Source of the DNA: an uncultured Acetatifactor sp. | Lineage (GTDB): Bacteria; Bacillota; Clostridia; Lachnospirales; Lachnospiraceae | Direction: 5' to 3' | DNA length: 64,000 bases | Assembly (NCBI GenBank): GCA_947589075.1 | Contig: CANQBS010000004.1 | Coordinates: forward strand, 1 to 64,000 | In this document: in pieces, positions 1 through 64,000 of the stretch | Layout of the letters: every line of letters starts with the position of its first letter | Numbering within the stretch: the first letter of the stretch is position 1 | The notes under the pieces: generated by a model | Told to the model about the DNA's origin: nothing | The model's database searches: none | Seen by the model: the letters and a program-made list of their open reading frames with translations, nothing else | Made by a program: the position numbers and the translations under genes

Positions 1-17
1 CCCAGGGCTCCTACATC

Positions 18-1019
18 ATGCCTTTGGGCTTTATGGGGGAAGATATCGTTTATGGGCTTGCCCGGCAGGAGGATGTGGCGACGGATTCTGTCGGCAGGAT
101 CTTTTATCCCATGTACCAGGTCGGGATCTGCAGTTCAGAGGGCGAAATCCTGAAGGAATTTGGCCATGACCGGATCTATACCATCGGATGTACCGTGATG
201 GAGAAGCAGATCGTTCTGGAACGCGTTCAGAAAAAGGAGGATGGCAGTTATCAGGAGACGGACCCTGAATATATCATGTCCAATGAGGAGGTATCGGCGG
301 CAAAAAACAATGTTGTGACTGCCGTGATCGATACTTATGAAAAGTATGTTCAGATCCAGGTAAAAAATGAAATTGACAGGAAGAGTCTTCAGGTCCAGAC
401 CCCCAGGGAGGTGGTATTCGAAGAAAGCCGCAATCTGGAAATTACGGGAGAAACGTCTGTTTCCAGATATTATGTCTGGGGAAAAGACGGAGTGGAAGGA
501 ATCTATGCGGATCCTGCAAAGGCTGTGGCCCGGGCTTATGAGGAAAACGGCTGCGTGCTGAACGAGGGAGGAGAACGTATCTGGATACGAGGCAACCGCG
601 TGACCCGCAATCAGATCATGGCGATCGGCGCAAAAGAGGTTCAGGAAGGGCAAAGCAGTCTTGCGGTCTGCCTGGATACTATTTTAAATTTTGAAGGCGT
701 TTACCGGAATTCCCAGATGCTGCTGGAGGAAGGGATGGATGTTCTTAAGATTCTGGAAGAAGGTCTGGAGGATGCGGATGTCCTGGATCTGACCGGCTGC
801 AGCCTGGATGCGGTGCTGTATTTTGTAAATCAGGACATTCCTGTCCTGGCGATTCTTGAGGATGGAGAAGCCCTTCTGATAACGGGCTTTAACGAATTAA
901 ACGTTGTATTAATGGAGCCTTCCACAGGAAGGCTGTACAGGAAGGGCATGAAGGATTCTGCCAGCCTGTTCGAAGAAAATGGGAATTGTTTTATTACGTA
1001 TGTCAAAAACAGGGATTAA
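18..1019 (+). CDS. Hypothetical protein with C39-like/papain-like C-terminal region; 5' end may lie outside the window
   Basis: ORF open from the window edge; C-terminal pattern (QSSLAVCLDTILNFEG...ILEDGEALLITGFNELNVVLMEPSTGRLYRKG) resembles C39-like peptidase folds. Confidence 0.5.
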   Translation: MPLGFMGEDIVYGLARQEDVATDSVGRIFYPMYQVGICSSEGEILKEFGHDRIYTIGCTVMEKQIVLERVQKKEDGSYQETDPEYIMSNEEVSAAKNNVVTAVIDTYEKYVQIQVKNEIDRKSLQVQTPREVVFEESRNLEITGETSVSRYYVWGKDGVEGIYADPAKAVARAYEENGCVLNEGGERIWIRGNRVTRNQIMAIGAKEVQEGQSSLAVCLDTILNFEGVYRNSQMLLEEGMDVLKILEEGLEDADVLDLTGCSLDAVLYFVNQDIPVLAILEDGEALLITGFNELNVVLMEPSTGRLYRKGMKDSASLFEENGNCFITYVKNRD

Positions 1020-1096
1020 CAAATGAGGCGGGGACAGATGACTGCGGATCCTGCGGCAGGGCCGGGCGTCTGTTCATGTCCAAAGGGAGGTGTACA

Positions 1097-3739
1097 ATGA
1101 AGCTTCATCTTTTACAGAACAGGAAAAAAGAAGGTTATACCACATGGGGCTGTACCTGGAAAAAAGGGGAATGCCCCGGAGATTCCGGATTCCTCTGCAC
1201 AAACCGGGATGGCGGAAGGGTGCCCCTGCAAAGCAGGGTCACGGCTTACTGGCCGGATGGAAGCGTGAAATGGTCTGCCCATACTGCGGACAGCGAGACC
1301 CTGGATGACGAGATCCAGGTGAGGCCCCTTCCCCGGGGAACTTGTTCCTTGAAGGATATGGAGCCTGTAAGCGGAATGACGCTGGAAGAATCGGAAGATA
1401 CCTTTATCCTGCATTCCGGCAGGCTGACTGTGGTAATTGCGCCGAAGGCGGATGAATTGTTTGAATCCGCAGCGTGGGAAGGACGAATCTGTCTGCAGCA
1501 CGCCAAACCCGTGCTGCTTTTGGAGGAACCCTCTGTGCAGGGGGATTGTCAGGTGCGGATAAACAGACCTTACCATGCTGTGATCAAAGAGGTGGAATTT
1601 GAGGAAGAAGGGGCTTCGCAGACCATTCTGCGCTTCTCAGGATACCATGAGGACAGCAGGGGGGAACAGAGAATTCCCTTTATCATCCGCATGAAGGTAG
1701 GATTTGACAGCGGACGGATCGGATTTGTCCATACTTTCCTGTATGATGGGGATGAGGACAGGGATTTCCTGAAGGGAATCGGCCTGTCGGTACAGGTTCC
1801 CATGGAGGGCGCCCTTTACAACCGCCATGTGAAATTTACAGGGGACGCGGGAACCTTCCATGAAAGCGTGGCCCATATGATCGCCTGGCGTCCCAACCTT
1901 CCCCGAAAGTATTCGGAAATGCAGAACCGGGGGGAGAGACTTGAATTTACTGGAGATACGGCACAGTCCGTAGAGACCATGCTGGGACAGATGCCCTTCT
2001 GGAGTGAATATGATCTTTGTCAGGACAGCATGAATCATTTCGGCATCCGGAAAAAGATACAGGATGAGAACTGCTGTTATATAGACTGCCTTCACGGGAA
2101 CCGTTCCGAAGGCGGAGCTGCCGTGGGTTCTGAGGCGGGGTCCGTGCTTTTTGCGGTGAGGGATTTCTGGGAGACTTATCCTTCCGGAATTCAGGTAAAG
2201 GGTCTGGATACGGATGCGGCGGAAGCTTTTATCTGGCTTTGGTCCCCCAGGGCGGAGGCCATGGATTTTCGCCATTATGCGAACCGGGGATATAACCAGG
2301 TCTGCTACGAAGGCTATGATTACAAAGGAGCCAGCCCTTACGGGATCGCCAGCACCAGCGAATATTCCATGGCTTTGTGCGGTGAGCTGATCCCTTCCGA
2401 CGAAGTTCTGGAGAACTTTGCGGAGAGCGTCAGGAAACCGGCGCAATATGTAGGAACCCCGGAATATTATCATGAGTGCAGGGCTTTCGGTTACTGGTCT
2501 CTGCCGGATTTCGATACGGAAGTGGGGCGCTGGATCGAGGAACAGCTGAAACGCGCCTTTGAATTCTACAGACAGGAGGTGGATCAGAGGAACTGGTACG
2601 GGCTGTTCAATTACGGGGACTTCATGCATACCTATGAGCTGCCCCGGCATCAGTGGCGCTATGATGTGGGAGGCTATGCCTGGGATAATACGGAGCTGGT
2701 GCCCACCCTGTGGCTCTGGTATTATTTCCTGCGCACCGGCAGGGAGGAGGTCTTTACCCTGGCTGAGAAGCTTTCACGCCATACTTCGGAGGTGGATGTG
2801 TACCATATGGGGAAGTATAAAGGCCTGGGTTCCAGGCATAATGTCCGCCATTGGGGCTGTCCCTGCAAGGAGGCCAGGATCGCCATGGCGTCCCATCATC
2901 GGTTTTATTATTATATGACCGGGGACTACAGGATGGAGGATATTTTTGAAGAGCTGAAGGACAATGAATGGACTTTCCTGAACAAGGATCCTCTGGGAGA
3001 TTTTTATCAAAAGGAAAATATGGTATATCCCAGCCATGCCAGAAGCGGGCCGGACTGGTCCTCCCTCTGTGCCAACTGGATGACCCAGTGGGAGAGAAGC
3101 CAGGATACCGTTTACAGGGATAAAATCCTTACCGGAATGGAGGATATTAAAAATACGCCCTTAAGGCTGATCTCGGGGCCGGATTTCGAGTTTGATCCGG
3201 CGACAGTGCATCTTCGTTATATCGGAGAAAAGGTGACGGGAGGCGTTCATCTGCAGATCTGTATGGGGGCTCCCCAGATCTGGATGGAGATGGGGGATCT
3301 GCTGGAGGACGAGGAATGGAAGGATATGCTGGCTGAATACGGAAGGTTTTATTTCCTTCCGCCAGAGAAGAAACAGGAGGAATCCCGGGGTATGATCGGA
3401 AAAAGGAAATTTTCCTATCCTATGTTTGCCACCGGGATCGGCGCATACGGCGCCGCGAGGCACGAAAGCGAGGAGGAAGCCCTAAGGGTAGCCGGGGTGC
3501 TTCTGGGTTCCCTTTTGCGGGAAGGAGAGGAAGGGGGCTTTGAGACAGTGAGGGTGAAAAATGCCGGGAACCGGGAGGAACTGGTGGAAATTCCCTGGAT
3601 CTCCACCAATTTTACCGCTCAGTGGTGCCTAAACGCCATCGTAGCCCCGGACTTTATCAGAAAGTGGATGCCAAAGACCCTGGAGGAAGCGCTGAAGCTG
3701 ATCCGGGAGAAGGAGGGAGACTCCTTCAGAAAGGGATGA
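1097..3739 (+). CDS. PcRGLX/YetA-like (exo-rhamnogalacturonan lyase family) protein
   Basis: About 880 aa; the ATG at 1097 after an AGGGAGG RBS is preferred over the track start at 986; motifs such as EYYHECRAFGYWSLPDFD and GLFNYGDFMHTYE...YDVGGYAWDNTE are YetA-like. Confidence 0.6.
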   Translation: MKLHLLQNRKKEGYTTWGCTWKKGECPGDSGFLCTNRDGGRVPLQSRVTAYWPDGSVKWSAHTADSETLDDEIQVRPLPRGTCSLKDMEPVSGMTLEESEDTFILHSGRLTVVIAPKADELFESAAWEGRICLQHAKPVLLLEEPSVQGDCQVRINRPYHAVIKEVEFEEEGASQTILRFSGYHEDSRGEQRIPFIIRMKVGFDSGRIGFVHTFLYDGDEDRDFLKGIGLSVQVPMEGALYNRHVKFTGDAGTFHESVAHMIAWRPNLPRKYSEMQNRGERLEFTGDTAQSVETMLGQMPFWSEYDLCQDSMNHFGIRKKIQDENCCYIDCLHGNRSEGGAAVGSEAGSVLFAVRDFWETYPSGIQVKGLDTDAAEAFIWLWSPRAEAMDFRHYANRGYNQVCYEGYDYKGASPYGIASTSEYSMALCGELIPSDEVLENFAESVRKPAQYVGTPEYYHECRAFGYWSLPDFDTEVGRWIEEQLKRAFEFYRQEVDQRNWYGLFNYGDFMHTYELPRHQWRYDVGGYAWDNTELVPTLWLWYYFLRTGREEVFTLAEKLSRHTSEVDVYHMGKYKGLGSRHNVRHWGCPCKEARIAMASHHRFYYYMTGDYRMEDIFEELKDNEWTFLNKDPLGDFYQKENMVYPSHARSGPDWSSLCANWMTQWERSQDTVYRDKILTGMEDIKNTPLRLISGPDFEFDPATVHLRYIGEKVTGGVHLQICMGAPQIWMEMGDLLEDEEWKDMLAEYGRFYFLPPEKKQEESRGMIGKRKFSYPMFATGIGAYGAARHESEEEALRVAGVLLGSLLREGEEGGFETVRVKNAGNREELVEIPWISTNFTAQWCLNAIVAPDFIRKWMPKTLEEALKLIREKEGDSFRKG

Positions 3740-3763
3740 TCCGCCGGGGAAACGTGGGTTCTG

Positions 3764-4342
3764 TCAGGATATTTCGAACTGGCGGACCCGCTTTCTTACC
3801 TGTGCACCTGTCAGGACTGCAAGGAACAGCTTTATGATCTCTCCGGGAAGATAGGGGATCACTCCTGCCCAAAGGGCGGCGTAAAAGCTGTAGTGAGCCA
3901 GATAAGCCAGCCACAGGGTTCCGAACAGGAAAAGGAGAACAGATCCAAACAGGATTCCGATCACATGCATAACGGGTTTGTTGGGGAAATGGTCTATGAA
4001 AAAGCCCCCCAAAAGCGCCAGGAAAATGTAGCCGATGAGGTATCCCCCGGTGGGACCCAGCGCTTTTCCGATCCCTCCGGTGAAGCCGGTAAATACCGGG
4101 GCTCCGGCGATCCCCAGCAGAAGGTAGATCAGAACGCTGATGGTACCCCTTTTCATGCCGGACACATAGACTACGAAGTAGACGGCCAGGGTTCCCAGGG
4201 ATATGGGGACCAGATGCATGGGAAGGGGAATGGAAACAGGACCCAGGATACAGATCACTGCGGTCATCAGACCTGTGAGCGCCAGCTCATGGGTCTTTTC
4301 TTTGGAGGGTGTTTTGGTGGGGGATGGGGTGGAAGTTTTCAT
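3764..4342 (-). CDS. bioY: BioY-family biotin transporter substrate-specificity component
   Basis: 192 aa; GPVSIPLPMHLVPISLGTLAVYFVVYVSGMKRGTISVLIYLLLGIAGAPVFTGFTGGIGKALGPTGGYLIGYI is typical of BioY. Confidence 0.92.
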   Translation of the reverse strand: MKTSTPSPTKTPSKEKTHELALTGLMTAVICILGPVSIPLPMHLVPISLGTLAVYFVVYVSGMKRGTISVLIYLLLGIAGAPVFTGFTGGIGKALGPTGGYLIGYIFLALLGGFFIDHFPNKPVMHVIGILFGSVLLFLFGTLWLAYLAHYSFYAALWAGVIPYLPGEIIKLFLAVLTGAQVRKRVRQFEIS

Positions 4343-4432
4343 GGGGGTCTCCTTTTTTTAATTGGTTTTAGGTGGACGGGTGATCGGGGGTTTGTGATCA
4401 CCTGTTTTATTAGTATATAGGAAAGAAAAGAG

Positions 4433-4466
4433 ATTGTCAACTATTAATATATAATTAGTTGACAAT
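4433..4466. promoter_or_regulatory. BirA-type operator upstream of bioY
   Basis: Perfect 10-bp inverted repeat ATTGTCAACT-N14-AGTTGACAAT about 90 bp upstream of the bioY start; architecture matches BirA sites (TTGT.AAC-N14/15-GTT.ACAA). Confidence 0.75.
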
Positions 4467-4537
4467 TAAATCAACATTAAATCAAACATATCAAACAATT
4501 AATTGCAGCAGGACGGCGGGACCGGGCATGATAAAAG

Positions 4538-4580
4538 AACCGCCGGACCTTTGGGGTTCGGCGGAGCGGTGATTTTGTTT
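4538..4580 (-). terminator. Rho-independent terminator downstream of prs
   Basis: CCGCCGGACC...GGTTCGGCGG stem, followed on the minus strand by TTCTTTT. Confidence 0.7.
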
Positions 4581-4609
4581 TCAGTTTATGAATTTTACAA
4601 TTTTTTCTC

Positions 4610-5794
4610 TTACAGTTCTCCGTTCTTGTATCTGGCAACGATGTTTTGGATCCTTTCATTGGGGTTCAGCAGGTCGCTGATGGAAGAGTCGTGGTTCAGG
4701 GTGTCGATGATGTAGGCGATGTATTTGCTCATGTCGCAGTTGATGTACCATTCTCTCTGGAGGAGATCGGGAGTCTGGTATACCAGGTTGGTGGTGAGAA
4801 CCCTGGTGATGGTGCCGTCCCTGTATGCCGCGTCAAACTTGTCCAGTCCGTTGGTGAACAGTCCAAAGGTGGAGAAAACGAAGATTTTGGCGGCCTTGCG
4901 CTTTTTCAGTTCTCTGGCCACCTCCAGTACGCTGTCTCCGGAGGATATCATATCGTCGATGATGATCATATCCTTGCCTTCCACGCTGGAACCGAGGAAT
5001 TCGTGGGCCACAATGGGATTGCGTCCATTTACGATCTTGGTATAGTCCCTGCGCTTGTAGAACATTCCCATGTCCAGGCCCAGAACGTTGGCGATGTAGA
5101 TCGCCCGGCTCATACCGCCCTCGTCGGGGCTGATCACCATCATATGGCTGGAATCCAGCTGCAGGCCCTTTACGTTGCGTAAGAGTCCTTTGATAAACTG
5201 GTATGCGGGCCGCACCGTTTCAAAGCCATGGAGGGGGATCGCGTTCTGTACTCTGGGGTCGTGGGCGTCGAAGGTGATGATGTTGTCCACGCCCATGCGG
5301 ACCAGCTCCTGCAGGGCCAGGGCACAGTCCAGGGATTCTCTGGAGGTTCTCTTATGCTGGCGGCTTTCATACAGGAAGGGCATGATCACGGTGATGCGCC
5401 TTGCCTTGCCGCCCACAGCGGAAATCACACGTTTCAGATCCTGGTAATGGTCGTCAGGGGACATCCTGTTCTCGTGGCCGCAAAGCCGGTAGGTGAGGCT
5501 GTAGTTGCAGACATCCACCAGAAGATAAAGGTCGAAGCCCCGGGCAGATTCCATGATCATGCCCTTTGCCTCCCCGGAACCGAAACGGGGCACCTTGGCG
5601 TTCATCAGGTAAGAAGGGCGCTGATAGCCGGAAAAAGCAAGGGAATCCTTGTGCTCATTTTCCCGCTCTGTTCTCCATTTTACAAGATACTGGTCGATTT
5701 TTTCTCCGATGGGCTTGCAGCTCTCTAAGGCAATGATGCCCAAAGAGCCTACAGGAATGGTCTCCAGATTCCGTTTTTCTTCGCGGTTGGCCAT
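4610..5794 (-). CDS. prs: Ribose-phosphate pyrophosphokinase
   Basis: 394 aa; RRITVIMPFLYESRQHKRTSRESLDCALALQEL and DMIIIDDMISSGDS (PRPP motif). Confidence 0.92.
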   Translation of the reverse strand: MANREEKRNLETIPVGSLGIIALESCKPIGEKIDQYLVKWRTERENEHKDSLAFSGYQRPSYLMNAKVPRFGSGEAKGMIMESARGFDLYLLVDVCNYSLTYRLCGHENRMSPDDHYQDLKRVISAVGGKARRITVIMPFLYESRQHKRTSRESLDCALALQELVRMGVDNIITFDAHDPRVQNAIPLHGFETVRPAYQFIKGLLRNVKGLQLDSSHMMVISPDEGGMSRAIYIANVLGLDMGMFYKRRDYTKIVNGRNPIVAHEFLGSSVEGKDMIIIDDMISSGDSVLEVARELKKRKAAKIFVFSTFGLFTNGLDKFDAAYRDGTITRVLTTNLVYQTPDLLQREWYINCDMSKYIAYIIDTLNHDSSISDLLNPNERIQNIVARYKNGEL

Positions 5795-5804
5795 TGAAAA
5801 ATCC

Positions 5805-6773
5805 TCACTTTCGCATACGTTTTTTGTAGATCCTGATATCCGGACCGGTCAGCTTGCAAAGAATATAATTGCTGGTCAGTCTTGAGAAAATTCTGTCTGA
5901 ATATCTGTCCCTTAACTCCTCAAGGCTTAAGTTCGTGGAGATGATGGTAGATTTACGGCGCAGCGCCCGTTCATTCAGACAGGCAAACAGCTGCGAGGTT
6001 ACAAAAGAATTGGTTACTTCCGTTCCCAGGTCGTCTATAATGATCAGGTCGCTTTCATAAAGATCCTGATAAAACTGGTATAAGTTCTCTTTTTCCCTGG
6101 AATCGAAATTATAGCGGGCCAGCCTGTCAAAAAGTCCGGAAGAACTGAAATAGATCACGGAGTAACCTTTATTTAAAAGTTCCTGGGCGATGCATCCGGA
6201 CAGAAAGCTTTTCCCAGTACCTACTGTACCATAAAAAAAGAGATTTTGGTAGTCTTTTTCAAAGTTTTGTGTAAAATCCATGGAGATTCTCACTGCTTCC
6301 TGGAACCGTTTCCGGTCCTCCCCCTCATAGTACTCAAAAGAGAGGGCAGAGAAATTCTCCTGACGGATCGTTTCCCGGATGTTGCTCTGCTGGTAAAGGA
6401 GGCTGATCTCTTTGCTGCGCAGGCAGTGGCATTTCTGGTTCTGGCCTGTGAGGTACCCGGTATCCCGGCAGTCCGGACAGTCGTAAATGGGATCGAGATA
6501 ATCCTCCGGGAATCCGGCTGCAAGCAGAAGGCTGCGTTTCCTGCCGCGGATCTCCGAAAGGGCGGCATGGAAGTCGGGGAGGCAGTCTTCATCCTCCAGC
6601 AGTCGTCTGCCGTAATCCAGGGAAATACGTCCTACAGACTGATCCAGTTCTTTGTATTCAGGCAGACAGGAATAGACCCGACTGAGCCGCTCCTCCAGCA
6701 GATGTCGGTTACGGTTCCGGGTCTCTTCATATCCCTTCATAATAGATTCGTATTGTTGGTTGGTTAGTGCCAC
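5805..6773 (-). CDS. DnaC/DnaI-like helicase loader ATPase
   Basis: Cys-rich N-terminal motif CPDCRDTGYLTGQNQKCHC, Walker A FYGTVGTGKSFLSGCIAQELL, Walker B LIIIDDLGTE. Confidence 0.88.
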   Translation of the reverse strand: MALTNQQYESIMKGYEETRNRNRHLLEERLSRVYSCLPEYKELDQSVGRISLDYGRRLLEDEDCLPDFHAALSEIRGRKRSLLLAAGFPEDYLDPIYDCPDCRDTGYLTGQNQKCHCLRSKEISLLYQQSNIRETIRQENFSALSFEYYEGEDRKRFQEAVRISMDFTQNFEKDYQNLFFYGTVGTGKSFLSGCIAQELLNKGYSVIYFSSSGLFDRLARYNFDSREKENLYQFYQDLYESDLIIIDDLGTEVTNSFVTSQLFACLNERALRRKSTIISTNLSLEELRDRYSDRIFSRLTSNYILCKLTGPDIRIYKKRMRK

Positions 6774-6805
6774 AACGGATCTCCTTCAGCCTGAACTGTT
6801 ACGAT

Positions 6806-7855
6806 TTAATTGCTTAACAGTTCCCGCTCCAGTTCGTCGAAATTGTAGTCGTTCTGTTTAAACTGATTGAATTTATTGCCTGTACCTGCGTTCCTCACCG
6901 TATTTCTGCGTTTCTGCTGATACAGCTCGTCGATCCGCAGGATATCGGATTTCCTGTGGACGTTTTCTTTCAGCCAGCTGCTCAAGATGCTGTCCGCATA
7001 TTCAAAGCGGTGCTTGTCGGTAGCCAGAACCGTGCGCTCGCAGGCCTCGAAGATGATGTCCATGCCAAAGCCGTATTCCTTTAGCCAGCGGTTGATGAAC
7101 TCCAGCTCCTTTGCGGTGGGGGAGCCGCTCTTCCCCAGCTGGTCCATGATGGCGTAAACGGTTTTGTCATATCGTCCCACGATGGCCTTCGCCTGTTCGG
7201 GAGCGGTGATCCCCTGTTCCGCCCAGCTGATGGCTACCTTATCTATGTATTTAAAGTCTTTTTTGCCGCGGCTTACGCAGTAATCGAGCAGATAGTCGAT
7301 CAGATTCTCGGAAAAATGAAGCTCGTCCATAAAGAAGAGAATGGATTTCATCTCGGCCGGAGTCAGCGGCCTGCTAATATAAGCCTGAGCAATCGCCAGA
7401 AGCTCGGTTGTTTCTTTTCTGCTCTTGAATTCCGCAAGCTGGCTGGTTGTATAAACAGGCTTCCGGAAAGGGGAGGCTTCCGCTGGAACTTCTGCTTCCA
7501 GCGCAGCGCCGGCAGAGGAAAGTTCGGAAGGCAGATCCGCGTCAGGGGCGTCATGGTTTTCCTTCAGGTCCCGCAGATGGATGCCGGTGAGACTTCCTTC
7601 TCCGTCATACTCCAGGCTCAGAAGCTGCTTCTTTTCCCAGTATTTGAGGGCACGCATAACGTCCTTTTCCGTATGGTTGAACTTGTCCGCGATATCGGAC
7701 ACACTGATAGCCCGATTGGCATTCAGCATCCGGATCAGATACAAATATACCTTCAGCTGGGCGTCATTTGCATCCTTCATATAATGATCTATAAAATAGT
7801 TGGACACAACGGTGGAGTCCACATAATTGTCCCTGTAAATCGTTAAACGTGCCAT
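6806..7855 (-). CDS. DnaD domain-containing protein
   Basis: Likely start MARLTIYRDNYVDSTVV at 7855 rather than the track start at 8104; C-terminal DnaD-type region adjacent to a DnaI-like gene. Confidence 0.85.
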   Translation of the reverse strand: MARLTIYRDNYVDSTVVSNYFIDHYMKDANDAQLKVYLYLIRMLNANRAISVSDIADKFNHTEKDVMRALKYWEKKQLLSLEYDGEGSLTGIHLRDLKENHDAPDADLPSELSSAGAALEAEVPAEASPFRKPVYTTSQLAEFKSRKETTELLAIAQAYISRPLTPAEMKSILFFMDELHFSENLIDYLLDYCVSRGKKDFKYIDKVAISWAEQGITAPEQAKAIVGRYDKTVYAIMDQLGKSGSPTAKELEFINRWLKEYGFGMDIIFEACERTVLATDKHRFEYADSILSSWLKENVHRKSDILRIDELYQQKRRNTVRNAGTGNKFNQFKQNDYNFDELERELLSN

Positions 7856-8017
7856 TTTGCAAAATTCCTTTCCAGTAACCGGGCATCGGGCGGCAAAGAT
7901 CCGCAGCATTTTCCGTATACCGGCCCCCAACCCATGGAGAAAGTATAACATAAGTGTTACTGAATGAAAATAGCAAAAGTGCCGGAAATAAATCTGTCCC
8001 TGAAAGGACAGCAAAAA

Positions 8018-8187
8018 TGTGGATATTGTGGATTCTGTGGACAGATTTGAAGTCCTGTCCGATTTTTGCGGATAAATCGGGCATTTCCCGACAGAATTCG
8101 ACAAAAAACTTATCCACAGTTTCCAACGAAAAATCCACAGCCGGCTTCCGGAGATTTCCGGTTCGCTGACTGTGGAAATGTGGATAA
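8018..8187. promoter_or_regulatory. DnaA-box cluster between murC and dnaD
   Basis: Perfect TTATCCACA at 8110-8118, perfect TGTGGATAA at 8179-8187, one-mismatch TGTGGATAT at 8018-8026, plus weaker TGTGGATTC, AAATCCACA and TGTGGAAAT copies. Confidence 0.6.
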
Positions 8188-9582
8188 CTAAGTCCCAAGG
8201 AGGTTTTCTCCGATTTTATGCACATCTCCGGCGCCCATAGTTATCAACAGATCGCCGTTTATGCAATTTTCCAGTAAAAATTTTTCAATTTCATCAAAAG
8301 TGGGAAAACAGACAGCATCCTTTCCCAGCCGGCGGATTTCCTCGCAGACGTGTTCGCTGCTGATATCCAGGGCCTCGATCTCCCTGCCGGTCACTTCATA
8401 AATAGGAGCCAGCACAACCCGGTCTGCCAGGGTAAGGGCCTGGGCGAATTCGTGGAGGAAAGCCCTGGTCCGGGAATGGGTATGGGGCTGGAACACACAC
8501 CAAAGGGTCTTGTGGGGGTAATTGCGGGCGGCAGTGAGGGTAGCCGCAATCTCCGTGGGATGGTGGGCATAGTCGTCGATGACAGTTACGCCGCCGATCT
8601 GTCCCTTATATTCAAAGCGCCTGTCCGTCCCGGTAAAGTCCTTCAGCGCACCGGCAGTGATCGTCCGGCCGATGCCTAACAGGTCCGCCACCGCAATGGC
8701 CGCCATGGCGTTGCTCACATTGTGATCGCCGGGTACGCTCAGTGTAAATCTTTGCCTGTCCCCAGAACTGCGGCAGAGGGTAAAGGAAGCTCTGGCCAGT
8801 TCATCATGGGATACCTCCTCAGGATGATAATCAAATCGGTCGTTCCAGCCGTAGGTGATTACCCGGCACTTTAACCCTTCCGTGAAATAGGAGAGTTCGG
8901 GGATCTCGCCGTTGATGACCAGGGCGCCGTCCTCCGGCAGGAGTCCGGCAAATTCCCGGAAGGAATGGCGGATATCTTCCAGATCCTTGAAAAAGTCCAT
9001 ATGATCTTCCTCTACGTTTAATATGACGCCGATCCTGGGGAAGAAGCTTAAGAAGCTGTTGGTGTATTCGCAGGCCTCCGCCACAAAATAGTCGTGGCCG
9101 CCGCTTCTGTAATTGCCGCCGATACTGGGTAAGATCCCGCCGATGGAGAGGGTAGGATCCGTGTTCCCATGGAGCAGGATCTCGCTGATCATGGAGGTGG
9201 TGGTGGTCTTTCCGTGGGTTCCGCTGACTGCAACGGGCATCTTATAATTCTTCATCAGTTGTCCCAGCAGCTCCGCTCTGGAGAGGACGGGGATCCCCAG
9301 TTTCCTGACCGCCTGGAATTCGGGATTGGTATCCCGTATGGCGCTGGTGTATACTGCGCATTCTATATCCGGGGTGATATTGGATTCCCGCTGGCCGATA
9401 GCCACCGGAATCCCCTTTTCCTGCAGCATATCGGTCATGGCGCTTTTTGTGCTGTCGGAGCCGGATACTTCAAAGCCGGCGTCTTTTAAGATCTCGGCCA
9501 GACCGCTCATGCTGATGCCGCCGATGCCTATAAAATGTATTTTTCCCGGATGCCTGAAATCAATCTGATACATAACTGTCAC
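8188..9582 (-). CDS. murC: UDP-N-acetylmuramate--L-alanine ligase
   Basis: 464 aa; IHFIGIGGISMSGLAEIL, VAVSGTHGKTTTTSMI, VIDDYAHHPTEI. Confidence 0.95.
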   Translation of the reverse strand: MTVMYQIDFRHPGKIHFIGIGGISMSGLAEILKDAGFEVSGSDSTKSAMTDMLQEKGIPVAIGQRESNITPDIECAVYTSAIRDTNPEFQAVRKLGIPVLSRAELLGQLMKNYKMPVAVSGTHGKTTTTSMISEILLHGNTDPTLSIGGILPSIGGNYRSGGHDYFVAEACEYTNSFLSFFPRIGVILNVEEDHMDFFKDLEDIRHSFREFAGLLPEDGALVINGEIPELSYFTEGLKCRVITYGWNDRFDYHPEEVSHDELARASFTLCRSSGDRQRFTLSVPGDHNVSNAMAAIAVADLLGIGRTITAGALKDFTGTDRRFEYKGQIGGVTVIDDYAHHPTEIAATLTAARNYPHKTLWCVFQPHTHSRTRAFLHEFAQALTLADRVVLAPIYEVTGREIEALDISSEHVCEEIRRLGKDAVCFPTFDEIEKFLLENCINGDLLITMGAGDVHKIGENLLGT

Positions 9583-9834
9583 GCTTTCTTATCTGATCTA
9601 TGGTCTGTTCTGTTGTCCGGCTCACTTTTGGATCCGAAACTTCACCTACATTATATACACTGAGCGCGCAAAAAACAACTTCATTTTTGAAAATGTAAAA
9701 ATAGATAAAGATACAGAGGGCGAATTCGGACAAATTATGTGGAGAATTGACAAAAAAAAGTCGCTAAACACTGGAATTATATAAATATTATAACTGAAAA
9801 TGGGAAAAAGCTTGTATTTTTTCCGCTTTAAATA

Positions 9835-9863
9835 TTCACTTTCTTAAAAAGTTGTGTTATAAT
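9835..9863 (+). promoter_or_regulatory. Candidate sigma-A promoter upstream of glgC
   Basis: TTCACT-N17-TATAAT. Confidence 0.5.
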
Positions 9864-9990
9864 GGTTGTACCATAATAGGTAGTAGGTAGACGGCCGTTC
9901 AGATTTTTTGGAATCTGTTTCCCGGATCAGGGCATCGCTTTGTCAGGCAGCAGGGAACAGAGGTCGTCAGGCTGGATTGAGGTGATAACT

Positions 9991-11259
9991 ATGATCAAGA
10001 AAGAGATGATCGCCATGCTTCTTGCAGGCGGTCAGGGCAGCCGCCTGGGAGTGCTCACTTCCAAGGTCGCAAAACCAGCAGTTTCCTTTGGGGGAAAGTA
10101 CCGCATCATTGACTTTCCGCTTTCCAACTGTATCAATTCAGGCATTGATACGGTGGGGGTGCTTACCCAGTATCAGCCCCTTCGGCTGAATACCCACATA
10201 GGAATCGGTATTCCCTGGGATCTGGACCGTAACTTCGGAGGCGTGACGGTTCTGCCGCCTTATGAGAAGAGTACCAACAGCGAGTGGTATACCGGCACTG
10301 CCAATGCCATTTATCAAAATCTTGATTATATGGAAAGCTATCATCCTGATTATGTGCTGATCCTGTCAGGGGATCATATCTACAAGATGGATTATGAGGT
10401 GATGCTGGACTTTCATCAGAAGAAGGGTGCGGATGTGACCATCGCCGTGATGCCGGTTCCCATGGAGGAAGCAGGCCGTTTTGGCATCATGATCACGGAT
10501 GGGGATCACCGCATTACGGAGTTTGAAGAAAAACCGGCTCATCCCAGAAGCAATCTTGCCAGCATGGGCATATATATTTTTAACTGGAAGACCCTGAAGG
10601 AAGCTCTGATCGCCATGGCGGACCAACCGGCCCTGGATTTTGGCAAGCATGTCATCCCATATTGCCATGAGAAGGGATCGCCCCTCTATGCCTATGAATT
10701 TACCGGCTACTGGAAGGATGTTGGAACCCTGAGCTCTTATTGGGAAGCCAATATGGAGCTGATCGATCTTGTTCCGGAATTCAACCTGTATGAAGAGTAC
10801 TGGAAGATCTACACCAAGAGCGAGATACTGCCGCCCCAGTATGTATCGGACTCAAGTGCAGTGGAACGCTGTATTATCGGTGAGGGTTCAGATATCTATG
10901 GAGAGGTGTACAACTCCGTGATTGGCTGCGGTGTTACCATTGGTAAAGGCAGCGTCGTCCGTGACTCCATCATTATGAATCAGACCTCCATTGGAGAAGG
11001 CTGTGAGGTAAATAAGGCGATCATCGCAGAGAATGTTTCAGTCGGGGATCATGTCCGTCTGGGCATCGGCGAAGAGGTTCCAAATGAGACTGCGCCCCAT
11101 ATTTACGATCAGGGTCTTGTTACTATCGGAGAGAAGAGCGTCATACCGGAAGGGGTCAGTGTAGGCAGGAATACGGTGATTTTTGGCGAAACAGAGAAAA
11201 AAGATTATCCGGATTCTTATCTTGCCGGCGGCAAATCATTGATTAAGGCAGGTGAGTGA
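9991..11259 (+). CDS. glgC: Glucose-1-phosphate adenylyltransferase, GlgC subunit
   Basis: [46 protein letters not shown] at 9991 preferred over track start 9940. Confidence 0.93.
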
Positions 11260-12380
11260 CAGTGAGAGCGATTGGAATTGTTTTGGCCGGAGGCAACAGC
11301 CACAGGATGGGAGCTCTTTCCCACAGCCGTGCGGTCTGCGCCATGCCGGTGGCGGGCAGCTACAGAGGGATTGATTTTACCTTGAGCAATATGTCCAATT
11401 CCCATATCCAGAAAGTAGCTGTCTTCACACAATACAATGCCCGGAGCCTGAATGAACACTTAAGCTCTTCCAAATGGTGGGATTTCGGACGCAAGCAGGG
11501 CGGCTTGTATGTGTTCACACCTGCTGTGACAGCAGAGAACAGCAACTGGTATCGGGGGACGGCGGATGCCATATGGCAGAACCTGTCCTTCTTAAAGAGC
11601 AGTCATGAACCATATGTGGTCATTGCATCCGGCGATTGTGTCTATAAGCTGGATTTCAATGCGGTGCTGGAGTACCACATCGAGAAAAAGGCGGATATTA
11701 CCGTGGTTTGCCGGGATATGGAGCCACAGATCGGTGTGGAGCGCTACGGGACGGTCCGTCTGGATGAGGACAACCGCATTGAAGAATTTGAGGAAAAGCC
11801 CTTGTATGCCAAGACCCGTACGATCTCCTGCGGTATCTATGTCATCAGACGCAGACAGCTCATTGAGATGATCGAGAAGTGCGCGGAAGAGGACAGATAC
11901 GATTTTGTCAGGGACATTCTGGTCCGCTATAAGGAGCTGAAGCGCATCTATGGGTACAAAATCACAGACTACTGGAGGAATATCGCTTCGGTGGAGGATT
12001 ACTATAACACCAATATGGATTTTTTGAAGCCAGAGGTGCGGGATTATTTCTTCAAGCAGTATCCGGACATCTATTCTAAGGTAGATGATCTGCCTCCTGC
12101 GAAATACAATGTCGGGGCAAAGATTAAGAACAGCCTGATTTCCAGCGGCTGTATCGTCAATGGCGTAGTGGAGAATTCCGTGATTTTTAAGAAGAGTTAT
12201 ATCGGCAACAATTGTGTGATCAAGAACTCCATTGTCCTGAATGATGTTTATATCGGGGACAATACGCATATTGAAAATTGTATCGTGGAAAGCCGCGGTA
12301 CGATCCAGGCCGGCTCCCGTTATGTAGGGGAAGACGGTATTAAGGTAGTAGTGGAAAAGAACGCAAGGTATGTGATCTGA
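11256..12380 (+). CDS. glgD: Glucose-1-phosphate adenylyltransferase, GlgD subunit
   Basis: [41 protein letters not shown]; overlaps the glgC stop. Confidence 0.9.
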
Positions 12381-12602
12381 GAAGCGCTGCAGGCGAATCC
12401 CTAAGCAGCGGTTCTCGCAAAAAAAACAATAGTTCAGTCGTACCTCCACGCACAGACTAGCACGATTTGACATAATTTTCGGGATAGTCGACTGACGCAG
12501 TTGATAGGTTACTGTAGCATTAGTAGATGGACGGAGGTATGCTGGTATCACTGCATCCCCTCGTACAGATACTAAAATCAAAGTTACATGGGGGTCAAAC
12601 GA

Positions 12603-12896
12603 ATGCAGATTACAGATGTTAGAGTTCGCAAGATCGCGAAAGAGGGTAAGATGAAGGCTATTGTATCGATCACGCTGGATGATGAATTTGTAGTTCATGA
12701 TATCAAGGTGATTGAGGGTGAAAAGGGATTGTTTATCGCCATGCCCAGCAAAAAGGCTTCTGATGGGGAATACAGGGATATCGCCCATCCCATCAACTCC
12801 GCCACCAGGGAGAGTATCCAGAGGATCATCCTGGAGCACTATGAGAACGCGATGGAAGAGCCTGAAGAGGAATCCGGGGAGGAGCCGGAAGCATAG
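12603..12896 (+). CDS. spoVG: Septation protein SpoVG
   Basis: [51 protein letters not shown]. Confidence 0.95.
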
Positions 12897-12953
12897 GGGA
12901 TATGCGGGTTACAATTGCATTGAAAACGACTAGTTATATGAGACATAAATGAG

Positions 12954-12996
12954 CCGGAGAAGCCTTGGGGAGAATGTGGTTTCTCCGGTTTTTTTG
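12954..12996 (+). terminator. Rho-independent terminator after spoVG
   Basis: CCGGAGAA...TTCTCCGG followed by T8. Confidence 0.8.
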
Positions 12997-13109
12997 CTTG
13001 ATTATTTCTGCGGCTTTGTTTATACTATATTTCTGCAGGAAAATTTTTTTCATAAAAATGGGAAGCTTAAGGTTTGGGAGGCTTCTTTGGATATTTGTGG
13101 AGGTATGGG

Positions 13110-13685
13110 ATGTATATCATCGTCGGTTTGGGGAATCCCTCCAGGGAATATGAAAATACGAGGCATAATGTGGGGTTTGACGTGATCGATGCCCTGGCGG
13201 AGAAGGAAGGCATCCGGGTGCTGGAGAAAAAATATAAGGCTGTTGTCGGTAAGGGAAATATTGCCGGGAACGCCGCGGTGCTGGCAAAGCCCCAGACCTA
13301 TATGAATTTAAGCGGGGAGAGCGTAAGGGAGCTGGTATCCTTTTATAAGGCGGAGGAGAAGACCCAGCTTATTGTGGTATCCGACGATGTGAGCCTGGAT
13401 CTGGGGCAGATCAGGATTCGCAAAAAGGGCAGCGCCGGGGGTCACAACGGCCTGAAAAACATCATTGCCAATCTGGGGCACGATGAATTCATCCGCGTCC
13501 GGATGGGCGTGGGAAAGAAGCCGGAGCATTATGACCTGGTGAACTATGTGCTGGGCCACTTTACAAAGGAAGAGCGGAAGGTCATGGATGCGGCGGCAGG
13601 AGAGGCGGCGCAGGCCATAGAGGTGATCCTTTCGGAGGGACCGGAGGCGGCCATGAACCGTTTTAACCGGAAAAATGAGACGTAG
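13110..13685 (+). CDS. pth: Peptidyl-tRNA hydrolase
   Basis: MYIIVGLGNPSREYENTRHNVGFDVID, KPQTYMNLSGESV, GSAGGHNGLKNI. Confidence 0.95.
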   Translation: MYIIVGLGNPSREYENTRHNVGFDVIDALAEKEGIRVLEKKYKAVVGKGNIAGNAAVLAKPQTYMNLSGESVRELVSFYKAEEKTQLIVVSDDVSLDLGQIRIRKKGSAGGHNGLKNIIANLGHDEFIRVRMGVGKKPEHYDLVNYVLGHFTKEERKVMDAAAGEAAQAIEVILSEGPEAAMNRFNRKNET

Positions 13686-13760
13686 CAAAGGGATTGCAGA
13701 CGAAATAAGGAGATTGTGCGGCACAGGAGAATTGAGGCGCAGCAGAAAGCGAGGAAGCAT

Positions 13761-16700
13761 ATGCAGGCATTGGTTGCCCCCCTTGGGGAGCTGGCAGAAT
13801 TTGGCGAGATGAAGGACGCGATCCGGAAAAAACGTACACCGGTGTCGGTAACAGGCTGTGTGGATTCCCAGAAGCTGCATTTGATCTACGGACTGTCGGA
13901 AGGGGTGAAGGTAAAGGTCATCGTTGCCTACAGCGACCTGAGGGCCAGGGAGATTTACGAAGAATACCAGTTTTATGACCATAATTCCTACCTGTATCCC
14001 GGGAAGGACCTGATCTTTTTCCAGGCGGATATTCATGGCAATCAGCTGACCAGGGAGCGGGTGCGCACCCTCCGCAGGATCATGGAGGGTAAGCCCCTGA
14101 CCGTGATCACCACCTACGCCGCCCTCATGACGCCTCAGGCGGTATGGGACGGGAAAAGGGACGTGATAGAGCTTTCCCAGGGGGAGGAGCTGGATCTGCG
14201 GGTCATTTCCCGCAAACTGACGGATATGGGTTATGAAAAGGTCTATCAGGTGGAAAGTCCGGGGCAGTTTTCCATCAGAGGAGGCATTCTGGACGTGTTT
14301 GACCTGACTGAAGAGAATCCGGTCCGCATCGAGCTGTGGGGGGATGAGATCGATTCCATCCGCAGCTTTGATATTTTGAGCCAGCGTTCCATTGAGAGGC
14401 TGGAGAGCTTCACCATATTCCCCGCCACGGAATTTGTCCTTTCCGACGAAGAGATCCGCCTGGGGATCAAGAAGATAGAAAAAGAAGCGAAACGTCAGGA
14501 GCAGGTGTTTCGGGATGCCCATCAGCCTGAAGAAGCCGGGCGGATCGCAGCCCAGGTGGAGGAGTTAAAGGAGCAGCTGGTGGAACTGCGTTCCTATACC
14601 AATCTGGAAAGCTATGTCCGGTATTTTTATGAGGAAACCATGACTTTGCCGGGACTTCTTGCAGGGATGGGGGAAAGTCTGGTCTTTTTTCTGGATGAAC
14701 CCGCCAGGATAAAAGAGCATGGGGAAGCGGTGGAGCTGGAATTCAGAGAAAGCATGGAGCAGCGCGCCAGAAAAGGGTATGTCCTGCCCGGACAGATGAA
14801 TGTGCTTTACAGTGCGCAGCAGGCAGCGGCGGAGCTTCTGCGGTCCCCGGTGGTGATGCTTTCCGCCCTGGAGGCGCGGAACAGTCTTTTTAAAGCGGAG
14901 AAGCGTTTTGATATCGAGACCAGAAGCATTTCTTCCTATAATAACAGCTTTGAGTCTCTGGTAAGGGATCTGCAGATGTATAAGCGCAAAAAATACCGGG
15001 TGCTTCTTCTGTCCGGTTCCAGGACCAGGGCAAAGCGGCTGGCGGAGGATCTGCGGGACAATGAGCTTTCCGCCGTCTATTCCGAGGATCCCTGCCGGGA
15101 GGTGCTGCCGGGAGAGGTGCTTACCTATTACGGCCATGTGAATAAGGGCTTTGAATATCCTTTCCTGAAATTCGTGGTCATTACGGAATCGGATATTTTC
15201 GGCGCGGAGAAAAAGAAGAAAAAAAGGCGTAAGTTCAGCGAAGGCCAGAAGATCGGCGATTTCAATGAGCTGAAGGTGGGGGATTACGTGGTTCATGAGA
15301 GCCATGGCCTCGGGGTGTACAAGGGCATTGAAAAGGTGGAAATGGAAGGGGTGGTCAAGGACTACCTGAAGATCGAGTACCGGGACGGAGGAAATCTTTA
15401 TATCCTTGCCACGGGTCTGGACGTGATCCAGAAATACGCCTCCGCGGACGCCGCCAGGACGCCGAAGTTAAACAAGCTGGGGGGCAAGGAATGGGAAAAG
15501 ACCAAGACGAAGGTCCGCACCGCCGTAAACCAGGTGGCAAAGGATCTGGTGGAGCTTTATGCCAGAAGGCAGCAGTCAGAAGGCTACCAGTATGGACCGG
15601 ATACGGTATGGCAGCGGGAATTTGAGGAAATGTTCCCCTTTGAGGAGACGGAAGATCAGGCGGCAGCCATCCTGGACACCAAACGGGATATGGAGAGCAG
15701 GAAGATCATGGATCGCCTGATCTGCGGGGACGTGGGCTATGGCAAGACGGAAATCGCCATCCGGGCTGCTTTCAAGGCGGTGCAGGAGGGAAAGCAGGTG
15801 GTATACCTGGTGCCCACCACCATCCTTGCCCAGCAGCATTATACCACCTTTGTCCAGAGAATGAAGGATTTCCCGGTGAGGATAGATCTCATGAGCCGGT
15901 TTCGGACCGCTGCAGAGCAGAAGAAGACCATTGCGGATCTGCAGAAGGGTTTTGTGGATATTGTGATCGGCACCCATCGTGTGCTTTCGGATGATATGAA
16001 ATACAAGGATCTGGGGCTTCTGATCATCGATGAGGAGCAGCGTTTCGGGGTAGCCCATAAGGAGAAGATCAAGAAGCTGAAGGAAAATGTGGATGTGCTG
16101 ACCCTGACCGCCACTCCCATTCCCAGAACGCTGCACATGAGCCTGGTGGGGATCCGGGATATGAGTGTGCTGGAGGAGGCGCCGGAGGATCGTCTTCCCA
16201 TCCAGACCTATGTGATGGAGTATAACGAGGAAATGGTGCGGGAGGCCATTGTCCGGGAGCTTGCCAGAAACGGGCAGGTCTATTATGTTTACAACCGGGT
16301 AAATAACATTGCGGACGTTACGGCGAATATTGCCAGGCTGGTGCCGGAGGCTACGGTGGCCTTCGCCCATGGCCAGATGAAGGAAAGCGAGCTGGAGCGT
16401 ATCATGTTCGATTTCATCAACGGGGAGATCGATGTGCTGGTGTCCACCACCATCATTGAAACCGGTCTGGATATTTCCAATGTGAACACCATGATCATCC
16501 AGGATTCCGATCAGATGGGTCTTTCCCAGCTTTACCAGCTGCGGGGAAGGGTGGGGCGTTCCAGCCGCAATGCCTATGCCTTTCTGATGTATAAGCGGGA
16601 TAAGATGTTAAAAGAGGTGGCGGAGAAGAGACTTGCGGCCATTAAGGAGTTCACGGAGCTGGGCAGCGGCTTTAAGATCGCCATGCGGGACCTGGAGATC

Positions 16701-17303
16701 CGGGGAGCAGGCAATCTTCTGGGGATGAGCCAGCATGGTCATATGGAAGCGGTGGGTTACGATCTGTACTGTAAGATGCTGAACGATGCGGTGAAAAACC
16801 TGAAGGGGATTCCCACCGCCCTGGACGATTTCACTACGGTGGTGGATCTGGATGTGGACGCTTATATTCCGGCGGAATATATTGTGAATGAAGTGCAGAA
16901 GCTGGATATTTATAAAAGGATCACGGGCATTGAAAATGAAAGGGAAAGGGACGATATGCTGGATGAACTGCTGGATCGTTTCGGAGCCATCCCTCAGTCT
17001 GTGGACAATCTTTTGCGGATCGCCCTGATCCGGGTATCCGCCCATAAGCTGTATCTGACGGAGGTAAAGGGAAAAAACGAGAGGATCACGCTGCAGTTTA
17101 AGGCGGATGCAGACGTAAATCCGGCAGGGATACCGGCGCTTTTGCGCAGGTTTGGAGAAAATCTGAAATTTACCGCCTATGGGACGCCGTTTTTTACTTA
17201 TCGTTATAAAAAGACGGGGCTGGCGGAGAAGGACGAGGCGCGGCTTTTGGAGATGACGGAGAAGCTGGTGCGGGAGATGGGGAAAACACTTTCGGACGAG
17301 TGA
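13761..17303 (+). CDS. mfd: Transcription-repair coupling factor
   Basis: About 1180 aa; RID domain LKVGDYVVHESHGLGVYKGI, helicase motifs GDVGYGKTEIAIRAAF and DEEQRFGV; start uncertain (13716 or 13761). Confidence 0.95.
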   Translation: MQALVAPLGELAEFGEMKDAIRKKRTPVSVTGCVDSQKLHLIYGLSEGVKVKVIVAYSDLRAREIYEEYQFYDHNSYLYPGKDLIFFQADIHGNQLTRERVRTLRRIMEGKPLTVITTYAALMTPQAVWDGKRDVIELSQGEELDLRVISRKLTDMGYEKVYQVESPGQFSIRGGILDVFDLTEENPVRIELWGDEIDSIRSFDILSQRSIERLESFTIFPATEFVLSDEEIRLGIKKIEKEAKRQEQVFRDAHQPEEAGRIAAQVEELKEQLVELRSYTNLESYVRYFYEETMTLPGLLAGMGESLVFFLDEPARIKEHGEAVELEFRESMEQRARKGYVLPGQMNVLYSAQQAAAELLRSPVVMLSALEARNSLFKAEKRFDIETRSISSYNNSFESLVRDLQMYKRKKYRVLLLSGSRTRAKRLAEDLRDNELSAVYSEDPCREVLPGEVLTYYGHVNKGFEYPFLKFVVITESDIFGAEKKKKKRRKFSEGQKIGDFNELKVGDYVVHESHGLGVYKGIEKVEMEGVVKDYLKIEYRDGGNLYILATGLDVIQKYASADAARTPKLNKLGGKEWEKTKTKVRTAVNQVAKDLVELYARRQQSEGYQYGPDTVWQREFEEMFPFEETEDQAAAILDTKRDMESRKIMDRLICGDVGYGKTEIAIRAAFKAVQEGKQVVYLVPTTILAQQHYTTFVQRMKDFPVRIDLMSRFRTAAEQKKTIADLQKGFVDIVIGTHRVLSDDMKYKDLGLLIIDEEQRFGVAHKEKIKKLKENVDVLTLTATPIPRTLHMSLVGIRDMSVLEEAPEDRLPIQTYVMEYNEEMVREAIVRELARNGQVYYVYNRVNNIADVTANIARLVPEATVAFAHGQMKESELERIMFDFINGEIDVLVSTTIIETGLDISNVNTMIIQDSDQMGLSQLYQLRGRVGRSSRNAYAFLMYKRDKMLKEVAEKRLAAIKEFTELGSGFKIAMRDLEIRGAGNLLGMSQHGHMEAVGYDLYCKMLNDAVKNLKGIPTALDDFTTVVDLDVDAYIPAEYIVNEVQKLDIYKRITGIENERERDDMLDELLDRFGAIPQSVDNLLRIALIRVSAHKLYLTEVKGKNERITLQFKADADVNPAGIPALLRRFGENLKFTAYGTPFFTYRYKKTGLAEKDEARLLEMTEKLVREMGKTLSDE

Positions 17304-17420
17304 ACTGGAAGTGTGTAAATTTCGAAAAAATTAAGTTGCGGGAATGGTGAGGTTGTGGGATAATAGAAGTGTGGCTTGTCAGGAATGAGAGTCTGATTTT
17401 ATGCAGGGGACCGAGGGAAA

Positions 17421-18878
17421 ATGAGTGTAAGCGATTGGAACAGGATAGGAAATCAATTGAGGGAAGCCGTGGAGGATTCCTTGAATACAGGAAATTTCCA
17501 GCAGCTGGGGGACGCGTTGTCCGATACGGTGAATTCTGCCCTTGCGGAGGCAAGGAGACAGGTAGAGGCATATCAGAGTAAAAGCAGTGCTACATATCAG
17601 AATCCCAGACAGGAGGATGGCAATCCCGGTCAGGGAAGCGACAGTTCCGGGAAGAGCGGCACTTCCGGCCAGGGAGGCTATAATTCCCGGCAGAACAGTG
17701 CTTCCGGGCAGGGAAACAGTTTCCAGCAGGCAGTGAATCATTTCCGTCAGAACGGTACGGGCTGGAACGGAGGCGGCAGTGCTTTTCAGGGAGGTCAGTG
17801 GTACAACAATGGGGGCTGGAACGGAAACCAGCAGAAAAGACCTCATTTTCAGCCTGTAAAAATGAATAAAGTGGGCCGTATTTCCAGCGTCCTTCTTATG
17901 GTGTTCGGCGGGATCGGGACCGGAGTTATGGCCGTGGGTCTGTTTGTGCTTTTATTGACGCTGATGATAACCTGGGCCTGGGATCCTGATCTTTTGACTG
18001 CCATAGGAATCGTTGGCTTTCTGCTGGCCTTCAGCATTCTTATGATCCGGAAGGGCTGTAAGCTGAAGGACAGGCTGAAGCGGGCGCTGCGGTATGTGCA
18101 GATCTGCGGGCACTGTCATTATATCAATATTGTTGATCTGGCGGCGCAGATGGGAAATACCGTGAAATATACCCTGAAGGATATAAAAAAGATGCTTAAG
18201 GCGGGATTCTTCCCGGAGGGACATCTGGATCAGGAGGATACCTGCCTGATGCTGGACGACGCCACCTATCGTCAGTATCTTGCCATCCAGAAGGAGCGAA
18301 AGGCAAGGGAAATGGAGGAAAAGGTGGCAAGAATGCGGGAACGGCAGCAGGCAGGGCCGGAGAATCCTTCCGTTCCTTTCCAGGCGGGACAGGCTCCGGA
18401 GAATATGGGACCTCCTCCCGTGCCGGAGAATCCTGAGCTGGACGCAATGGTCAGGGAAGGCCAGGAATATATTAAGAAGCTTCGGGAAATGAACGACAAT
18501 ATTGAAGGAGAAGTGATCTCCTCCAAGCTGTTCCAGCTGGAGAATCTGTTGAAGGAGATTTTTGAGCGGGTCAGGGAGCATCCGGAACAAATGCCCAGGA
18601 TGCAGAAATTTATGAAATATTATCTGCCCACCACCTTAAAGCTGGTGGAGGCTTATGAGGACTTTGACAGTGTGAGCGTACCCGGAGAGGATATTCTTTC
18701 TGCCAAGAAGGAGATCGAGAAGACCCTGGACACCATCAATCAGGCTTTTACAGAGCTGCTTAACAGGCTGTTTCGGGATTCTGTGTACGACGCCACTACG
18801 GACGCGCAGGTGCTGCAGACCATGCTGGCACAGGAGGGATTGATGAAGACGCCGGAATTTGATAAGGTGTCCAGATAA
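17421..18878 (+). CDS. XpaC-like (5-bromo-4-chloroindolyl phosphate hydrolysis family) protein
   Basis: C-terminal YYLPTTLKLVEAYEDFDS...AKKEIEKTLDTINQAFTELLNRLF region; directly upstream of telA; Gly/Ser/Gln/Asn-rich segment then TM helices. Confidence 0.75.
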   Translation: MSVSDWNRIGNQLREAVEDSLNTGNFQQLGDALSDTVNSALAEARRQVEAYQSKSSATYQNPRQEDGNPGQGSDSSGKSGTSGQGGYNSRQNSASGQGNSFQQAVNHFRQNGTGWNGGGSAFQGGQWYNNGGWNGNQQKRPHFQPVKMNKVGRISSVLLMVFGGIGTGVMAVGLFVLLLTLMITWAWDPDLLTAIGIVGFLLAFSILMIRKGCKLKDRLKRALRYVQICGHCHYINIVDLAAQMGNTVKYTLKDIKKMLKAGFFPEGHLDQEDTCLMLDDATYRQYLAIQKERKAREMEEKVARMRERQQAGPENPSVPFQAGQAPENMGPPPVPENPELDAMVREGQEYIKKLREMNDNIEGEVISSKLFQLENLLKEIFERVREHPEQMPRMQKFMKYYLPTTLKLVEAYEDFDSVSVPGEDILSAKKEIEKTLDTINQAFTELLNRLFRDSVYDATTDAQVLQTMLAQEGLMKTPEFDKVSR

Positions 18879-18902
18879 AAAGTTTTTCAGGAGGGATAAA
18901 AA

Positions 18903-20054
18903 ATGAGCAATGATTTGGATGAGATGCTGAAGGAAGCGCCGACGCTTACCTTTGAACCTTTTTCCGGCACGCAGCCGGAGGTTCCTGCCGTGATGGAGCC
19001 TGAAAAGGTGCCGAAACCGGAGGAGATGCAGGTCAGCCTGACTGCGGAAGAGCAGAAAATGGTGGATGATTTTGCAGCTCAGATCGATCTGCGCAACACG
19101 CAGATGGTTCTCCAGTATGGTGCCGGAAGCCAGAAGAAGATCGCCGATTTCTCGGAGACCGCCCTGAATAACGTGCGCACCAAGGACATGGGGGAAGTGG
19201 GCGAGATGCTGACCAAGGTGGTGGCACAGCTTAAGGAATTCGATGAGGACGAGGAAGAGAAGGGTTTTCTGGGGCTGTTTAAAAAGAGCAGCAATAAGCT
19301 GGCCAACATGAAGGCGAAGTACGATAAGGCGGAAGTGAATGTGAACAAGATCAGCGACGCCTTAGAAGAGCATCAGGTCACTCTGTTAAAGGATGTGGCG
19401 ATGCTGGACAAGATGTATGAGCTGAATCTGAATTATTTCAAGGAGCTGTCCATGTATATCCTCGCGGGCAAACAGAAGCTTGCCCACGCTACGAAGGTAG
19501 AGCTTCCGGAGCTGGTGGCGAAAGCTGAGAAAAGCGGTCTTCCCGAGGATACCCAGGCTGCGAAGGATTATGCCGAGATGTGCAACCGCTTTGAGAAAAA
19601 GCTTTATGATCTCGATCTGACCCGCACCATTTCCCTGCAGATGGCTCCCCAGATCAGGCTGATCCAGAATAATGATACTATGATGTCCGATAAGATCCAG
19701 TCCACTCTGGTGAATACCATTCCTTTGTGGAAGAGCCAGATGGTGATCGCCATCGGCCTGGATCATTCCACGGAGGCGGCCAGGGTTCAGCGGGCGGTTT
19801 CCGATATGACCAATGAATTGTTAAAGAAGAATGCGGAGACCCTTAAGATGGCCACTGTGGAGACCGCAAAGGAATCCGAGCGGGGAATCGTGGACATTGA
19901 GACCCTCCAGGCCACCAACCAGACCCTGATCAGCACCCTGGACGAGGTGATGAAGATCCAGGAGGACGGAAGAGAGAAGCGTAAGAACGCGGAGATCGAG
20001 CTTCGCAAGATCGAGAACGAAATGCGGGAAAAGCTGCTTGAGATGAGCAGATAA
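18903..20054 (+). CDS. Toxic anion resistance protein TelA family
   Basis: 383 aa; KSQMVIAIGLDHSTEAARVQRAVSDMTNELLKKNAETLK and IVDIETLQATNQTLISTLDEVMKIQ. Confidence 0.9.
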   Translation: MSNDLDEMLKEAPTLTFEPFSGTQPEVPAVMEPEKVPKPEEMQVSLTAEEQKMVDDFAAQIDLRNTQMVLQYGAGSQKKIADFSETALNNVRTKDMGEVGEMLTKVVAQLKEFDEDEEEKGFLGLFKKSSNKLANMKAKYDKAEVNVNKISDALEEHQVTLLKDVAMLDKMYELNLNYFKELSMYILAGKQKLAHATKVELPELVAKAEKSGLPEDTQAAKDYAEMCNRFEKKLYDLDLTRTISLQMAPQIRLIQNNDTMMSDKIQSTLVNTIPLWKSQMVIAIGLDHSTEAARVQRAVSDMTNELLKKNAETLKMATVETAKESERGIVDIETLQATNQTLISTLDEVMKIQEDGREKRKNAEIELRKIENEMREKLLEMSR

Positions 20055-20149
20055 AGACGCCTGGAGCAGATCTGACCCAGGGAAAAATAAAGCTTAGGTA
20101 AGATTTAGGTAATGTAAGCTTTCATGATATCATAAATTGCTGTACAAAG

Positions 20150-20185
20150 AATCCTGCGATAACGGAAAATCGCAGGATTTTTTTT
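20150..20185 (+). terminator. Rho-independent terminator after telA
   Basis: AATCCTGCGA...TCGCAGGATT followed by T8. Confidence 0.8.
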
Positions 20186-20348
20186 GCGAAAGTATAAACC
20201 CCATTATGTCCCCACAGACATATGAACAGATTCCATCTCCAGAACTACTACAGATATGTATAGTTACAAATTGGTCAATTCTTTTGTGCACTATCACCTA
20301 AAATTAAAAGCATAAATTGGTAAAAAGGACTATTTTAACAAAGGGCTA

Positions 20349-20377
20349 TTGACTAATACAAATTAAGGTAGTAGAAT
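20349..20377 (+). promoter_or_regulatory. Candidate promoter of the carbohydrate ABC operon
   Basis: TTGACT-N17-TAGAAT, about 50 bp upstream of the SBP start. Confidence 0.6.
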
Positions 20378-20427
20378 GTAAAACATAAATGTAAAGTTAC
20401 AAAATTTAATTTTAGAGGAGGTACACA

Positions 20428-21708
20428 ATGAAAGGAAAAATGGTAATCCGTTTCGGGCTGGTAGTGGGTCTGCTGATGCTTTTTCTTGCCGGCTGTGGGC
20501 GCGGAAACGAGGATAAGACCACCTTCACCTTTGCGACCTGGGCTGCCGGAACAGAGCTGTCAGAGTTTCAGGAGATCATTGACAAGGTGAATGAGGAAGC
20601 GGGCGGTGCGTACAGGATTGAAGTGCTGAGCATTCCCTCTGATTATTATGTGAAAATTTCAACCAAGATCGCTGCCAAAAAATGTCCGGATTTCTTCTGG
20701 CTGACCCAGGAGCTGATTTCCAAATATGCACAGATGGGTGTGCTGGCGGATATCACGGAGGCTTTTGAGAACAGTGAAACGCTTACTCCCGATATGTATT
20801 ATGACGGAGTGGTTTCGTCCGCACAGTATGACGGATCCTACTGGGGGCTGCCTTGGATCGCGAACCCGATGATCCTGTATTGCAATAAGGACATGTTCCG
20901 GGAGCTTGGCGTAAAGCTTCCGACAGAGGATGATGATTGGACCTGGCAGGAGTTTATTGATACCTGCAGGCAGTTTAGCGGGAAGGAATATAAGGGCAAT
21001 ACCGTGTATGGCACCGTGATAGACGGCTGGCCCAATATCGAGACTTTCATATGGGCAGGCGGCGGAGATATTATCGCGGAGGACGGTCAGCAGATCATCC
21101 TGAACTCCGCAGAAGCCAAGAAGGGTATGGGATACCTGCAGACCATCGTAAAGGAAAATTTGAGCCCGAGATATGCGGAAGTAGCAAGCCTCGGGGATAA
21201 TAACGTCTGGTTTGAGAAGCAGCGCGTGGCGATGTATTTCGGCGGCATCCAGGATAATTTCGAGAAGAAGGTGTCGGAAATGTCCGCCGACGAACAGTTC
21301 GAAATCGCCTATGCACCCATGCCGGTCTGCGACGACGGAGGGGCATGGAGCTTCGACTGGACGGCTTCCACGGTAATGGCGAAGTCTCTGGAAGGAAACG
21401 AGCTGGCATACGAGATTCTGGAAACAGTGACAAAGGCTTTCTTTGAATGGAAGGTGGCGCCTCCTGTCAAGGATTCCCTGGAAAATGTGATTCAGATCGA
21501 CCCGAACAAAGAGGGCGCCATGAAAACAATTGAATATACCATGCCGTATGCCCGTTCTGCCAATTATATACCGGAATGGTCGGATATCAATGATAAGCTC
21601 TGGTACAATTTATATGTTTCGCTTCTCAATGATGCTTCTTTTGATTATCAGGGGAAAATGGATGAGATTAAAGAGTATTCCGAGGGTCTGGTGAAGGAAA
21701 GGAAATAG
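20428..21708 (+). CDS. Sugar ABC transporter substrate-binding lipoprotein (SBP family 1)
   Basis: Lipobox LFLAGCGRG; SBP_bac_1-like sequence; followed by two permeases. Confidence 0.9.
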   Translation: MKGKMVIRFGLVVGLLMLFLAGCGRGNEDKTTFTFATWAAGTELSEFQEIIDKVNEEAGGAYRIEVLSIPSDYYVKISTKIAAKKCPDFFWLTQELISKYAQMGVLADITEAFENSETLTPDMYYDGVVSSAQYDGSYWGLPWIANPMILYCNKDMFRELGVKLPTEDDDWTWQEFIDTCRQFSGKEYKGNTVYGTVIDGWPNIETFIWAGGGDIIAEDGQQIILNSAEAKKGMGYLQTIVKENLSPRYAEVASLGDNNVWFEKQRVAMYFGGIQDNFEKKVSEMSADEQFEIAYAPMPVCDDGGAWSFDWTASTVMAKSLEGNELAYEILETVTKAFFEWKVAPPVKDSLENVIQIDPNKEGAMKTIEYTMPYARSANYIPEWSDINDKLWYNLYVSLLNDASFDYQGKMDEIKEYSEGLVKERK

Positions 21709-21747
21709 CCGGGACCGAAGGGGGTTAGTAGAGGAAGGTGTGAGAGT

Positions 21748-22608
21748 ATGAAGAAAAAAAGACAAAGGGCAGGTTTTTATTTTGTGCTGCCATGGCTCAT
21801 CGGGTTATGCGTATTCACGGCGCTCCCCATGGTCGCGGCTGTTTATATCAGCATGACGGACTGGGATATCGTCGGGAATGCGGACTTCGTCGGACTCAAG
21901 AATTACATCACTTTATTTTCGACTGCCGAATTTGTCAGGAGCCTGTGGGTGACGGTCCGGTACGCCGTAATCGCCGTGCCGCTTATCATCGCCACTTCAA
22001 TGACAATAGCGGTTCTGGTATCCAAGAATTACAGAGGCGCAGGCGTGTTCCGTGTTATTTATTATATGCCTGCAATCGTTTCCGGTGTTGCGGTAGCCAT
22101 TGTATTTAAATGGATTTTGGATCCCAGCTATGGTCTGCTGAACGGAATCCTGTCGTTTTTCCATATTCAGGGTCCTGACTGGCTGTATGATCCGAACTGG
22201 GTTCTGCCATCCTATCTGATCATGGCAGTATGGGGCGCCGGGGGCGGTCTGCTTACGTATCTGGCGGCTCTTAAGGATATCCCGGAGGAGTTATACGGGG
22301 CTGCCATGATTGACGGAGCCGGGACGTTCCAGAAGGTTTGGTATATCACAGTTCCGCTGATGACACCCATCATTTTTTACAACCTGGTGCTCGGCATTAT
22401 CGGAGCCTTTCGGAAATTTACGGATGCCTATGTGCTGGGAGGCGCGGGAAAGGAAGGCAACTTTTATATGGTCTATCTGTATGAGGAGGCCTTCGCGCAT
22501 TATCGGATGGGATACGCCACGGCGCTGGCTTGGGTGCTGTTTGCCATCATTCTGCTTTTAACCTTTGTGGTGAACTGGACGAAGAAATATTGGGTATACA
22601 GTGAATAG
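21748..22608 (+). CDS. Sugar ABC transporter permease (MalF/UgpA type)
   Basis: GAAMIDGAGTFQKVWYITVPLMTPIIFYNLVLGIIGAF (EAA loop). Confidence 0.92.
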   Translation: MKKKRQRAGFYFVLPWLIGLCVFTALPMVAAVYISMTDWDIVGNADFVGLKNYITLFSTAEFVRSLWVTVRYAVIAVPLIIATSMTIAVLVSKNYRGAGVFRVIYYMPAIVSGVAVAIVFKWILDPSYGLLNGILSFFHIQGPDWLYDPNWVLPSYLIMAVWGAGGGLLTYLAALKDIPEELYGAAMIDGAGTFQKVWYITVPLMTPIIFYNLVLGIIGAFRKFTDAYVLGGAGKEGNFYMVYLYEEAFAHYRMGYATALAWVLFAIILLLTFVVNWTKKYWVYSE

Positions 22609-22628
22609 CTGGGGAACGGAGAAGAAAG

Positions 22629-23483
22629 ATGAAAAAAAGAAGGAATTTTGAAATAAACTTCAGTATTGTACGCCGCGTGATGTGGTATGTCATTTCAATC
22701 GCAGGCTCCTGTATCATGCTGCTTCCCTTTTTGTGGATGGTCAGCACCAGCTTTAAAATGGAAAATGAGATTTTTACGGTTCCTATCAGCTGGCTGCCCC
22801 AGCAGATCACGTTTCAGAATTATACCAGGGCGTTGGAAGTGGTTCCGATTTTCACATGTATGCTGAACACGGTGATCATAGCCGTTCCGAAGATTCTGGG
22901 CGAGGTTTTCGTATCGGCCCTGGTGGCATTCGGCTTTGCGAGATTTGAATTTAAAGGCAGAAATGCCATGTTTATGATCATGCTGGCGACGATGATGCTT
23001 CCTTATGAGGTGACGATGATCCCCACTTTCATGGCATGGTCCGCTCTGGGATTTGCCGACAGTTATGTTCCGTTGACGCTTCCGGCGTTCTGCGGTTCCG
23101 CCTCTTATATTTTCTTCCTGAAGATGTATTTTGAGACGGTGCCCAGGGATTATGAGGAGGCCGCGTGGATTGACGGAGCCTCCAATCTCAGGGTGTTCCG
23201 GATGGTCTTTCTGCCTCTTGCCAAGCCTGCCCTGATCACGATCTGCCTTTGGTCGTTTATGGGAACCTGGAACGATCTTCTGGGGCAGCTGATCTACATA
23301 GATTCCCAGTCCAAATACACGGTACAGCTTGCCCTCGCTTCCTTCAGCTCCATGACCGGCGAGACACTGTGGGGACCGTTGATGGCAGCTTCTTTTATGG
23401 CTTTAATCCCTGTAATTGTTCTCCTGCTTTACGCGCAGAAGTATTTTATGGAAGGCGTAAAAATGGGTGGAATTAAAGGGTGA
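22629..23483 (+). CDS. Carbohydrate ABC transporter permease (MalG/UgpE type)
   Basis: EEAAWIDGASNLRVFRMVFLPLAKPALITICLWSFMGTWNDLL. Confidence 0.93.
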   Translation: MKKRRNFEINFSIVRRVMWYVISIAGSCIMLLPFLWMVSTSFKMENEIFTVPISWLPQQITFQNYTRALEVVPIFTCMLNTVIIAVPKILGEVFVSALVAFGFARFEFKGRNAMFMIMLATMMLPYEVTMIPTFMAWSALGFADSYVPLTLPAFCGSASYIFFLKMYFETVPRDYEEAAWIDGASNLRVFRMVFLPLAKPALITICLWSFMGTWNDLLGQLIYIDSQSKYTVQLALASFSSMTGETLWGPLMAASFMALIPVIVLLLYAQKYFMEGVKMGGIKG

Positions 23484-23520
23484 GCAAAATATACAATTTC
23501 AATTATGGAAGGAGATTACT

Positions 23521-24090
23521 ATGAAAAAGAAATTAGCAGCACTTGCAATGGCCGCGGTCATGGCGATTGGATGCCTGGCTGGCTGCGGTAAAAACGAAGA
23601 ATCCGGAACCGGATGGACGGAGGTACAACATTTTACGTACAAGGATATTGCTTCCTGGACCAGCATGCAGACCCCTTCTGAAGGAAGCGGATCAGGCTCT
23701 GTGGAAGGCACCAATGATACGGACGGTTATGTGACCATTCATGCGGCAAGCGATGGATGGGGCGGAGTCGAATCCGGTTATTTTGAGATCGATCTTTCCA
23801 AGGATCCCATTATCCTGGTGAAGATATTTGAAAATCCGGACGGCTACAACTGGTGTTTGAAGGTCGTTCCTGAGAATCCTATTGAAGACCATGAGTGGGG
23901 CTGCTATGTGATTCCCGACAACAATCTGAAATGGAACAAGTATGCCGGAGCGGATCTGAACGAGGCCCTCGGGGAAGAGTTTAAGTCGATCTATGGGGAA
24001 CAGTGTAAGATTAAAATTTGGATTTCGGCAGCGGGCGGTCCGGACGGAGTCGTTTCCGTATCAGAGATTCTTGTGATGAACACAAAATAA
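23521..24090 (+). CDS. Small hypothetical lipoprotein in the sugar-transport operon
   Basis: MKKKLAALAMAAVMAIGCLAGCGKNEE lipobox; about 189 aa, aromatic-rich, possibly a beta-sandwich; start 23521 after AAGGAGAT. Confidence 0.7.
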   Translation: MKKKLAALAMAAVMAIGCLAGCGKNEESGTGWTEVQHFTYKDIASWTSMQTPSEGSGSGSVEGTNDTDGYVTIHAASDGWGGVESGYFEIDLSKDPIILVKIFENPDGYNWCLKVVPENPIEDHEWGCYVIPDNNLKWNKYAGADLNEALGEEFKSIYGEQCKIKIWISAAGGPDGVVSVSEILVMNTK

Positions 24091-24205
24091 AAACGACGGT
24101 TCGGCTGGATGAATCATTGCTTATAAAATGCTCACGATACAGGGTGGAATAGAATTTCACCCTGTATTTATAAAGATCTTTTGGAAGGGGTACGGTGGGT
24201 GGAAA

Positions 24206-26152
24206 ATGAAAAGAGCACTGGCATGGATTCTGATTTTTCTGTTATCATTTGTAACGGCCGCCTGCGGAAAAGAGGATCAGGGAAGGGGCGGGCAGGCTAT
24301 GGCAGGGCAGAAGGAGATAGCGCGGATTGACCGTTACGAAGAGGAAATCCCTGCGGACTATGCCTGGTTTGATTATAAGGCCAGCGCGCTTGCTTTTGAC
24401 GGACTGGTTTTTGGAAAGAATACACAGGGGAAATATTTCCCGTTGATCTGGCAGGATGAGACAAATGATACCTTTGGGTTCGCCGCATATGTGGGGGATC
24501 CCCGCAACGGGGCGGACGGGGCGCAGGAGGCTGTTGCAACGGCAGCCGCTATCCTGAGCGCAACCCTGCTTGGAATTGACAAGAGCAGCCAGGCGGGCGA
24601 GGATTATGTTGCACAGCTGCATGCCTATTTTTCCCAGGAAGAGGGCGTTGTCCTGAATAATCCGGGAGGCACCTCAAAGGGCGCGTCCATGTGGTACATG
24701 CTGTATCCCACTATTCTTTTTACCCAGGTCTCCCTTTATTATCCTCAGGAGAAACAGATCAGGGAGGATGCCCTTTCAGCCATCGAGAGCTGGTATCAGG
24801 CTTATCAGGTCATGGCAGAAACAGGAAGTTTCGACTATACGGGTTTTGATTTCACCGAGAAAGAGCCTTATGAAAACGGCGTGTGGAAGGAGCCTGACAG
24901 CGCTGCCGGTATTGCGGTCCTGATGAAGCTGGGCTATGAACTGACCGGTAAGGAAGAATACCGGGATGCCATGGTTCAATGCCTGGATTATCTTGCGGAT
25001 TTTAACGGAAGCCCCCTTTACGAGGTGCTTCTGTATTTCGCGCCGTCGCTTGCCGCGCAGATGAACGCCCAATATGGGATGGATTATGATTTGGAAGATA
25101 TGTTGGGGGATGTGCTGAACGGCGGCTCTGTTCCCAGGGGCGGCTGGGGTTCTATCCTCGGAACCTGGGGAGACTGCTGTATGAACGGAACGATGGGCAG
25201 TACGACGGATCAGGGAGGCTATGCTTTTTCTATGAATACATTTGCGGGAGGCTATGCGCTGGCATCCGTGGCGAAGTACGATACCCGTTATGCAAGGGCT
25301 ATGGGTATCTGGTTTGTGAACGCCGCTTCCGCAGGCAGATATTTCTTTCCGGGAGAATCCCCGCAGGAAAATCAGTCCGCCTCCCAAGATCCTGATACCA
25401 TGGAATTTCTGAAGCTGTCCGGCGGGGCGATACCCTATGAAGGAATCCGTAAAAGCGGCAATTCCAAAACACCCTGGATCGGGGGCGACCCGACGGTGTA
25501 CGGATGGGCGGAAACCGATCTGTCCCTTTACAGCGGCGCCCATACGGGTCTGTTTGCATCAACCGTGGAGCAGACCGATACAGAGGGAATATTAAAAATC
25601 AACTGTAATGTCGCGGAGACGCCGGGGCAAGGCTATGCCACTTATCTTTTGTACAATCCGTATGGGCAGGCAAAGAATGTGAACTATAGTTTACCCCAGG
25701 GAAGGTGGGATTTGTTTGACAGCGTGCAGAAGCGCACTGTTGCAGAAGGAGCAGAAAAAGAGCTGACCCTGACGCTTGAACCGGGGCAGGCTGTTGTGAT
25801 CGTGGAAATGCCGGAAGGCTCCCGGGTTGTGCATGAAAACGGACAGTACAGGGCGAATGGGGTGTGGATCGCTTCTGACACAGTAACAGTTGCATTGTCG
25901 GGAATTCAGAACAATGACTCTGTGAAAGGGAAGGTAACGCTGGATGTCAGGGTGACTGCCACGGATCCTTCCGTCACCGTAGAAGAAATTATCCTGGAGA
26001 TAGACGGTAAGGAAACAGCCTTTCAGGACTCGGAGAAGGTGACCTTTCAGACGGCGGACTATACTCCCGGAAGCAAAAGCATATTTATCACCGTGATGAT
26101 GTCAGACGGGAAAACAGATACAACAAGCATACGGTTAAACTTTAAAGAATAA
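24206..26152 (+). CDS. Large hypothetical lipoprotein; possible (alpha/alpha)-type carbohydrate-active enzyme with a C-terminal Ig-like domain
   Basis: Lipobox VTAACGKED; helical repeat-like central region; C-terminal beta-rich VKGKVTLDVRVTATDPSVTVEEIILEIDG...; operonic with GH genes. Confidence 0.55.
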   Translation: MKRALAWILIFLLSFVTAACGKEDQGRGGQAMAGQKEIARIDRYEEEIPADYAWFDYKASALAFDGLVFGKNTQGKYFPLIWQDETNDTFGFAAYVGDPRNGADGAQEAVATAAAILSATLLGIDKSSQAGEDYVAQLHAYFSQEEGVVLNNPGGTSKGASMWYMLYPTILFTQVSLYYPQEKQIREDALSAIESWYQAYQVMAETGSFDYTGFDFTEKEPYENGVWKEPDSAAGIAVLMKLGYELTGKEEYRDAMVQCLDYLADFNGSPLYEVLLYFAPSLAAQMNAQYGMDYDLEDMLGDVLNGGSVPRGGWGSILGTWGDCCMNGTMGSTTDQGGYAFSMNTFAGGYALASVAKYDTRYARAMGIWFVNAASAGRYFFPGESPQENQSASQDPDTMEFLKLSGGAIPYEGIRKSGNSKTPWIGGDPTVYGWAETDLSLYSGAHTGLFASTVEQTDTEGILKINCNVAETPGQGYATYLLYNPYGQAKNVNYSLPQGRWDLFDSVQKRTVAEGAEKELTLTLEPGQAVVIVEMPEGSRVVHENGQYRANGVWIASDTVTVALSGIQNNDSVKGKVTLDVRVTATDPSVTVEEIILEIDGKETAFQDSEKVTFQTADYTPGSKSIFITVMMSDGKTDTTSIRLNFKE

Positions 26153-26200
26153 AAAACGATTAAATTGGATGTCTGCCGGAGCGGACAGGAAGGTATAAGC

Positions 26201-27280
26201 ATGAAAAGAGAACCCAAGAATCCGATCATTACAGCCGATAAAGTGAAGCCTTCCCAGGATTTCCTGAAGGTAGACGGGATTTTTAACTGCGGAGCCGCAA
26301 AGCTGGGAGAAGAGTATCTGCTTCTGTGCAGAGTGGCGGAGTCCTGCGCCGAAAAAGAAGAGGGCTTCCTTTGCATCCCGGTTTACGATGAGAGTGAGGA
26401 TCGTCTGAAAAAAGAGCGGATTCCGGTTGAAGAACTTCGGCGGGAATATGATTTGAGCGACAGCAGGATGATCTCCTCGGTAAATGAGTGTGGAATCAAA
26501 AAAATCCGGTATCTGACCTCCATTTCGCACTTAAGGCTGGCGCGAAGCAGAGACGGGATTTCCTTTGAGGTGGAGGATCATCCCGCCCTGCCGTTAAAGG
26601 GGCGGTATGAAAGATGGGGAATGGAGGATCCCAGAATCACATATCTGGAGGAGGAAGGCAGATATTGCATCACATACACCGCCGTATCCGATCTGGGCGC
26701 CATGCCCGCCCTGCTGATCACAAAGGATTTTATAGAGTATGAAAGGATAGGGGCTATTTTTCCCCCGGAAAATAAGGATGTTGTAATTTTCCCCCGGAAA
26801 ATAGGAGGGCTTTACTATGCTTTCCACAGACCTGTGCCTTATGAGATCGGAACCCCCGATATCTGGGTGTCTTCTTCCCCTGACCTGAAGCATTGGGGAG
26901 GACACCGGCATGTGAGCGGGGTCTGTACGGACAGCTGGGAAAACGGAAGGGTAGGCAGCGGAGCCCCTCCTATCCATACGCCGGAGGGCTGGCTGCACAT
27001 TTATCACGGGGCGGATCACGGCAGCCGTTATTGTCTGGGAACCATGCTGACGGATCTGGAGAATCCCGGAAGGGTGATCGCAAGATCGACGCGCCCTGTT
27101 CTGGAGCCCTGCGAGCCGTATGAAACGGAGGGCTTCTTTGGAGGCGTGGTTTTTACCTGCGGATGTATTGTGGAAGGTGATAAAATATCCGTTTATTACG
27201 GCGCTGCGGACGACAAAATAGCGAGGGCGGAAATGTCCCTTAAGGAGCTGCTTACGGGTCTGTCATGGAAGGAAGCTTAA
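26201..27280 (+). CDS. GH130-family glycoside phosphorylase
   Basis: KPSQDFLKVDGIFNCGAAKLGEEYLLLCRVAE, GMEDPRITYLEE, GSGAPPIHTPEGWLHIYHG, CIVEGDKISVYYGAADDKIA. Confidence 0.88.
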   Translation: MKREPKNPIITADKVKPSQDFLKVDGIFNCGAAKLGEEYLLLCRVAESCAEKEEGFLCIPVYDESEDRLKKERIPVEELRREYDLSDSRMISSVNECGIKKIRYLTSISHLRLARSRDGISFEVEDHPALPLKGRYERWGMEDPRITYLEEEGRYCITYTAVSDLGAMPALLITKDFIEYERIGAIFPPENKDVVIFPRKIGGLYYAFHRPVPYEIGTPDIWVSSSPDLKHWGGHRHVSGVCTDSWENGRVGSGAPPIHTPEGWLHIYHGADHGSRYCLGTMLTDLENPGRVIARSTRPVLEPCEPYETEGFFGGVVFTCGCIVEGDKISVYYGAADDKIARAEMSLKELLTGLSWKEA

Positions 27281-27366
27281 AAGGGAATCTGGCGAGTGAA
27301 AAAGGGCATGCGTCTGGCGGCGGATTCTTTGAGGAAGTGTTCAGTTTAAGATAGGGAGGTTTGCCA

Positions 27367-28278
27367 ATGGAAACAATATGGGAAATGTTGGATTGCCACA
27401 GAAAAACAGGGGAAGGAAGAGCGGCTGCCCGGCTGCATTTTCTGGGCGTGGACGGCTACGATGTATACAATCCTACGGCGCCCTTTTGGTATCAGGGGAA
27501 AAAGCTGCTCTGCGCCCGGGTGGAAAAAAGGGACAGTGAGGTATCCCGCGCGGTCTTTTTCCGGGAAACTGAGGAAAATGTTTATGAGGTGATGGAAGGG
27601 TGGAAGCAATATCAGCTTCAGGATCCCTGTATCACAAAGGTATTGGGGCACTATGTCCTGGGAGGCACGGAGGTTTATTCCAAGCCCGGGAAGCCGGGGC
27701 AGATTAGCTGGCATACCAGCTTTTATTACGGAAAAAGCCTGGAAGAGCTTGAAAGGCTGGCGGACGGTCCGGAGGGCATGAAGGACGTCCGCATGGTGGA
27801 GCTCGCGGATAAAAGGATTGGCATCTTTACCAGACCCCAGGGAGAGAAGGGCGGACGGGGAAAAATCGGATTTGCCATTGTGGAGGACTTCTCAGGCGTC
27901 ACCGCGTCCGTGATGGAAGAAGCGCCCCTGCTGGATCTGTTTCATGAGGATGAGTGGGGCGGAGTAAATGAGGCAACGCTCCTTGCTGACGGCAGGATCG
28001 GTGTGCTGGGGCATATTGCCTGTTTCCGGCCGGATGAGGTGCGCCATTATTTTCCGATGGCATTTCTTTTTGACCCAGTGACCATGGAATACACGAAACC
28101 GCGGATTCTGGCGGAGAGAAGGGAATTTTTGCCCGGACCCAGCAAACGCCCGGATCTGGAGGATGTGTTGTTTAGCGGAGGCATCCGGAGGGAAGGAGAA
28201 GACGCGGTACTGTACGTCGGGGTTTCTGATTGCGAGGTGCAGCGCATTGTGGTTCCGGATCCGTTTCAGGGAGTATAG
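27367..28278 (+). CDS. DUF1861-like protein (predicted beta-propeller, GH-associated)
   Basis: GVDGYDVYNPTAPF..., ALVEKR-like repeats, HEDEWGGVNEATLLADGRIGVLGHIAC, LEDVLFSGGI. Confidence 0.7.
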   Translation: METIWEMLDCHRKTGEGRAAARLHFLGVDGYDVYNPTAPFWYQGKKLLCARVEKRDSEVSRAVFFRETEENVYEVMEGWKQYQLQDPCITKVLGHYVLGGTEVYSKPGKPGQISWHTSFYYGKSLEELERLADGPEGMKDVRMVELADKRIGIFTRPQGEKGGRGKIGFAIVEDFSGVTASVMEEAPLLDLFHEDEWGGVNEATLLADGRIGVLGHIACFRPDEVRHYFPMAFLFDPVTMEYTKPRILAERREFLPGPSKRPDLEDVLFSGGIRREGEDAVLYVGVSDCEVQRIVVPDPFQGV

Positions 28279-28281
28279 CGG

Positions 28282-29763
28282 ATGAAGAAATTTAAGTGGT
28301 ACGAGAATGTGGTGTTTTATGAAATCTATGTGCCCTCCTTTTGCGACGGCAACGGCGACGGGATTGGAGACCTGAGAGGTGTTATTTTAAAGCTTCCGTA
28401 CTTGAAAAAGCTGGGAGTCGGCGGAATTTGGCTGACTCCCTTTTATCCGTCCCCGAAAGCGGATAACGGTTATGATATCAGCGACTACAGGAATGTGGAT
28501 CCGGAATACGGCAGCTTGTCGGATTTTGATGAATTATTGGAGACGGCACACCGCATGGGGATCAGAGTGATCATAGATATGGTGCTGAACCATACCTCCG
28601 ACCGGCATCCCTGGTTTCAGGAGAGCAGAAAGCAGCGCGCCGGTGGGAAGTACCGTGATTATTATATTTGGGAGAAGGAGGTACCCAATAACTGGGAATC
28701 CTTTTTTGACGGAAGCGCATGGGAATACGATATGCAGGCTGGAATGTACTATTATCATGCTTTTTCCAGACAGCAGGTATGTCTGAACTGGTCCTGTGAG
28801 GCCGTGGTAAGGGAGTGTCTGGATATCCTTGCCTTCTGGCTGGAACGAGGAGCGGACGGTTTCCGGCTGGATGTTATCAATTTCCTGAAAACTGACCGCA
28901 GCGCCCTGCGGAAAGAGAATCCTGTCGTGGATGGGATCATACAGCATGTTTACGACAAAAACCAGCCGGGGGTGATCGATGCGGTCCGAAGGATATCAAA
29001 GCTGGTGCACAGCTACCCGGAGAAGTATCTGTTAGGAGAAGTGGGAGAAGAGGACATGGAGCTGCTTCATCCTTATATGGGAAAGGGATTGCTGGATTCC
29101 GTATTTCAGTTTAACCTTGGGAGCATGCGGAAGCTGGATGCCGCGTATATGGGAGAACAGATCGTAAAAATGGAAGCAGCAGGAATTTATCCTACTCTTT
29201 TTTTCAGTTCCCATGACATGAGCAGGCATTTTAATCGTCTGTGTGAAAAAGAGCTATGGAAGGCGAAGCTTCTGGCTGCATTTCTGCTGACAGCGAAGGG
29301 AATTCCTTTTCTGTATCAGGGGGAGGAGCTGCCCATGGAGGATGAGGTATTGAACGGTTCCGGGGATCTGAAGGACATTCAGGGCAGATATGGTTTTGAA
29401 AAAAAGAAAAAAGAGGGGAAAAGCGACGAAGAAGCCTTTTTCTATGCGTTGGAAAGGTCGAGGGATTACTCCCGCGGCATGATGGACTGGAACCGGGTAA
29501 ATGAACCGGAAAGCGATTCTTTGCTGCATGTTTATCAAAGGCTTTTAGAGCTTAGGAACAGTCATGCCTCCCTTAGGACAGGCAGTTATGAGGGGATTGA
29601 TTTTTCCGGAGAATCGTTATATTATCAAAGGGTAGGAAATCAGGAAAAAATTGGCGTATATCTGAACTTCGGGAAGCTGAACGTGAATGTACCGGTTCAG
29701 AACGTCCTTTTGGAGATTCAGGATGAGGACGGCAATTTAAAAGGGTTGATTAGGTATGAATAA
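28282..29763 (+). CDS. GH13 alpha-amylase-family glucosidase
   Basis: GGIWLTPFYPSPKADNGYDISDYRNVDPEYGS, VIIDMVLNHTSDRHPWF, RGADGFRLDVINF, LLGEVGEED. Confidence 0.93.
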   Translation: MKKFKWYENVVFYEIYVPSFCDGNGDGIGDLRGVILKLPYLKKLGVGGIWLTPFYPSPKADNGYDISDYRNVDPEYGSLSDFDELLETAHRMGIRVIIDMVLNHTSDRHPWFQESRKQRAGGKYRDYYIWEKEVPNNWESFFDGSAWEYDMQAGMYYYHAFSRQQVCLNWSCEAVVRECLDILAFWLERGADGFRLDVINFLKTDRSALRKENPVVDGIIQHVYDKNQPGVIDAVRRISKLVHSYPEKYLLGEVGEEDMELLHPYMGKGLLDSVFQFNLGSMRKLDAAYMGEQIVKMEAAGIYPTLFFSSHDMSRHFNRLCEKELWKAKLLAAFLLTAKGIPFLYQGEELPMEDEVLNGSGDLKDIQGRYGFEKKKKEGKSDEEAFFYALERSRDYSRGMMDWNRVNEPESDSLLHVYQRLLELRNSHASLRTGSYEGIDFSGESLYYQRVGNQEKIGVYLNFGKLNVNVPVQNVLLEIQDEDGNLKGLIRYE

Positions 29764-29790
29764 GATCATGGGGTTGGGGAGGAATTACAT

Positions 29791-30774
29791 TTGAAAAAAG
29801 TTTCCATGCAGAGCATAGCCACAGAGCTTGGCATTTCGAAAATGACGGTATCAAAGTGCTTTAAAAACAGCGAGGATATTTCCGCGGAGACAAAGCGTGC
29901 GATCCTGAAAAAAGCGGATGAAATGGGATACAAGTATCAAAGACGTATAAAATACCGGATCGCCGTTCTGTTTTCGGAGGTATATTTTGATTCCACAGAA
30001 CGATTTTATAACGGCCTGTATAAGAGCCTGCAGGAGCTGGAATGGGCAAACAGCATGAAATTTTCGCTTTTCTGTGTGAGCAGGGAGGATGAAAAAAACA
30101 ATGTTCTGAATGCGGGCGTGGAAGAAAATGATGCCGTCATTTTTCTGGGACAGTTCTCCCGTAAATATGTTATGTTTCTGATGGGAAAAAAAATTCCTGT
30201 TCTGTGCCTGGACTTCCACTACAGGGGTGTGGAAGCGGATTCTGTGGTCTCGGACAGTTACCAGGCGAGCTATGACTTAACTTCATACCTGATTGAGCTC
30301 GGACACCGAAAGATTGCTTTTGTAGGGAATCTGAACTATACCAACAGCGTCAATGACCGATATCTGGGTTATTATAAGGCTCTTCTGGAGAAGGATCTGA
30401 ATCTGGATCCTGCCTACCGGATTGATGACCGGGACGAACAGGGGATTCTGGATACCTTCAGTCTTCCTGAAAAGATGCCTACAGCTTTTGTATGCAACAA
30501 CGATTATACTGCCTTTAATCTGACAAAGCAGCTGAAAAAAGCAGGATACAGGGTTCCGGAGCAGGTCAGTGTGGTGGGCTTTGATGATGTCCTGTATTCG
30601 GAAATTTCGGATCCGCCGATTACTTCGGTACATGTGCACAGGGGGTTTATGGCGGAACAGGCGATCCTTCTGATGAAACGCAGATTCCAGCAGCCGGATG
30701 CCAGACCGAGCACTGTTACGATCAATTGTTCCATCAAATATCGGGAATCTGTAAAAAGGATAGAAAATGAGTGA
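29791..30774 (+). CDS. LacI-family transcriptional regulator
   Basis: SMQSIATELGISKMTVSKCFKNSEDISAETKRAILKKADEMGYKYQ HTH; PBP1-like C-terminal domain. Confidence 0.93.
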   Translation: MKKVSMQSIATELGISKMTVSKCFKNSEDISAETKRAILKKADEMGYKYQRRIKYRIAVLFSEVYFDSTERFYNGLYKSLQELEWANSMKFSLFCVSREDEKNNVLNAGVEENDAVIFLGQFSRKYVMFLMGKKIPVLCLDFHYRGVEADSVVSDSYQASYDLTSYLIELGHRKIAFVGNLNYTNSVNDRYLGYYKALLEKDLNLDPAYRIDDRDEQGILDTFSLPEKMPTAFVCNNDYTAFNLTKQLKKAGYRVPEQVSVVGFDDVLYSEISDPPITSVHVHRGFMAEQAILLMKRRFQQPDARPSTVTINCSIKYRESVKRIENE

Positions 30775-30947
30775 AGTCCTTGAATCTTCTGTAATTTTTC
30801 TGCGTGCTTACATAAATTTCATCCATTTACAAATAATAGTTTCCATGGATGGAAACTTTCTACAGTGGAAGCCGGATACCTGAAAAGGACAGTAGGCAGA
30901 TCTGTCCGAAAGGGAAAATACCGAAAGAAAATGGAGGAAAAGATAAT

Positions 30948-31493
30948 ATGAAAGCCACAGGAATAGTACGAAGAATCGATGACCTTGGAAGGGTGGTCAT
31001 TCCCAAGGAGATCCGCAGGACCCTCCGCATCCGTGAAAGCGATCCCTTAGAGATCTTCACGGACAGGGAGGGCGAGATCATTTTGAAAAAATACTCTCCC
31101 ATCGGGGAAATGAGCACCTTTGCAAAGCAATATGCGGAAAGCCTTGCCCAGGTTTCCGGGCATACCGCCATGGTGACGGACAGGGATCAGTTTATCGCCG
31201 TGTCCGGCGGATATAAGAGCATGATGGGAAAGTCCATCAGCAAGCAGTTAGAGGATAAGATCACCAACCGGGAAAGCGTTATGGCTGCCAGAGGGGATCA
31301 TAAATTTATTCCGGTCTGCGAGGATGGAGGGGACGAGTACCAGCATGAGGCCATCGCCCCCATCATCTGCGAAGGGGATGTGATCGGTTCCGTGATCCTT
31401 TTAGAGGATGACAACAAAGGCAGGATGGGAGAGGTGGAGCAGAAGCTCATCCAGTCCGCCGCGGGCTTCCTGGGGAGACAGATGGAGCAATAA
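30948..31493 (+). CDS. spoVT: Stage V sporulation protein T (AbrB family)
   Basis: MKATGIVRRIDDLGRVVIPKEIRRTLRIRESDPLEIFTDREGEIILKKYSPIGE. Confidence 0.93.
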   Translation: MKATGIVRRIDDLGRVVIPKEIRRTLRIRESDPLEIFTDREGEIILKKYSPIGEMSTFAKQYAESLAQVSGHTAMVTDRDQFIAVSGGYKSMMGKSISKQLEDKITNRESVMAARGDHKFIPVCEDGGDEYQHEAIAPIICEGDVIGSVILLEDDNKGRMGEVEQKLIQSAAGFLGRQMEQ

Positions 31494-31494
31494 G

Positions 31495-33327
31495 TCAGAG
31501 CTCCTCTGAAAGCCCGCAGATCTCATCGATCATTTCACCGATCTTGTCTATGGTGTGGAGCAGGGGTGCATCCGTGGTGATGTCTACTCCAGCCATTTTG
31601 GCAAGCCCAACAGGAGGAAGCGTCCCGCCGGCAGTCAGAACCTGTTTCCAGTCTGCCACCGCCGCTTCCCCTTCTTTTTCAATTCTGTCGCATACTTCCG
31701 TGGCAATGGTGAGTCCTGCGCTGTAGGTATAAGAATATAATCCCATATAATAATGAGGCTGGCGCATCCAGGTCAGCTCGGCGCCGGGGATGATCTCTAC
31801 AGCGTCTCCCCAAAACCGCTCCAGGGTCTCTTTTTTCAGGCGGCAAAGGGTTTCGGCCTGGACGCTCCCGCCGGCGTCGATGATCCGATAGACCTCCCGC
31901 TGGTATGCCGCTTCCAGCAGATGGGTCACGAAATTATGGTAATAGGTGTGGCCGATCATGGAGCTTAAAACCCAGCGGCGGAAGCGCTTGTCCGGGTTGG
32001 TTTTCAGCAGATAGTGGGCCATGAGGAGTTCGTTCATGGTGGAGGGGGCTTCCACAAAATAAGTGGATACGTCCGTATCGAAGAAGGACTGGGCGGCGTT
32101 GCAGGCTTTAAAATGACCGGCATGTCCCAGCTCATGGGCCAGGGTGAACACGTCCGACATTCTTTCGTTCCAGTTTAACAGGATAAAGGAATGGCTGCCG
32201 TAGGGGCTTGCGCAGAAACCGCCAGTGGATTTCCCCTGGTTGCGGGCAAAATCCACCCATCTGTCCCGATAGGCTTCTCGGATCATTTCCTGATATTCCG
32301 GTCCCAAAATGGAGAGGCCCTCCTCGATATAATGCCTGGATTCCTCGATGGTCACTTTAGGGTCATATTCCGGGTCAACAGGCAGCTTCAGGTCCGCAAA
32401 GGTCATGCGGTCCAGGCGGTGAAGCTTTTGAAGCAGACGGGCATATTTTCTCATATGGGGAGCCAGCTTTTCCATGATGAGATCGATCTGGCGGTTATAC
32501 AAGGAAATATCCACCTCCTGCTCAAAAAGCAGGCTGTCAAATACGGAAGAAAAACCCCGCAGGGCGGCCATGAGCTTATCCTGCTGTACCTGAGCCTGAT
32601 AAGCCGCGGCGGTTACATTGGCGTATTCCCGGATCTTATCGGAAAAGGTCCGAAAGGCCGCGCGCCGCACTTCTGTGCGGGAGTCGTATTCGTAGTTGTC
32701 TTCAAAAAGGGAGTAGCCCAGGGGATATTCCTGCCCGTTTACGGTAAAGGAAGGAAAATGCATATCCGCCAGCTTCGCCATGTTATAGACCTGGTAGGGG
32801 GTGTTGAAAACCGGCGAAAGGGTGGCGAGGACCCGTTCCGTTTCCGGCTGCAGCCGGTGGGGCTTGAGACGCAGCAGCTTTTTCAGATAGAGGCTGTTTG
32901 CGTTGGTCCCTTTTGAGAGGGCTTCCGGGGCGGCGTCTGCGGTTTTGTTTGCAGCGGCCTCCAAAAGGGCGGTATCCTGCTCCAGGATCTCGCTGGCAAT
33001 GAAGCTCAGACGGCTGAAAATTTCGGACATTTTAAGTTCGATCCTGTCGTTGCGTTCTTTGTTGTGGGCATTCAGGTAATCCACCTCTACCGCAAGATAG
33101 GAATAGTTGGACACCAGGGTGCTGACGGCTAAAAGGGCGCGGTATTCGTCCAGACAGGCGTTGATCCGCTCCGCCGTGTTTAGCTTTCCCTTGTAGCGCT
33201 TTTCGATTTCCAGGCTCATCGCTTCCATTTTCTCCGCATCCCGCAGCATATCCTCTTCTGTGGCGTAGATTGCGGTCAGATCCCAGGTCAGTTCCTCCGG
33301 GACGTCTTTTCTCATCATAAGTTCCAT
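31495..33327 (-). CDS. pepF: Oligoendopeptidase F
   Basis: 610 aa; zinc motif TLAHELGHAGHF, GGFCASPYGSHSFILLNW. Confidence 0.95.
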   Translation of the reverse strand: MELMMRKDVPEELTWDLTAIYATEEDMLRDAEKMEAMSLEIEKRYKGKLNTAERINACLDEYRALLAVSTLVSNYSYLAVEVDYLNAHNKERNDRIELKMSEIFSRLSFIASEILEQDTALLEAAANKTADAAPEALSKGTNANSLYLKKLLRLKPHRLQPETERVLATLSPVFNTPYQVYNMAKLADMHFPSFTVNGQEYPLGYSLFEDNYEYDSRTEVRRAAFRTFSDKIREYANVTAAAYQAQVQQDKLMAALRGFSSVFDSLLFEQEVDISLYNRQIDLIMEKLAPHMRKYARLLQKLHRLDRMTFADLKLPVDPEYDPKVTIEESRHYIEEGLSILGPEYQEMIREAYRDRWVDFARNQGKSTGGFCASPYGSHSFILLNWNERMSDVFTLAHELGHAGHFKACNAAQSFFDTDVSTYFVEAPSTMNELLMAHYLLKTNPDKRFRRWVLSSMIGHTYYHNFVTHLLEAAYQREVYRIIDAGGSVQAETLCRLKKETLERFWGDAVEIIPGAELTWMRQPHYYMGLYSYTYSAGLTIATEVCDRIEKEGEAAVADWKQVLTAGGTLPPVGLAKMAGVDITTDAPLLHTIDKIGEMIDEICGLSEEL

Positions 33328-33603
33328 TTTTGGTTCCTCCGGATTTCGTAAAATTAAAAATTGCTCTAACCCGATTTTATCACAAAACGGAGCAGGTTTC
33401 CTTATTTTTCTTTATTTTTTCATATTTATTCTAAAATACAGCAGACTGCGATAGGGAAGCTGCAGGATCGGACTGCGGAATTGTATAAGAATTGTGGAAG
33501 TTCAGGAAACTCTTCTCTTGTCAGAAGGAAACACTTATGTTATATTTTATATGGTCATAGGTCCCTGGAAAAAGGGTTCAGGACCGGAAAAGAGGTTAGG
33601 ATA

Positions 33604-34233
33604 ATGAGTGATTCCTTAAAGGTATTGATTTTAAACGGAAGTCCCAGAAGGAACGGGAACACTTCCATCGCCATCCGCGAGATGGAGCATGTTTTCGCCC
33701 AGAGCGGAGTAGAGGCAGAGACGGTGCAGATCGGTCAGCTGAATATCAGGGGCTGTATCGCCTGCGGCGGTTGTTACGGGAAAGGGAAATGTGTATTTGA
33801 AGATATTGTGAACGAGATCGCCCCTAAATTTGAAGCGGCGGATGGTCTGGTGGTGGCAAGCCCCGTGTATTACGCGTCAGCCAATGCCACTCTGATCGCC
33901 TGTCTGGACAGGCTTTTCTACAGCACCCATTTCGACAAGACCATGAAAGTGGGAGCCAGTGTGGTCTGCGCCAGAAGAGGCGGCTGTTCCGCCACCTTTG
34001 ATGAGCTGAATAAATATTTTACCATATCCAACATGCCTGTGGCATCCAGCGCATATTGGAACAGCATCCATGGGACCGCCATGGGAGAAGCGGAAATGGA
34101 CGAGGAAGGAAAGCAGGTCATGCGCACCCTTGCCAGGAATATGGTATTTTTGATGAAGAGCATCGCCCTTGGAAAGGAGCAGTTTGGACTGCCGCAGAAG
34201 GAGATCAGGGTATCTACGAATTTCATCAGGTAA
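33604..34233 (+). CDS. Flavodoxin/NADPH-dependent FMN reductase family protein
   Basis: LKVLILNGSPRRNGNTSIAIREM, CIACGGCYGKGKCVFEDI; start 33604 preferred over track start. Confidence 0.88.
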   Translation: MSDSLKVLILNGSPRRNGNTSIAIREMEHVFAQSGVEAETVQIGQLNIRGCIACGGCYGKGKCVFEDIVNEIAPKFEAADGLVVASPVYYASANATLIACLDRLFYSTHFDKTMKVGASVVCARRGGCSATFDELNKYFTISNMPVASSAYWNSIHGTAMGEAEMDEEGKQVMRTLARNMVFLMKSIALGKEQFGLPQKEIRVSTNFIR

Positions 34234-34327
34234 AGAGCGATCGGATAACTGAGCATGGTTTTCAGATAAAGCGGAGCAGGACTTTCTGCGGTTATCCGAA
34301 AAATGTCAACATCGGGAGGATTGTGAA

Positions 34328-36106
34328 ATGCAGTCAAGAACACATACCTGCGGGGAATTGAGAAAGAGCAACGCAGGCGAACGCGTTACCATCGTGGGAT
34401 GGATGGAAAATGTAAGGGAGGTGGGAAGCAATCTGGCTTTTATGATCCTCCGGGATTTTTACGGCACCACCCAGGTGGTCATAGAAGAGGAAAAGATGAT
34501 GGCTCAGATCAAGCCCATCAATAAGGAGTCGACCCTTTCTGTGACCGGCGTGGTCAGGGAGAGAAGCAATATCAATACCAAGATCCCTACGGGGGAAATC
34601 GAGATCGTCCCGGAAAAGATCGAAGTGCTGGGACTTTGCCGTCATGCGGAGCTTCCTTTTGAGATCAACCGCTCCAGGGAGGCGGATGAGTCCTTCCGCC
34701 TGAAATACCGTTACCTGGATCTGCGCAATCCGGAGGTAAAGAAAAATATCGTGCTGCGCTGCAACGTGGTGTCCGCCCTGCGAAACGCCATGACCGAGCA
34801 GGGGTTTCTGGAGATCACCACCCCAATCCTCACCGCTTCCTCTCCGGAAGGGGCCAGGGATTATCTGGTACCTGCCAGGAAGCATCCGGGCAAATTTTAC
34901 GCCCTTCCCCAGGCGCCCCAGCAGTTTAAGCAGCTTTTGATGACAGCTGGATTTGACCGGTATTTTCAGATCGCTCCCTGTTTTCGGGATGAGGACGCCA
35001 GAGGGGATCGTTCCCCCGGGGAATTTTACCAGCTGGATATGGAAATGGCCTTCGCCACCAAGGAGGATGTGTTCGGGGTGCTGGAGGAAGTGCTTCCTCC
35101 CATTTTCGCAAAATATGGCAAATATAACACCGCTTCCTCCGCGCCTTTTCAAAGGATCCCCTATCTTCAGGCCATGGAGGAGTTCGGCACGGACAAGCCG
35201 GATCTGCGCATTGACCTGAGGGTGACGGATGTGACAGAAGAGCTGGCGGAATGTGGTTTCGGACCCTTTGCGGGGAATGTGGTAAAGGCAGTTCCCGTTT
35301 CTGACTGTAGGCTTACCAGAAAAGCCATCGACAAGATCTGCGCGGATATCGAGGTGCAGGCAGGCAGCAAGGCTTATTGGTTCAAATGTGATGAAAACGG
35401 CGTGCTCTCCGGCGGAATCGCCAAATTTGTGAACGGGGATCCGGAAACCTTGGCCGCGGTGACCGAAAAGCTTTCTCTTGCCCCCAATACCCTGGTGGTG
35501 CTAGGCGCAGGGAAGAAGGAAGCTGCACAGAAGATCGCAGGTGTGGCAGTGAAGATGCTGGGAGCGGCCTGCGAGGGTCATATGAGAAAGGAAACCTATG
35601 AGTTCTGCTGGATCATCGATTTCCCCATGTATGAGATCGGAGAAGAGTCCGGGGAACTGGAATTCTGCCACAACCCCTTCTCCATGCCTTCCGGCGGGAT
35701 GGAGGTCCTTCTGGCAGCGGAGCGGGGAGAGATAGATCCCCTCACCATAATGGCGGATCAGTATGATCTGGTGTGCAACGGCGTGGAGCTTTCCTCCGGC
35801 GCGGTTCGGAACCACGATCCTGAGATCATGGTAAAGGCTTTTGAAATGGTGCATCTCGGGGAAGAGGAAGTGAAGGCGAAGTTCCCTGCCATGTACAATG
35901 CCTTTACCTATGGAGCGCCGCCCCATGCCGGCATCGCTCCGGGCATCGACCGTATGGTCATGCTCCTTGCAGGGGAGGATTCCATCCGTGAGATCATCGC
36001 CTTCCCCATGAACAAAAACGCCCAGGATGTGATGATGGGGGCTCCCTCCGAAGTGGAGCAGAAGCAGCTGGACGAGCTGCATATCGCTGTGACATCTGAA
36101 AAGTAA
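34328..36106 (+). CDS. aspS: Aspartyl-tRNA synthetase (bacterial AspRS)
   Basis: 592 aa; TPILTASSPEGARDYLVPAR, QFKQLLMTAGFDRYFQIAPCFRDEDARGDRSPGEFYQLDMEM, PPHAGIAPGIDRMVMLLAGEDSIREIIAFP. Confidence 0.97.
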   Translation: MQSRTHTCGELRKSNAGERVTIVGWMENVREVGSNLAFMILRDFYGTTQVVIEEEKMMAQIKPINKESTLSVTGVVRERSNINTKIPTGEIEIVPEKIEVLGLCRHAELPFEINRSREADESFRLKYRYLDLRNPEVKKNIVLRCNVVSALRNAMTEQGFLEITTPILTASSPEGARDYLVPARKHPGKFYALPQAPQQFKQLLMTAGFDRYFQIAPCFRDEDARGDRSPGEFYQLDMEMAFATKEDVFGVLEEVLPPIFAKYGKYNTASSAPFQRIPYLQAMEEFGTDKPDLRIDLRVTDVTEELAECGFGPFAGNVVKAVPVSDCRLTRKAIDKICADIEVQAGSKAYWFKCDENGVLSGGIAKFVNGDPETLAAVTEKLSLAPNTLVVLGAGKKEAAQKIAGVAVKMLGAACEGHMRKETYEFCWIIDFPMYEIGEESGELEFCHNPFSMPSGGMEVLLAAERGEIDPLTIMADQYDLVCNGVELSSGAVRNHDPEIMVKAFEMVHLGEEEVKAKFPAMYNAFTYGAPPHAGIAPGIDRMVMLLAGEDSIREIIAFPMNKNAQDVMMGAPSEVEQKQLDELHIAVTSEK

Positions 36107-36132
36107 TGGGCTGAACCTGATAAGATATGGAG

Positions 36133-36168
36133 AAATCCTCCGGCGAAGTAGTCGCCGGAGGATTTTTG
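36133..36168 (+). terminator. Rho-independent terminator after aspS
   Basis: AAATCCTCCGGCGA-agtag-TCGCCGGAGGATTT then T/G. Confidence 0.8.
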
Positions 36169-36337
36169 AAAATCCATCGTCATTTTTACACCCCTGCATA
36201 TCACGGGCCTGCCCGTGATATTGCACCAATGAATCGTTTGAAAGTTTACTTTCAAATTTGCCTCCGCCCACCTAACAATCCGGGTTTCTCACCGACTATA
36301 CAGGTGAAAGCATTGATCAATCGCTTGGAGTGCAGCC

Positions 36338-37972
36338 ATGAAAAAACAGGAATTGCTGAAATACCTTGACGACAATCTGATGGACAAGCTGTACGGGTTT
36401 TGTTACGCCCGAACCAACGACAGCTATGAAGCCCAGGACCTGTGTTCGGACATTATTTTTGCCCTGGTGAAGGCAGCCGGAACCCAGGGAGAGGTTTTAA
36501 ACTTCTATCCCTTCCTCTGGAGGATTGCCCGGAACGTATATGCGGATTTCTCGGAGAAAAAAAGAAAACGGGCGGATGCCTTTTACGAAGGGGATGCGGA
36601 GGAACTCCTGCAGTCTCTGGCCGCGAAGGAGGAGCCGGAGGCGTGGGACGAGCTGCTGCAGGCAGTTTATAAGCGGCTTGCCTTTCTCACCAGGGCTTAC
36701 CGGGAGGTCATGATCCTCTACTATCTGGAAGGATTGTCCGCCGCAGAGATCGCGAAACGGCAGAACACCAGCCCGGTCGCCGTCCGTCAAAGGTTGTTTC
36801 AGGCAAGGCAAAAAATCAAAAGTGAGGTGGAAAAAATGACGGAAATGGATAACAGGCCCATGAGCCTGAAAGAAATTGATTTTGAGATATGGGGGACTGG
36901 CAGACCCTCCTGGGGCGACCCGCGGGATGTCTGCACCAGAATGCTTTCCCGGCATATGGTATGGCTCTGCCATAAGAAGCCTATGAGCACCTCCGAAATC
37001 GCAGAAGAGCTGAACGTCCCCACCGTTTATGTGGAGGAAGAGCTTGAGATCCTTACAAAAGGAACGAATGGAGAATATGGGCTCTTACGCAGGTTAGAAA
37101 ATGGGAAATATGCCATCAATTTTGTCCTGCTGGATTCAGAGGCAATAGAAAAGGCAAACGCCATCTATCTGGAGTATCTTCCCAGGATCTGCGGGATCCT
37201 CTCATACTTTATCGAAGCCTACAAGAAGGAATATCTGGCCTTCCCCTATCTGAACAAACGGGTTGACCTGAACCTGATCCTCTGGCAGCAGATCAGGGTA
37301 ATGGTGGACAGCTTTTCCGGCAGCGTAAGACGGATCCTTTCGGAAAAATATTTTTCCCGGGTTCCCTCCACAGACCGCCCCTTTAGTGTGTATGGGTATG
37401 TTTTGGATAAGGATGGAAGGAGCTTTGGAGCCGGTTGGGATGGAACGGAAGCTGCAAACATCTGCGGATTCTCCCGTGTCAAACTGGAGAACATCTACTA
37501 CTTCGCCCGGATCAAACCACACTTCCACTGCGGTCACAACGTCGCCACCGATCCCCAGCTTCAGCTGGCCATCAGAGCCATCCAGGGACTTAAGATTTCC
37601 GATCTGTCGGAAGAAGAAAAGGAACATGCAGCGAAGGCTGTGGAATGCGGCTATTTATATCGGGAAGGGGAAGCCCTCTATACCAAAATACTGGTGAACT
37701 CCATGGAGGACAACGACAGATTGTTCGGTGTGAGCGTAAAGCTGCGAAACGGCTATTTCCAGGAGGAAGCGGAACTGATCGCGGAAAAAATCGCAGATTT
37801 GATCCGCAGGACTATTCCGGAATATCTGCTGGGGGAATGGCGTTTTGCCAATGACCTCGCCTCTTATCCCATCTTTGACAACGTGGTGGAGGAACTCATC
37901 CGGAACGGGATCCTCACACCCCCGAAGGACGGCGTCGGCGCGGAGGGCTGCTGGATGAGCGTCATGAAGTGA
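36338..37972 (+). CDS. ECF-type RNA polymerase sigma factor with a long C-terminal extension
   Basis: Sigma70 region 2 (KLYGFCYARTNDSYEAQDLCSDIIFALVKA) and region 4 (LTRAYREVMILYYLEGLSAAEIAKRQNTSPVAVRQRLFQARQKI), then about 370 aa with no recognised family. Confidence 0.85.
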   Translation: MKKQELLKYLDDNLMDKLYGFCYARTNDSYEAQDLCSDIIFALVKAAGTQGEVLNFYPFLWRIARNVYADFSEKKRKRADAFYEGDAEELLQSLAAKEEPEAWDELLQAVYKRLAFLTRAYREVMILYYLEGLSAAEIAKRQNTSPVAVRQRLFQARQKIKSEVEKMTEMDNRPMSLKEIDFEIWGTGRPSWGDPRDVCTRMLSRHMVWLCHKKPMSTSEIAEELNVPTVYVEEELEILTKGTNGEYGLLRRLENGKYAINFVLLDSEAIEKANAIYLEYLPRICGILSYFIEAYKKEYLAFPYLNKRVDLNLILWQQIRVMVDSFSGSVRRILSEKYFSRVPSTDRPFSVYGYVLDKDGRSFGAGWDGTEAANICGFSRVKLENIYYFARIKPHFHCGHNVATDPQLQLAIRAIQGLKISDLSEEEKEHAAKAVECGYLYREGEALYTKILVNSMEDNDRLFGVSVKLRNGYFQEEAELIAEKIADLIRRTIPEYLLGEWRFANDLASYPIFDNVVEELIRNGILTPPKDGVGAEGCWMSVMK

Positions 37973-38028
37973 GGAAACTGCGGGTGAACACAGGCAGGAT
38001 CTAAAAAAGAAAAGTTTGGAACACATAT

Positions 38029-38069
38029 GTGCCGCTTTGAAAGAAAAACAAAGCGGCACTGTATTTTTT
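38029..38069 (+). terminator. Rho-independent terminator after the first giant sigma gene
   Basis: GTGCCGCTTT...AAAGCGGCAC followed by TGTATTTTTTAT. Confidence 0.7.
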
Positions 38070-38212
38070 ATAAATTTACCCAACCTTTTTATTCTTTCAA
38101 TTGTCTTATTTATAGCGCTGATCGATTGAAAAATGAGCCTGATAGATTATTTTTTCAATCGGATGAAAAAGAAAGCTTTCAAAAAAGTACGGAAAAGAAC
38201 AGGAGAACACGG

Positions 38213-40918
38213 ATGTCTATGATGGATCAGAGCGATGGGGCGCTGGTACTTTTAGCCCTCGCGGGGGAGACGAAGGCCTTCGAGGCTTTGGTGAAACGGT
38301 ATGAGGGCAGGGTCCGCACCGCCGCTTATTGGGTGACGGGGAATGTCTATATCGCAGAGGATGCGGCCCAGGAGGCCTTCCTCGCCGCCTGGATGAAGAT
38401 GGATCGGCTGCGGGAACCGGAGAAATTCGGGGTCTGGGTACAGCAGATCGCCAAAAACTGTGCAAGAAATATGACTGCCCGTTTCAGGAGCTATATCAGC
38501 CTGGAAGAGGCGGGAGGCTTGCCTAGCAAGGAAAGGATGGCTTCCCATGACCAGATGTTATCCAGGCATGATGGAAGGCTTTCTGTCCTTCATGATCCTG
38601 CCCCCGGGCCGGAGGATCTGCTTTTGAACGATGAGGAAGCTTCTCTTTTGCGCCTGAGTCTGGAACGGCTTTCCGACCGGGCAAAACAGACCGTGTATCT
38701 CCATTATTACGAGGATCTGGACGTGACGGAGATTTCCAGGAAACTTGGAATTTCCGAAGGCACCGTAAAGTGGCAGCTGCATGAAGGCAGAAAGAGAATG
38801 CGAAAGGAGTTGTGCGCTATGGATGAGCGTTTAAACGAGACATTTACACAAAAGGTGATGAAAAAGGTGAATGAACTGAAACTCTGGGATCTGAAAAATT
38901 CCCAGAAAGGCTTCGGTCCCGTTTATCGGGAAACTCTGGCGGAAGCGGAAGCCCTTGGGGAAAGCATGCAAAAGCACCATGCACTGGCAGACATTTTGCT
39001 GCGGGGTTATGCATGGGTTCCCACAGAAGCCGGCGACGCAATGCTTACCCGGATCAAGGAAGAGGCGGTCCGTGGGAAAAATGAGGCGGTTATGGCCAGG
39101 GTGAGCGCAATGGAAAATGCAAAATATAAAGATAAGGAACGGCTGGAGTATATTAAAAATGTTCAGATCCCATACCTGGAAAAAAACGGGTTTCTCCAGA
39201 GTCTTGGGGAACAGTGGTTCAAGCTGGGCTGCCTGTATCAATCGGAGGGGAACTGGGATGAGGCTGCCGCAGCCTTTGACAAAACCTTATCCCTTTTAAA
39301 AAAGGATCAGCTTTTCCACGCCTATGCTCTGTCCGCCAGGGAGCATCTGAAGGACCTTTTGTCCGGGAAATTTCAGATGGACTGCGCGCAGAGCTGGCGG
39401 CTCTCCTTCGGGGCGGCCTGCCTGGAAAAGGTGGGGCAGGAATTTTGCTGCATGGATTTCAGATATCATAGTGACGGGGAACTGAAATCCGTGTATCAAG
39501 AAGCGACAGGAATATTGGGAAACGCCTTTGCCTGGGATGGGAAAATGAATCGGCCGCATTCTGCAGTGGGGGAGATTTATAAGGCTTCCGACGGGATGCT
39601 CCTTGTTCTGGAGGCGGAGGATGTGACAGTATCCACTCCCGCAGGGAATTTTGAGGGCTGCCAGGTCTGGATGTCGCAAGGATGGGATATCGTCAGAACC
39701 TACTTAAAAGAAGGGGTTGGAATCGTCAGACAAGAAACCATACGGGAAGGACTCTGTGTCGCTATGGACCTGAAAGCCTGCCATGTAAAAGGCGGGGAAG
39801 GGCTCCTGCCCCTGGCCGAAGGAAACGATTGGGAATATGAGATCGCCGAGGCGGGAAGCGGGGATACAGCCGCTGGCGGCAATCAGGAATCGAATGATGG
39901 GGAAGGCTCCCTGTGGGAAACCTCCAGCGGCAATCGGGGTGAATGCACGGAGCCGGACCGGCCTGCTCTGGAATGCTCCGTCTGGCTGACTGTCCGATAT
40001 TTTGATGGAAAGAAAGCGCTTCTCACCCAGAACTGCCGTATGCACAGGTTCAAATACGATGAGAATTCCTGGCTGGACATGATTGAAAAGGTGAAGCTGG
40101 ACTATTGGTGCTATGATAAAGACGGAAACCAGATCCTCAGGGATGTGCTTCCTTATGCCAGACGGGCTGTTGTCCTGGCGAAAACCCCGGTGGAAAAAGC
40201 CCGGGCAAAGATCAGCGCTGCAGTGATGGAGCGTATTCTGGACACGGATCCCGTCTTTCATCCGGGGACAAGGACTGTGGGACTCTGGAATTTCTTCCAA
40301 AGCAGCGTGACGGAAAGAGTGGATGGGAATCTTTTCCTGGAAGGCAGCTATCGCTGGAATTTTGAATGGAAAACTGCAGATGGTTCCGCAGAATGCGGGC
40401 AGTTATTCCATAATGACATTTATGATATTCTTGCGGACTGCGCAGGCTGCCTTTGGTCGGATAACTGGGTGCCCGGATATCAGTCCACGGAACACCGCTC
40501 TTGCTGTGGGATTTCGCTGGAAAGCCTCCTGCAGTGTGAAGAAGCCGGGGAAGTAAGCTGCAGGGCAGGGACTTTCCAAAACTGCCTGAGGCTTACCATT
40601 GTGTGTAAAGGCTTTCAAGGCGGCCTTGCCTATCGCGGCGGCAGGCGGATCTATACCTTTGCCCCGGGCATTGGGCTCATCAGGGTGGAAAACGAAGCCT
40701 ATAGACCGGAGGCTTCCGCCGTTATCTTTGAACTCACCTCCTTTTTGGGGGCAGGGAAAGAATACATGCCCGTGGAAGACGGCATGGTGAGGCATTACGA
40801 GGCATTGGATCTTACAGGCGGCTATGAGGCCTATGCAGAATACACCTATGCGGCGGATGAGCAGGGAAGAATCCTTGTTTTCGAGAACCTTGCAGGGGTG
40901 AGGAAGCTGCAGGAGTGA
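38213..40918 (+). CDS. ECF-type RNA polymerase sigma factor with a very long C-terminal extension (about 900 aa)
   Basis: Start MSMMDQSDGALVLLALAGETKAFEALVKRYEGRV at 38213, because the track start lies in the preceding terminator; region 4 ...YLHYYEDLDVTEISRKLGISEGTVKWQLHEGRKRMRKEL. Confidence 0.85.
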   Translation: MSMMDQSDGALVLLALAGETKAFEALVKRYEGRVRTAAYWVTGNVYIAEDAAQEAFLAAWMKMDRLREPEKFGVWVQQIAKNCARNMTARFRSYISLEEAGGLPSKERMASHDQMLSRHDGRLSVLHDPAPGPEDLLLNDEEASLLRLSLERLSDRAKQTVYLHYYEDLDVTEISRKLGISEGTVKWQLHEGRKRMRKELCAMDERLNETFTQKVMKKVNELKLWDLKNSQKGFGPVYRETLAEAEALGESMQKHHALADILLRGYAWVPTEAGDAMLTRIKEEAVRGKNEAVMARVSAMENAKYKDKERLEYIKNVQIPYLEKNGFLQSLGEQWFKLGCLYQSEGNWDEAAAAFDKTLSLLKKDQLFHAYALSAREHLKDLLSGKFQMDCAQSWRLSFGAACLEKVGQEFCCMDFRYHSDGELKSVYQEATGILGNAFAWDGKMNRPHSAVGEIYKASDGMLLVLEAEDVTVSTPAGNFEGCQVWMSQGWDIVRTYLKEGVGIVRQETIREGLCVAMDLKACHVKGGEGLLPLAEGNDWEYEIAEAGSGDTAAGGNQESNDGEGSLWETSSGNRGECTEPDRPALECSVWLTVRYFDGKKALLTQNCRMHRFKYDENSWLDMIEKVKLDYWCYDKDGNQILRDVLPYARRAVVLAKTPVEKARAKISAAVMERILDTDPVFHPGTRTVGLWNFFQSSVTERVDGNLFLEGSYRWNFEWKTADGSAECGQLFHNDIYDILADCAGCLWSDNWVPGYQSTEHRSCCGISLESLLQCEEAGEVSCRAGTFQNCLRLTIVCKGFQGGLAYRGGRRIYTFAPGIGLIRVENEAYRPEASAVIFELTSFLGAGKEYMPVEDGMVRHYEALDLTGGYEAYAEYTYAADEQGRILVFENLAGVRKLQE

Positions 40919-40985
40919 GGAAGCTGCAGGACTGACGGAGGGACGGCAGATACAACTTTGATCCGAGCCGCCCCTTACAGTATTT

Positions 40986-41516
40986 TTGTCCACAGGCATG
41001 GATGAATTCGTGGACTGGGAAAAGGGAACCTGTGATTTTGACAGTGAGGAGTTTAAGGAGTTTCTGGCTTTTGCCCGGGATTACCAGGGCGGTTACCGTT
41101 CAAAGAACCTGATGGAGGCGATCCATAGCGGGGAGATCGCGGTCACATACGGATGGATAAACGCAGTGTCTGATTATCAGATCGCGAAGGCTCTGTATGG
41201 GGAGAACTTAAGCTTTATCGGTCTGCCTACCCAGAAGGAATCCGGGGTTGCCGCATATTTCGGGGAAGAGATGGCGGTTAATGCAAGGAGCCTTCACCAG
41301 GAGGCGGCCTGGGAGTTCTTAAAATATTATATCCTGAACGGCAGCCAGAAGGTCGCCAAGAACACCTTCATTACCGCAGCGGGAGATTCCGTCATCGTGT
41401 ATGCGGCTACCAGAGAGGAGGAGGCTTCCTATTATTTCAGGAAAAAGAAGGATGTGAACGCAGTGGTGGATGTCATCCAGAACAGGGTGACGCTGTATCT
41501 GCAGGAAATGCAGTGA
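40986..41516 (+). pseudogene. 5'-truncated extracellular solute-binding protein (family 1) remnant
   Basis: 176 aa matching only the C-terminal half of SBP_bac_1-type proteins (FIGLPTQKESGVAAYFGEEMAVNARSLHQEAAWEFLKYYI); no RBS or signal peptide. Confidence 0.65.
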
Positions 41517-41660
41517 TTCGTAAAAAAACGCTGGTCATAGAGAAGGAACTGTTACAGCAAAATAAGAAGGATTTGTTATAGCAAAATTGCGTTGACAATC
41601 TCCCTGAAAGAAGGTAACATGAATCTTACCAAACAGAAAAAAGGGAGAGGACATAAAATC

Positions 41661-42866
41661 ATGGACGACATCAGGATAGGATATATCGGTTTGGGCGCAA
41701 GAGGCTATTGGCTTTTGAAGGACGTGGTGCTGAAGCAGGGAGAACGGGTAACGGCAGTATGCGACGTTTATGAGGACCGGGCAAGGGAAGGCGCAAGGCT
41801 TGTGACAGAAGCGGGACAGGAGGAGCCACGTGTCTATACGGATTACCGTGATGTGATCGCAGATGAGTCTGTGAATACAGTGATCATCCTGACAGCCTGG
41901 GAATACCATGCGGAGATCGCGATAGCGGCCATGCGGGCGGGAAAGGCCGTGGCCATGGAGGTGGGCGGTTCTTATACGCTGGAGCCCTGCTTTGAACTGG
42001 TGAAAACCTATGAGGAGACCCAGGTGCCTTTTATGTTCCTGGAGAACTGCTGCTTCGGCAGAAGGGAAATGATGGTGCTCCATATGGCACAGCAGGGCGT
42101 TTTGGGAGATATTGTACACTGCAGCGGGGGATACCAGCACGACCTGCGGGAGGAGATCTCCTATGGCAGGGAGAACAGGCATTACAGGCTGCGCAATTAT
42201 CTGAGCCATAACTGTGAGAATTATCCCACCCATGATCTGGGACCGATTGCCAGGATCCTGAAGATCAACAGGGGAAACCGTATGATGACTCTTTCCTCTA
42301 CAGCTTCCAGGGCAGCGGGGCTGCATGCCTATATTCTGGAGCATAAGCCGGAGGATGCATTTTTGCGGGATAAGCAGTTTGCCCAGGGGGATGTGGTTAC
42401 CACCGTCATCAAATGCGCGGACGGTTCCACCATTGTGCTGACCCTGGATACCACCCTTCCCAGGTATTACAGCCGGGGCTTTACCGTGCGGGGGACGAAG
42501 GGGATGTACGAAGAGGTAACGGATTCTGTTTTCCTGGACTGCCCGGAACACAGAGCCCATGATTTTGACTGGCGGAAAAGCTGCATCAACAATGCCCGGG
42601 AGTTTGAGGAAAAATATGATCACCCGGTATGGAAGCAGTACCTGAAGGAAGGGACAAAGGGCGGTCATGACGGTATGGACTGGCTGGAGTTTCAGCAGTT
42701 CTTCAAGGCGCTGCGGGAGGACGCTCCCATGCCGGTGGATGTCTACGACGCCGCCAGCTGGATGGCTGTGACGGCCCTTTCCGAGATGTCCATCGCCAGA
42801 GGCGGGGCAGTAGTGGATGTCCCCGATTTTACCGGCGGTAAGTGGCACCGGGATATTCTTCTTTAA
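41661..42866 (+). CDS. Gfo/Idh/MocA family oxidoreductase
   Basis: MDDIRIGYIGLGARGYWLLKDVVLKQGERVTAVCDVYEDRA; NHDLGPIARILKINRG-type motif (THDLGPIARIL). Confidence 0.9.
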   Translation: MDDIRIGYIGLGARGYWLLKDVVLKQGERVTAVCDVYEDRAREGARLVTEAGQEEPRVYTDYRDVIADESVNTVIILTAWEYHAEIAIAAMRAGKAVAMEVGGSYTLEPCFELVKTYEETQVPFMFLENCCFGRREMMVLHMAQQGVLGDIVHCSGGYQHDLREEISYGRENRHYRLRNYLSHNCENYPTHDLGPIARILKINRGNRMMTLSSTASRAAGLHAYILEHKPEDAFLRDKQFAQGDVVTTVIKCADGSTIVLTLDTTLPRYYSRGFTVRGTKGMYEEVTDSVFLDCPEHRAHDFDWRKSCINNAREFEEKYDHPVWKQYLKEGTKGGHDGMDWLEFQQFFKALREDAPMPVDVYDAASWMAVTALSEMSIARGGAVVDVPDFTGGKWHRDILL

Positions 42867-42875
42867 AATAGAAAA

Positions 42876-42920
42876 AGCGGCGAAATGGCATATCTGACCA
42901 TTCCGCCGCTGCTTTTTTAG
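42876..42920. terminator. Terminator between Gfo/Idh gene and the convergent pseudopilin cluster
   Basis: AGCGGCGAAATGG...CCATTCCGCCGCT followed by GCTTTTTT. Confidence 0.7.
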
Positions 42921-42988
42921 AGGCGCAGGATAATGCCGGGTGCCGATTCGTCATCTGGCATTACTCTGTGCCTTGAGCGCCGCCGATC

Positions 42989-43489
42989 TCACCTGAATAC
43001 CGGCAGGGTGGAATCGTAATCGTATTCTTCCGTATTGACTACTTTCCAGCAGGCGATCTGGTAGAAGCCCTGCTCATCTGAAACAGGATAAACGGGCTCC
43101 AGGGACACCTGAAGTATCTGGGTATCGGAGATCTTTACCGTAAAGGAACATTCCAATTCTCCGGTCTTTTCGGAATATTCCGCCGCAGAAGAAGAGGCCT
43201 CATGTGCTTCTGCCAGCTGTCTGTCCAGCTGGGCGATGCGGGCTTCTGCAATGTTGCAGGCGTTATAATAATCGGTGGTCCGGTTCAGGATCTTGCGGCT
43301 CAGCTTGCTGTCGGCGTTGGCGCTGACCAGGGAGAGGGTTGCGAAGGAAACCAGGCACAGGATCACAAAAATAAGCAGGATGGAAGAGGAACCTACATTA
43401 ACTCCCATCCGTATCTTCCTGGGTGCAGGGGACTCTTCTGTATTTGACTTAGGGCTTAAGGAGGAAGAGGATTGGAGATTGTTCATCAT
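42989..43489 (-). CDS. Hypothetical single-TM protein of a pseudopilin/T2SS-like cluster
   Basis: N-terminal TM segment SSILLIFVILCLVSFATLSLVSANADSKLS; overlaps adjacent pseudopilin-like ORFs. Confidence 0.6.
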   Translation of the reverse strand: MMNNLQSSSSLSPKSNTEESPAPRKIRMGVNVGSSSILLIFVILCLVSFATLSLVSANADSKLSRKILNRTTDYYNACNIAEARIAQLDRQLAEAHEASSSAAEYSEKTGELECSFTVKISDTQILQVSLEPVYPVSDEQGFYQIACWKVVNTEEYDYDSTLPVFR

Positions 43490-43929
43490 TGAGCCCTCCT
43501 TTCAGAAATATGATGATCCAGGTGCAGGGAGTAAATGGTTTCCTGACCTTTTATGCTGAGAAGCTGAATATCCGCGCTGATCAGCCCCGTGTCCTGTGAC
43601 GGTCCGCTGCCCGATACCACGGCGGTATAGGAGGCTTCATTTTCAGAACAGGCCGCCCATGTATTATCCCAGTAAAGTGAGAGAGTTCCCGTTTCAGACA
43701 GAGTGCTGTCCGGGAAAAGCTGCTGCAGGGCATCCAGATCGCCTTCTGTTCCCAGGTAGCCTTCCGCCAGGTTCTGAACCAGATTGATGGCGTGATTTTC
43801 GTTTATGGTCTGCTGGCTGATCAGATGTGAGCGGACAAACAGTCTGATGCACACGGTGCTGGTCAGAGAAAAGAACAGGATCGCTATAATAAGTTCCATC
43901 AGAAAAAGGCTGGATTTTGAATGTTTCAT
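43486..43929 (-). CDS. Pseudopilin-like protein
   Basis: MKHSKSSLFLMELIIAILFFSLTSTVCIRLFV, pilin-like hydrophobic N-terminus with Glu after the cleavage-like region. Confidence 0.6.
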   Translation of the reverse strand: MKHSKSSLFLMELIIAILFFSLTSTVCIRLFVRSHLISQQTINENHAINLVQNLAEGYLGTEGDLDALQQLFPDSTLSETGTLSLYWDNTWAACSENEASYTAVVSGSGPSQDTGLISADIQLLSIKGQETIYSLHLDHHISERRAQ

Positions 43930-43945
43930 AAGAAAGATCCTTTCT

Positions 43946-44437
43946 CTATTGCTTTGAATGTACATTGAGAAGAAGGGACTTGGCCTCCCCCTCCGCAGTG
44001 GTCAGTCTGACTGAGAAAAGAGAGTCCGACAGGGCTTTTATCTCCATATCTTTTAAGGGCATGATGGCCTGCCCCGCTCCAAGGGTGTCGCCTACAAGAT
44101 CAGCGCCTCTGCGGGTAAAGAGCTCCATCAGATTTCCCTGATGAAAGTACAGGTAGGTGCAATATTCCTGACCTTCTATGTCCTGACTTAAGACAAGGGC
44201 GTCCGTATCTTCCAGCTGCTCTAGGGAAACGCTCCCCGCCGCGTCGCCCTGGCGGAGCTTCTCCGTGATATAGGCGGTAGCCGTGCGGGAATCGAAGTTG
44301 CTGCTCATATCGTCTACGGTATTTTGATAAACATTTGCGCCGATCATTACGAGCATCAGCGCTGAAAAGGCAAAAATGCCGAAAAGCGCCAGTACAAACA
44401 GTACATCTATAATATGCCGGTCCTGGGTTTTATTCAT
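43946..44437 (-). CDS. DUF4860-like pilus-associated protein
   Basis: MNKTQDRHIIDVLFVLALFGIFAFSALMLVMIGANVYQNTVDDMSSNFDSRTATAYITEKLRQGD. Confidence 0.6.
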   Translation of the reverse strand: MNKTQDRHIIDVLFVLALFGIFAFSALMLVMIGANVYQNTVDDMSSNFDSRTATAYITEKLRQGDAAGSVSLEQLEDTDALVLSQDIEGQEYCTYLYFHQGNLMELFTRRGADLVGDTLGAGQAIMPLKDMEIKALSDSLFSVRLTTAEGEAKSLLLNVHSKQ

Positions 44438-44512
44438 GGCTTGTTCCTTTCTTTTGCTTTCCTGTGACAGAGATCGTCAAACTGGTATTCCGGGACACAG
44501 ACGGCAGCCGGT

Positions 44513-44863
44513 CTATTGGAAAAAAGACTGGCCCGTGCGGCGTATCACGGTCACATCGGGAAGCATATTGGATGCAAAGATCTGATAATCTATGAAAAAA
44601 ATTTCCTTATCGTAAAGAAGTCCGTAATGCTCCTCCAGGTATTCCAGGCTGGGAGGATAGACCCCTTCCACCGCGTAACATTGGGAAATGCTGCGGGAAA
44701 GAGCGTTTTCCAGGCTTTCCTTCTGTTTCTCCAGAGTGGTGTCGTTCACAGTAGTGATCCCCCTCAGGAAGATGAAAAACAGGATCAGAAAAGCTGCGAT
44801 GGGAAGAAATCCCATGAATCTTCTCATAAAATGGGGCTTATTATGTTCGAATCGGTTGAACAT
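44513..44863 (-). CDS. Hypothetical single-TM protein of the pseudopilin cluster
   Basis: 116 aa, N-terminal TM, position in cluster. Confidence 0.5.
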   Translation of the reverse strand: MFNRFEHNKPHFMRRFMGFLPIAAFLILFFIFLRGITTVNDTTLEKQKESLENALSRSISQCYAVEGVYPPSLEYLEEHYGLLYDKEIFFIDYQIFASNMLPDVTVIRRTGQSFFQ

Positions 44864-44943
44864 ACCTCAGGTTCCTTTCTTTTCAATGGATCTCGGCGCG
44901 CCGATACAGATTCCGTATCCGCAGGGCGCAGACCGACTCAGGC

Positions 44944-45990
44944 TTATCCGATGCTGGCCATGATCCCCATAAGGGGCAGGATGACGGAAAGAAGGATCAT
45001 GCCTACGATCAGGGACAGGATAATGACCAGGGTGGGTTCCAGGACAGAAAGAATGGATTGGATCCTGCGGTCGGTTTCCTTCTCGTAGTTATCCGCTATC
45101 TTGCGCATCACAGCGTCTATATTGCCGCTGCGGAAGCCTACGGCCACCATCCTGGAATGCAGGCTGGAAAAGATATCCGCGCTTGTCAGAGCCTCCGCCA
45201 GGTTTTCTCCTTCCTGGATGGCTTTCTTGCAGCCGGCGATCTTCTCCCGCATTTTATCGTTCTCCACCAGGAGACTCACCATGTCCAGGCTGGCAAAGGT
45301 ATCCATCCCGCTGCTCATGGCCATCGCCATGCCGCTGGCAAACCGCTGGCAGGCAATGCTTTCATAGAAATGTCTGGTCAGGGGAAAAACTGTCAGGAAA
45401 CGGCTGGTCTTTTTCTTCCCGAACTTTGTGCGGGTAGCCGCGATATAAAGGGCTGCCAGGAGGATCAGGACTGCGATCAGCACCAGGGAATAGCGGTTAA
45501 TGGAGTTGCCCAGCTTTAAAAGCGTGCCGGCAAAACCGGTCATTTCGCTTCCCAGCTCCACAAACACCTGATTGAAGATCGGGAGGACCCTGCTGATCAG
45601 GACGAAAATGACCACCAGCATCATGACGATCATGATGAAAGGATAAGTGATGGCGCTTTTAATGTTATTGGAGATAGCCTCCTCTTTTTCATAATATGCG
45701 GCGAGGGACTGCATGCAGTCATCCAGGTTGCCGGATTCCTCTCCCAGGGCGATCATGTTGAGCACATAGTCCGGAAATAATCCTGTTGCCGCCAGTGCGT
45801 TATGGAAGGATTCTCCCTGCCGGCATACATCCAGAATCTTACTGATGATTTCTCTGCCGCCGGAGGCATCCGTGTCCTTTAACAGGATATTCATGCTTTC
45901 CTCCGGGGCGATCCCTGCCTGGAACAGCATGGCTGTCTGACTGCAGAAGGAAGCGATTTCAGCGTTGGATAATAATTTTTCTTTTTTCAT
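44944..45990 (-). CDS. Type II secretion system F family protein
   Basis: Duplicated T2SSF domain, FCSQTAMLFQAGIAPEESMNIL and YESIACQRFASGMAMAMSSGMD; multiple TM helices. Confidence 0.9.
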   Translation of the reverse strand: MKKEKLLSNAEIASFCSQTAMLFQAGIAPEESMNILLKDTDASGGREIISKILDVCRQGESFHNALAATGLFPDYVLNMIALGEESGNLDDCMQSLAAYYEKEEAISNNIKSAITYPFIMIVMMLVVIFVLISRVLPIFNQVFVELGSEMTGFAGTLLKLGNSINRYSLVLIAVLILLAALYIAATRTKFGKKKTSRFLTVFPLTRHFYESIACQRFASGMAMAMSSGMDTFASLDMVSLLVENDKMREKIAGCKKAIQEGENLAEALTSADIFSSLHSRMVAVGFRSGNIDAVMRKIADNYEKETDRRIQSILSVLEPTLVIILSLIVGMILLSVILPLMGIMASIG

Positions 45991-46000
45991 GGCTTTCTCC

Positions 46001-47041
46001 TTAATATTCATAGCTTATAACGTAATTGGTTCCGTCCCCGATATATTCCCTGAGCTTTCTTTCTGAAGTGTTGGGATTCGCCGCAAAGGTAGGATCCATC
46101 AGTTTCCAGTTCTTTCCGTCAAATTCCACGATGTTGTTGACCCAGCCGATATCTGTGATATAGGTGCTGATCCATGCATGGTAAGCATCCCCTGCATATC
46201 CTACCTCAAGCTTGGTAGGGATATTCTGGCTGCGGAGCATACTGGTCATCACCGCGGCATAGTCCAGACAGATACCGGTACCGGTTTCCAGGGTGGAATC
46301 CACATCGCTGATGTAGCCCGAAGGAGGATTCTCCGCCTTTGCATAGTCGTAAGTGATATTATCGATTAAATAATTATAAACGTTTGCTACAACATCCAGG
46401 TCGGAGGCAGCGGTTTTTGCCAGATCGGCTCCCTTGGCAACGGTATCGCAGTCCCTGTCATAGAATACATACTGACTGGGTACCAGAAAGGGCTGGAATT
46501 CATCCTCCAGCTTCACTTCTACTTCGACCTTCATGGCCGCGCTGTAGGTGGTGCCGGAAACATTCTCATAAACGCCGATGGAATAGGTGCCGTCCCCGGC
46601 AGTGAAGGGGAAAGCGATATAATCCTTTTCCTTGAGATCGTACTTATATTGCACCTTGTCAGGTCCGGTGATCATCAGCTTTACCTTGGGATTGCTCCCG
46701 AAGTATTTAGCCATGCAGTAGCCCTTGGAGCTGTTGGACACATCCACGGAGGTCACATCGTTGCTGTAGCTTTCCGTGCCGGGGGCTTCCTGTTCAGGAA
46801 CATAGGGAGTATTATCCCTTAAAATGACCTCCTCCTGGGGAGGCTGCTGGACCGAAGAACTGGAAGGAACAGGGGTCTCAGCCATGGTGGTGGCTTCTAC
46901 AGTTATGGAAGGTTCCGTACTGTCTGGCAAAGGAACGGTATCCGAAGCGCCTGGGCCGTCAGAGGCGCAGGCCGACAGGCCGAGCGCCGCTGCTGCAATG
47001 AGGGCGGCAAGATACCTCTTTTTGAATTTATAATGATACAA
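46001..47041 (-). CDS. Transglutaminase-like domain lipoprotein
   Basis: GGAGG RBS followed by a TTG start at 47041 gives lipoprotein signal KKRYLAALIAAAALGLSACASD; catalytic region TGTGICLDYAAVMTSMLRSQNIPTKLEVGYAGDAYHAWISTYI...WKLMDPT. Confidence 0.8.
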   Translation of the reverse strand: MYHYKFKKRYLAALIAAAALGLSACASDGPGASDTVPLPDSTEPSITVEATTMAETPVPSSSSVQQPPQEEVILRDNTPYVPEQEAPGTESYSNDVTSVDVSNSSKGYCMAKYFGSNPKVKLMITGPDKVQYKYDLKEKDYIAFPFTAGDGTYSIGVYENVSGTTYSAAMKVEVEVKLEDEFQPFLVPSQYVFYDRDCDTVAKGADLAKTAASDLDVVANVYNYLIDNITYDYAKAENPPSGYISDVDSTLETGTGICLDYAAVMTSMLRSQNIPTKLEVGYAGDAYHAWISTYITDIGWVNNIVEFDGKNWKLMDPTFAANPNTSERKLREYIGDGTNYVISYEY

Positions 47042-47176
47042 TTCGTACACCTCCAATGGAAATACACTCAATACTTTCATTATTATAATGCATTTATAAA
47101 AAAAAGAAAAGGGGGAAGGACTTTCTTTTTCAAGAAAACTGTTGTATACTAAAAGCCTGAAAGTGAGGTGCGGAAT

Positions 47177-48025
47177 ATGAAAGTATTTGTAACGGGCGTA
47201 AGAGGACAGCTGGGCTATGATGTAATGAATGAATTGGAGAAAAGAGGACTGGAAGCAGCAGGCGTCGATATCCAGGAAATGGATATTACGGATGCGGACT
47301 GTGTGGAAAGAGTGATAAGTGATGCCGCGCCGGACGCGGTGATCCACTGTGCAGCTTATACGGCTGTGGACGCCGCACAGGACAATGAGGAATTGTGCAG
47401 AAGGGTGAACGCGGAGGGAACTGCCAATATAGCCAGGGTCTGCAGGGAGCGTCATATTAAGATGATGTACATCAGCACGGATTATGTGTTTGACGGAAAA
47501 GGAACAAGACCCTGGGAACCGGATGACGAGAGGCATCCCCTGAATGTCTACGGTCAGACGAAGTATGAAGGGGAGCTGGCGGTGACTGAAAATCTGGATC
47601 AGTATTTTATCGTCCGTATTGCCTGGGTATTCGGGGTGAATGGGAAAAACTTCATCAAAACCATGCTGAATCTGGCCAAAACCCACGATACCATCACGGT
47701 GGTAAACGACCAGTATGGTTCTCCCACCTATACCTATGATCTGGCGAGGCTTTTAGTGGATATGATCCAGACGGATAAATATGGTTTTTATCATGCGACC
47801 AACGAGGGGATCTGCACCTGGTATGAATTTGCCTGCGAGATTTTCAGACAGGCAGGAGTAAAGGTGAATGTCCTGCCGGTTTCCGCCGCCCAGTATGCGG
47901 CGAAGGCGCCTCGCCCGGAGAACAGCAGAATGAGCAAGGAGAAGCTTACGGAAAATGGATTTGAAAGGCTTCCGGCCTGGCAGGATGCCCTGGGAAGATA
48001 TCTGGAGGCGTTAAAAGAGCGTTGA
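47177..48025 (+). CDS. rfbD: dTDP-4-dehydrorhamnose reductase (RfbD family)
   Basis: MKVFVTGVRGQLGYDVMNELEKRG, MYISTDYVFDGKGTRPWEPDDERHPLNVYGQTKYEGE. Confidence 0.92.
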   Translation: MKVFVTGVRGQLGYDVMNELEKRGLEAAGVDIQEMDITDADCVERVISDAAPDAVIHCAAYTAVDAAQDNEELCRRVNAEGTANIARVCRERHIKMMYISTDYVFDGKGTRPWEPDDERHPLNVYGQTKYEGELAVTENLDQYFIVRIAWVFGVNGKNFIKTMLNLAKTHDTITVVNDQYGSPTYTYDLARLLVDMIQTDKYGFYHATNEGICTWYEFACEIFRQAGVKVNVLPVSAAQYAAKAPRPENSRMSKEKLTENGFERLPAWQDALGRYLEALKER

Positions 48026-48139
48026 CAGTATAAAAAAGCTGGTGAGATCATGCCTCGAATTGACAATGAGGTGTTTCCTTCCTATAATAGGTATAATTTT
48101 ATGGAAAATTTCAGCAGAAGGAATCAGAGGAGAGGTTAA

Positions 48140-49798
48140 ATGCATTTGATTAAGAATTTCAGCAAAAACAGGCAGATGATACGGGTGTTTGGAATTGCAC
48201 TGGTATTAATGCTGTTTGGTTTGGGGTCCTTTTTATTCTGGGGAAGCAAAAAACAGGTATGGTTTTGTGATGAAATATACACATACGGCTCTGCGAATGG
48301 CTTTGAACAGGACTGGCCCGCCGCTTATGTGGACGAGTGGATGACAGGAAAAGATGTGGAAGCTTTCTTTTCTGCTGATTGGGATGTGTTAGCTTTAAAT
48401 GAGGTAACTGTACGCCTTTATAATGATCATGTTCCTTTGTATTTTTGGCTGTTTCGTATAATATCTTTTTTGTTCTTTCGGGGAAGCGGTTCTATTTGGA
48501 TCGGGCTCAGCATCAATCTGTTTTTTTATCTGTTTTTTTTGGAGATAGTGTATTTCCTGTTCCTGAAATTGACCAAAAGCCCTGTTCCGTCGGGCATGGC
48601 AGCCTTTTTTACGGTTATTTTTAATCGCTTGATAATAGAGCAGGCAACGACCTTGAGAATGTATATGATGCTTTTATGGGCACAAATGTTGTTATTGCTT
48701 GCAGGAATGTGGGTTCTAAACAGTATTTGGAAGAATAAACTCAGTCCGTTTAGTTTCATTGGCTTGTACTTGATCAGTGTGATTGGTTTCCTGACCCATT
48801 ATGATTTTTGGGTGTTTTATGCGATAACGGCAGCGCTTTTCTGTTTATGGTTATTGTTTTTAGTTTATAAGAAGCGTGGAAAGATGTTCTGGCGCTCGAA
48901 AGAGTTTGGCTGTGTCCTGATCTGGTGTATTGACTTTGCCCTGGCACTCTTTTCTACGATTTTGCTTTTCCCATATTGCAGATGGAATTTAAATCGGGGG
49001 AAAGGGCAGATAGCTCTTTATTCCTTAATGGACTTCTCTTCTGAAAAGATTAAACAGATAATTTGGGGGTATGAGCGTTTATCCCGTTCTATTTTTGGAG
49101 AAAACATGCCCGTAGCTGCAGGGCTGCTTCTCATTTTCGGATGTATTATCGGCGGTGGGATTTTATTATACAGAAAAAAGGAAAAGAAGCTGCTGACCGG
49201 ATATGTGCTGACAATGCTGGTCGCGCAAAGCTATCAGATAGTGGTATGCTTTACTTTGCCGGATGCTTGGGAAGAACGTTACCTTTGGGGAGAATTTACT
49301 CTTGTGATGCTTTGCATGGCCTGGGGCGGAATATTGCTTTTGAATTGTATATTCGATAAAATAAAGGATAGCAGATATCGCAGGATCTCGATCCTTTTAA
49401 CAAGCATTATTCTGTCTGTCTGTATCCTTGCAGGGGAATTTTCCATCATTGACGATGGAAGAGGGGTTGCATATCTGTTTCAGGAGGAAAAGGATGTAAA
49501 GGTACTTGAGGCTCATAAAGATATCCCCTGGGTTATTTACGGTCCTACGGGAGGCGTATATTCTTATTATGATTGGCTGATTCCTCAAAAAATATGTTTT
49601 CTTACCGAGAATGATACGGATGAAGACAGATGGGCAATACAGGAGCTGCAGGATGAAAGTAGTTTTATATTGTATTCTTTTGAAGAATATTATCCACACG
49701 CACTGGAGTTGTTTGAGCAGGAACTTGGAGAAAAGCTGGAGGGAAATTTTTTGTTTAGAAGTACGAACTTAAGCATATACCTGATACAGAAGAGGTGA
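48140..49798 (+). CDS. Multipass membrane protein, glycosyltransferase-39/ArnT-like
   Basis: 552 aa with many TM segments; N-terminal WFCDEIYTYGSANG acidic loop resembles GT-C glycosyltransferases. Confidence 0.55.
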   Translation: MHLIKNFSKNRQMIRVFGIALVLMLFGLGSFLFWGSKKQVWFCDEIYTYGSANGFEQDWPAAYVDEWMTGKDVEAFFSADWDVLALNEVTVRLYNDHVPLYFWLFRIISFLFFRGSGSIWIGLSINLFFYLFFLEIVYFLFLKLTKSPVPSGMAAFFTVIFNRLIIEQATTLRMYMMLLWAQMLLLLAGMWVLNSIWKNKLSPFSFIGLYLISVIGFLTHYDFWVFYAITAALFCLWLLFLVYKKRGKMFWRSKEFGCVLIWCIDFALALFSTILLFPYCRWNLNRGKGQIALYSLMDFSSEKIKQIIWGYERLSRSIFGENMPVAAGLLLIFGCIIGGGILLYRKKEKKLLTGYVLTMLVAQSYQIVVCFTLPDAWEERYLWGEFTLVMLCMAWGGILLLNCIFDKIKDSRYRRISILLTSIILSVCILAGEFSIIDDGRGVAYLFQEEKDVKVLEAHKDIPWVIYGPTGGVYSYYDWLIPQKICFLTENDTDEDRWAIQELQDESSFILYSFEEYYPHALELFEQELGEKLEGNFLFRSTNLSIYLIQKR

Positions 49799-49814
49799 AA
49801 AATTTTTTCGGCCG

Positions 49815-49906
49815 CACAAAAGAATTTCAGTCACACAAAAAATTTTTAGTCACACACAAAAAAATTTTAGTCACACAAAAAATTTTTAGTACACACAAAA
49901 AATATC
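49815..49906. repeat. Imperfect tandem repeats (17-21 bp) with A-tracts upstream of the rpsL promoter
   Basis: Five units of (C)ACACAAAAAATTTTTAGT type. Confidence 0.85.
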
Positions 49907-49935
49907 TTGACAACAGACCTGCAAACAAGTATACT
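49907..49935 (+). promoter_or_regulatory. Consensus sigma-A promoter of the str operon
   Basis: TTGACA-N17-TATACT. Confidence 0.85.
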
Positions 49936-50076
49936 ACTCTAGTATGTCGGTTCACGTACGTTTATTTCTGGCGCAGTGAATCACATATAAAACTCCATTG
50001 TTTGCAGGTTGTTTTTTTATCTGCGAATAAAATGGAAAAATTTATCAATACTACAACAAGAAAGAGGTGAAACAGA

Positions 50077-50511
50077 ATGCCAACATTTAACCAGTTAGTG
50101 AGAAAGGGTCGTCAGACTGCGGTGAAGAAATCCACGGCACCCGCTTTGCAGAAGGGCTATAACTCCCTGCATAAGAAGGCTACGGAGATTTCCGCTCCTC
50201 AGAAGAGAGGCGTATGCACCGTTGTGAAGACAGATACCCCGAGAAAGCCTAACTCAGCCCTGAGAAAGATTGCCAGAGTACGTCTTTCCAATGGAATCGA
50301 AGTGACCAGCTACATTCCCGGCGAGGGTCATAACCTGCAGGAACACAGCGTGGTGCTGATCAGGGGCGGAAGAGTGAAGGATATGCCTGGTGTAAGATAT
50401 CACATCATTCGTGGTACCCTTGATACCGCAGGCGTTGCTAACAGAAAGCAGGCCCGTTCCAAGTATGGCGCCAAGAGGCCTAAGGCTGGTAAGACCGCTG
50501 CCAAGAAATAA
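50077..50511 (+). CDS. rpsL: 30S ribosomal protein S12
   Basis: [12 protein letters not shown]...[67 protein letters not shown]. Confidence 0.98.
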
Positions 50512-50565
50512 TCGGTCTGAAAGTACCACTGAACGAACTAAGAAAAGTGTTGGAATTCTGTATGA

Positions 50566-51126
<561 letters not shown>

Positions 51127-51151
51127 TGCAGGACTTTAGGAGGAAGATATC

Positions 51152-53266
51152 TTGGCTGGAAGAGAATATCCATTAGAGAGAACCAGAAACATCGGTATTA
51201 TGGCACACATCGATGCAGGTAAGACCACTCTTACCGAGCGTATCCTTTATTATACCGGTGTGAATTACAAGATGGGTGATACTCATGAAGGTACTGCTAC
51301 TATGGACTGGATGGAACAAGAGCAGGAGAGGGGTATTACCATCACATCTGCTGCTACCACCTGCCACTGGACTTTGGAAAAAGAGACAAAGCCCATGCCC
51401 GGCGCGCTGGAGCACCGTATTAACATTATTGATACTCCTGGTCACGTTGACTTCACCGTTGAGGTAGAGCGTTCACTCCGTGTGCTGGACGGCGCCGTAG
51501 GCGTGTTCTGTGCCAAGGGCGGTGTTGAGCCTCAGTCCGAAAACGTCTGGAGACAGGCTGACACTTACAACGTACCCCGTATGGCGTTTATCAATAAGAT
51601 GGACATTATGGGCGCTGATTTTTATGGAGCAGTAGACCAGATCAGGACCAGGCTTGGCAAGAATGCCATCATCCTTCAGCTTCCCATCGGAAAAGAGGAT
51701 GAATTTAAGGGAATCATCGACCTGTTTGAGATGAAGGCTTATATCTATAATGATGATAAAGGCGATGACATCACAGTGACAGACGACCTCGGCGATATGG
51801 CTGAGGATGCGGAACTGTACCGCTCAGAGCTGATAGAGAAGATCTGTGAGTTGGATGATGACCTGACAATGATGTACCTGGAGGGTGAAGAGCCTTCCGT
51901 TGAGGAAATGAAGAGGGTGCTCAGGAAGGCCACCTGCGAATGCGCAGCCATTCCTGTCTGCTGTGGTTCTGCATACCGCAATAAGGGCGTACAGAAGCTG
52001 CTGGATGCAATCCTGGAGTATATGCCTGCCCCTACAGACATTCCTCCCATTAAGGGCGTTGACTTAAACGGCAACGAGGTAGTAAGACATTCTTCCGATG
52101 AAGAGCCTTTCTCCGCACTGGCGTTCAAGATCATGGCCGATCCCTTTGTAGGGAAGCTGGCATTCTTCCGTGTGTACTCCGGTACCATGAACGCCGGTTC
52201 CTATGTTTTAAATGCAACCAAGGACAAGAAGGAACGTGTGGGACGTATCCTGCAGATGCACGCCAACAAGCGGGCAGAGCTGGATAAGGTTTATTCCGGT
52301 GATATCGCTGCGGCGGTAGGTTTTAAATTCACCACCACCGGCGACACCATCTGCGATGATCAGCATCCGGTGATCCTGGAGTCCATGGAGTTCCCGGAAC
52401 CCGTTATCGAACTGGCCATCGAGCCCAAGACCAAGGCCGGCCAGGGCAAGATGGGTGAAGCCCTTGCAAAGCTGGCGGAGGAAGATCCTACCTTCCGCGC
52501 CCATACCAATCCCGAGACAGGCCAGACCATCATCGCCGGAATGGGCGAGCTGCATCTGGAGATCATCGTGGACAGACTCCTTCGCGAGTTCAAGGTAGAG
52601 GCCAATGTGGGTGCACCTCAGGTCGCTTATAAGGAAGCCCTTACCAAGGCGGTGGATGTGGAGTCCAAGTATGCAAGGCAGTCCGGCGGACGCGGACAGT
52701 ACGGACATTGTAAGGTGAAGTTCGAGCCCATGGATCCCAACGGCGATCAGCTCTTCAAATTTGAATCCACGGTTGTGGGCGGTGCGATCCCCAAGGAATA
52801 CATCCCCGCTATCGGCGAAGGTATTGAAGAAGCCACCAAGTCCGGTATCCTGGGAGGATTCCCTGTGGTGGGCGTGTATGCCAACGTGTACGACGGATCC
52901 TACCATGAAGTGGACTCTTCCGAGATGGCGTTCCATATCGCAGGCAGCATGGCCTTTAAGGATGCAATGCAGAAGGCAGCTCCTGTTCTGATGGAGCCCA
53001 TCATGAAGGTGGAGGTCACCATGCCTGAGGAGTATATGGGAGATGTAATCGGCGATATCAATTCCCGCCGCGGACGGATCGAAGGAATGGAAGACATCGG
53101 TGGCGGCAAGATGGTAAAAGCCCTTGTTCCCCTTGCCGAGATGTTCGGTTATTCTACAGACCTGCGTTCCAAGACCCAGGGCAGAGGCAATTACTCCATG
53201 TTCTTTGAGAAGTATGAGCAGGTTCCCAAGAACGTCCAGGAGAAGGTGCTGGCAACCAAAAAATAA
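51152..53266 (+). CDS. fusA: Elongation factor G
   Basis: TTG start; [24 protein letters not shown], full-length 704 aa. Confidence 0.98.
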
Positions 53267-53461
53267 AGACGGCGGATTGCCCCAGTCTTATTTGCAGGTT
53301 ATTTAACAATTAAAATTACTTTTTCTTGAAATTATTAAAAAATTACTTGAAAAAAGCTTTGTTATTTACTATAATCAAAGATAGCCAAGTTTTCACGCCG
53401 GAAGCGTGGAAGAGACGCTTCGGCAACAAAATAGTTGATTTTATTAAGGAGGACTTTAATA

Positions 53462-54649
53462 ATGGCAAAAGCTAAATTTGAAAGAACTAAGCCCCATTGT
53501 AACATTGGTACCATTGGTCACGTTGACCATGGCAAGACCACTCTGACCGCTGCTATTACCAAGACCTTGAACCAGAGACTTGGAACCGGCCAGTTCGTAG
53601 AATTCGATCAGATCGATAAGGCTCCTGAAGAGAGAGCACGTGGTATCACCATTTCTACTGCTCACGTTGAGTACGAGACCGAGAAGAGACACTATGCACA
53701 CGTTGACTGCCCGGGACATGCTGACTATGTAAAGAACATGATCACCGGTGCTGCCCAGATGGACGGTGCTATCCTGGTAGTTGCTGCTACCGACGGCGTT
53801 ATGGCTCAGACCAAGGAGCACATCCTTCTGTCCCGTCAGGTAGGCGTTCCTTATATCGTAGTGTTCATGAACAAGGTTGATATGGTTGACGACGAAGAGC
53901 TTCTTGAGCTGGTTGAGATGGAGATCACCGAGCAGCTGGAAGAGTACGGATTCACAGATTGCCCTATCATCAAGGGTTCCGCTCTGAAGGCTCTGGAAGA
54001 TCCTACCGGCGAGTGGGGCGACAAGATCATGGAGCTGATGCACACTGTTGACGATTATATTCCTGATCCTCAGCGTGACACCGACAAGCCTTTCCTGATG
54101 CCTGTAGAGGACGTATTCACCATCACCGGCCGCGGCACCGTTGCTACCGGACGTGTAGAGCGTGGTACCCTGCATCTGAACGAGCCTGTTGAGATCGTTG
54201 GTATTAAGGAAGAGACCAAGCAGACCGTTGTTACCGGTATTGAAATGTTCCGTAAGATGCTGGATGAGGCTCAGGCTGGTGATAACATCGGCGCTCTGCT
54301 TCGTGGCGTTCAGAGGAACGAGATTGAAAGAGGACAGGTTCTGGCTAAGCCCAAGACCGTTACCTGCCATACCAAGTTCACCGCTCAGGTGTACGTTCTG
54401 ACCAAGGACGAGGGTGGCCGTCATACACCTTTCTTCAATAACTATCGTCCGCAGTTCTATTTCAGAACAACCGACGTTACCGGTGTTTGCAACCTTCCTG
54501 CCGGCACAGAGATGTGCATGCCTGGTGATAACATCGAGATGACCATCGAGCTGATCCATCCCATCGCTATGGAGCAGGGTCTTACCTTCGCTATCCGTGA
54601 AGGCGGCAGAACTGTTGGTTCTGGCCGTGTGGCTACGATTATTGAGTAA
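53462..54649 (+). CDS. tuf: Elongation factor Tu
   Basis: [34 protein letters not shown], full length. Confidence 0.98.
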
Positions 54650-54667
54650 CTTGCACGAAAGCTTTGA

Positions 54668-54801
54668 GCTAAGCGCATAAGAAAGCGATAAAAATAGGGA
54701 CTCCAAGTTTACTTGGATGTCCCTATTTTTATTGCTTTCACGGGCATTTAGCGAATGCCCGTGACCGAGGAAATGCGAAGCATTTTCGAGGTGCGCTTAG
54801 C
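54668..54801 (+). other. Cloverleaf-capable structured element, including the probable tuf terminator hairpin
   Basis: Outer stem GCTAAGCGCA/TGCGCTTAGC; inner 20-bp stem 54681-54700/54720-54739; hairpins 54739-54763 and about 54770-54788. Confidence 0.7.
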
Positions 54802-54848
54802 AGATTTCGGACGATTTGTCCGGAGTCCTTTTTCTAATCTGTTATTGA

Positions 54849-55076
54849 GAAAATAACAACGTGGTAACGGAATGATAATAGAAAATTATTGCTTTTTCTG
54901 TTAAAACACTGCATAATAAAATAGAATAGATCAAGTGAAAAATGCAGGAAGAGGTAATTGGATTGAAAAATATAATCCAACTGGATTCATATCCGGTGCA
55001 GGCAACGCTGAGAATACTTTTGCAGGATAAAACGACAAAAAAATGAATTATTCCGTAATTCAGCCGCGAATATCAA
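54849..55076 (+). repeat. Partial direct duplication of the upstream region and 5' end of the 56587 gene
   Basis: 54871-55036 nearly identical to 56516-56682, then resumes at the sequence matching about 56777-56810 after an internal deletion between A-tracts. Confidence 0.9.
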
Positions 55077-55139
55077 TTGTAGTTTCAGTGAAATAGAGTA
55101 TAGGAAATCTAATTAAAACATGAATGAAGGTGGTGCAGA

Positions 55140-56334
55140 ATGCCATATTTTGAATATAACCAAACTGTAAAAAATGTTGAATATTACGAAATCCTTGAAA
55201 ATCTCATGGAACGCTGGGAATATGAGATTGTTGAGTTTAAGGAAGCTAAAAGCAGCTATGATACAGACAAAATAGGCAGATATTTTTCCGCAATCAGCAA
55301 CGAAGCGAATCTGCACCAACAACAATACGGCTGGCTTGTTTTCGGCGTTGGCGAGGAACTTGTTTCAGTCTGCACCGAGTATTATGTGGAGATTATATGG
55401 TGCTGACAATATGGATAGGGATTATGCGATTTTCAAAATTCCATTTATCAATGTGGTAGATAAGGTTTTTGCAAAAGTAAGAAATCTGACATACAGGTAT
55501 ATGCCGAATCAGATGACATTGTTTCCGATGGAAACGGAGCAGTATGACAGTTGGCTGATGCGAGAGCTGCTTAACAACTGCATTGCACATACGAATTATC
55601 AGTTAGGCGGAAGGATCTATGTTGATGAATTTGAGGATAAGCTTAAATTTAGTAATCCAGGCGATTTTATTCCGCAGAAAATTGAGAATGTTTTGGAGGT
55701 AAGCTACCGACCGCCATATTATAGGAATAAACTATTAGCAGATACAATGATGGCATTTCATATGATAGAAACTGCATCATTTGGTATTCGGCGGGCATAC
55801 AATATTCAGAAAGCAAAATATTTTCCGATGCCAGATTATGATGTTAATTCTGGGACACATGTTGAAGTTACGATATATGGGAAGATCCTAAACGATAGTT
55901 ACATGCATATATTGTATGATCATCAGGATATGGATTTGCAGACGGTGTTTTTGCTTGACCGGATACAGAAAGGATTACCAGTAGAAAAGGAGGATGTGGA
56001 CAAACTACGTAGTCAAAAATTGGTAGAGGGTAGATCGACGAGTTTGTACTTATCTGCGTCAGCAGCACAAAGCATTGATAAAAGCGCTGCTTATATTAAA
56101 AACAAAGGGTTTGATGACAAGTATTATAAAGATTTGATTGTTGAGTATTTGAGGAAGTATGGAAAGGCAAAAAAGAAAGATATTCGGGAATTGCTTTGGG
56201 AAAAGCTGCCGGATGCGTTGTCAGATGCTCAAAAAGAGCATAAAGTCAGTAATTTATTGGCAGCGTTAAAGAAAGCTTATATTATTGACACAGATTCATC
56301 AAATCAGCAACGCTCGTATTGGGTATTGAAATAA
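55140..56334 (+). pseudogene. Decayed AlbA_2/Schlafen-like ATP-binding protein gene
   Basis: N-terminal AlbA_2-like region (EIVEFKEAKSSYDTDKIGRYFSAISNEANLHQQQYGWLVFGVG) in one frame; C-terminal part (MRELLNNCIAHTNYQLGGRIYVDEFEDKLKFSNPGDF, winged-helix C-terminus) in another; middle segment missing. Confidence 0.75.
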
Positions 56335-56357
56335 TAGCTTGAATAACCTTGGATAAA

Positions 56358-56401
56358 TTTATTCAAGGTTTATTCAAGAGTTATTCGAGGTTTATTCAAG
56401 C
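56358..56401. repeat. 11-bp tandem repeat (TTTATTCAAGR, four units)
   Basis: TTTATTCAAGG TTTATTCAAGA GTTATTCGAGG TTTATTCAAGC, with an inverted related copy at 56338-56350. Confidence 0.85.
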
Positions 56402-56444
56402 TCATTCACCCTGACGAATTCATTAGTAAAAATCTAGATTTTAT

Positions 56445-56480
56445 AAGGACTTCGGATTATTTATCCGAAGTCCTTTTTTA
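56445..56480 (+). terminator. Rho-independent terminator after the AlbA_2 pseudogene
   Basis: AAGGACTTCGGAT-tattt-ATCCGAAGTCCTT then T-tract; perfect 13-bp stem. Confidence 0.85.
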
Positions 56481-56586
56481 AACCTTTTTTTGCAACAATA
56501 GCAGCGTGATAACAGAATGATAATAGAAAATTATTGCTTTTTCTGTTAAAACACTGCATAATAAAATAGAATAGATCAAGTGAAAA

Positions 56587-57546
56587 ATGCAGGAAGAGGT
56601 AATTGGATTGGAAAATATAATCCAACTGGATTCATATCCGGTGCAGGCAACGCTGAGAATACTTTTGCAGGATAAAACGACTAAAAAAAATATTATATGG
56701 GCGACAGATTCCTATGCCTCTTTTGGGGAGGCATACACAGATAGAAGTCAGATTACAGAAGATCAACTAAAAAAAATGAATTATTCCATAATTCAGCCGC
56801 GAATATCAAAAGATATGGAGCAACAAACACAGCGCACCAGAAAGAGTGCGGAGGTTTTTACTCCTGCCTGGCTTTGCAATAAGATGAATAATTTCTGTGA
56901 TGAGGAATGGTTTGGTTACAAAGATGTTTTTAACCGACAGGCTGAACATGAATGGATTCCTATAGAAAATAATATAAGATTTCCTGATGGGAAGGATTGG
57001 AAAGAATACATAGATTCTAAACGATTGGAAATTACATGCGGAGAAGCGCCTTATCTGGTTTCAAGGTATGATGTTTCCACTGGTAAGATGATTGATATTC
57101 CTAAGCGAGTTGGACTTCTTGACAGAAAACTCCGTGTTGTGAATGAAAATGCGACAGATGAATCAGAATGGATGAAGTGGGTGATTCGGGCATTTCAGAG
57201 CGTGTATGGATATGAATATCAAGGGGATAATTTATTGATTGCACGCATCAACTTGTTGATGACATTTGTTGATTATATGAATTACAAGTGGCACAGACAG
57301 CCAGGGAAAGCAGAACTTCGGAAGATCGCTAACATTATTAGCTGGAATATTTGGCAGATGGATGGACTGAAAGGAACAGTCCCTATAGGTATTTTAAAAG
57401 AGGAATATCATCAGATGTCGTTGTTTGAATTGTTTCAGGAGAAAGAAGAACAGGATGATGTGTCGGAAGTAAGGTGTAGGGTATATGATTGGCGGGCAAA
57501 TAGTTCTATTTTATACGAGACATTGGAGATAAACAGGAGGTATTGA
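56587..57546 (+). CDS. Restriction-modification-associated protein (subunit M-like), N-terminal half of an adenine methyltransferase
   Basis: RKSAEVFTPAWLCNKMNN (motif X-like) and LEITCGEAPYLVSRYD (motif I-like); no NPPY in this ORF. Confidence 0.7.
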   Translation: MQEEVIGLENIIQLDSYPVQATLRILLQDKTTKKNIIWATDSYASFGEAYTDRSQITEDQLKKMNYSIIQPRISKDMEQQTQRTRKSAEVFTPAWLCNKMNNFCDEEWFGYKDVFNRQAEHEWIPIENNIRFPDGKDWKEYIDSKRLEITCGEAPYLVSRYDVSTGKMIDIPKRVGLLDRKLRVVNENATDESEWMKWVIRAFQSVYGYEYQGDNLLIARINLLMTFVDYMNYKWHRQPGKAELRKIANIISWNIWQMDGLKGTVPIGILKEEYHQMSLFELFQEKEEQDDVSEVRCRVYDWRANSSILYETLEINRRY

Positions 57547-57551
57547 GCTTT

Positions 57552-57725
57552 ATGAATGATTACGAAAAACAGAAAGAGCATTATGACAAGGCTATGGAGA
57601 AGCTGATTGAGGCAGAAAAAGAGTTTCAAGAATTAACACCAGAGAACAAAGAGAAATATGTGGATCAAGTGCTTAGAATGTATGGAATGTCTGAAGTATT
57701 AAATATGTTTAAAAACCGAAGGTAG
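57552..57725 (+). CDS. Small hypothetical protein of the R-M-like operon
   Basis: MNDYEKQKEHYDKAMEKLIEAEKEF..., coiled-coil-like; just after the upstream ORF stop. Confidence 0.5.
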   Translation: MNDYEKQKEHYDKAMEKLIEAEKEFQELTPENKEKYVDQVLRMYGMSEVLNMFKNRR

Positions 57726-57730
57726 AGAAA

Positions 57731-58456
57731 ATGGCATTTAGTGAAGATATAAAAACAAAAGCTATGATTTCATGTGGAAGATGTTGTTGCATTTGTCATA
57801 AGTTTTGTGGAAATAACATGGAGGTACACCATATTAAAGCGCAGGCAGACGGTGGCGACAATTCTTTTGAGAATGCAATACCATTATGTTTTGACTGTCA
57901 CGCAATAGTACGACAATATGATCCAAGGCATCCTAAAGGAATAAAATTTTCGGAAAAGGAACTTATTCAACACAGGGATGCTTGGTATAAACATATACAG
58001 AAGGGGAATCAGGAAACCGAAAAGCAAAACAAATCAAATGAAGTTAAACCAATTAGAATTTATCATCAAAAGGGATATAAGGACATTGTACTGAATAAAG
58101 TTTCTAATGGCAAAGAAATGTTAAGGTATTTGATAGGAGCTTATGGGATTGTTTATGATGAGGAGGCAGAAACACTAGAAGAGGTAAAACTAATAGGTGA
58201 ATTTATACAGAGCATAAAAGAATTAGTGGATTTTGACGATTTATTAGATGAGCCCTATGACAGAATCATGACAGCGTTTAATCTAACTGAGAGTATTAAA
58301 GAATTAGGCGAAGCAGGGTTTTGGGTTTTTGTAGGAAAAGAGGATAGGGTAATAACAGGTGGTATAAAGGAACCAGAAATATGTCCAACATTATTAGTGC
58401 GTGTTGTTAGAAAAGACAGTAGTGAAATTATAAAAGTGAATTTTAAAGATGAGTAA
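57731..58456 (+). CDS. HNH endonuclease-domain protein
   Basis: CGRCCCICHKFCGNNMEVHHIKAQADGGDNSFENAIPLCFDCHAIV (Cys-coordinated HNH); C-terminal half unrecognised. Confidence 0.85.
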   Translation: MAFSEDIKTKAMISCGRCCCICHKFCGNNMEVHHIKAQADGGDNSFENAIPLCFDCHAIVRQYDPRHPKGIKFSEKELIQHRDAWYKHIQKGNQETEKQNKSNEVKPIRIYHQKGYKDIVLNKVSNGKEMLRYLIGAYGIVYDEEAETLEEVKLIGEFIQSIKELVDFDDLLDEPYDRIMTAFNLTESIKELGEAGFWVFVGKEDRVITGGIKEPEICPTLLVRVVRKDSSEIIKVNFKDE

Positions 58457-58493
58457 AAATAATTTGGTTAAAGCATAAGTAGGAGAAACTGCA

Positions 58494-59528
58494 ATGAAAT
58501 TCGATTATATAATAGGTAATCCGCCATATCAGGATGAAACAATTGGGGATAATAAAGGATATGCGCCGCCGGTATATCATAAATTCCTTGAAAATGCCTA
58601 TAAGATTGGTGATGTGGTAGAAATGATACATCCTGCCAGATTTTTGTTTAATGCAGGGAGTACACCGAAACAATGGAATGAACAGATGCTGAAAGATCCG
58701 CATCTCAAAGTACTATATTTTGAACAGGACAGCAGTAAAGTATTTAGTAATACGGATATTAAAGGCGGCGTAGTTATTACATATCATAATAACGCGAAAG
58801 AATATGGTGCAATCGGAACTTTTACGGCATATAACGAATTGAACACAATACTGAGAAAAGTGAGAAACCATACATCCTTTTCAAGCTTTAGCAATATAGT
58901 TGTTACCCGTACTGCCTATCGTTTAACGGATAAAATGCATCAAGATTATCCGGAAGCAATTGGACAATTAAGTGATGGACATGCCTATGATATGTCTACA
59001 AATATATTTGAGAGATTACCGCAGATATTTTTTGATGAAAAACCACAAGACGGAGCAGAGTATATACAGATTTTAGGACGTGAAAATAATGAACGAGTAT
59101 ATAAGTATGTAAAGCGTGATTATATTAATACAGTTATTAATCTGAATAAATATAAAATATTTTTGCCAAAGGCAAATGGAATTGGAGTATTAGGGGAAGT
59201 ATTGTCGGCTCCTATATTATGCGAACCAATGATAGGTGCAACAGAAACATTTTTAAGTATTGGAGCATTTGAACAAAAGAGTGAGGCAGAGGCGGTCTTG
59301 AAGTATATTAAGACAAAATTTGCCCGTGCATTGCTGGGAGTTTTGAAGACCACGCAAGATATTACACCGGAAAAATGGAAATGTGTTCCCATGCAGGATT
59401 TCACCTGTTTTTCAGATATTGACTGGTCAGCTACAATAGCAAACATAGATCGGCAGCTTTATGCAAAATATGGTTTGGATGAGAATGAGATCAATTTCAT
59501 TGAATCACATGTAAAGGAGATGGAATAA
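58494..59528 (+). CDS. Adenine-specific methyltransferase half (Eco57I-like) beginning at NPPY motif IV
   Basis: MKFDYIIGNPPYQDETIGDNKGYAPPVYHKFLENAYKIGDVVEMIHPARFLF; no motif I in this ORF; C-terminal TRD-like region. Confidence 0.8.
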   Translation: MKFDYIIGNPPYQDETIGDNKGYAPPVYHKFLENAYKIGDVVEMIHPARFLFNAGSTPKQWNEQMLKDPHLKVLYFEQDSSKVFSNTDIKGGVVITYHNNAKEYGAIGTFTAYNELNTILRKVRNHTSFSSFSNIVVTRTAYRLTDKMHQDYPEAIGQLSDGHAYDMSTNIFERLPQIFFDEKPQDGAEYIQILGRENNERVYKYVKRDYINTVINLNKYKIFLPKANGIGVLGEVLSAPILCEPMIGATETFLSIGAFEQKSEAEAVLKYIKTKFARALLGVLKTTQDITPEKWKCVPMQDFTCFSDIDWSATIANIDRQLYAKYGLDENEINFIESHVKEME

Positions 59529-59529
59529 G

Positions 59530-62500
59530 ATGAGCAATGCACCAAAGATTCAGTCTTTTACCCATGTGGTTCCGATGATCTATGCCTACAATACGCCGGG
59601 TGTAACCTACCATGATGGCTGGACAAAGATTGGCTATACGGAGAAACAGTCGGTTTCTCAAAGGCTGAACCAACAGACGCATACTGCTGGCATCAAGTGG
59701 GTACTGGCATGGCAGGATAATGCTATGTATAAGGACGGTTCGGGTGAATATTTCACAGACAGGGATTTTCACACATTTTTGGAGTCGGATCTGGATGTAG
59801 AGCGGGCGCCCGGAACGGAATGGTTCCATGTGGACGCGAAGGCATCTCAGGATTATTTCAATACCTTTTCCAGACGGGAAAGGGTAGAGAAAAATGAGGA
59901 AAAGAGTACATATGCTTTGCGAAAAGAGCAGCAGGAAGCTGTCGATATGACAAAGCAATATTTTGAAAATGGCGGAACGGAATTTCTGTGGAATGCGAAA
60001 CCGAGATTTGGAAAAACGCTGGCGTCTTATGATCTTGTGTGCCGGATGGGATTTAGCAAGGTGTTGATCGTTACCAACAGACCGAGTATAGCGAATTCAT
60101 GGGCGGATGATTTCCGGAAATTTATCGGCTGGAGGGGAGAGTTCTGTTTTGTCTCCGATACAGATGCCCTGAATGGGAAATCTGGCGTTATGTCGAGAAA
60201 TGAATATACGAAAGCAATGTTAGTTAAGAATGAAAAAGAACAGAAAGGCATGGTTGCATTTGAATCTCTGCAGGGGTTAAAAGGTTCGGTTTACTTTGGA
60301 GGGGAGTATGATAAATTAAAGTGGATCCGCGAGCTGGAATTTGATCTGTTGATTGTGGACGAGGCGCAGGAAGGTGTTGACACAATGCGCACGGACAGGG
60401 CTTTTCGCAATATTTCCAGAAAGCACACCCTGTATCTGTCAGGAACGCCTTTTAAGGCGCTGGCAAGTGAACAATTTGCAGAAAATCAGATTTTTAACTG
60501 GTCTTATGCAGATGAGCAGGCAGCGAAAGAAAGATGGGATGGCGAGGATTACAATCCCTATGAGGCGCTGCCTCGGCTTGCCATGTATACTTACCAGTTG
60601 TCCAATATGATCTATGACCGGATTGAAAAAGGCATGGAACTTCCGGAAAGTGAGGAAAGCGTTGACTATGCTTTTGACTTAAATGAATTCTTTATGACAA
60701 ATGAATACGGTAAATTTATACATGAGAAAGAAATCCGCAAATTTCTTCATGCGCTGGTTACACAGGAGAAATATCCTTTTTCTACGCCGGAACTTCGGGA
60801 AGAATTGTCTCATACTTTGTGGCTGTTGAACCGTGTGAACAGTGCAAAAGCATTAGCAAAGATATTGAAAGAAGATGAAGTGTTTCAGGATTACCACGTG
60901 ATTTTGGCTGCCGGAGACGGGCGAATGGAAGATGAAGAAGCGGCGGAGGCTGCATTTGATAAGGTGAGAGCGGCGGTCACGGAATATGATAAGACCATTA
61001 CATTGAGCGTTGGGCAGCTTACAGTGGGCGTTACGATTCCTGAATGGAGCGGTGTGTTGATGCTCTGCAATATGAAAAGTCCTTCTTCCTATATGCAGGC
61101 GGCATTTCGTGCGCAAAATCCCTGTATCCTAACCAGAAACAGGAAGCGTTATCGCAAAGAAACGGCGTATATTTTTGATTTTGATCCGGCGAGAACGCTT
61201 ATTGTTTTTGATGAGTTTGCAAACAATTTATCGGTCAATACCGTTAGCGGTCGTGGGACGGGAGAGGAAAGAAAAGATAATATTAAACGGCTGCTTAACT
61301 TTTTCCCGGTATTGGGCGAGGATGAAGAAGGCAGAATGGTAGAACTGGACGCGGCTTCCGTTCTTTCCATTCCAAGAAAGATCAAGAGTCAGGAAGTGGT
61401 ACGGAGAGGCTTTTTGTCTAATTTTCTGTTTCAAAATATTAGCAATGTATTTGGTGCGCCGAGCGTTGTAAGGGAGATTGTAGAAAAATTGGCGCCAGCC
61501 CATGAAGAACAGAAGAAAAACAGGAAAGATGTCTTAGAAGAAATTTCCAATGTGACAGTTGATGAAGATGGGGAAGTCGCGATCTCCAATGAAATTGTGA
61601 TAGGAAAAACACAGGAACTGTTTGGCAGGAAAGTATATGAACGAATGTCCGAAGATCTGCAGGAACATGTAAATGCGGTTGCCGAAAGCAGCGTATATGA
61701 AGTGGACAGAAAATTAAAAACATTGGTAGACAGCATAAAAGGAACTGTGAAGCAGAACGTTTTTGCCCCTGTAATGAACGAATACGATGTAAAAAAAGGG
61801 ATACAGAATCGTCTGGAAAGGCAGATTGACAATGAGATCGAGAATACCTTTGCCAAAATCCAAGGCGATTATAAGCAGCAGGCGATGATTGCCAGGACAG
61901 AGTTTGAAAGGAAGCAGAAAGAAGCCGAGACAGAGCAGGAAATACAAGCGGCAGAGGTGGAATTTCAGTCGAGCATGGACGAGGCAATGTTTGCTTTTGT
62001 TAAGACGGTTCAGGACAGTGTACAGAAAACGATTGAAGATAAGCCAAAAGATCTGATGGAACAATTGGAACGCCGCAAAGCCGAGCAGGAGAAAAGAACA
62101 GTCGAGGAGGAAGTCAGGGCACATTTGCGCGGTTTTTCCCGCACGATCCCAAGCTTTATCATGGCTTACGGGGACGGTAATCTGACGCTTGCCAATTTTG
62201 ACGACTATACGGAAGATGATGTGTTCCTTGAAGTGACGGGGATTACGGAAGATGATTTCCGTTTCCTGCGGGACGGCGGCGAGTATGAAAACCCTGAGAC
62301 TGGAGAAAAGGAATATTTTGCAGGGCATCTGTTTGACGAGGTGGTTTTTAATGATTCCATAGAGGAATTTTGGAAGAAAAAAGAGCTGCTTGCCAATTAT
62401 TTTGATGAAACTTTGGAAGAAGATATTTTTGATTATATACCGCCGCAGAAGACGAACCAGATCTTTACGCCGAGATGGATAGTGGTAAAGATGGTGGACG

Positions 62501-62859
62501 AGCTGGAAGCAAACAATCCGGGATGCTTTGATGATCCGGATAAAACATTTGCGGATCTGTATATGAAATCAGGACTTTATATAACAGAGATCGTAAAGCG
62601 GTTATATCGCAGCGAGGCGATTAAGGCTGTGTATCCGGACGATAAAGAACGCATCCGCCATATTCTGCAGAAGCAGGTGTATGGGATGGCGCCAACTCGT
62701 ATTATTTATTTAATTGCTATAAATTATATCCTAGGCTTTGATAAGGAGCTGAAAGCGGAAACACATAATTTTGTGGAGGCAGATGCTGCGGAGGCGGCAA
62801 AAGAAGGGAAGCTGGAAGAATTGGTGGAGAAGTGGTTTGGCAGTGATAAATCGATTTAA
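59530..62859 (+). CDS. GIY-YIG-like nuclease / DEAD-box-type helicase / partial methyltransferase fusion
   Basis: N-term PMIYAYNTPG...WTKIGYTEKQSVSQRLNQQ; NAKPRFGKTLASYDLV, LIVDEAQEGVDT, YLSGTPFKAL, SYMQAAFRAQNP; C-term QIFTPRWIVVKMVDELE...FADLYMKSGLYITEIVKRLY...QVYGMAPTRIIYLIAINYILGF. Confidence 0.8.
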   Translation: MSNAPKIQSFTHVVPMIYAYNTPGVTYHDGWTKIGYTEKQSVSQRLNQQTHTAGIKWVLAWQDNAMYKDGSGEYFTDRDFHTFLESDLDVERAPGTEWFHVDAKASQDYFNTFSRRERVEKNEEKSTYALRKEQQEAVDMTKQYFENGGTEFLWNAKPRFGKTLASYDLVCRMGFSKVLIVTNRPSIANSWADDFRKFIGWRGEFCFVSDTDALNGKSGVMSRNEYTKAMLVKNEKEQKGMVAFESLQGLKGSVYFGGEYDKLKWIRELEFDLLIVDEAQEGVDTMRTDRAFRNISRKHTLYLSGTPFKALASEQFAENQIFNWSYADEQAAKERWDGEDYNPYEALPRLAMYTYQLSNMIYDRIEKGMELPESEESVDYAFDLNEFFMTNEYGKFIHEKEIRKFLHALVTQEKYPFSTPELREELSHTLWLLNRVNSAKALAKILKEDEVFQDYHVILAAGDGRMEDEEAAEAAFDKVRAAVTEYDKTITLSVGQLTVGVTIPEWSGVLMLCNMKSPSSYMQAAFRAQNPCILTRNRKRYRKETAYIFDFDPARTLIVFDEFANNLSVNTVSGRGTGEERKDNIKRLLNFFPVLGEDEEGRMVELDAASVLSIPRKIKSQEVVRRGFLSNFLFQNISNVFGAPSVVREIVEKLAPAHEEQKKNRKDVLEEISNVTVDEDGEVAISNEIVIGKTQELFGRKVYERMSEDLQEHVNAVAESSVYEVDRKLKTLVDSIKGTVKQNVFAPVMNEYDVKKGIQNRLERQIDNEIENTFAKIQGDYKQQAMIARTEFERKQKEAETEQEIQAAEVEFQSSMDEAMFAFVKTVQDSVQKTIEDKPKDLMEQLERRKAEQEKRTVEEEVRAHLRGFSRTIPSFIMAYGDGNLTLANFDDYTEDDVFLEVTGITEDDFRFLRDGGEYENPETGEKEYFAGHLFDEVVFNDSIEEFWKKKELLANYFDETLEEDIFDYIPPQKTNQIFTPRWIVVKMVDELEANNPGCFDDPDKTFADLYMKSGLYITEIVKRLYRSEAIKAVYPDDKERIRHILQKQVYGMAPTRIIYLIAINYILGFDKELKAETHNFVEADAAEAAKEGKLEELVEKWFGSDKSI

Positions 62860-62951
62860 TATATGGGAGATTTAGGAGAATGTTTTGTCTAAGATAATAG
62901 TTGGGTACATATTTATATTCCCCAGAAAGCAAATGAAGGGAGATAGTGAAG

Positions 62952-64000
62952 TTGAAAAAAGATTTTGGCCTTTCACAGTTTGATGAATACCGAGAAGATA
63001 ATCGCCGAGAAGTAAAGAAGGCAAGCGCTGGTTTGCCAATTTCTCTTTGGGATACCTATTCTGCCTTTGCAAATTGCTATGGCGGGGTTATTATTCTTGG
63101 CGTTAAAGAAGAAAAAGACGGAAATTGGACAACTACCGGACTGCGGAATGCGTCAAAGCTTCGCAAAGATTTCTGGGACACGATCAACAATCCCAAGAAA
63201 GTAAGCATCAACTTGTTGTCAGAAGATGATGTTCAGATCTATGAAGTGGGTGATAAGAAAGATGTTATCATGGTGATCTATGTGCCGATGGCAAAGCGGG
63301 AGCAGAAGCCGATATATATATCAATAATGATATTTTTAATGGCACGTTCCGCCGAAACTATGAGGGTGACTATCATTGTACCAGACTGCAGGTAAAAGCG
63401 ATGCTTCGGGATCAAACGGAGCGCACAATGGACATGGAAGTGCTGGACAAGGTGCCTATGGACGATCTGAACTATGATACGATTCATGGTTATAGAAACA
63501 GCCACCGCTCGTTGAAAGAGGGGCATCTGTTTGAACGCCTGAGCGATCACGAATATTTGAGAAGTATCGGTGCGGCTGCAATTTCTGAGGAAGACGGACA
63601 ACTGCATCCCACAACAGCGGGTATGCTGATGTTTGGAGATGAGTATAATATCGTGCGTCATTTCCCAGAGTATTTCCTGGATTATAGGGAGGAATTAGAT
63701 CCTACCACCCGCTGGAGCGACAGATTGCAGTCCAGTTCCGGTGAGTGGTCTGGAAATGTGTGCGATTTTTATTTCAGAGTCTATAATAAAATTATCAAAG
63801 ATGTCAAAGTGCCGTTCAAGATGTCCGGCGGAGAACGCATTGACGATACTCCGGTACACAAGGCGCTTCGTGAAGCTTTGGCAAATTGTTTGATTCATGC
63901 AGACTATCATGGCTTGCGTGGTATCGTGATTAGAAAAGAAACTGACAAGCTGATTTTGGCAAATCCCGGTTATATCAGGACCGGCAAAAAGCAGATGCGT
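62952..64000 (+). pseudogene. AlbA_2-type ATP-binding protein, frameshifted at an (AT)5 tract; continues beyond the window
   Basis: Frame 1 encodes ...VPMAKREQKPIYIS then runs out of frame; removing one AT gives QKPIYINNDIFNGTFRRNYEGDYHCTRLQVKAMLRDQ... open to the window end (...KLILANPGYIRTGKKQMR). Confidence 0.8.

What the first reader, a model, noticed from the sequence alone, without database searches (positions are those of the whole stretch)
56587..62859. R-M-like operon with methyltransferase motifs split over separate ORFs around an HNH gene
Seen directly: ORF 56587-57546 has motif X- and motif I-like sequences (EVFTPAWLCNK; LEITCGEAPYLVSRYD) but no NPPY. ORF 58494-59528 starts almost exactly at catalytic motif IV (DYIIGNPPYQDE) and has no motif I. 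A 60-aa ORF and an HNH endonuclease lie between them. A 1109-aa GIY-YIG/helicase follows 1 bp after the NPPY ORF. All genes are co-oriented and tightly packed. N6-adenine methyltransferases normally carry motifs X/I and IV in one chain (established). The inference is a multi-subunit restriction or defence complex whose methyltransferase must assemble in trans, with HNH and GIY-YIG as alternative nucleases.
Basis: partly seen in the sequence, partly recalled or inferred. Interest (0 to 1): 0.85.

Follow-up and report, generated by a model that had tools for sequence, protein, structure and literature searches.

The report
Restriction system with a shared half-methyltransferase
This is a widespread bacterial DNA-defence operon whose adenine methyltransferase is split into two proteins; comparison of many relatives suggests that one half, carrying the catalytic motif and the target recognition, is shared by a modification partner and by the DNA-cutting helicase, an arrangement I found no published description of.

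Summary
M1 (56587-57546) has methyltransferase motifs X, I, II and III but no motif IV. M2 (58494-59528) starts at motif IV (MKFDYIIGNPPY). A 1109-aa GIY-YIG/helicase protein (HEL) follows 1 bp later. The split is conserved, not a local accident: of 86 typed loci, 48 are split, 26 fuse M1::M2 and 12 fuse HEL::M2, so M2 has two fusion partners. M1 keeps the SAM-binding signature (97/97); HEL's half does not (KSG loop, no motif II acid in 70/70). M2 is swapped between otherwise near-identical systems (M1 92%, HEL 97%, M2 30% identical). Two complete phage genomes carry M1 and M2 without HEL; 11 phage records carry M1 alone. Best reading: M1+M2 methylates; HEL takes its specificity from the same M2 to restrict. 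Whether M1 and HEL compete for M2 is inferred. The HNH gene is one of many unrelated cassettes found in the M1-M2 gap, so probably not an alternative nuclease. The parts are already listed in PADLOC as methyltransferase/type IIG; I found no published description of the architecture.

The parts
56587..57546 (+). M1: SAM-side half of an N6-adenine methyltransferase (motifs X, I, II, III; no motif IV); start may be TTG 56608
   Evidence: PADLOC PDLC03390 MTase_II E 3e-105; motif signature in 97/97 homologues; no motif IV in 86/86 M1-only ORFs
57552..57725 (+). 57-aa coiled-coil-like small ORF of the inserted cassette (listed as 57543-57725, 60 aa); function unknown
   Evidence: ORF list; ribosome-binding-like CAGGAGG before ATG; no curated family above cut-off
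57731..58456 (+). HNH nuclease gene, inserted accessory cassette between M1 and M2
   Evidence: Pfam HNH E 2e-6; absent from M1-M2 junctions of relatives; other genes occupy this slot elsewhere; HNH relatives in other contexts
58494..59528 (+). M2: catalytic half starting at motif IV (NPPY, residues 9-12) plus target-recognition region
   Evidence: Pfam Eco57I E 6e-16; PADLOC PDLC03375 and C-terminal part of PDLC03626; middle region variable and exchanged between systems
59530..62859 (+). HEL: GIY-YIG nuclease - SF2 helicase - half-methyltransferase protein
   Evidence: ResIII E 4e-10; T5orf172/MUG113 N-terminus; PADLOC PDLC03626 REase_MTase_IIG
59578..59862 (+). T5orf172/GIY-YIG nuclease domain of HEL (residues 17-111)
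   Evidence: Pfam T5orf172 21.6 bits against cut-off 20
59911..60453 (+). SF2 helicase ResIII domain of HEL (residues 128-308)
   Evidence: Pfam; RFGKT, DEAQ, SGTP and QAAFRAQ visible in the translation
62437..62856 (+). HEL C-terminal half-methyltransferase: motif X NQIFTP, degenerate motif I DLYMKSG, motif II without acid, ends before motif IV
   Evidence: conserved K at the GxG position in 69/70 and no motif II acid in 70/70 homologues; homologous to the M1-prime half
54803..55076 (+). partial second copy of the M1 promoter and 5' end (direct repeats, 91% over 249 nt and 98% over 40 nt), separated from the operon by a decayed ATP-binding gene
   Evidence: direct repeats; tblastn match of M1 residues 1-37

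Best explanation
The core is a three-protein restriction-modification system, M1-M2-HEL. M2 carries the catalytic NPPY motif and the target-recognition region. With M1, which supplies the SAM-binding half, it forms the modification methyltransferase that marks host sites. The GIY-YIG/helicase HEL ends in a second, degenerate copy of that SAM half and uses it to bind the same M2, so HEL reads the same target but is predicted to move on and cut unmodified DNA instead of methylating it. Because motif IV (strand beta-4) packs beside beta-1 of the SAM half in this fold, one M2 should accept M1 or HEL but not both, making modification and restriction alternative states of one specificity subunit. 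Shown here: the split and its conservation, both fusions, the motif differences, M2 exchange, and phage copies without HEL. Inferred: physical binding, methylation, cleavage, and competition for M2.
For: Both Rosetta-stone fusions exist: M1::M2 with separate HEL (26 typed loci) and HEL::M2 with separate M1 (12), besides 48 split loci. M1 has E-x-x-C-G-E-(A/V)-P and a motif II acid in 97/97; HEL's half has K at the first Gly of GxG in 69/70 and no motif II acid in 70/70. In Enterococcus, Paenisporosarcina and Arthrobacter plasmids M1 is replaced by a different half (M1-prime, 205-253 aa, EPAAGEGAFL, LYGIELLEDN, no motif IV) beside HEL::M2 or HEL+M2; M1-prime matches the motif X-I region of a type I HsdM (3ufb, E 0.0015). 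Every HEL locus with complete flanks in a class-wide survey (22/22) has M1 or M1-prime. M2 is exchanged while M1 and HEL stay: L055/L060 92/30/97% identity for M1/M2/HEL; rank correlation of pairwise identity M1-HEL 0.59, M2 target region-HEL -0.03. Phages PTm1 and FNU4 have M1+M2 and no HEL anywhere in the record. AlphaFold: M1::M2 pLDDT 90.7, pTM 0.85; HEL-half::M2 pLDDT 84.5, pTM 0.79; both match N6-adenine methyltransferases over most of their length.
Against: No complex was modelled and no activity measured. The KSG loop is so conserved that it probably binds something, so the HEL half may not be dead. In M1::M2 fusions the covalent link should favour M1, so free competition for M2 may not hold there. 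The HEL-half::M2 model comes from a relative (L091) whose half is only 25% identical to the window's. TM-scores are modest (0.3-0.5). M1 and the HEL half do not find each other directly, only through M1-prime.
Confidence: 0.65

Rival explanations
1. Two active methyltransferases share M2: M1+M2 methylates one strand or half-site and HEL+M2 methylates the other, with HEL also cutting, so that KSG is a working variant SAM loop rather than a dead one.
For: KSG and the preceding Asp are almost invariant; HEL-half::M2 is predicted as a complete CamA-like methyltransferase; free-standing KxG::M2 proteins (about 510-530 aa, DPACKTGVFLREI) exist next to M1-prime.
Against: The motif II acid is missing in 70/70; a separate SAM-competent half is retained in every complete locus, which would be unnecessary if the KSG half methylated; phages that keep only the modification part keep M1+M2, not HEL+M2.
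Confidence: 0.2
2. One stable complex of M1, M2 and HEL, like type I M2S1R2: M2 sits with M1 permanently and HEL's terminal half docks on M1:M2 without replacing M1. No competition; the methylation state switches the same complex between activities.
For: Widespread M1::M2 fusions with a conserved HEL half; M1 and HEL co-vary (rho 0.59); type I operons have separate R, M and S genes (PMC3874165).
Against: HEL::M2 fusions with a separate M1 place the HEL half exactly where M1 sits in M1::M2 (motif order X-I-II-III-IV), pointing to the same docking surface.
Confidence: 0.25
3. M1 and M2 are fragments of an interrupted methyltransferase gene and the HNH gene is a homing-type insertion that broke it.
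For: M1 ends near motif III, M2 starts at motif IV, and an HNH gene lies between them in the window.
Against: M1 and M2 are separate and adjacent without HNH in many genera; M1 motifs are under tight conservation; the gap holds many unrelated genes in other loci; M2 has its own ribosome-binding-like sequence.
Confidence: 0.03

Closest known systems
Type ISP enzymes (LlaGI, LlaBIII)
   Same: ATP-dependent nuclease, helicase and N6-adenine methyltransferase with target recognition; LlaGI and LlaBIII are Foldseek matches of the models
   Different: Type ISP is one polypeptide with a complete methyltransferase (general knowledge; PMC4872093); here the methyltransferase is split, the nuclease domain is GIY-YIG-like, and a second SAM half is encoded separately
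PADLOC models REase_MTase_IIG (PDLC03626) and MTase_II (PDLC03390, PDLC03375)
   Same: M1, M2 and HEL match these models, so the proteins are already listed as R-M parts; PDLC03626 is of the HEL::M2 fusion type
   Different: The models name proteins one by one; they do not describe the shared half or the need for M1
Type I R-M (HsdM, HsdS, HsdR)
   Same: Separate modification, specificity and helicase/nuclease genes; specificity subunit exchanged while the others stay; accessory genes inserted in the operon
   Different: HsdM holds motifs X-I and IV in one chain and HsdS has no catalytic motif (general knowledge); here motif IV sits on the exchangeable specificity subunit
Naturally split m5C methyltransferases M.AquI and M.EcoHK31I
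   Same: Two polypeptides form one methyltransferase (PMC3404938)
   Different: Cytosine-5 enzymes cut at other points (motifs IX-X or IX separate); no second competing half on a nuclease
CamA, M.BseCI and BrxX/PglX adenine methyltransferases
   Same: Fold and motif order of the assembled M1::M2 and HEL-half::M2
   Different: Single-chain enzymes; BREX components other than PglX were not looked for

Membership tests
gamma-class (Eco57I/TaqI-like) N6-adenine methyltransferase | motif order X-I-II-III-IV-target domain in the assembled enzyme | tested here: met
   M1::M2 fusions have this order in one chain; model pLDDT 90.7 matches N6A methyltransferases
gamma-class (Eco57I/TaqI-like) N6-adenine methyltransferase | motifs I and IV in one polypeptide | tested here: not met
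   separate ORFs in the window and in 48 of 86 typed loci
gamma-class (Eco57I/TaqI-like) N6-adenine methyltransferase | methylates adenine N6 | not testable with these tools
   no methylome or enzyme data
Type IIG / Type ISP R-M | nuclease, methyltransferase and target recognition in one polypeptide | tested here: not met
   window has three proteins; relatives with HEL::M2 in one chain still encode M1 separately
Type IIG / Type ISP R-M | helicase plus methyltransferase homology | tested here: met
   PDLC03626 E 1e-20 for HEL and 9e-31 for M2
Type I R-M | HsdM with both SAM and NPPY motifs | tested here: not met
   M1 has no motif IV
Type I R-M | separate exchangeable specificity subunit | tested here: met
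   M2 swapped between near-identical M1/HEL pairs
GIY-YIG nuclease | GIY-YIG family domain | tested here: met
   T5orf172 21.6 bits against cut-off 20 in the window; 27-30 bits in two relatives
GIY-YIG nuclease | nuclease activity | not testable with these tools
   no assay
BREX | PglX with PglZ and BrxC/BrxL genes | not tested
   no PglZ or BrxC search was run; the neighbouring ORFs scanned gave no such family

The most novel reading that the evidence does not exclude
A restriction-modification logic in which one catalytic/target-recognition half-enzyme is partitioned between a SAM-loaded partner (modify) and a pseudo-SAM partner on a helicase-nuclease (restrict), and in which phages carry the lone modification partner (M1) as a counter-defence that captures the host's own M2, methylating phage DNA and starving HEL.
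Probability: 0.25. Interest if true: 0.82.

Novelty: new variant of a known kind. Interest (0 to 1): 0.63.

Why it matters
R-M systems must keep cutting and protecting activities on the same sequence. A shared half-enzyme would do this by construction, and the exchange data suggest it lets the system change target by replacing one gene. Phage-borne lone M1 would be a new, easily tested kind of anti-restriction.

Tried and rejected
HNH as a working subunit: rejected, because the slot is variable and HNH relatives occur elsewhere. Local gene interruption: rejected. Sequence search of solved structures with M1, M2, HEL and HEL::M2: nothing useful; M1-prime gave a weak HsdM match; the HEL half and a KxG::M2 protein gave none. 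Direct profile match M1 against HEL half failed and is linked only through M1-prime. Literature searches for a described system found none; the library lacks most subscription journals and preprints, so absence is weak evidence. One search was malformed. The 57-aa ORF was not explained. A joint model of M1+M2 or HEL+M2 from the window was not possible with the structure tool.
Full report
What is in the window. The operon reads M1 (56587-57546), a 57-60-aa ORF, an HNH gene (57731-58456), M2 (58494-59528) and HEL (59530-62859), all on the + strand. M1 has motifs X, I, II and III and no motif IV. M2 starts with MKFDYIIGNPPYQDE and matches only profile positions 73-171 of the Pfam Eco57I model. 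HEL starts 1 bp after the M2 stop and has a GIY-YIG (T5orf172) N-terminus and a ResIII helicase. PADLOC models recognise M1 as MTase_II (E 3e-105), M2 as MTase_II and the end of a 1359-aa REase_MTase_IIG, and HEL as that same IIG model.

The split is a conserved property. In two same-genus relatives with the operon (G006, G037) M1, M2 and HEL are adjacent without the small ORF and HNH. Of 86 M1 rows whose locus could be typed, 48 are split, 26 fuse M1::M2, and 12 fuse HEL::M2 with a separate M1. On the M1 tree the fused/split state of M1::M2 changes at least 13 times (at least 5 forced by well-supported branches), and the window's nearest M1 relatives are not fused. So M2 has been joined at its N-terminus, just before motif IV, to either of two different SAM halves, while the other half stays in the operon. 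That is the central evidence that both halves use M2.

The two halves differ. M1 has E-x-x-C-G-E-(A/V)-P in 97/97 and an acidic motif II residue in 97/97. The HEL half has Asp in 70/70, Lys at the first Gly position of GxG in 69/70, the last Gly in 70/70, and no motif II acid in 70/70. From general knowledge of class I methyltransferases the motif II acid holds the SAM ribose, so the HEL half is predicted to bind SAM poorly or differently; its high conservation argues that it still does something. In Enterococcus, Paenisporosarcina and Arthrobacter plasmids and several genomes, M1 is replaced by a distinct half, M1-prime (FLEPAAGEGAFL, LYGIELLEDN, no motif IV), which aligns with the X-I region of type I HsdM in the PDB. 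M1 and M1-prime are related (hhalign 98.9%), and M1-prime and the HEL half are related (93%). In some genomes the KxG half is fused to M2 as a separate protein of about 510-530 aa and the helicase is its own gene, again with M1-prime upstream (L127, L130, L132); two phage records show the same layout (L168, L169). In a survey centred on HEL, all 22 loci with complete flanks carried M1 or M1-prime; three were cut by contig ends; a few of these genomes repeat loci.

M2 is the exchangeable part. Among 64 complete loci the mean pairwise identity of the M2 central region (101-265) is 35%, against 57-59% for its ends, 53% for M1 and 55% for HEL. Pairs exist with near-identical M1 and HEL but different M2: L055/L060 92/97/30%, L066/L062 95/97/60%, L084/L082 93/91/54%, L053/L051 96/93/61% (M1/HEL/M2). 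Pairwise identities of M1 and HEL correlate (rho 0.59), while the M2 target region correlates with neither (0.09 and -0.03). Since HEL changes little when M2 is replaced, its target most simply comes from M2, even where M2 is fused to M1. One viral-database contig (L170) has HEL::M2 followed by two further M2 copies, one of them inverted, a neighbouring ORF that looks like a tyrosine recombinase, and inverted repeats of 33 nt (97%) and about 160 nt (76%) that include motif IV coding sequence, suggesting switching by inversion at the point where the proteins split.

Phage copies. Tenacibaculum phage PTm1 (224,680 bp) carries M2 and M1 and no HEL; Fusobacterium phage FNU4 carries an M1::M2 protein and no HEL. 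This fits M1+M2 being sufficient for modification. Eleven further records (13.8 and 31 kb GenBank phage clones, and IMG/VR contigs up to 57 kb) carry M1 with intact motifs and no M2 or other Eco57I-type motif IV protein in the record. The HEL search of these records had no positive control among them; the Eco57I search did. Some are fragments, so M2 may lie outside; the 56.7 and 57.1 kb records make this less likely for those two. The counter-defence reading (phage M1 borrowing the host's M2) is a prediction, not a result.

Structure. AlphaFold of an M1::M2 fusion (L051, 73-row alignment) gives pLDDT 90.7 and pTM 0.85; Foldseek finds BrxX, CamA, M.BseCI, MmeI, LlaGI and TaqI. A HEL-half::M2 stretch (L091) gives pLDDT 84.5 and pTM 0.79 and finds CamA first, then PglX, M.BseCI, BpuSI and Type ISP enzymes. 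TM-scores are 0.3-0.5, so fold class rather than detail is supported. In both models the strand before NPPY follows the SAM half's strands in the same order. In this fold beta-4 lies beside beta-1 (general knowledge), so one M2 should hold one half at a time. This competition is inferred; a permanent M1-M2-HEL complex is the main rival.

The HNH gene. Other loci carry HEPN-MNT-like pairs, DUF262/GmrSD-like, DUF1016-like, RhuM-like, GIY-YIG or AAA genes between M1 and M2, or (L029) between M2 and HEL; these labels are my reading of the translations, not tool hits, except the L029 GIY-YIG. The window HNH has a full-length relative (43-47%) and partial relatives in unrelated neighbourhoods. It is best read as a cassette carried by the operon.

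Comparison with known systems. It works like an ATP-dependent R-M system and its parts are already filed under methyltransferase or type IIG models. It fails the single-chain definition of type IIG/ISP and the HsdM definition of type I. Known split methyltransferases (M.AquI, M.EcoHK31I) are cytosine-5 enzymes cut elsewhere (PMC3404938). I found no paper describing a motif IV subunit shared by two SAM halves, but the paper library is partial.

Verdict. Observation confirmed, interpretation partly supported; a new variant of a known kind. The in-trans methyltransferase is close to certain on comparative evidence (about 0.9), M2 as HEL's specificity source is likely (about 0.75), competition between M1 and HEL is plausible (about 0.5), and phage M1 as counter-defence is open (about 0.25-0.3).

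Noticed in passing
IMG/VR contigs behind L104, L107-L110, L141, L142, L151, L157; GenBank phage clones MT836051 (L136) and MT836154 (L137): Phage records with an M1 gene with intact motifs but no M2/Eco57I-type motif IV protein and no HEL match in the record; possible counter-defence gene.
   Followed up: partly
L170:6882-12880 (same contig as L150): HEL::M2 followed by two extra M2 copies, one inverted, a tyrosine-recombinase-like ORF and inverted repeats covering motif IV: looks like a specificity switch by inversion.
   Followed up: partly
L014:1946-2818 (-): A second, diverged M2-like ORF lies upstream of M1 on the opposite strand.
   Followed up: no
window 55140-56334: AlbA_2/HATPase gene decayed by an internal deletion of about 170 codons and a frameshift, compared with the intact 584-aa relative in L072.
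   Followed up: partly
window 54803-55076: Partial duplicate of the terminator-like stem, promoter region and 5' end of M1 (91% over 249 nt), flanking the decayed gene; possibly a remnant of an earlier copy of the operon.
   Followed up: partly
window 62946-64000: A second AlbA_2 (Schlafen-type) gene directly downstream of HEL, read in two frames (62946-63395 and 63401 onwards), so probably also frameshifted.
   Followed up: no
L013:10016-12701: Closest M1 relative (85%) lies in a decayed operon: M2 is gone and a phosphatase-like ORF is joined to the C-terminal part of HEL.
   Followed up: no
AP019524 (L099:5426-6433): Phage M1 is annotated 'type II restriction endonuclease', which looks like a misannotation of a half-methyltransferase.
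   Followed up: no

What the first reader, a model, noticed from the sequence alone, without database searches (positions are those of the whole stretch)
62430..62859. Helicase C-terminus carries a second motif X/I-like methyltransferase half
The last ~140 aa of the 1109-aa protein (QKTNQIFTPRWIVVKMVDELE...DPDKTFADLYMKSGLYITEIVKRLYR...VYGMAPTRIIYLIAINYIL) read like motifs X, I and III of an N6-adenine methyltransferase, again with no NPPY. The locus therefore appears to hold two motif-I halves (this and 56587) and one NPPY half (58494). This raises the question of which half pairs with the NPPY subunit, or whether one is a regulatory decoy. The degenerate motif I (LYMKSGLYITEI) may bind SAM poorly.
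Basis: partly seen in the sequence, partly recalled or inferred. Interest (0 to 1): 0.7.

Follow-up and report, generated by a model that had tools for sequence, protein, structure and literature searches.

The report
Rearranged split-methyltransferase restriction system
This is a bacterial restriction system whose DNA methyltransferase is divided over three proteins; the piece on the helicase tail is a methyltransferase half that has lost its cofactor-binding signature in every relative yet is kept by strong selection, while a neighbouring protein carries the real cofactor-binding half.

Summary
Residues ~966-1109 of the 1109-aa GIY-YIG/helicase protein (HC) are the N-terminal half (motifs X, I, II, III) of an N6-adenine methyltransferase, ending where motif IV (NPPY) would follow. 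HC matches the N-half of M2.DrdVI (hhalign 99.4%, E=1e-20; controls <1%) and folds confidently (pLDDT 88). The locus is a DrdVI-like 'split methylase' system: A (56587, = M1), N (58494, = C-half of M2 plus specificity domain) and H-HC (59530), recovered in about 100 loci. The SAM signature separates cleanly: motif I intact in all 102 readable A, degraded (mostly DLYMKSG) in all 107 readable HC; motif II acid in at least 95 A, in no HC. N is fused to A in 49 loci and to HC or its sister form in 11; the latter looks ancestral. HC has dN/dS 0.037, below the helicase's 0.079, so it is no relic. N, from NPPY onward, is swapped wholesale between near-identical A/H backbones. Best reading: A binds SAM, N supplies NPPY and specificity, HC is a SAM-dead socket coupling N to the motor. 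The geometry is unproven. New variant of a known kind.

The parts
56587..57546 (+). A (319 aa): M1-like SAM-binding half of the methyltransferase. Motif X AEVFTP 56848-56886, motif I RLEITCGEAPYL 57022-57072, motif II VYGYE 57202-57258, motif III 57331-57369; no NPPY
   Evidence: PADLOC MTase_II PDLC03390 E=3e-105; long A to short A/M1 hhalign 99.9%, E=4e-30; fused to N in 49 loci; coordinates
57543..57725 (+). small ORF (60 aa) in the A-N gap, probably cargo, not part of the conserved core
   Evidence: absent from relatives where A and N abut
57731..58456 (+). HNH-domain protein (241 aa) inserted between A and N; cargo at a hotspot, not part of the conserved core
   Evidence: Pfam HNH E=2e-6; other loci carry other genes here
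58494..59528 (+). N (344 aa): catalytic half starting at motif IV (MKFDYIIGNPPYQ, 58494-58532), motifs V-VIII and the C-terminal target recognition part; = C-half of M2.DrdVI type proteins
   Evidence: Pfam Eco57I positions 73-171 only, E=6e-16; PADLOC PDLC03375 and PDLC03626 1011-1359; swapped as a block
59530..62859 (+). H-HC (1109 aa): GIY-YIG-like N-terminus (59578-59640, Glu in TEWF 59815-59826), SF2 helicase (Walker A PRFGKT 60001-60018, VDEAQ 60355-60369), coiled region, and the HC half
   Evidence: Pfam ResIII E=4e-10; T5orf172 (GIY-YIG clan) in 7 of 11 relatives though not in this copy itself
62428..62859 (+). HC: SAM-dead methyltransferase N-half at the C-terminus of the helicase. 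Motif X 62455-62508, degraded motif I TFADLYMKSGLYI 62545-62607, motif II without its acid QVYGMAP 62674-62733, motif III 62764-62802

Best explanation
The locus is an ATP-dependent restriction-modification system of the DrdVI 'split methylase' kind, rearranged. Step 1 (strong inference from sequence): A binds S-adenosylmethionine. Step 2 (inference): A and N together make the m6A methyltransferase, N giving NPPY and DNA specificity. Step 3 (shown by comparison): HC is the former N-half of M2, moved onto the tail of the GIY-YIG helicase, with its SAM signature lost but under strong purifying selection. Step 4 (inference): HC is a structural socket that still recognises its old partner N, or the A-N pair, and so ties site recognition to the helicase and nuclease; unmodified sites trigger translocation and cutting. 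Step 5 (shown): N is an exchangeable module, replaced from the NPPY motif to near its C-terminus while A and H stay, so specificity changes for methylation and cutting at once.
For: SAM signature split: canonical motif I (E-[PILV]-x-[CA]-G-x-[AG]) in 102 of 102 readable A; in HC no glycine at the first glycine position in any of 107 readable sequences and proline in 2. Motif II Y-G-x-[E/D] in at least 95 of 102 A; Y-G-x-A-P or similar, never acidic, in 108 HC. M2 of DrdVI and relatives also has K at the first glycine and no motif II acid, whereas its M1 has FLEPACGSGNFL. A-N fused in 49 loci, A, N and H separate in 44, H-HC-N in one chain in 11. In the fused forms the Pfam Eco57I domain runs across both the A/N junction (L031) and the HC/N junction (L028), and window N alone starts at Eco57I position 73. 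M1+M2 methylate when cloned together (DrdVI GCAGCC, PMC6430315; MaeIV GCACY, PMC10113651). HC dN/dS 0.037 against helicase 0.079. Block swap of N with sharp 5' border at GNPPY.
Against: No experiment on this branch. Distances of N given the helicase correlate better with HC (partial r 0.37) than with A (0.11), though neither passes within-cluster permutation (76 and 271 of 500). The motif III to IV spacing is about 35 aa, canonical, in an HC-N chain (L139) but about 75 aa in A-N chains, so HC-N may be the older structural pair. The AlphaFold2 A-N model is confident (pLDDT 83.8, pTM 0.81) and finds N6-adenine methyltransferases in the PDB, but with TM only 0.28-0.38 on the query, and no coordinates or PAE were available to see whether A and N share one sheet.
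Confidence: 0.68

Rival explanations
1. Toggle: A and HC are alternative partners for the single C-half N. A-N is methylation-competent, HC-N is methylation-dead and restriction-competent, so the same specificity module is handed between a methyltransferase and a motor-nuclease.
For: A and HC end at the same point of the fold (after motif III) and N starts at motif IV; N is naturally fused to either.
Against: In fused forms N is tied to one partner yet the other is always kept where readable, which suits a ternary complex at least as well. No structural test of exclusive binding.
Confidence: 0.2
2. HC-N forms the canonical methyltransferase sheet, as in the ancestral M2, and A docks beside it, delivering SAM or acting allosterically as a pseudo-dimer partner.
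For: Ancestral-looking HC-N contiguity (M2 type and basal branches), canonical spacing, slightly better HC-N co-divergence.
Against: HC and the M2 N-half lack two SAM-contact signatures everywhere; repeated A-N fusions in the window's clade and none of HC-N there.
Confidence: 0.25
3. HC is a decaying relic of M2 left on the helicase after the C-half moved away.
For: Motif I is degenerate.
Against: Strongest purifying selection in the protein together with the GIY domain (dN/dS 0.037 and 0.042); same degenerate motif in loci of several phyla.
Confidence: 0.03

Closest known systems
DrdVI restriction-modification system (Deinococcus wulumuqiensis NEB 479, plasmid pDrdVI; M1-2.DrdVI, GCAGCC, 6mA, Type IIG in REBASE) and MaeIV (GCACY)
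   Same: Same three building blocks: a short SAM-half protein (M1 = A), an NPPY/specificity part (M2 C-half = N) and a GIY-YIG helicase; same operon logic; M2 N-half homologous to HC
   Different: In DrdVI the HC-type half sits in M2 in front of NPPY, and the helicase (859 aa) ends without it. Here HC is on the helicase, N stands alone, and HC has lost more of motif I
GIY-YIG helicase H-HC-N single chains of Enterococcus, Lactococcus, Pediococcus plasmids with a separate 'N-6 DNA methylase' (NCBI: Eco57I restriction-modification methylase domain-containing protein; PADLOC REase_MTase_IIG PDLC03626)
   Same: All domains, same degraded HC, same intact A next door
   Different: N fused behind HC, as opposed to upstream and free
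Type ISP enzymes LlaGI and LlaBIII
   Same: Order nuclease, SF2 helicase, methyltransferase, specificity domain in the fused branch; HC plus the preceding segment is the best Foldseek match
   Different: Mrr nuclease in place of GIY-YIG, one polypeptide with its own methyltransferase (abstract of PMC4666363); no A subunit
CglI/NgoAVII three-gene systems
   Same: Separate methyltransferase and DEAD-family ATPase working with a nuclease, asymmetric site (PMC4267653)
   Different: Nuclease is a separate R protein; no split methyltransferase or HC-like half described in what was read

Membership tests
DrdVI-type split methylase RM | M1: separate N-half with intact motif I and no NPPY | tested here: met
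   P0001
DrdVI-type split methylase RM | M2: one chain with X/I-type half followed by NPPY and specificity domain | tested here: not met
   The two parts are separate genes, HC on the helicase and N upstream
DrdVI-type split methylase RM | GIY-YIG plus SF2 helicase protein in the same operon | tested here: met
   ResIII in P0003; T5orf172 in 7 of 11 relatives, motif residues present in P0003 although it gives no Pfam hit itself
DrdVI-type split methylase RM | m6A at an asymmetric site made by M1+M2 | not testable with these tools
   Known for DrdVI and MaeIV from papers only
Type ISP | single polypeptide carrying all activities | tested here: not met
   Three genes
Type ISP | Mrr-family nuclease at the N-terminus | tested here: not met
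   T5orf172/GIY-YIG-like in the family
Type ISP | SF2 helicase followed by coupler and methyltransferase | tested here: inconclusive
   Helicase yes; HC model best matches LlaBIII/LlaGI over about 250 columns but E only 4e-4, TM 0.39, and only half a methyltransferase is there
N6-adenine methyltransferase, functional SAM site in HC | motif I glycines and motif II acid | tested here: not met
   0 of 107 readable HC with the first glycine, none with the motif II acid

The most novel reading that the evidence does not exclude
A two-state switch built on one shared C-half: N pairs alternately with a SAM-binding half (A, methylate) and a SAM-dead half on the motor (HC, restrict), so recognition and catalysis are passed between enzymes by exchanging half of a protein fold.
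Probability: 0.18. Interest if true: 0.85.

Novelty: new variant of a known kind. Interest (0 to 1): 0.55.

Why it matters
It gives a sequence-based answer to which half of a split methyltransferase binds the cofactor in the DrdVI family, predicts that M1, not M2, is the SAM subunit of characterised enzymes such as DrdVI and MaeIV, and shows a methyltransferase half kept for a non-catalytic job on a helicase. The exchangeable unit here is the catalytic half together with the specificity domain, which makes the family a natural test bed for re-targeting both methylation and cutting. Half-domains that change fusion partner also make the general question of how restriction is coupled to methylation directly testable.

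Tried and rejected
Direct Pfam, NCBIfam and PDB sequence searches find no methyltransferase in P0001 or in HC; the link needed profiles and PADLOC. A joint AlphaFold2 of HC with N was prepared on the natural HC-N chain L139, but the alignment A3 put the HC rows in the wrong place and was not used; HC alone was folded instead. Correlating replacement of long by short A with divergence of N or HC gave nothing (permutation p 0.27-0.40). Mirror-type distances: HC-N 0.37, A-N 0.11, neither significant. Rejected: chance match, relic HC, an intact SAM site in HC, membership in Type ISP.

Full report
Anatomy. Three genes form the conserved core on the + strand: A (56587-57546, 319 aa), N (58494-59528, 344 aa) and H-HC (59530-62859, 1109 aa), with N ending two bases before H starts. 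N begins with MKFDYIIGNPPYQ, that is at motif IV, and matches Pfam Eco57I only from profile position 73 of 171. A carries motifs X, I, II and III and stops before motif IV. HC, the last ~144 residues of H, carries the same four motifs and also stops before motif IV.

Is HC really a methyltransferase half? Yes. The HC profile aligns with the N-half of M2.DrdVI and its relatives at 99.4% probability (E=1e-20, 150 columns) and with short A/M1 proteins at 95.9% (E=3e-9). Other regions of the same protein and column-shuffled alignments stay below 1%. Its AlphaFold2 model is confident (pLDDT 88.4, pTM 0.84) with strands at motifs I, II and III. Foldseek puts Type ISP enzymes first (E 4e-4) and CamA next. 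The E-values are modest because only half a fold is searched.

Relatives. Searches of species genomes, viral contigs and plasmids gave about 120 helicase-bearing loci. Counted by a script: A-N fused with H-HC separate, 49; A, N and H-HC separate, 44 (41 in the order A, N, H, and 3 with N after H); A with H-HC-N in one chain, 11, of which six belong to a sister form with motif ILEINSKTG; N and H seen but A not, 13, most of them cut by contig ends or broken; incomplete, 2. Some 'separate' cases are frameshifts, so the fusion counts are approximate.

Known relatives. One branch is the DrdVI system on plasmid pDrdVI: M1 (212 aa, FLEPACGSGNFL, no NPPY), M2 (539 aa, with FLDPCTKSGVFL and then NPPYQ) and a GIY-YIG helicase of 859 aa without HC. 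The assignment of these three genes to DrdVI is by the plasmid and by PMC6430315, which lists M1-2.DrdVI, GCAGCC, 6mA; PMC4996451 describes M1.DrdVI, M2.DrdVI and DrdVI as a fused translocase and REase with a GIY-YIG domain in its homologue. PMC10113651 speaks of a family of split methylase genes similar to DrdVI and shows that M1-M2.MaeIV methylates GCACY in E. coli. The same M1-M2-helicase order is seen on plasmids of Rhizobium, Acuticoccus, Variovorax, Sphingopyxis, Mycobacteroides and Mycolicibacterium.

Where is SAM bound? In A the canonical motif I is present in 102 of 102 readable sequences, in two forms (E[IL]TCGEA and EP[SA][AC]GxG), and the motif II acid in at least 95. In HC the motif reads D-L-Y-M-K-S-G in 95 of 107 readable sequences and never has the first glycine; the motif II acid is never present. 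The aspartate and last glycine of motif I are invariant in HC, so the fold is kept. M2 of the DrdVI type already has lysine at the first glycine and no motif II acid. The simplest reading is that M1/A is the SAM subunit in the whole family. This is inference from signature residues; no binding was measured.

Evolution. On a helicase tree rooted on the DrdVI type, the HC-N chains and the loci with N after H are basal, and all loci with N upstream of H, including the window, lie in one clade; N moved once on the best tree, but that branch has support of only 53 to 94 depending on the rows used. Within the clade A-N fusion or separation changed at least 14 times by parsimony, an upper estimate in biology because of frameshifts. 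HC-N fusion is not seen in that clade. HC is nevertheless under the strongest constraint: dN/dS against the nearest relative L059 is 0.037 for HC, 0.042 GIY, 0.079 helicase, 0.155 coiled region.

N is an exchangeable module. In the pairs L078/L081, L063/L094, L069/L126, L132/L134 and L034/L035, A is 90-97% and the helicase 89-97% identical in DNA, but N only 59-65%. In the four pairs profiled the drop begins at the GNPPY codons and ends near the C-terminus of N. The window and L059 show the same: N and A at 61-67%, H at 89-90%, with a sharp border in the last ~50 bases of N. TRD exchange is well known in other RM types (domain movement papers); here the exchanged block holds the catalytic half too.

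Mechanism. I commit to A-N as the methyltransferase with SAM on A, and HC as a SAM-dead socket that couples N or A-N to the motor. Shown: homology, motif distribution, fusions, selection, block exchange. Inferred: that A and N share one active site, that HC touches N, and that HC links recognition to cleavage. Points against are kept open: HC-N has the canonical motif III-IV spacing and slightly better co-divergence, and the A-N model could not be inspected in space.

Verdict. The system is a new variant of the DrdVI split-methylase kind, not a new class; REBASE-derived PADLOC profiles already cover its pieces. I found no paper in the held library that describes the SAM-dead half on the helicase or the exchange of N, but that library is partial.

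Noticed in passing
window 54803-55076: A 91% direct duplicate (249 bp) of 56448-56696, the upstream region and first 37 codons of A, plus a 40-bp piece matching 56770-56809: a truncated, decayed second A start 1.6 kb upstream.
   Followed up: partly
window 55140-56334 and 62946-64000: Schlafen/AlbA-type genes flank the system on both sides; each reads as two overlapping or abutting frames, so each looks frameshifted. Parts of both recur in other genomes of the genus without the RM genes.
   Followed up: partly
window 57543-58456; also L060, L076, L091, L128, L136 between A and N: The A-N gap is an insertion hotspot: HNH protein in the window; elsewhere, by eye, DinD-like, PIN, DUF262, Rpn-like and MNT/HEPN-like genes.
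   Followed up: partly
L134:1949-2988 (-) and 4185-5207 (+): A second, inverted and apparently broken N copy upstream of A; its ends share imperfect inverted repeats (56 nt 75%, 39 nt 79%) with the active N, which suggests a possible inversion switch of specificity.
   Followed up: partly
L026, L028, L098, L103, L105, L110, L116, L122, L128 and others: A comes in a long (about 310 aa, CGEAP) and a short (about 250 aa, EPSAGEGAF) form that replace each other between branches without visible change in N or HC.
   Followed up: partly
L038-L045, L026, L029: Sister form of the H-HC-N chain with motif ILEINSKTGLYP in place of FADLYMKSGLYI, also accompanied by an intact A: a second, different loss of the SAM motif.
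   Followed up: partly
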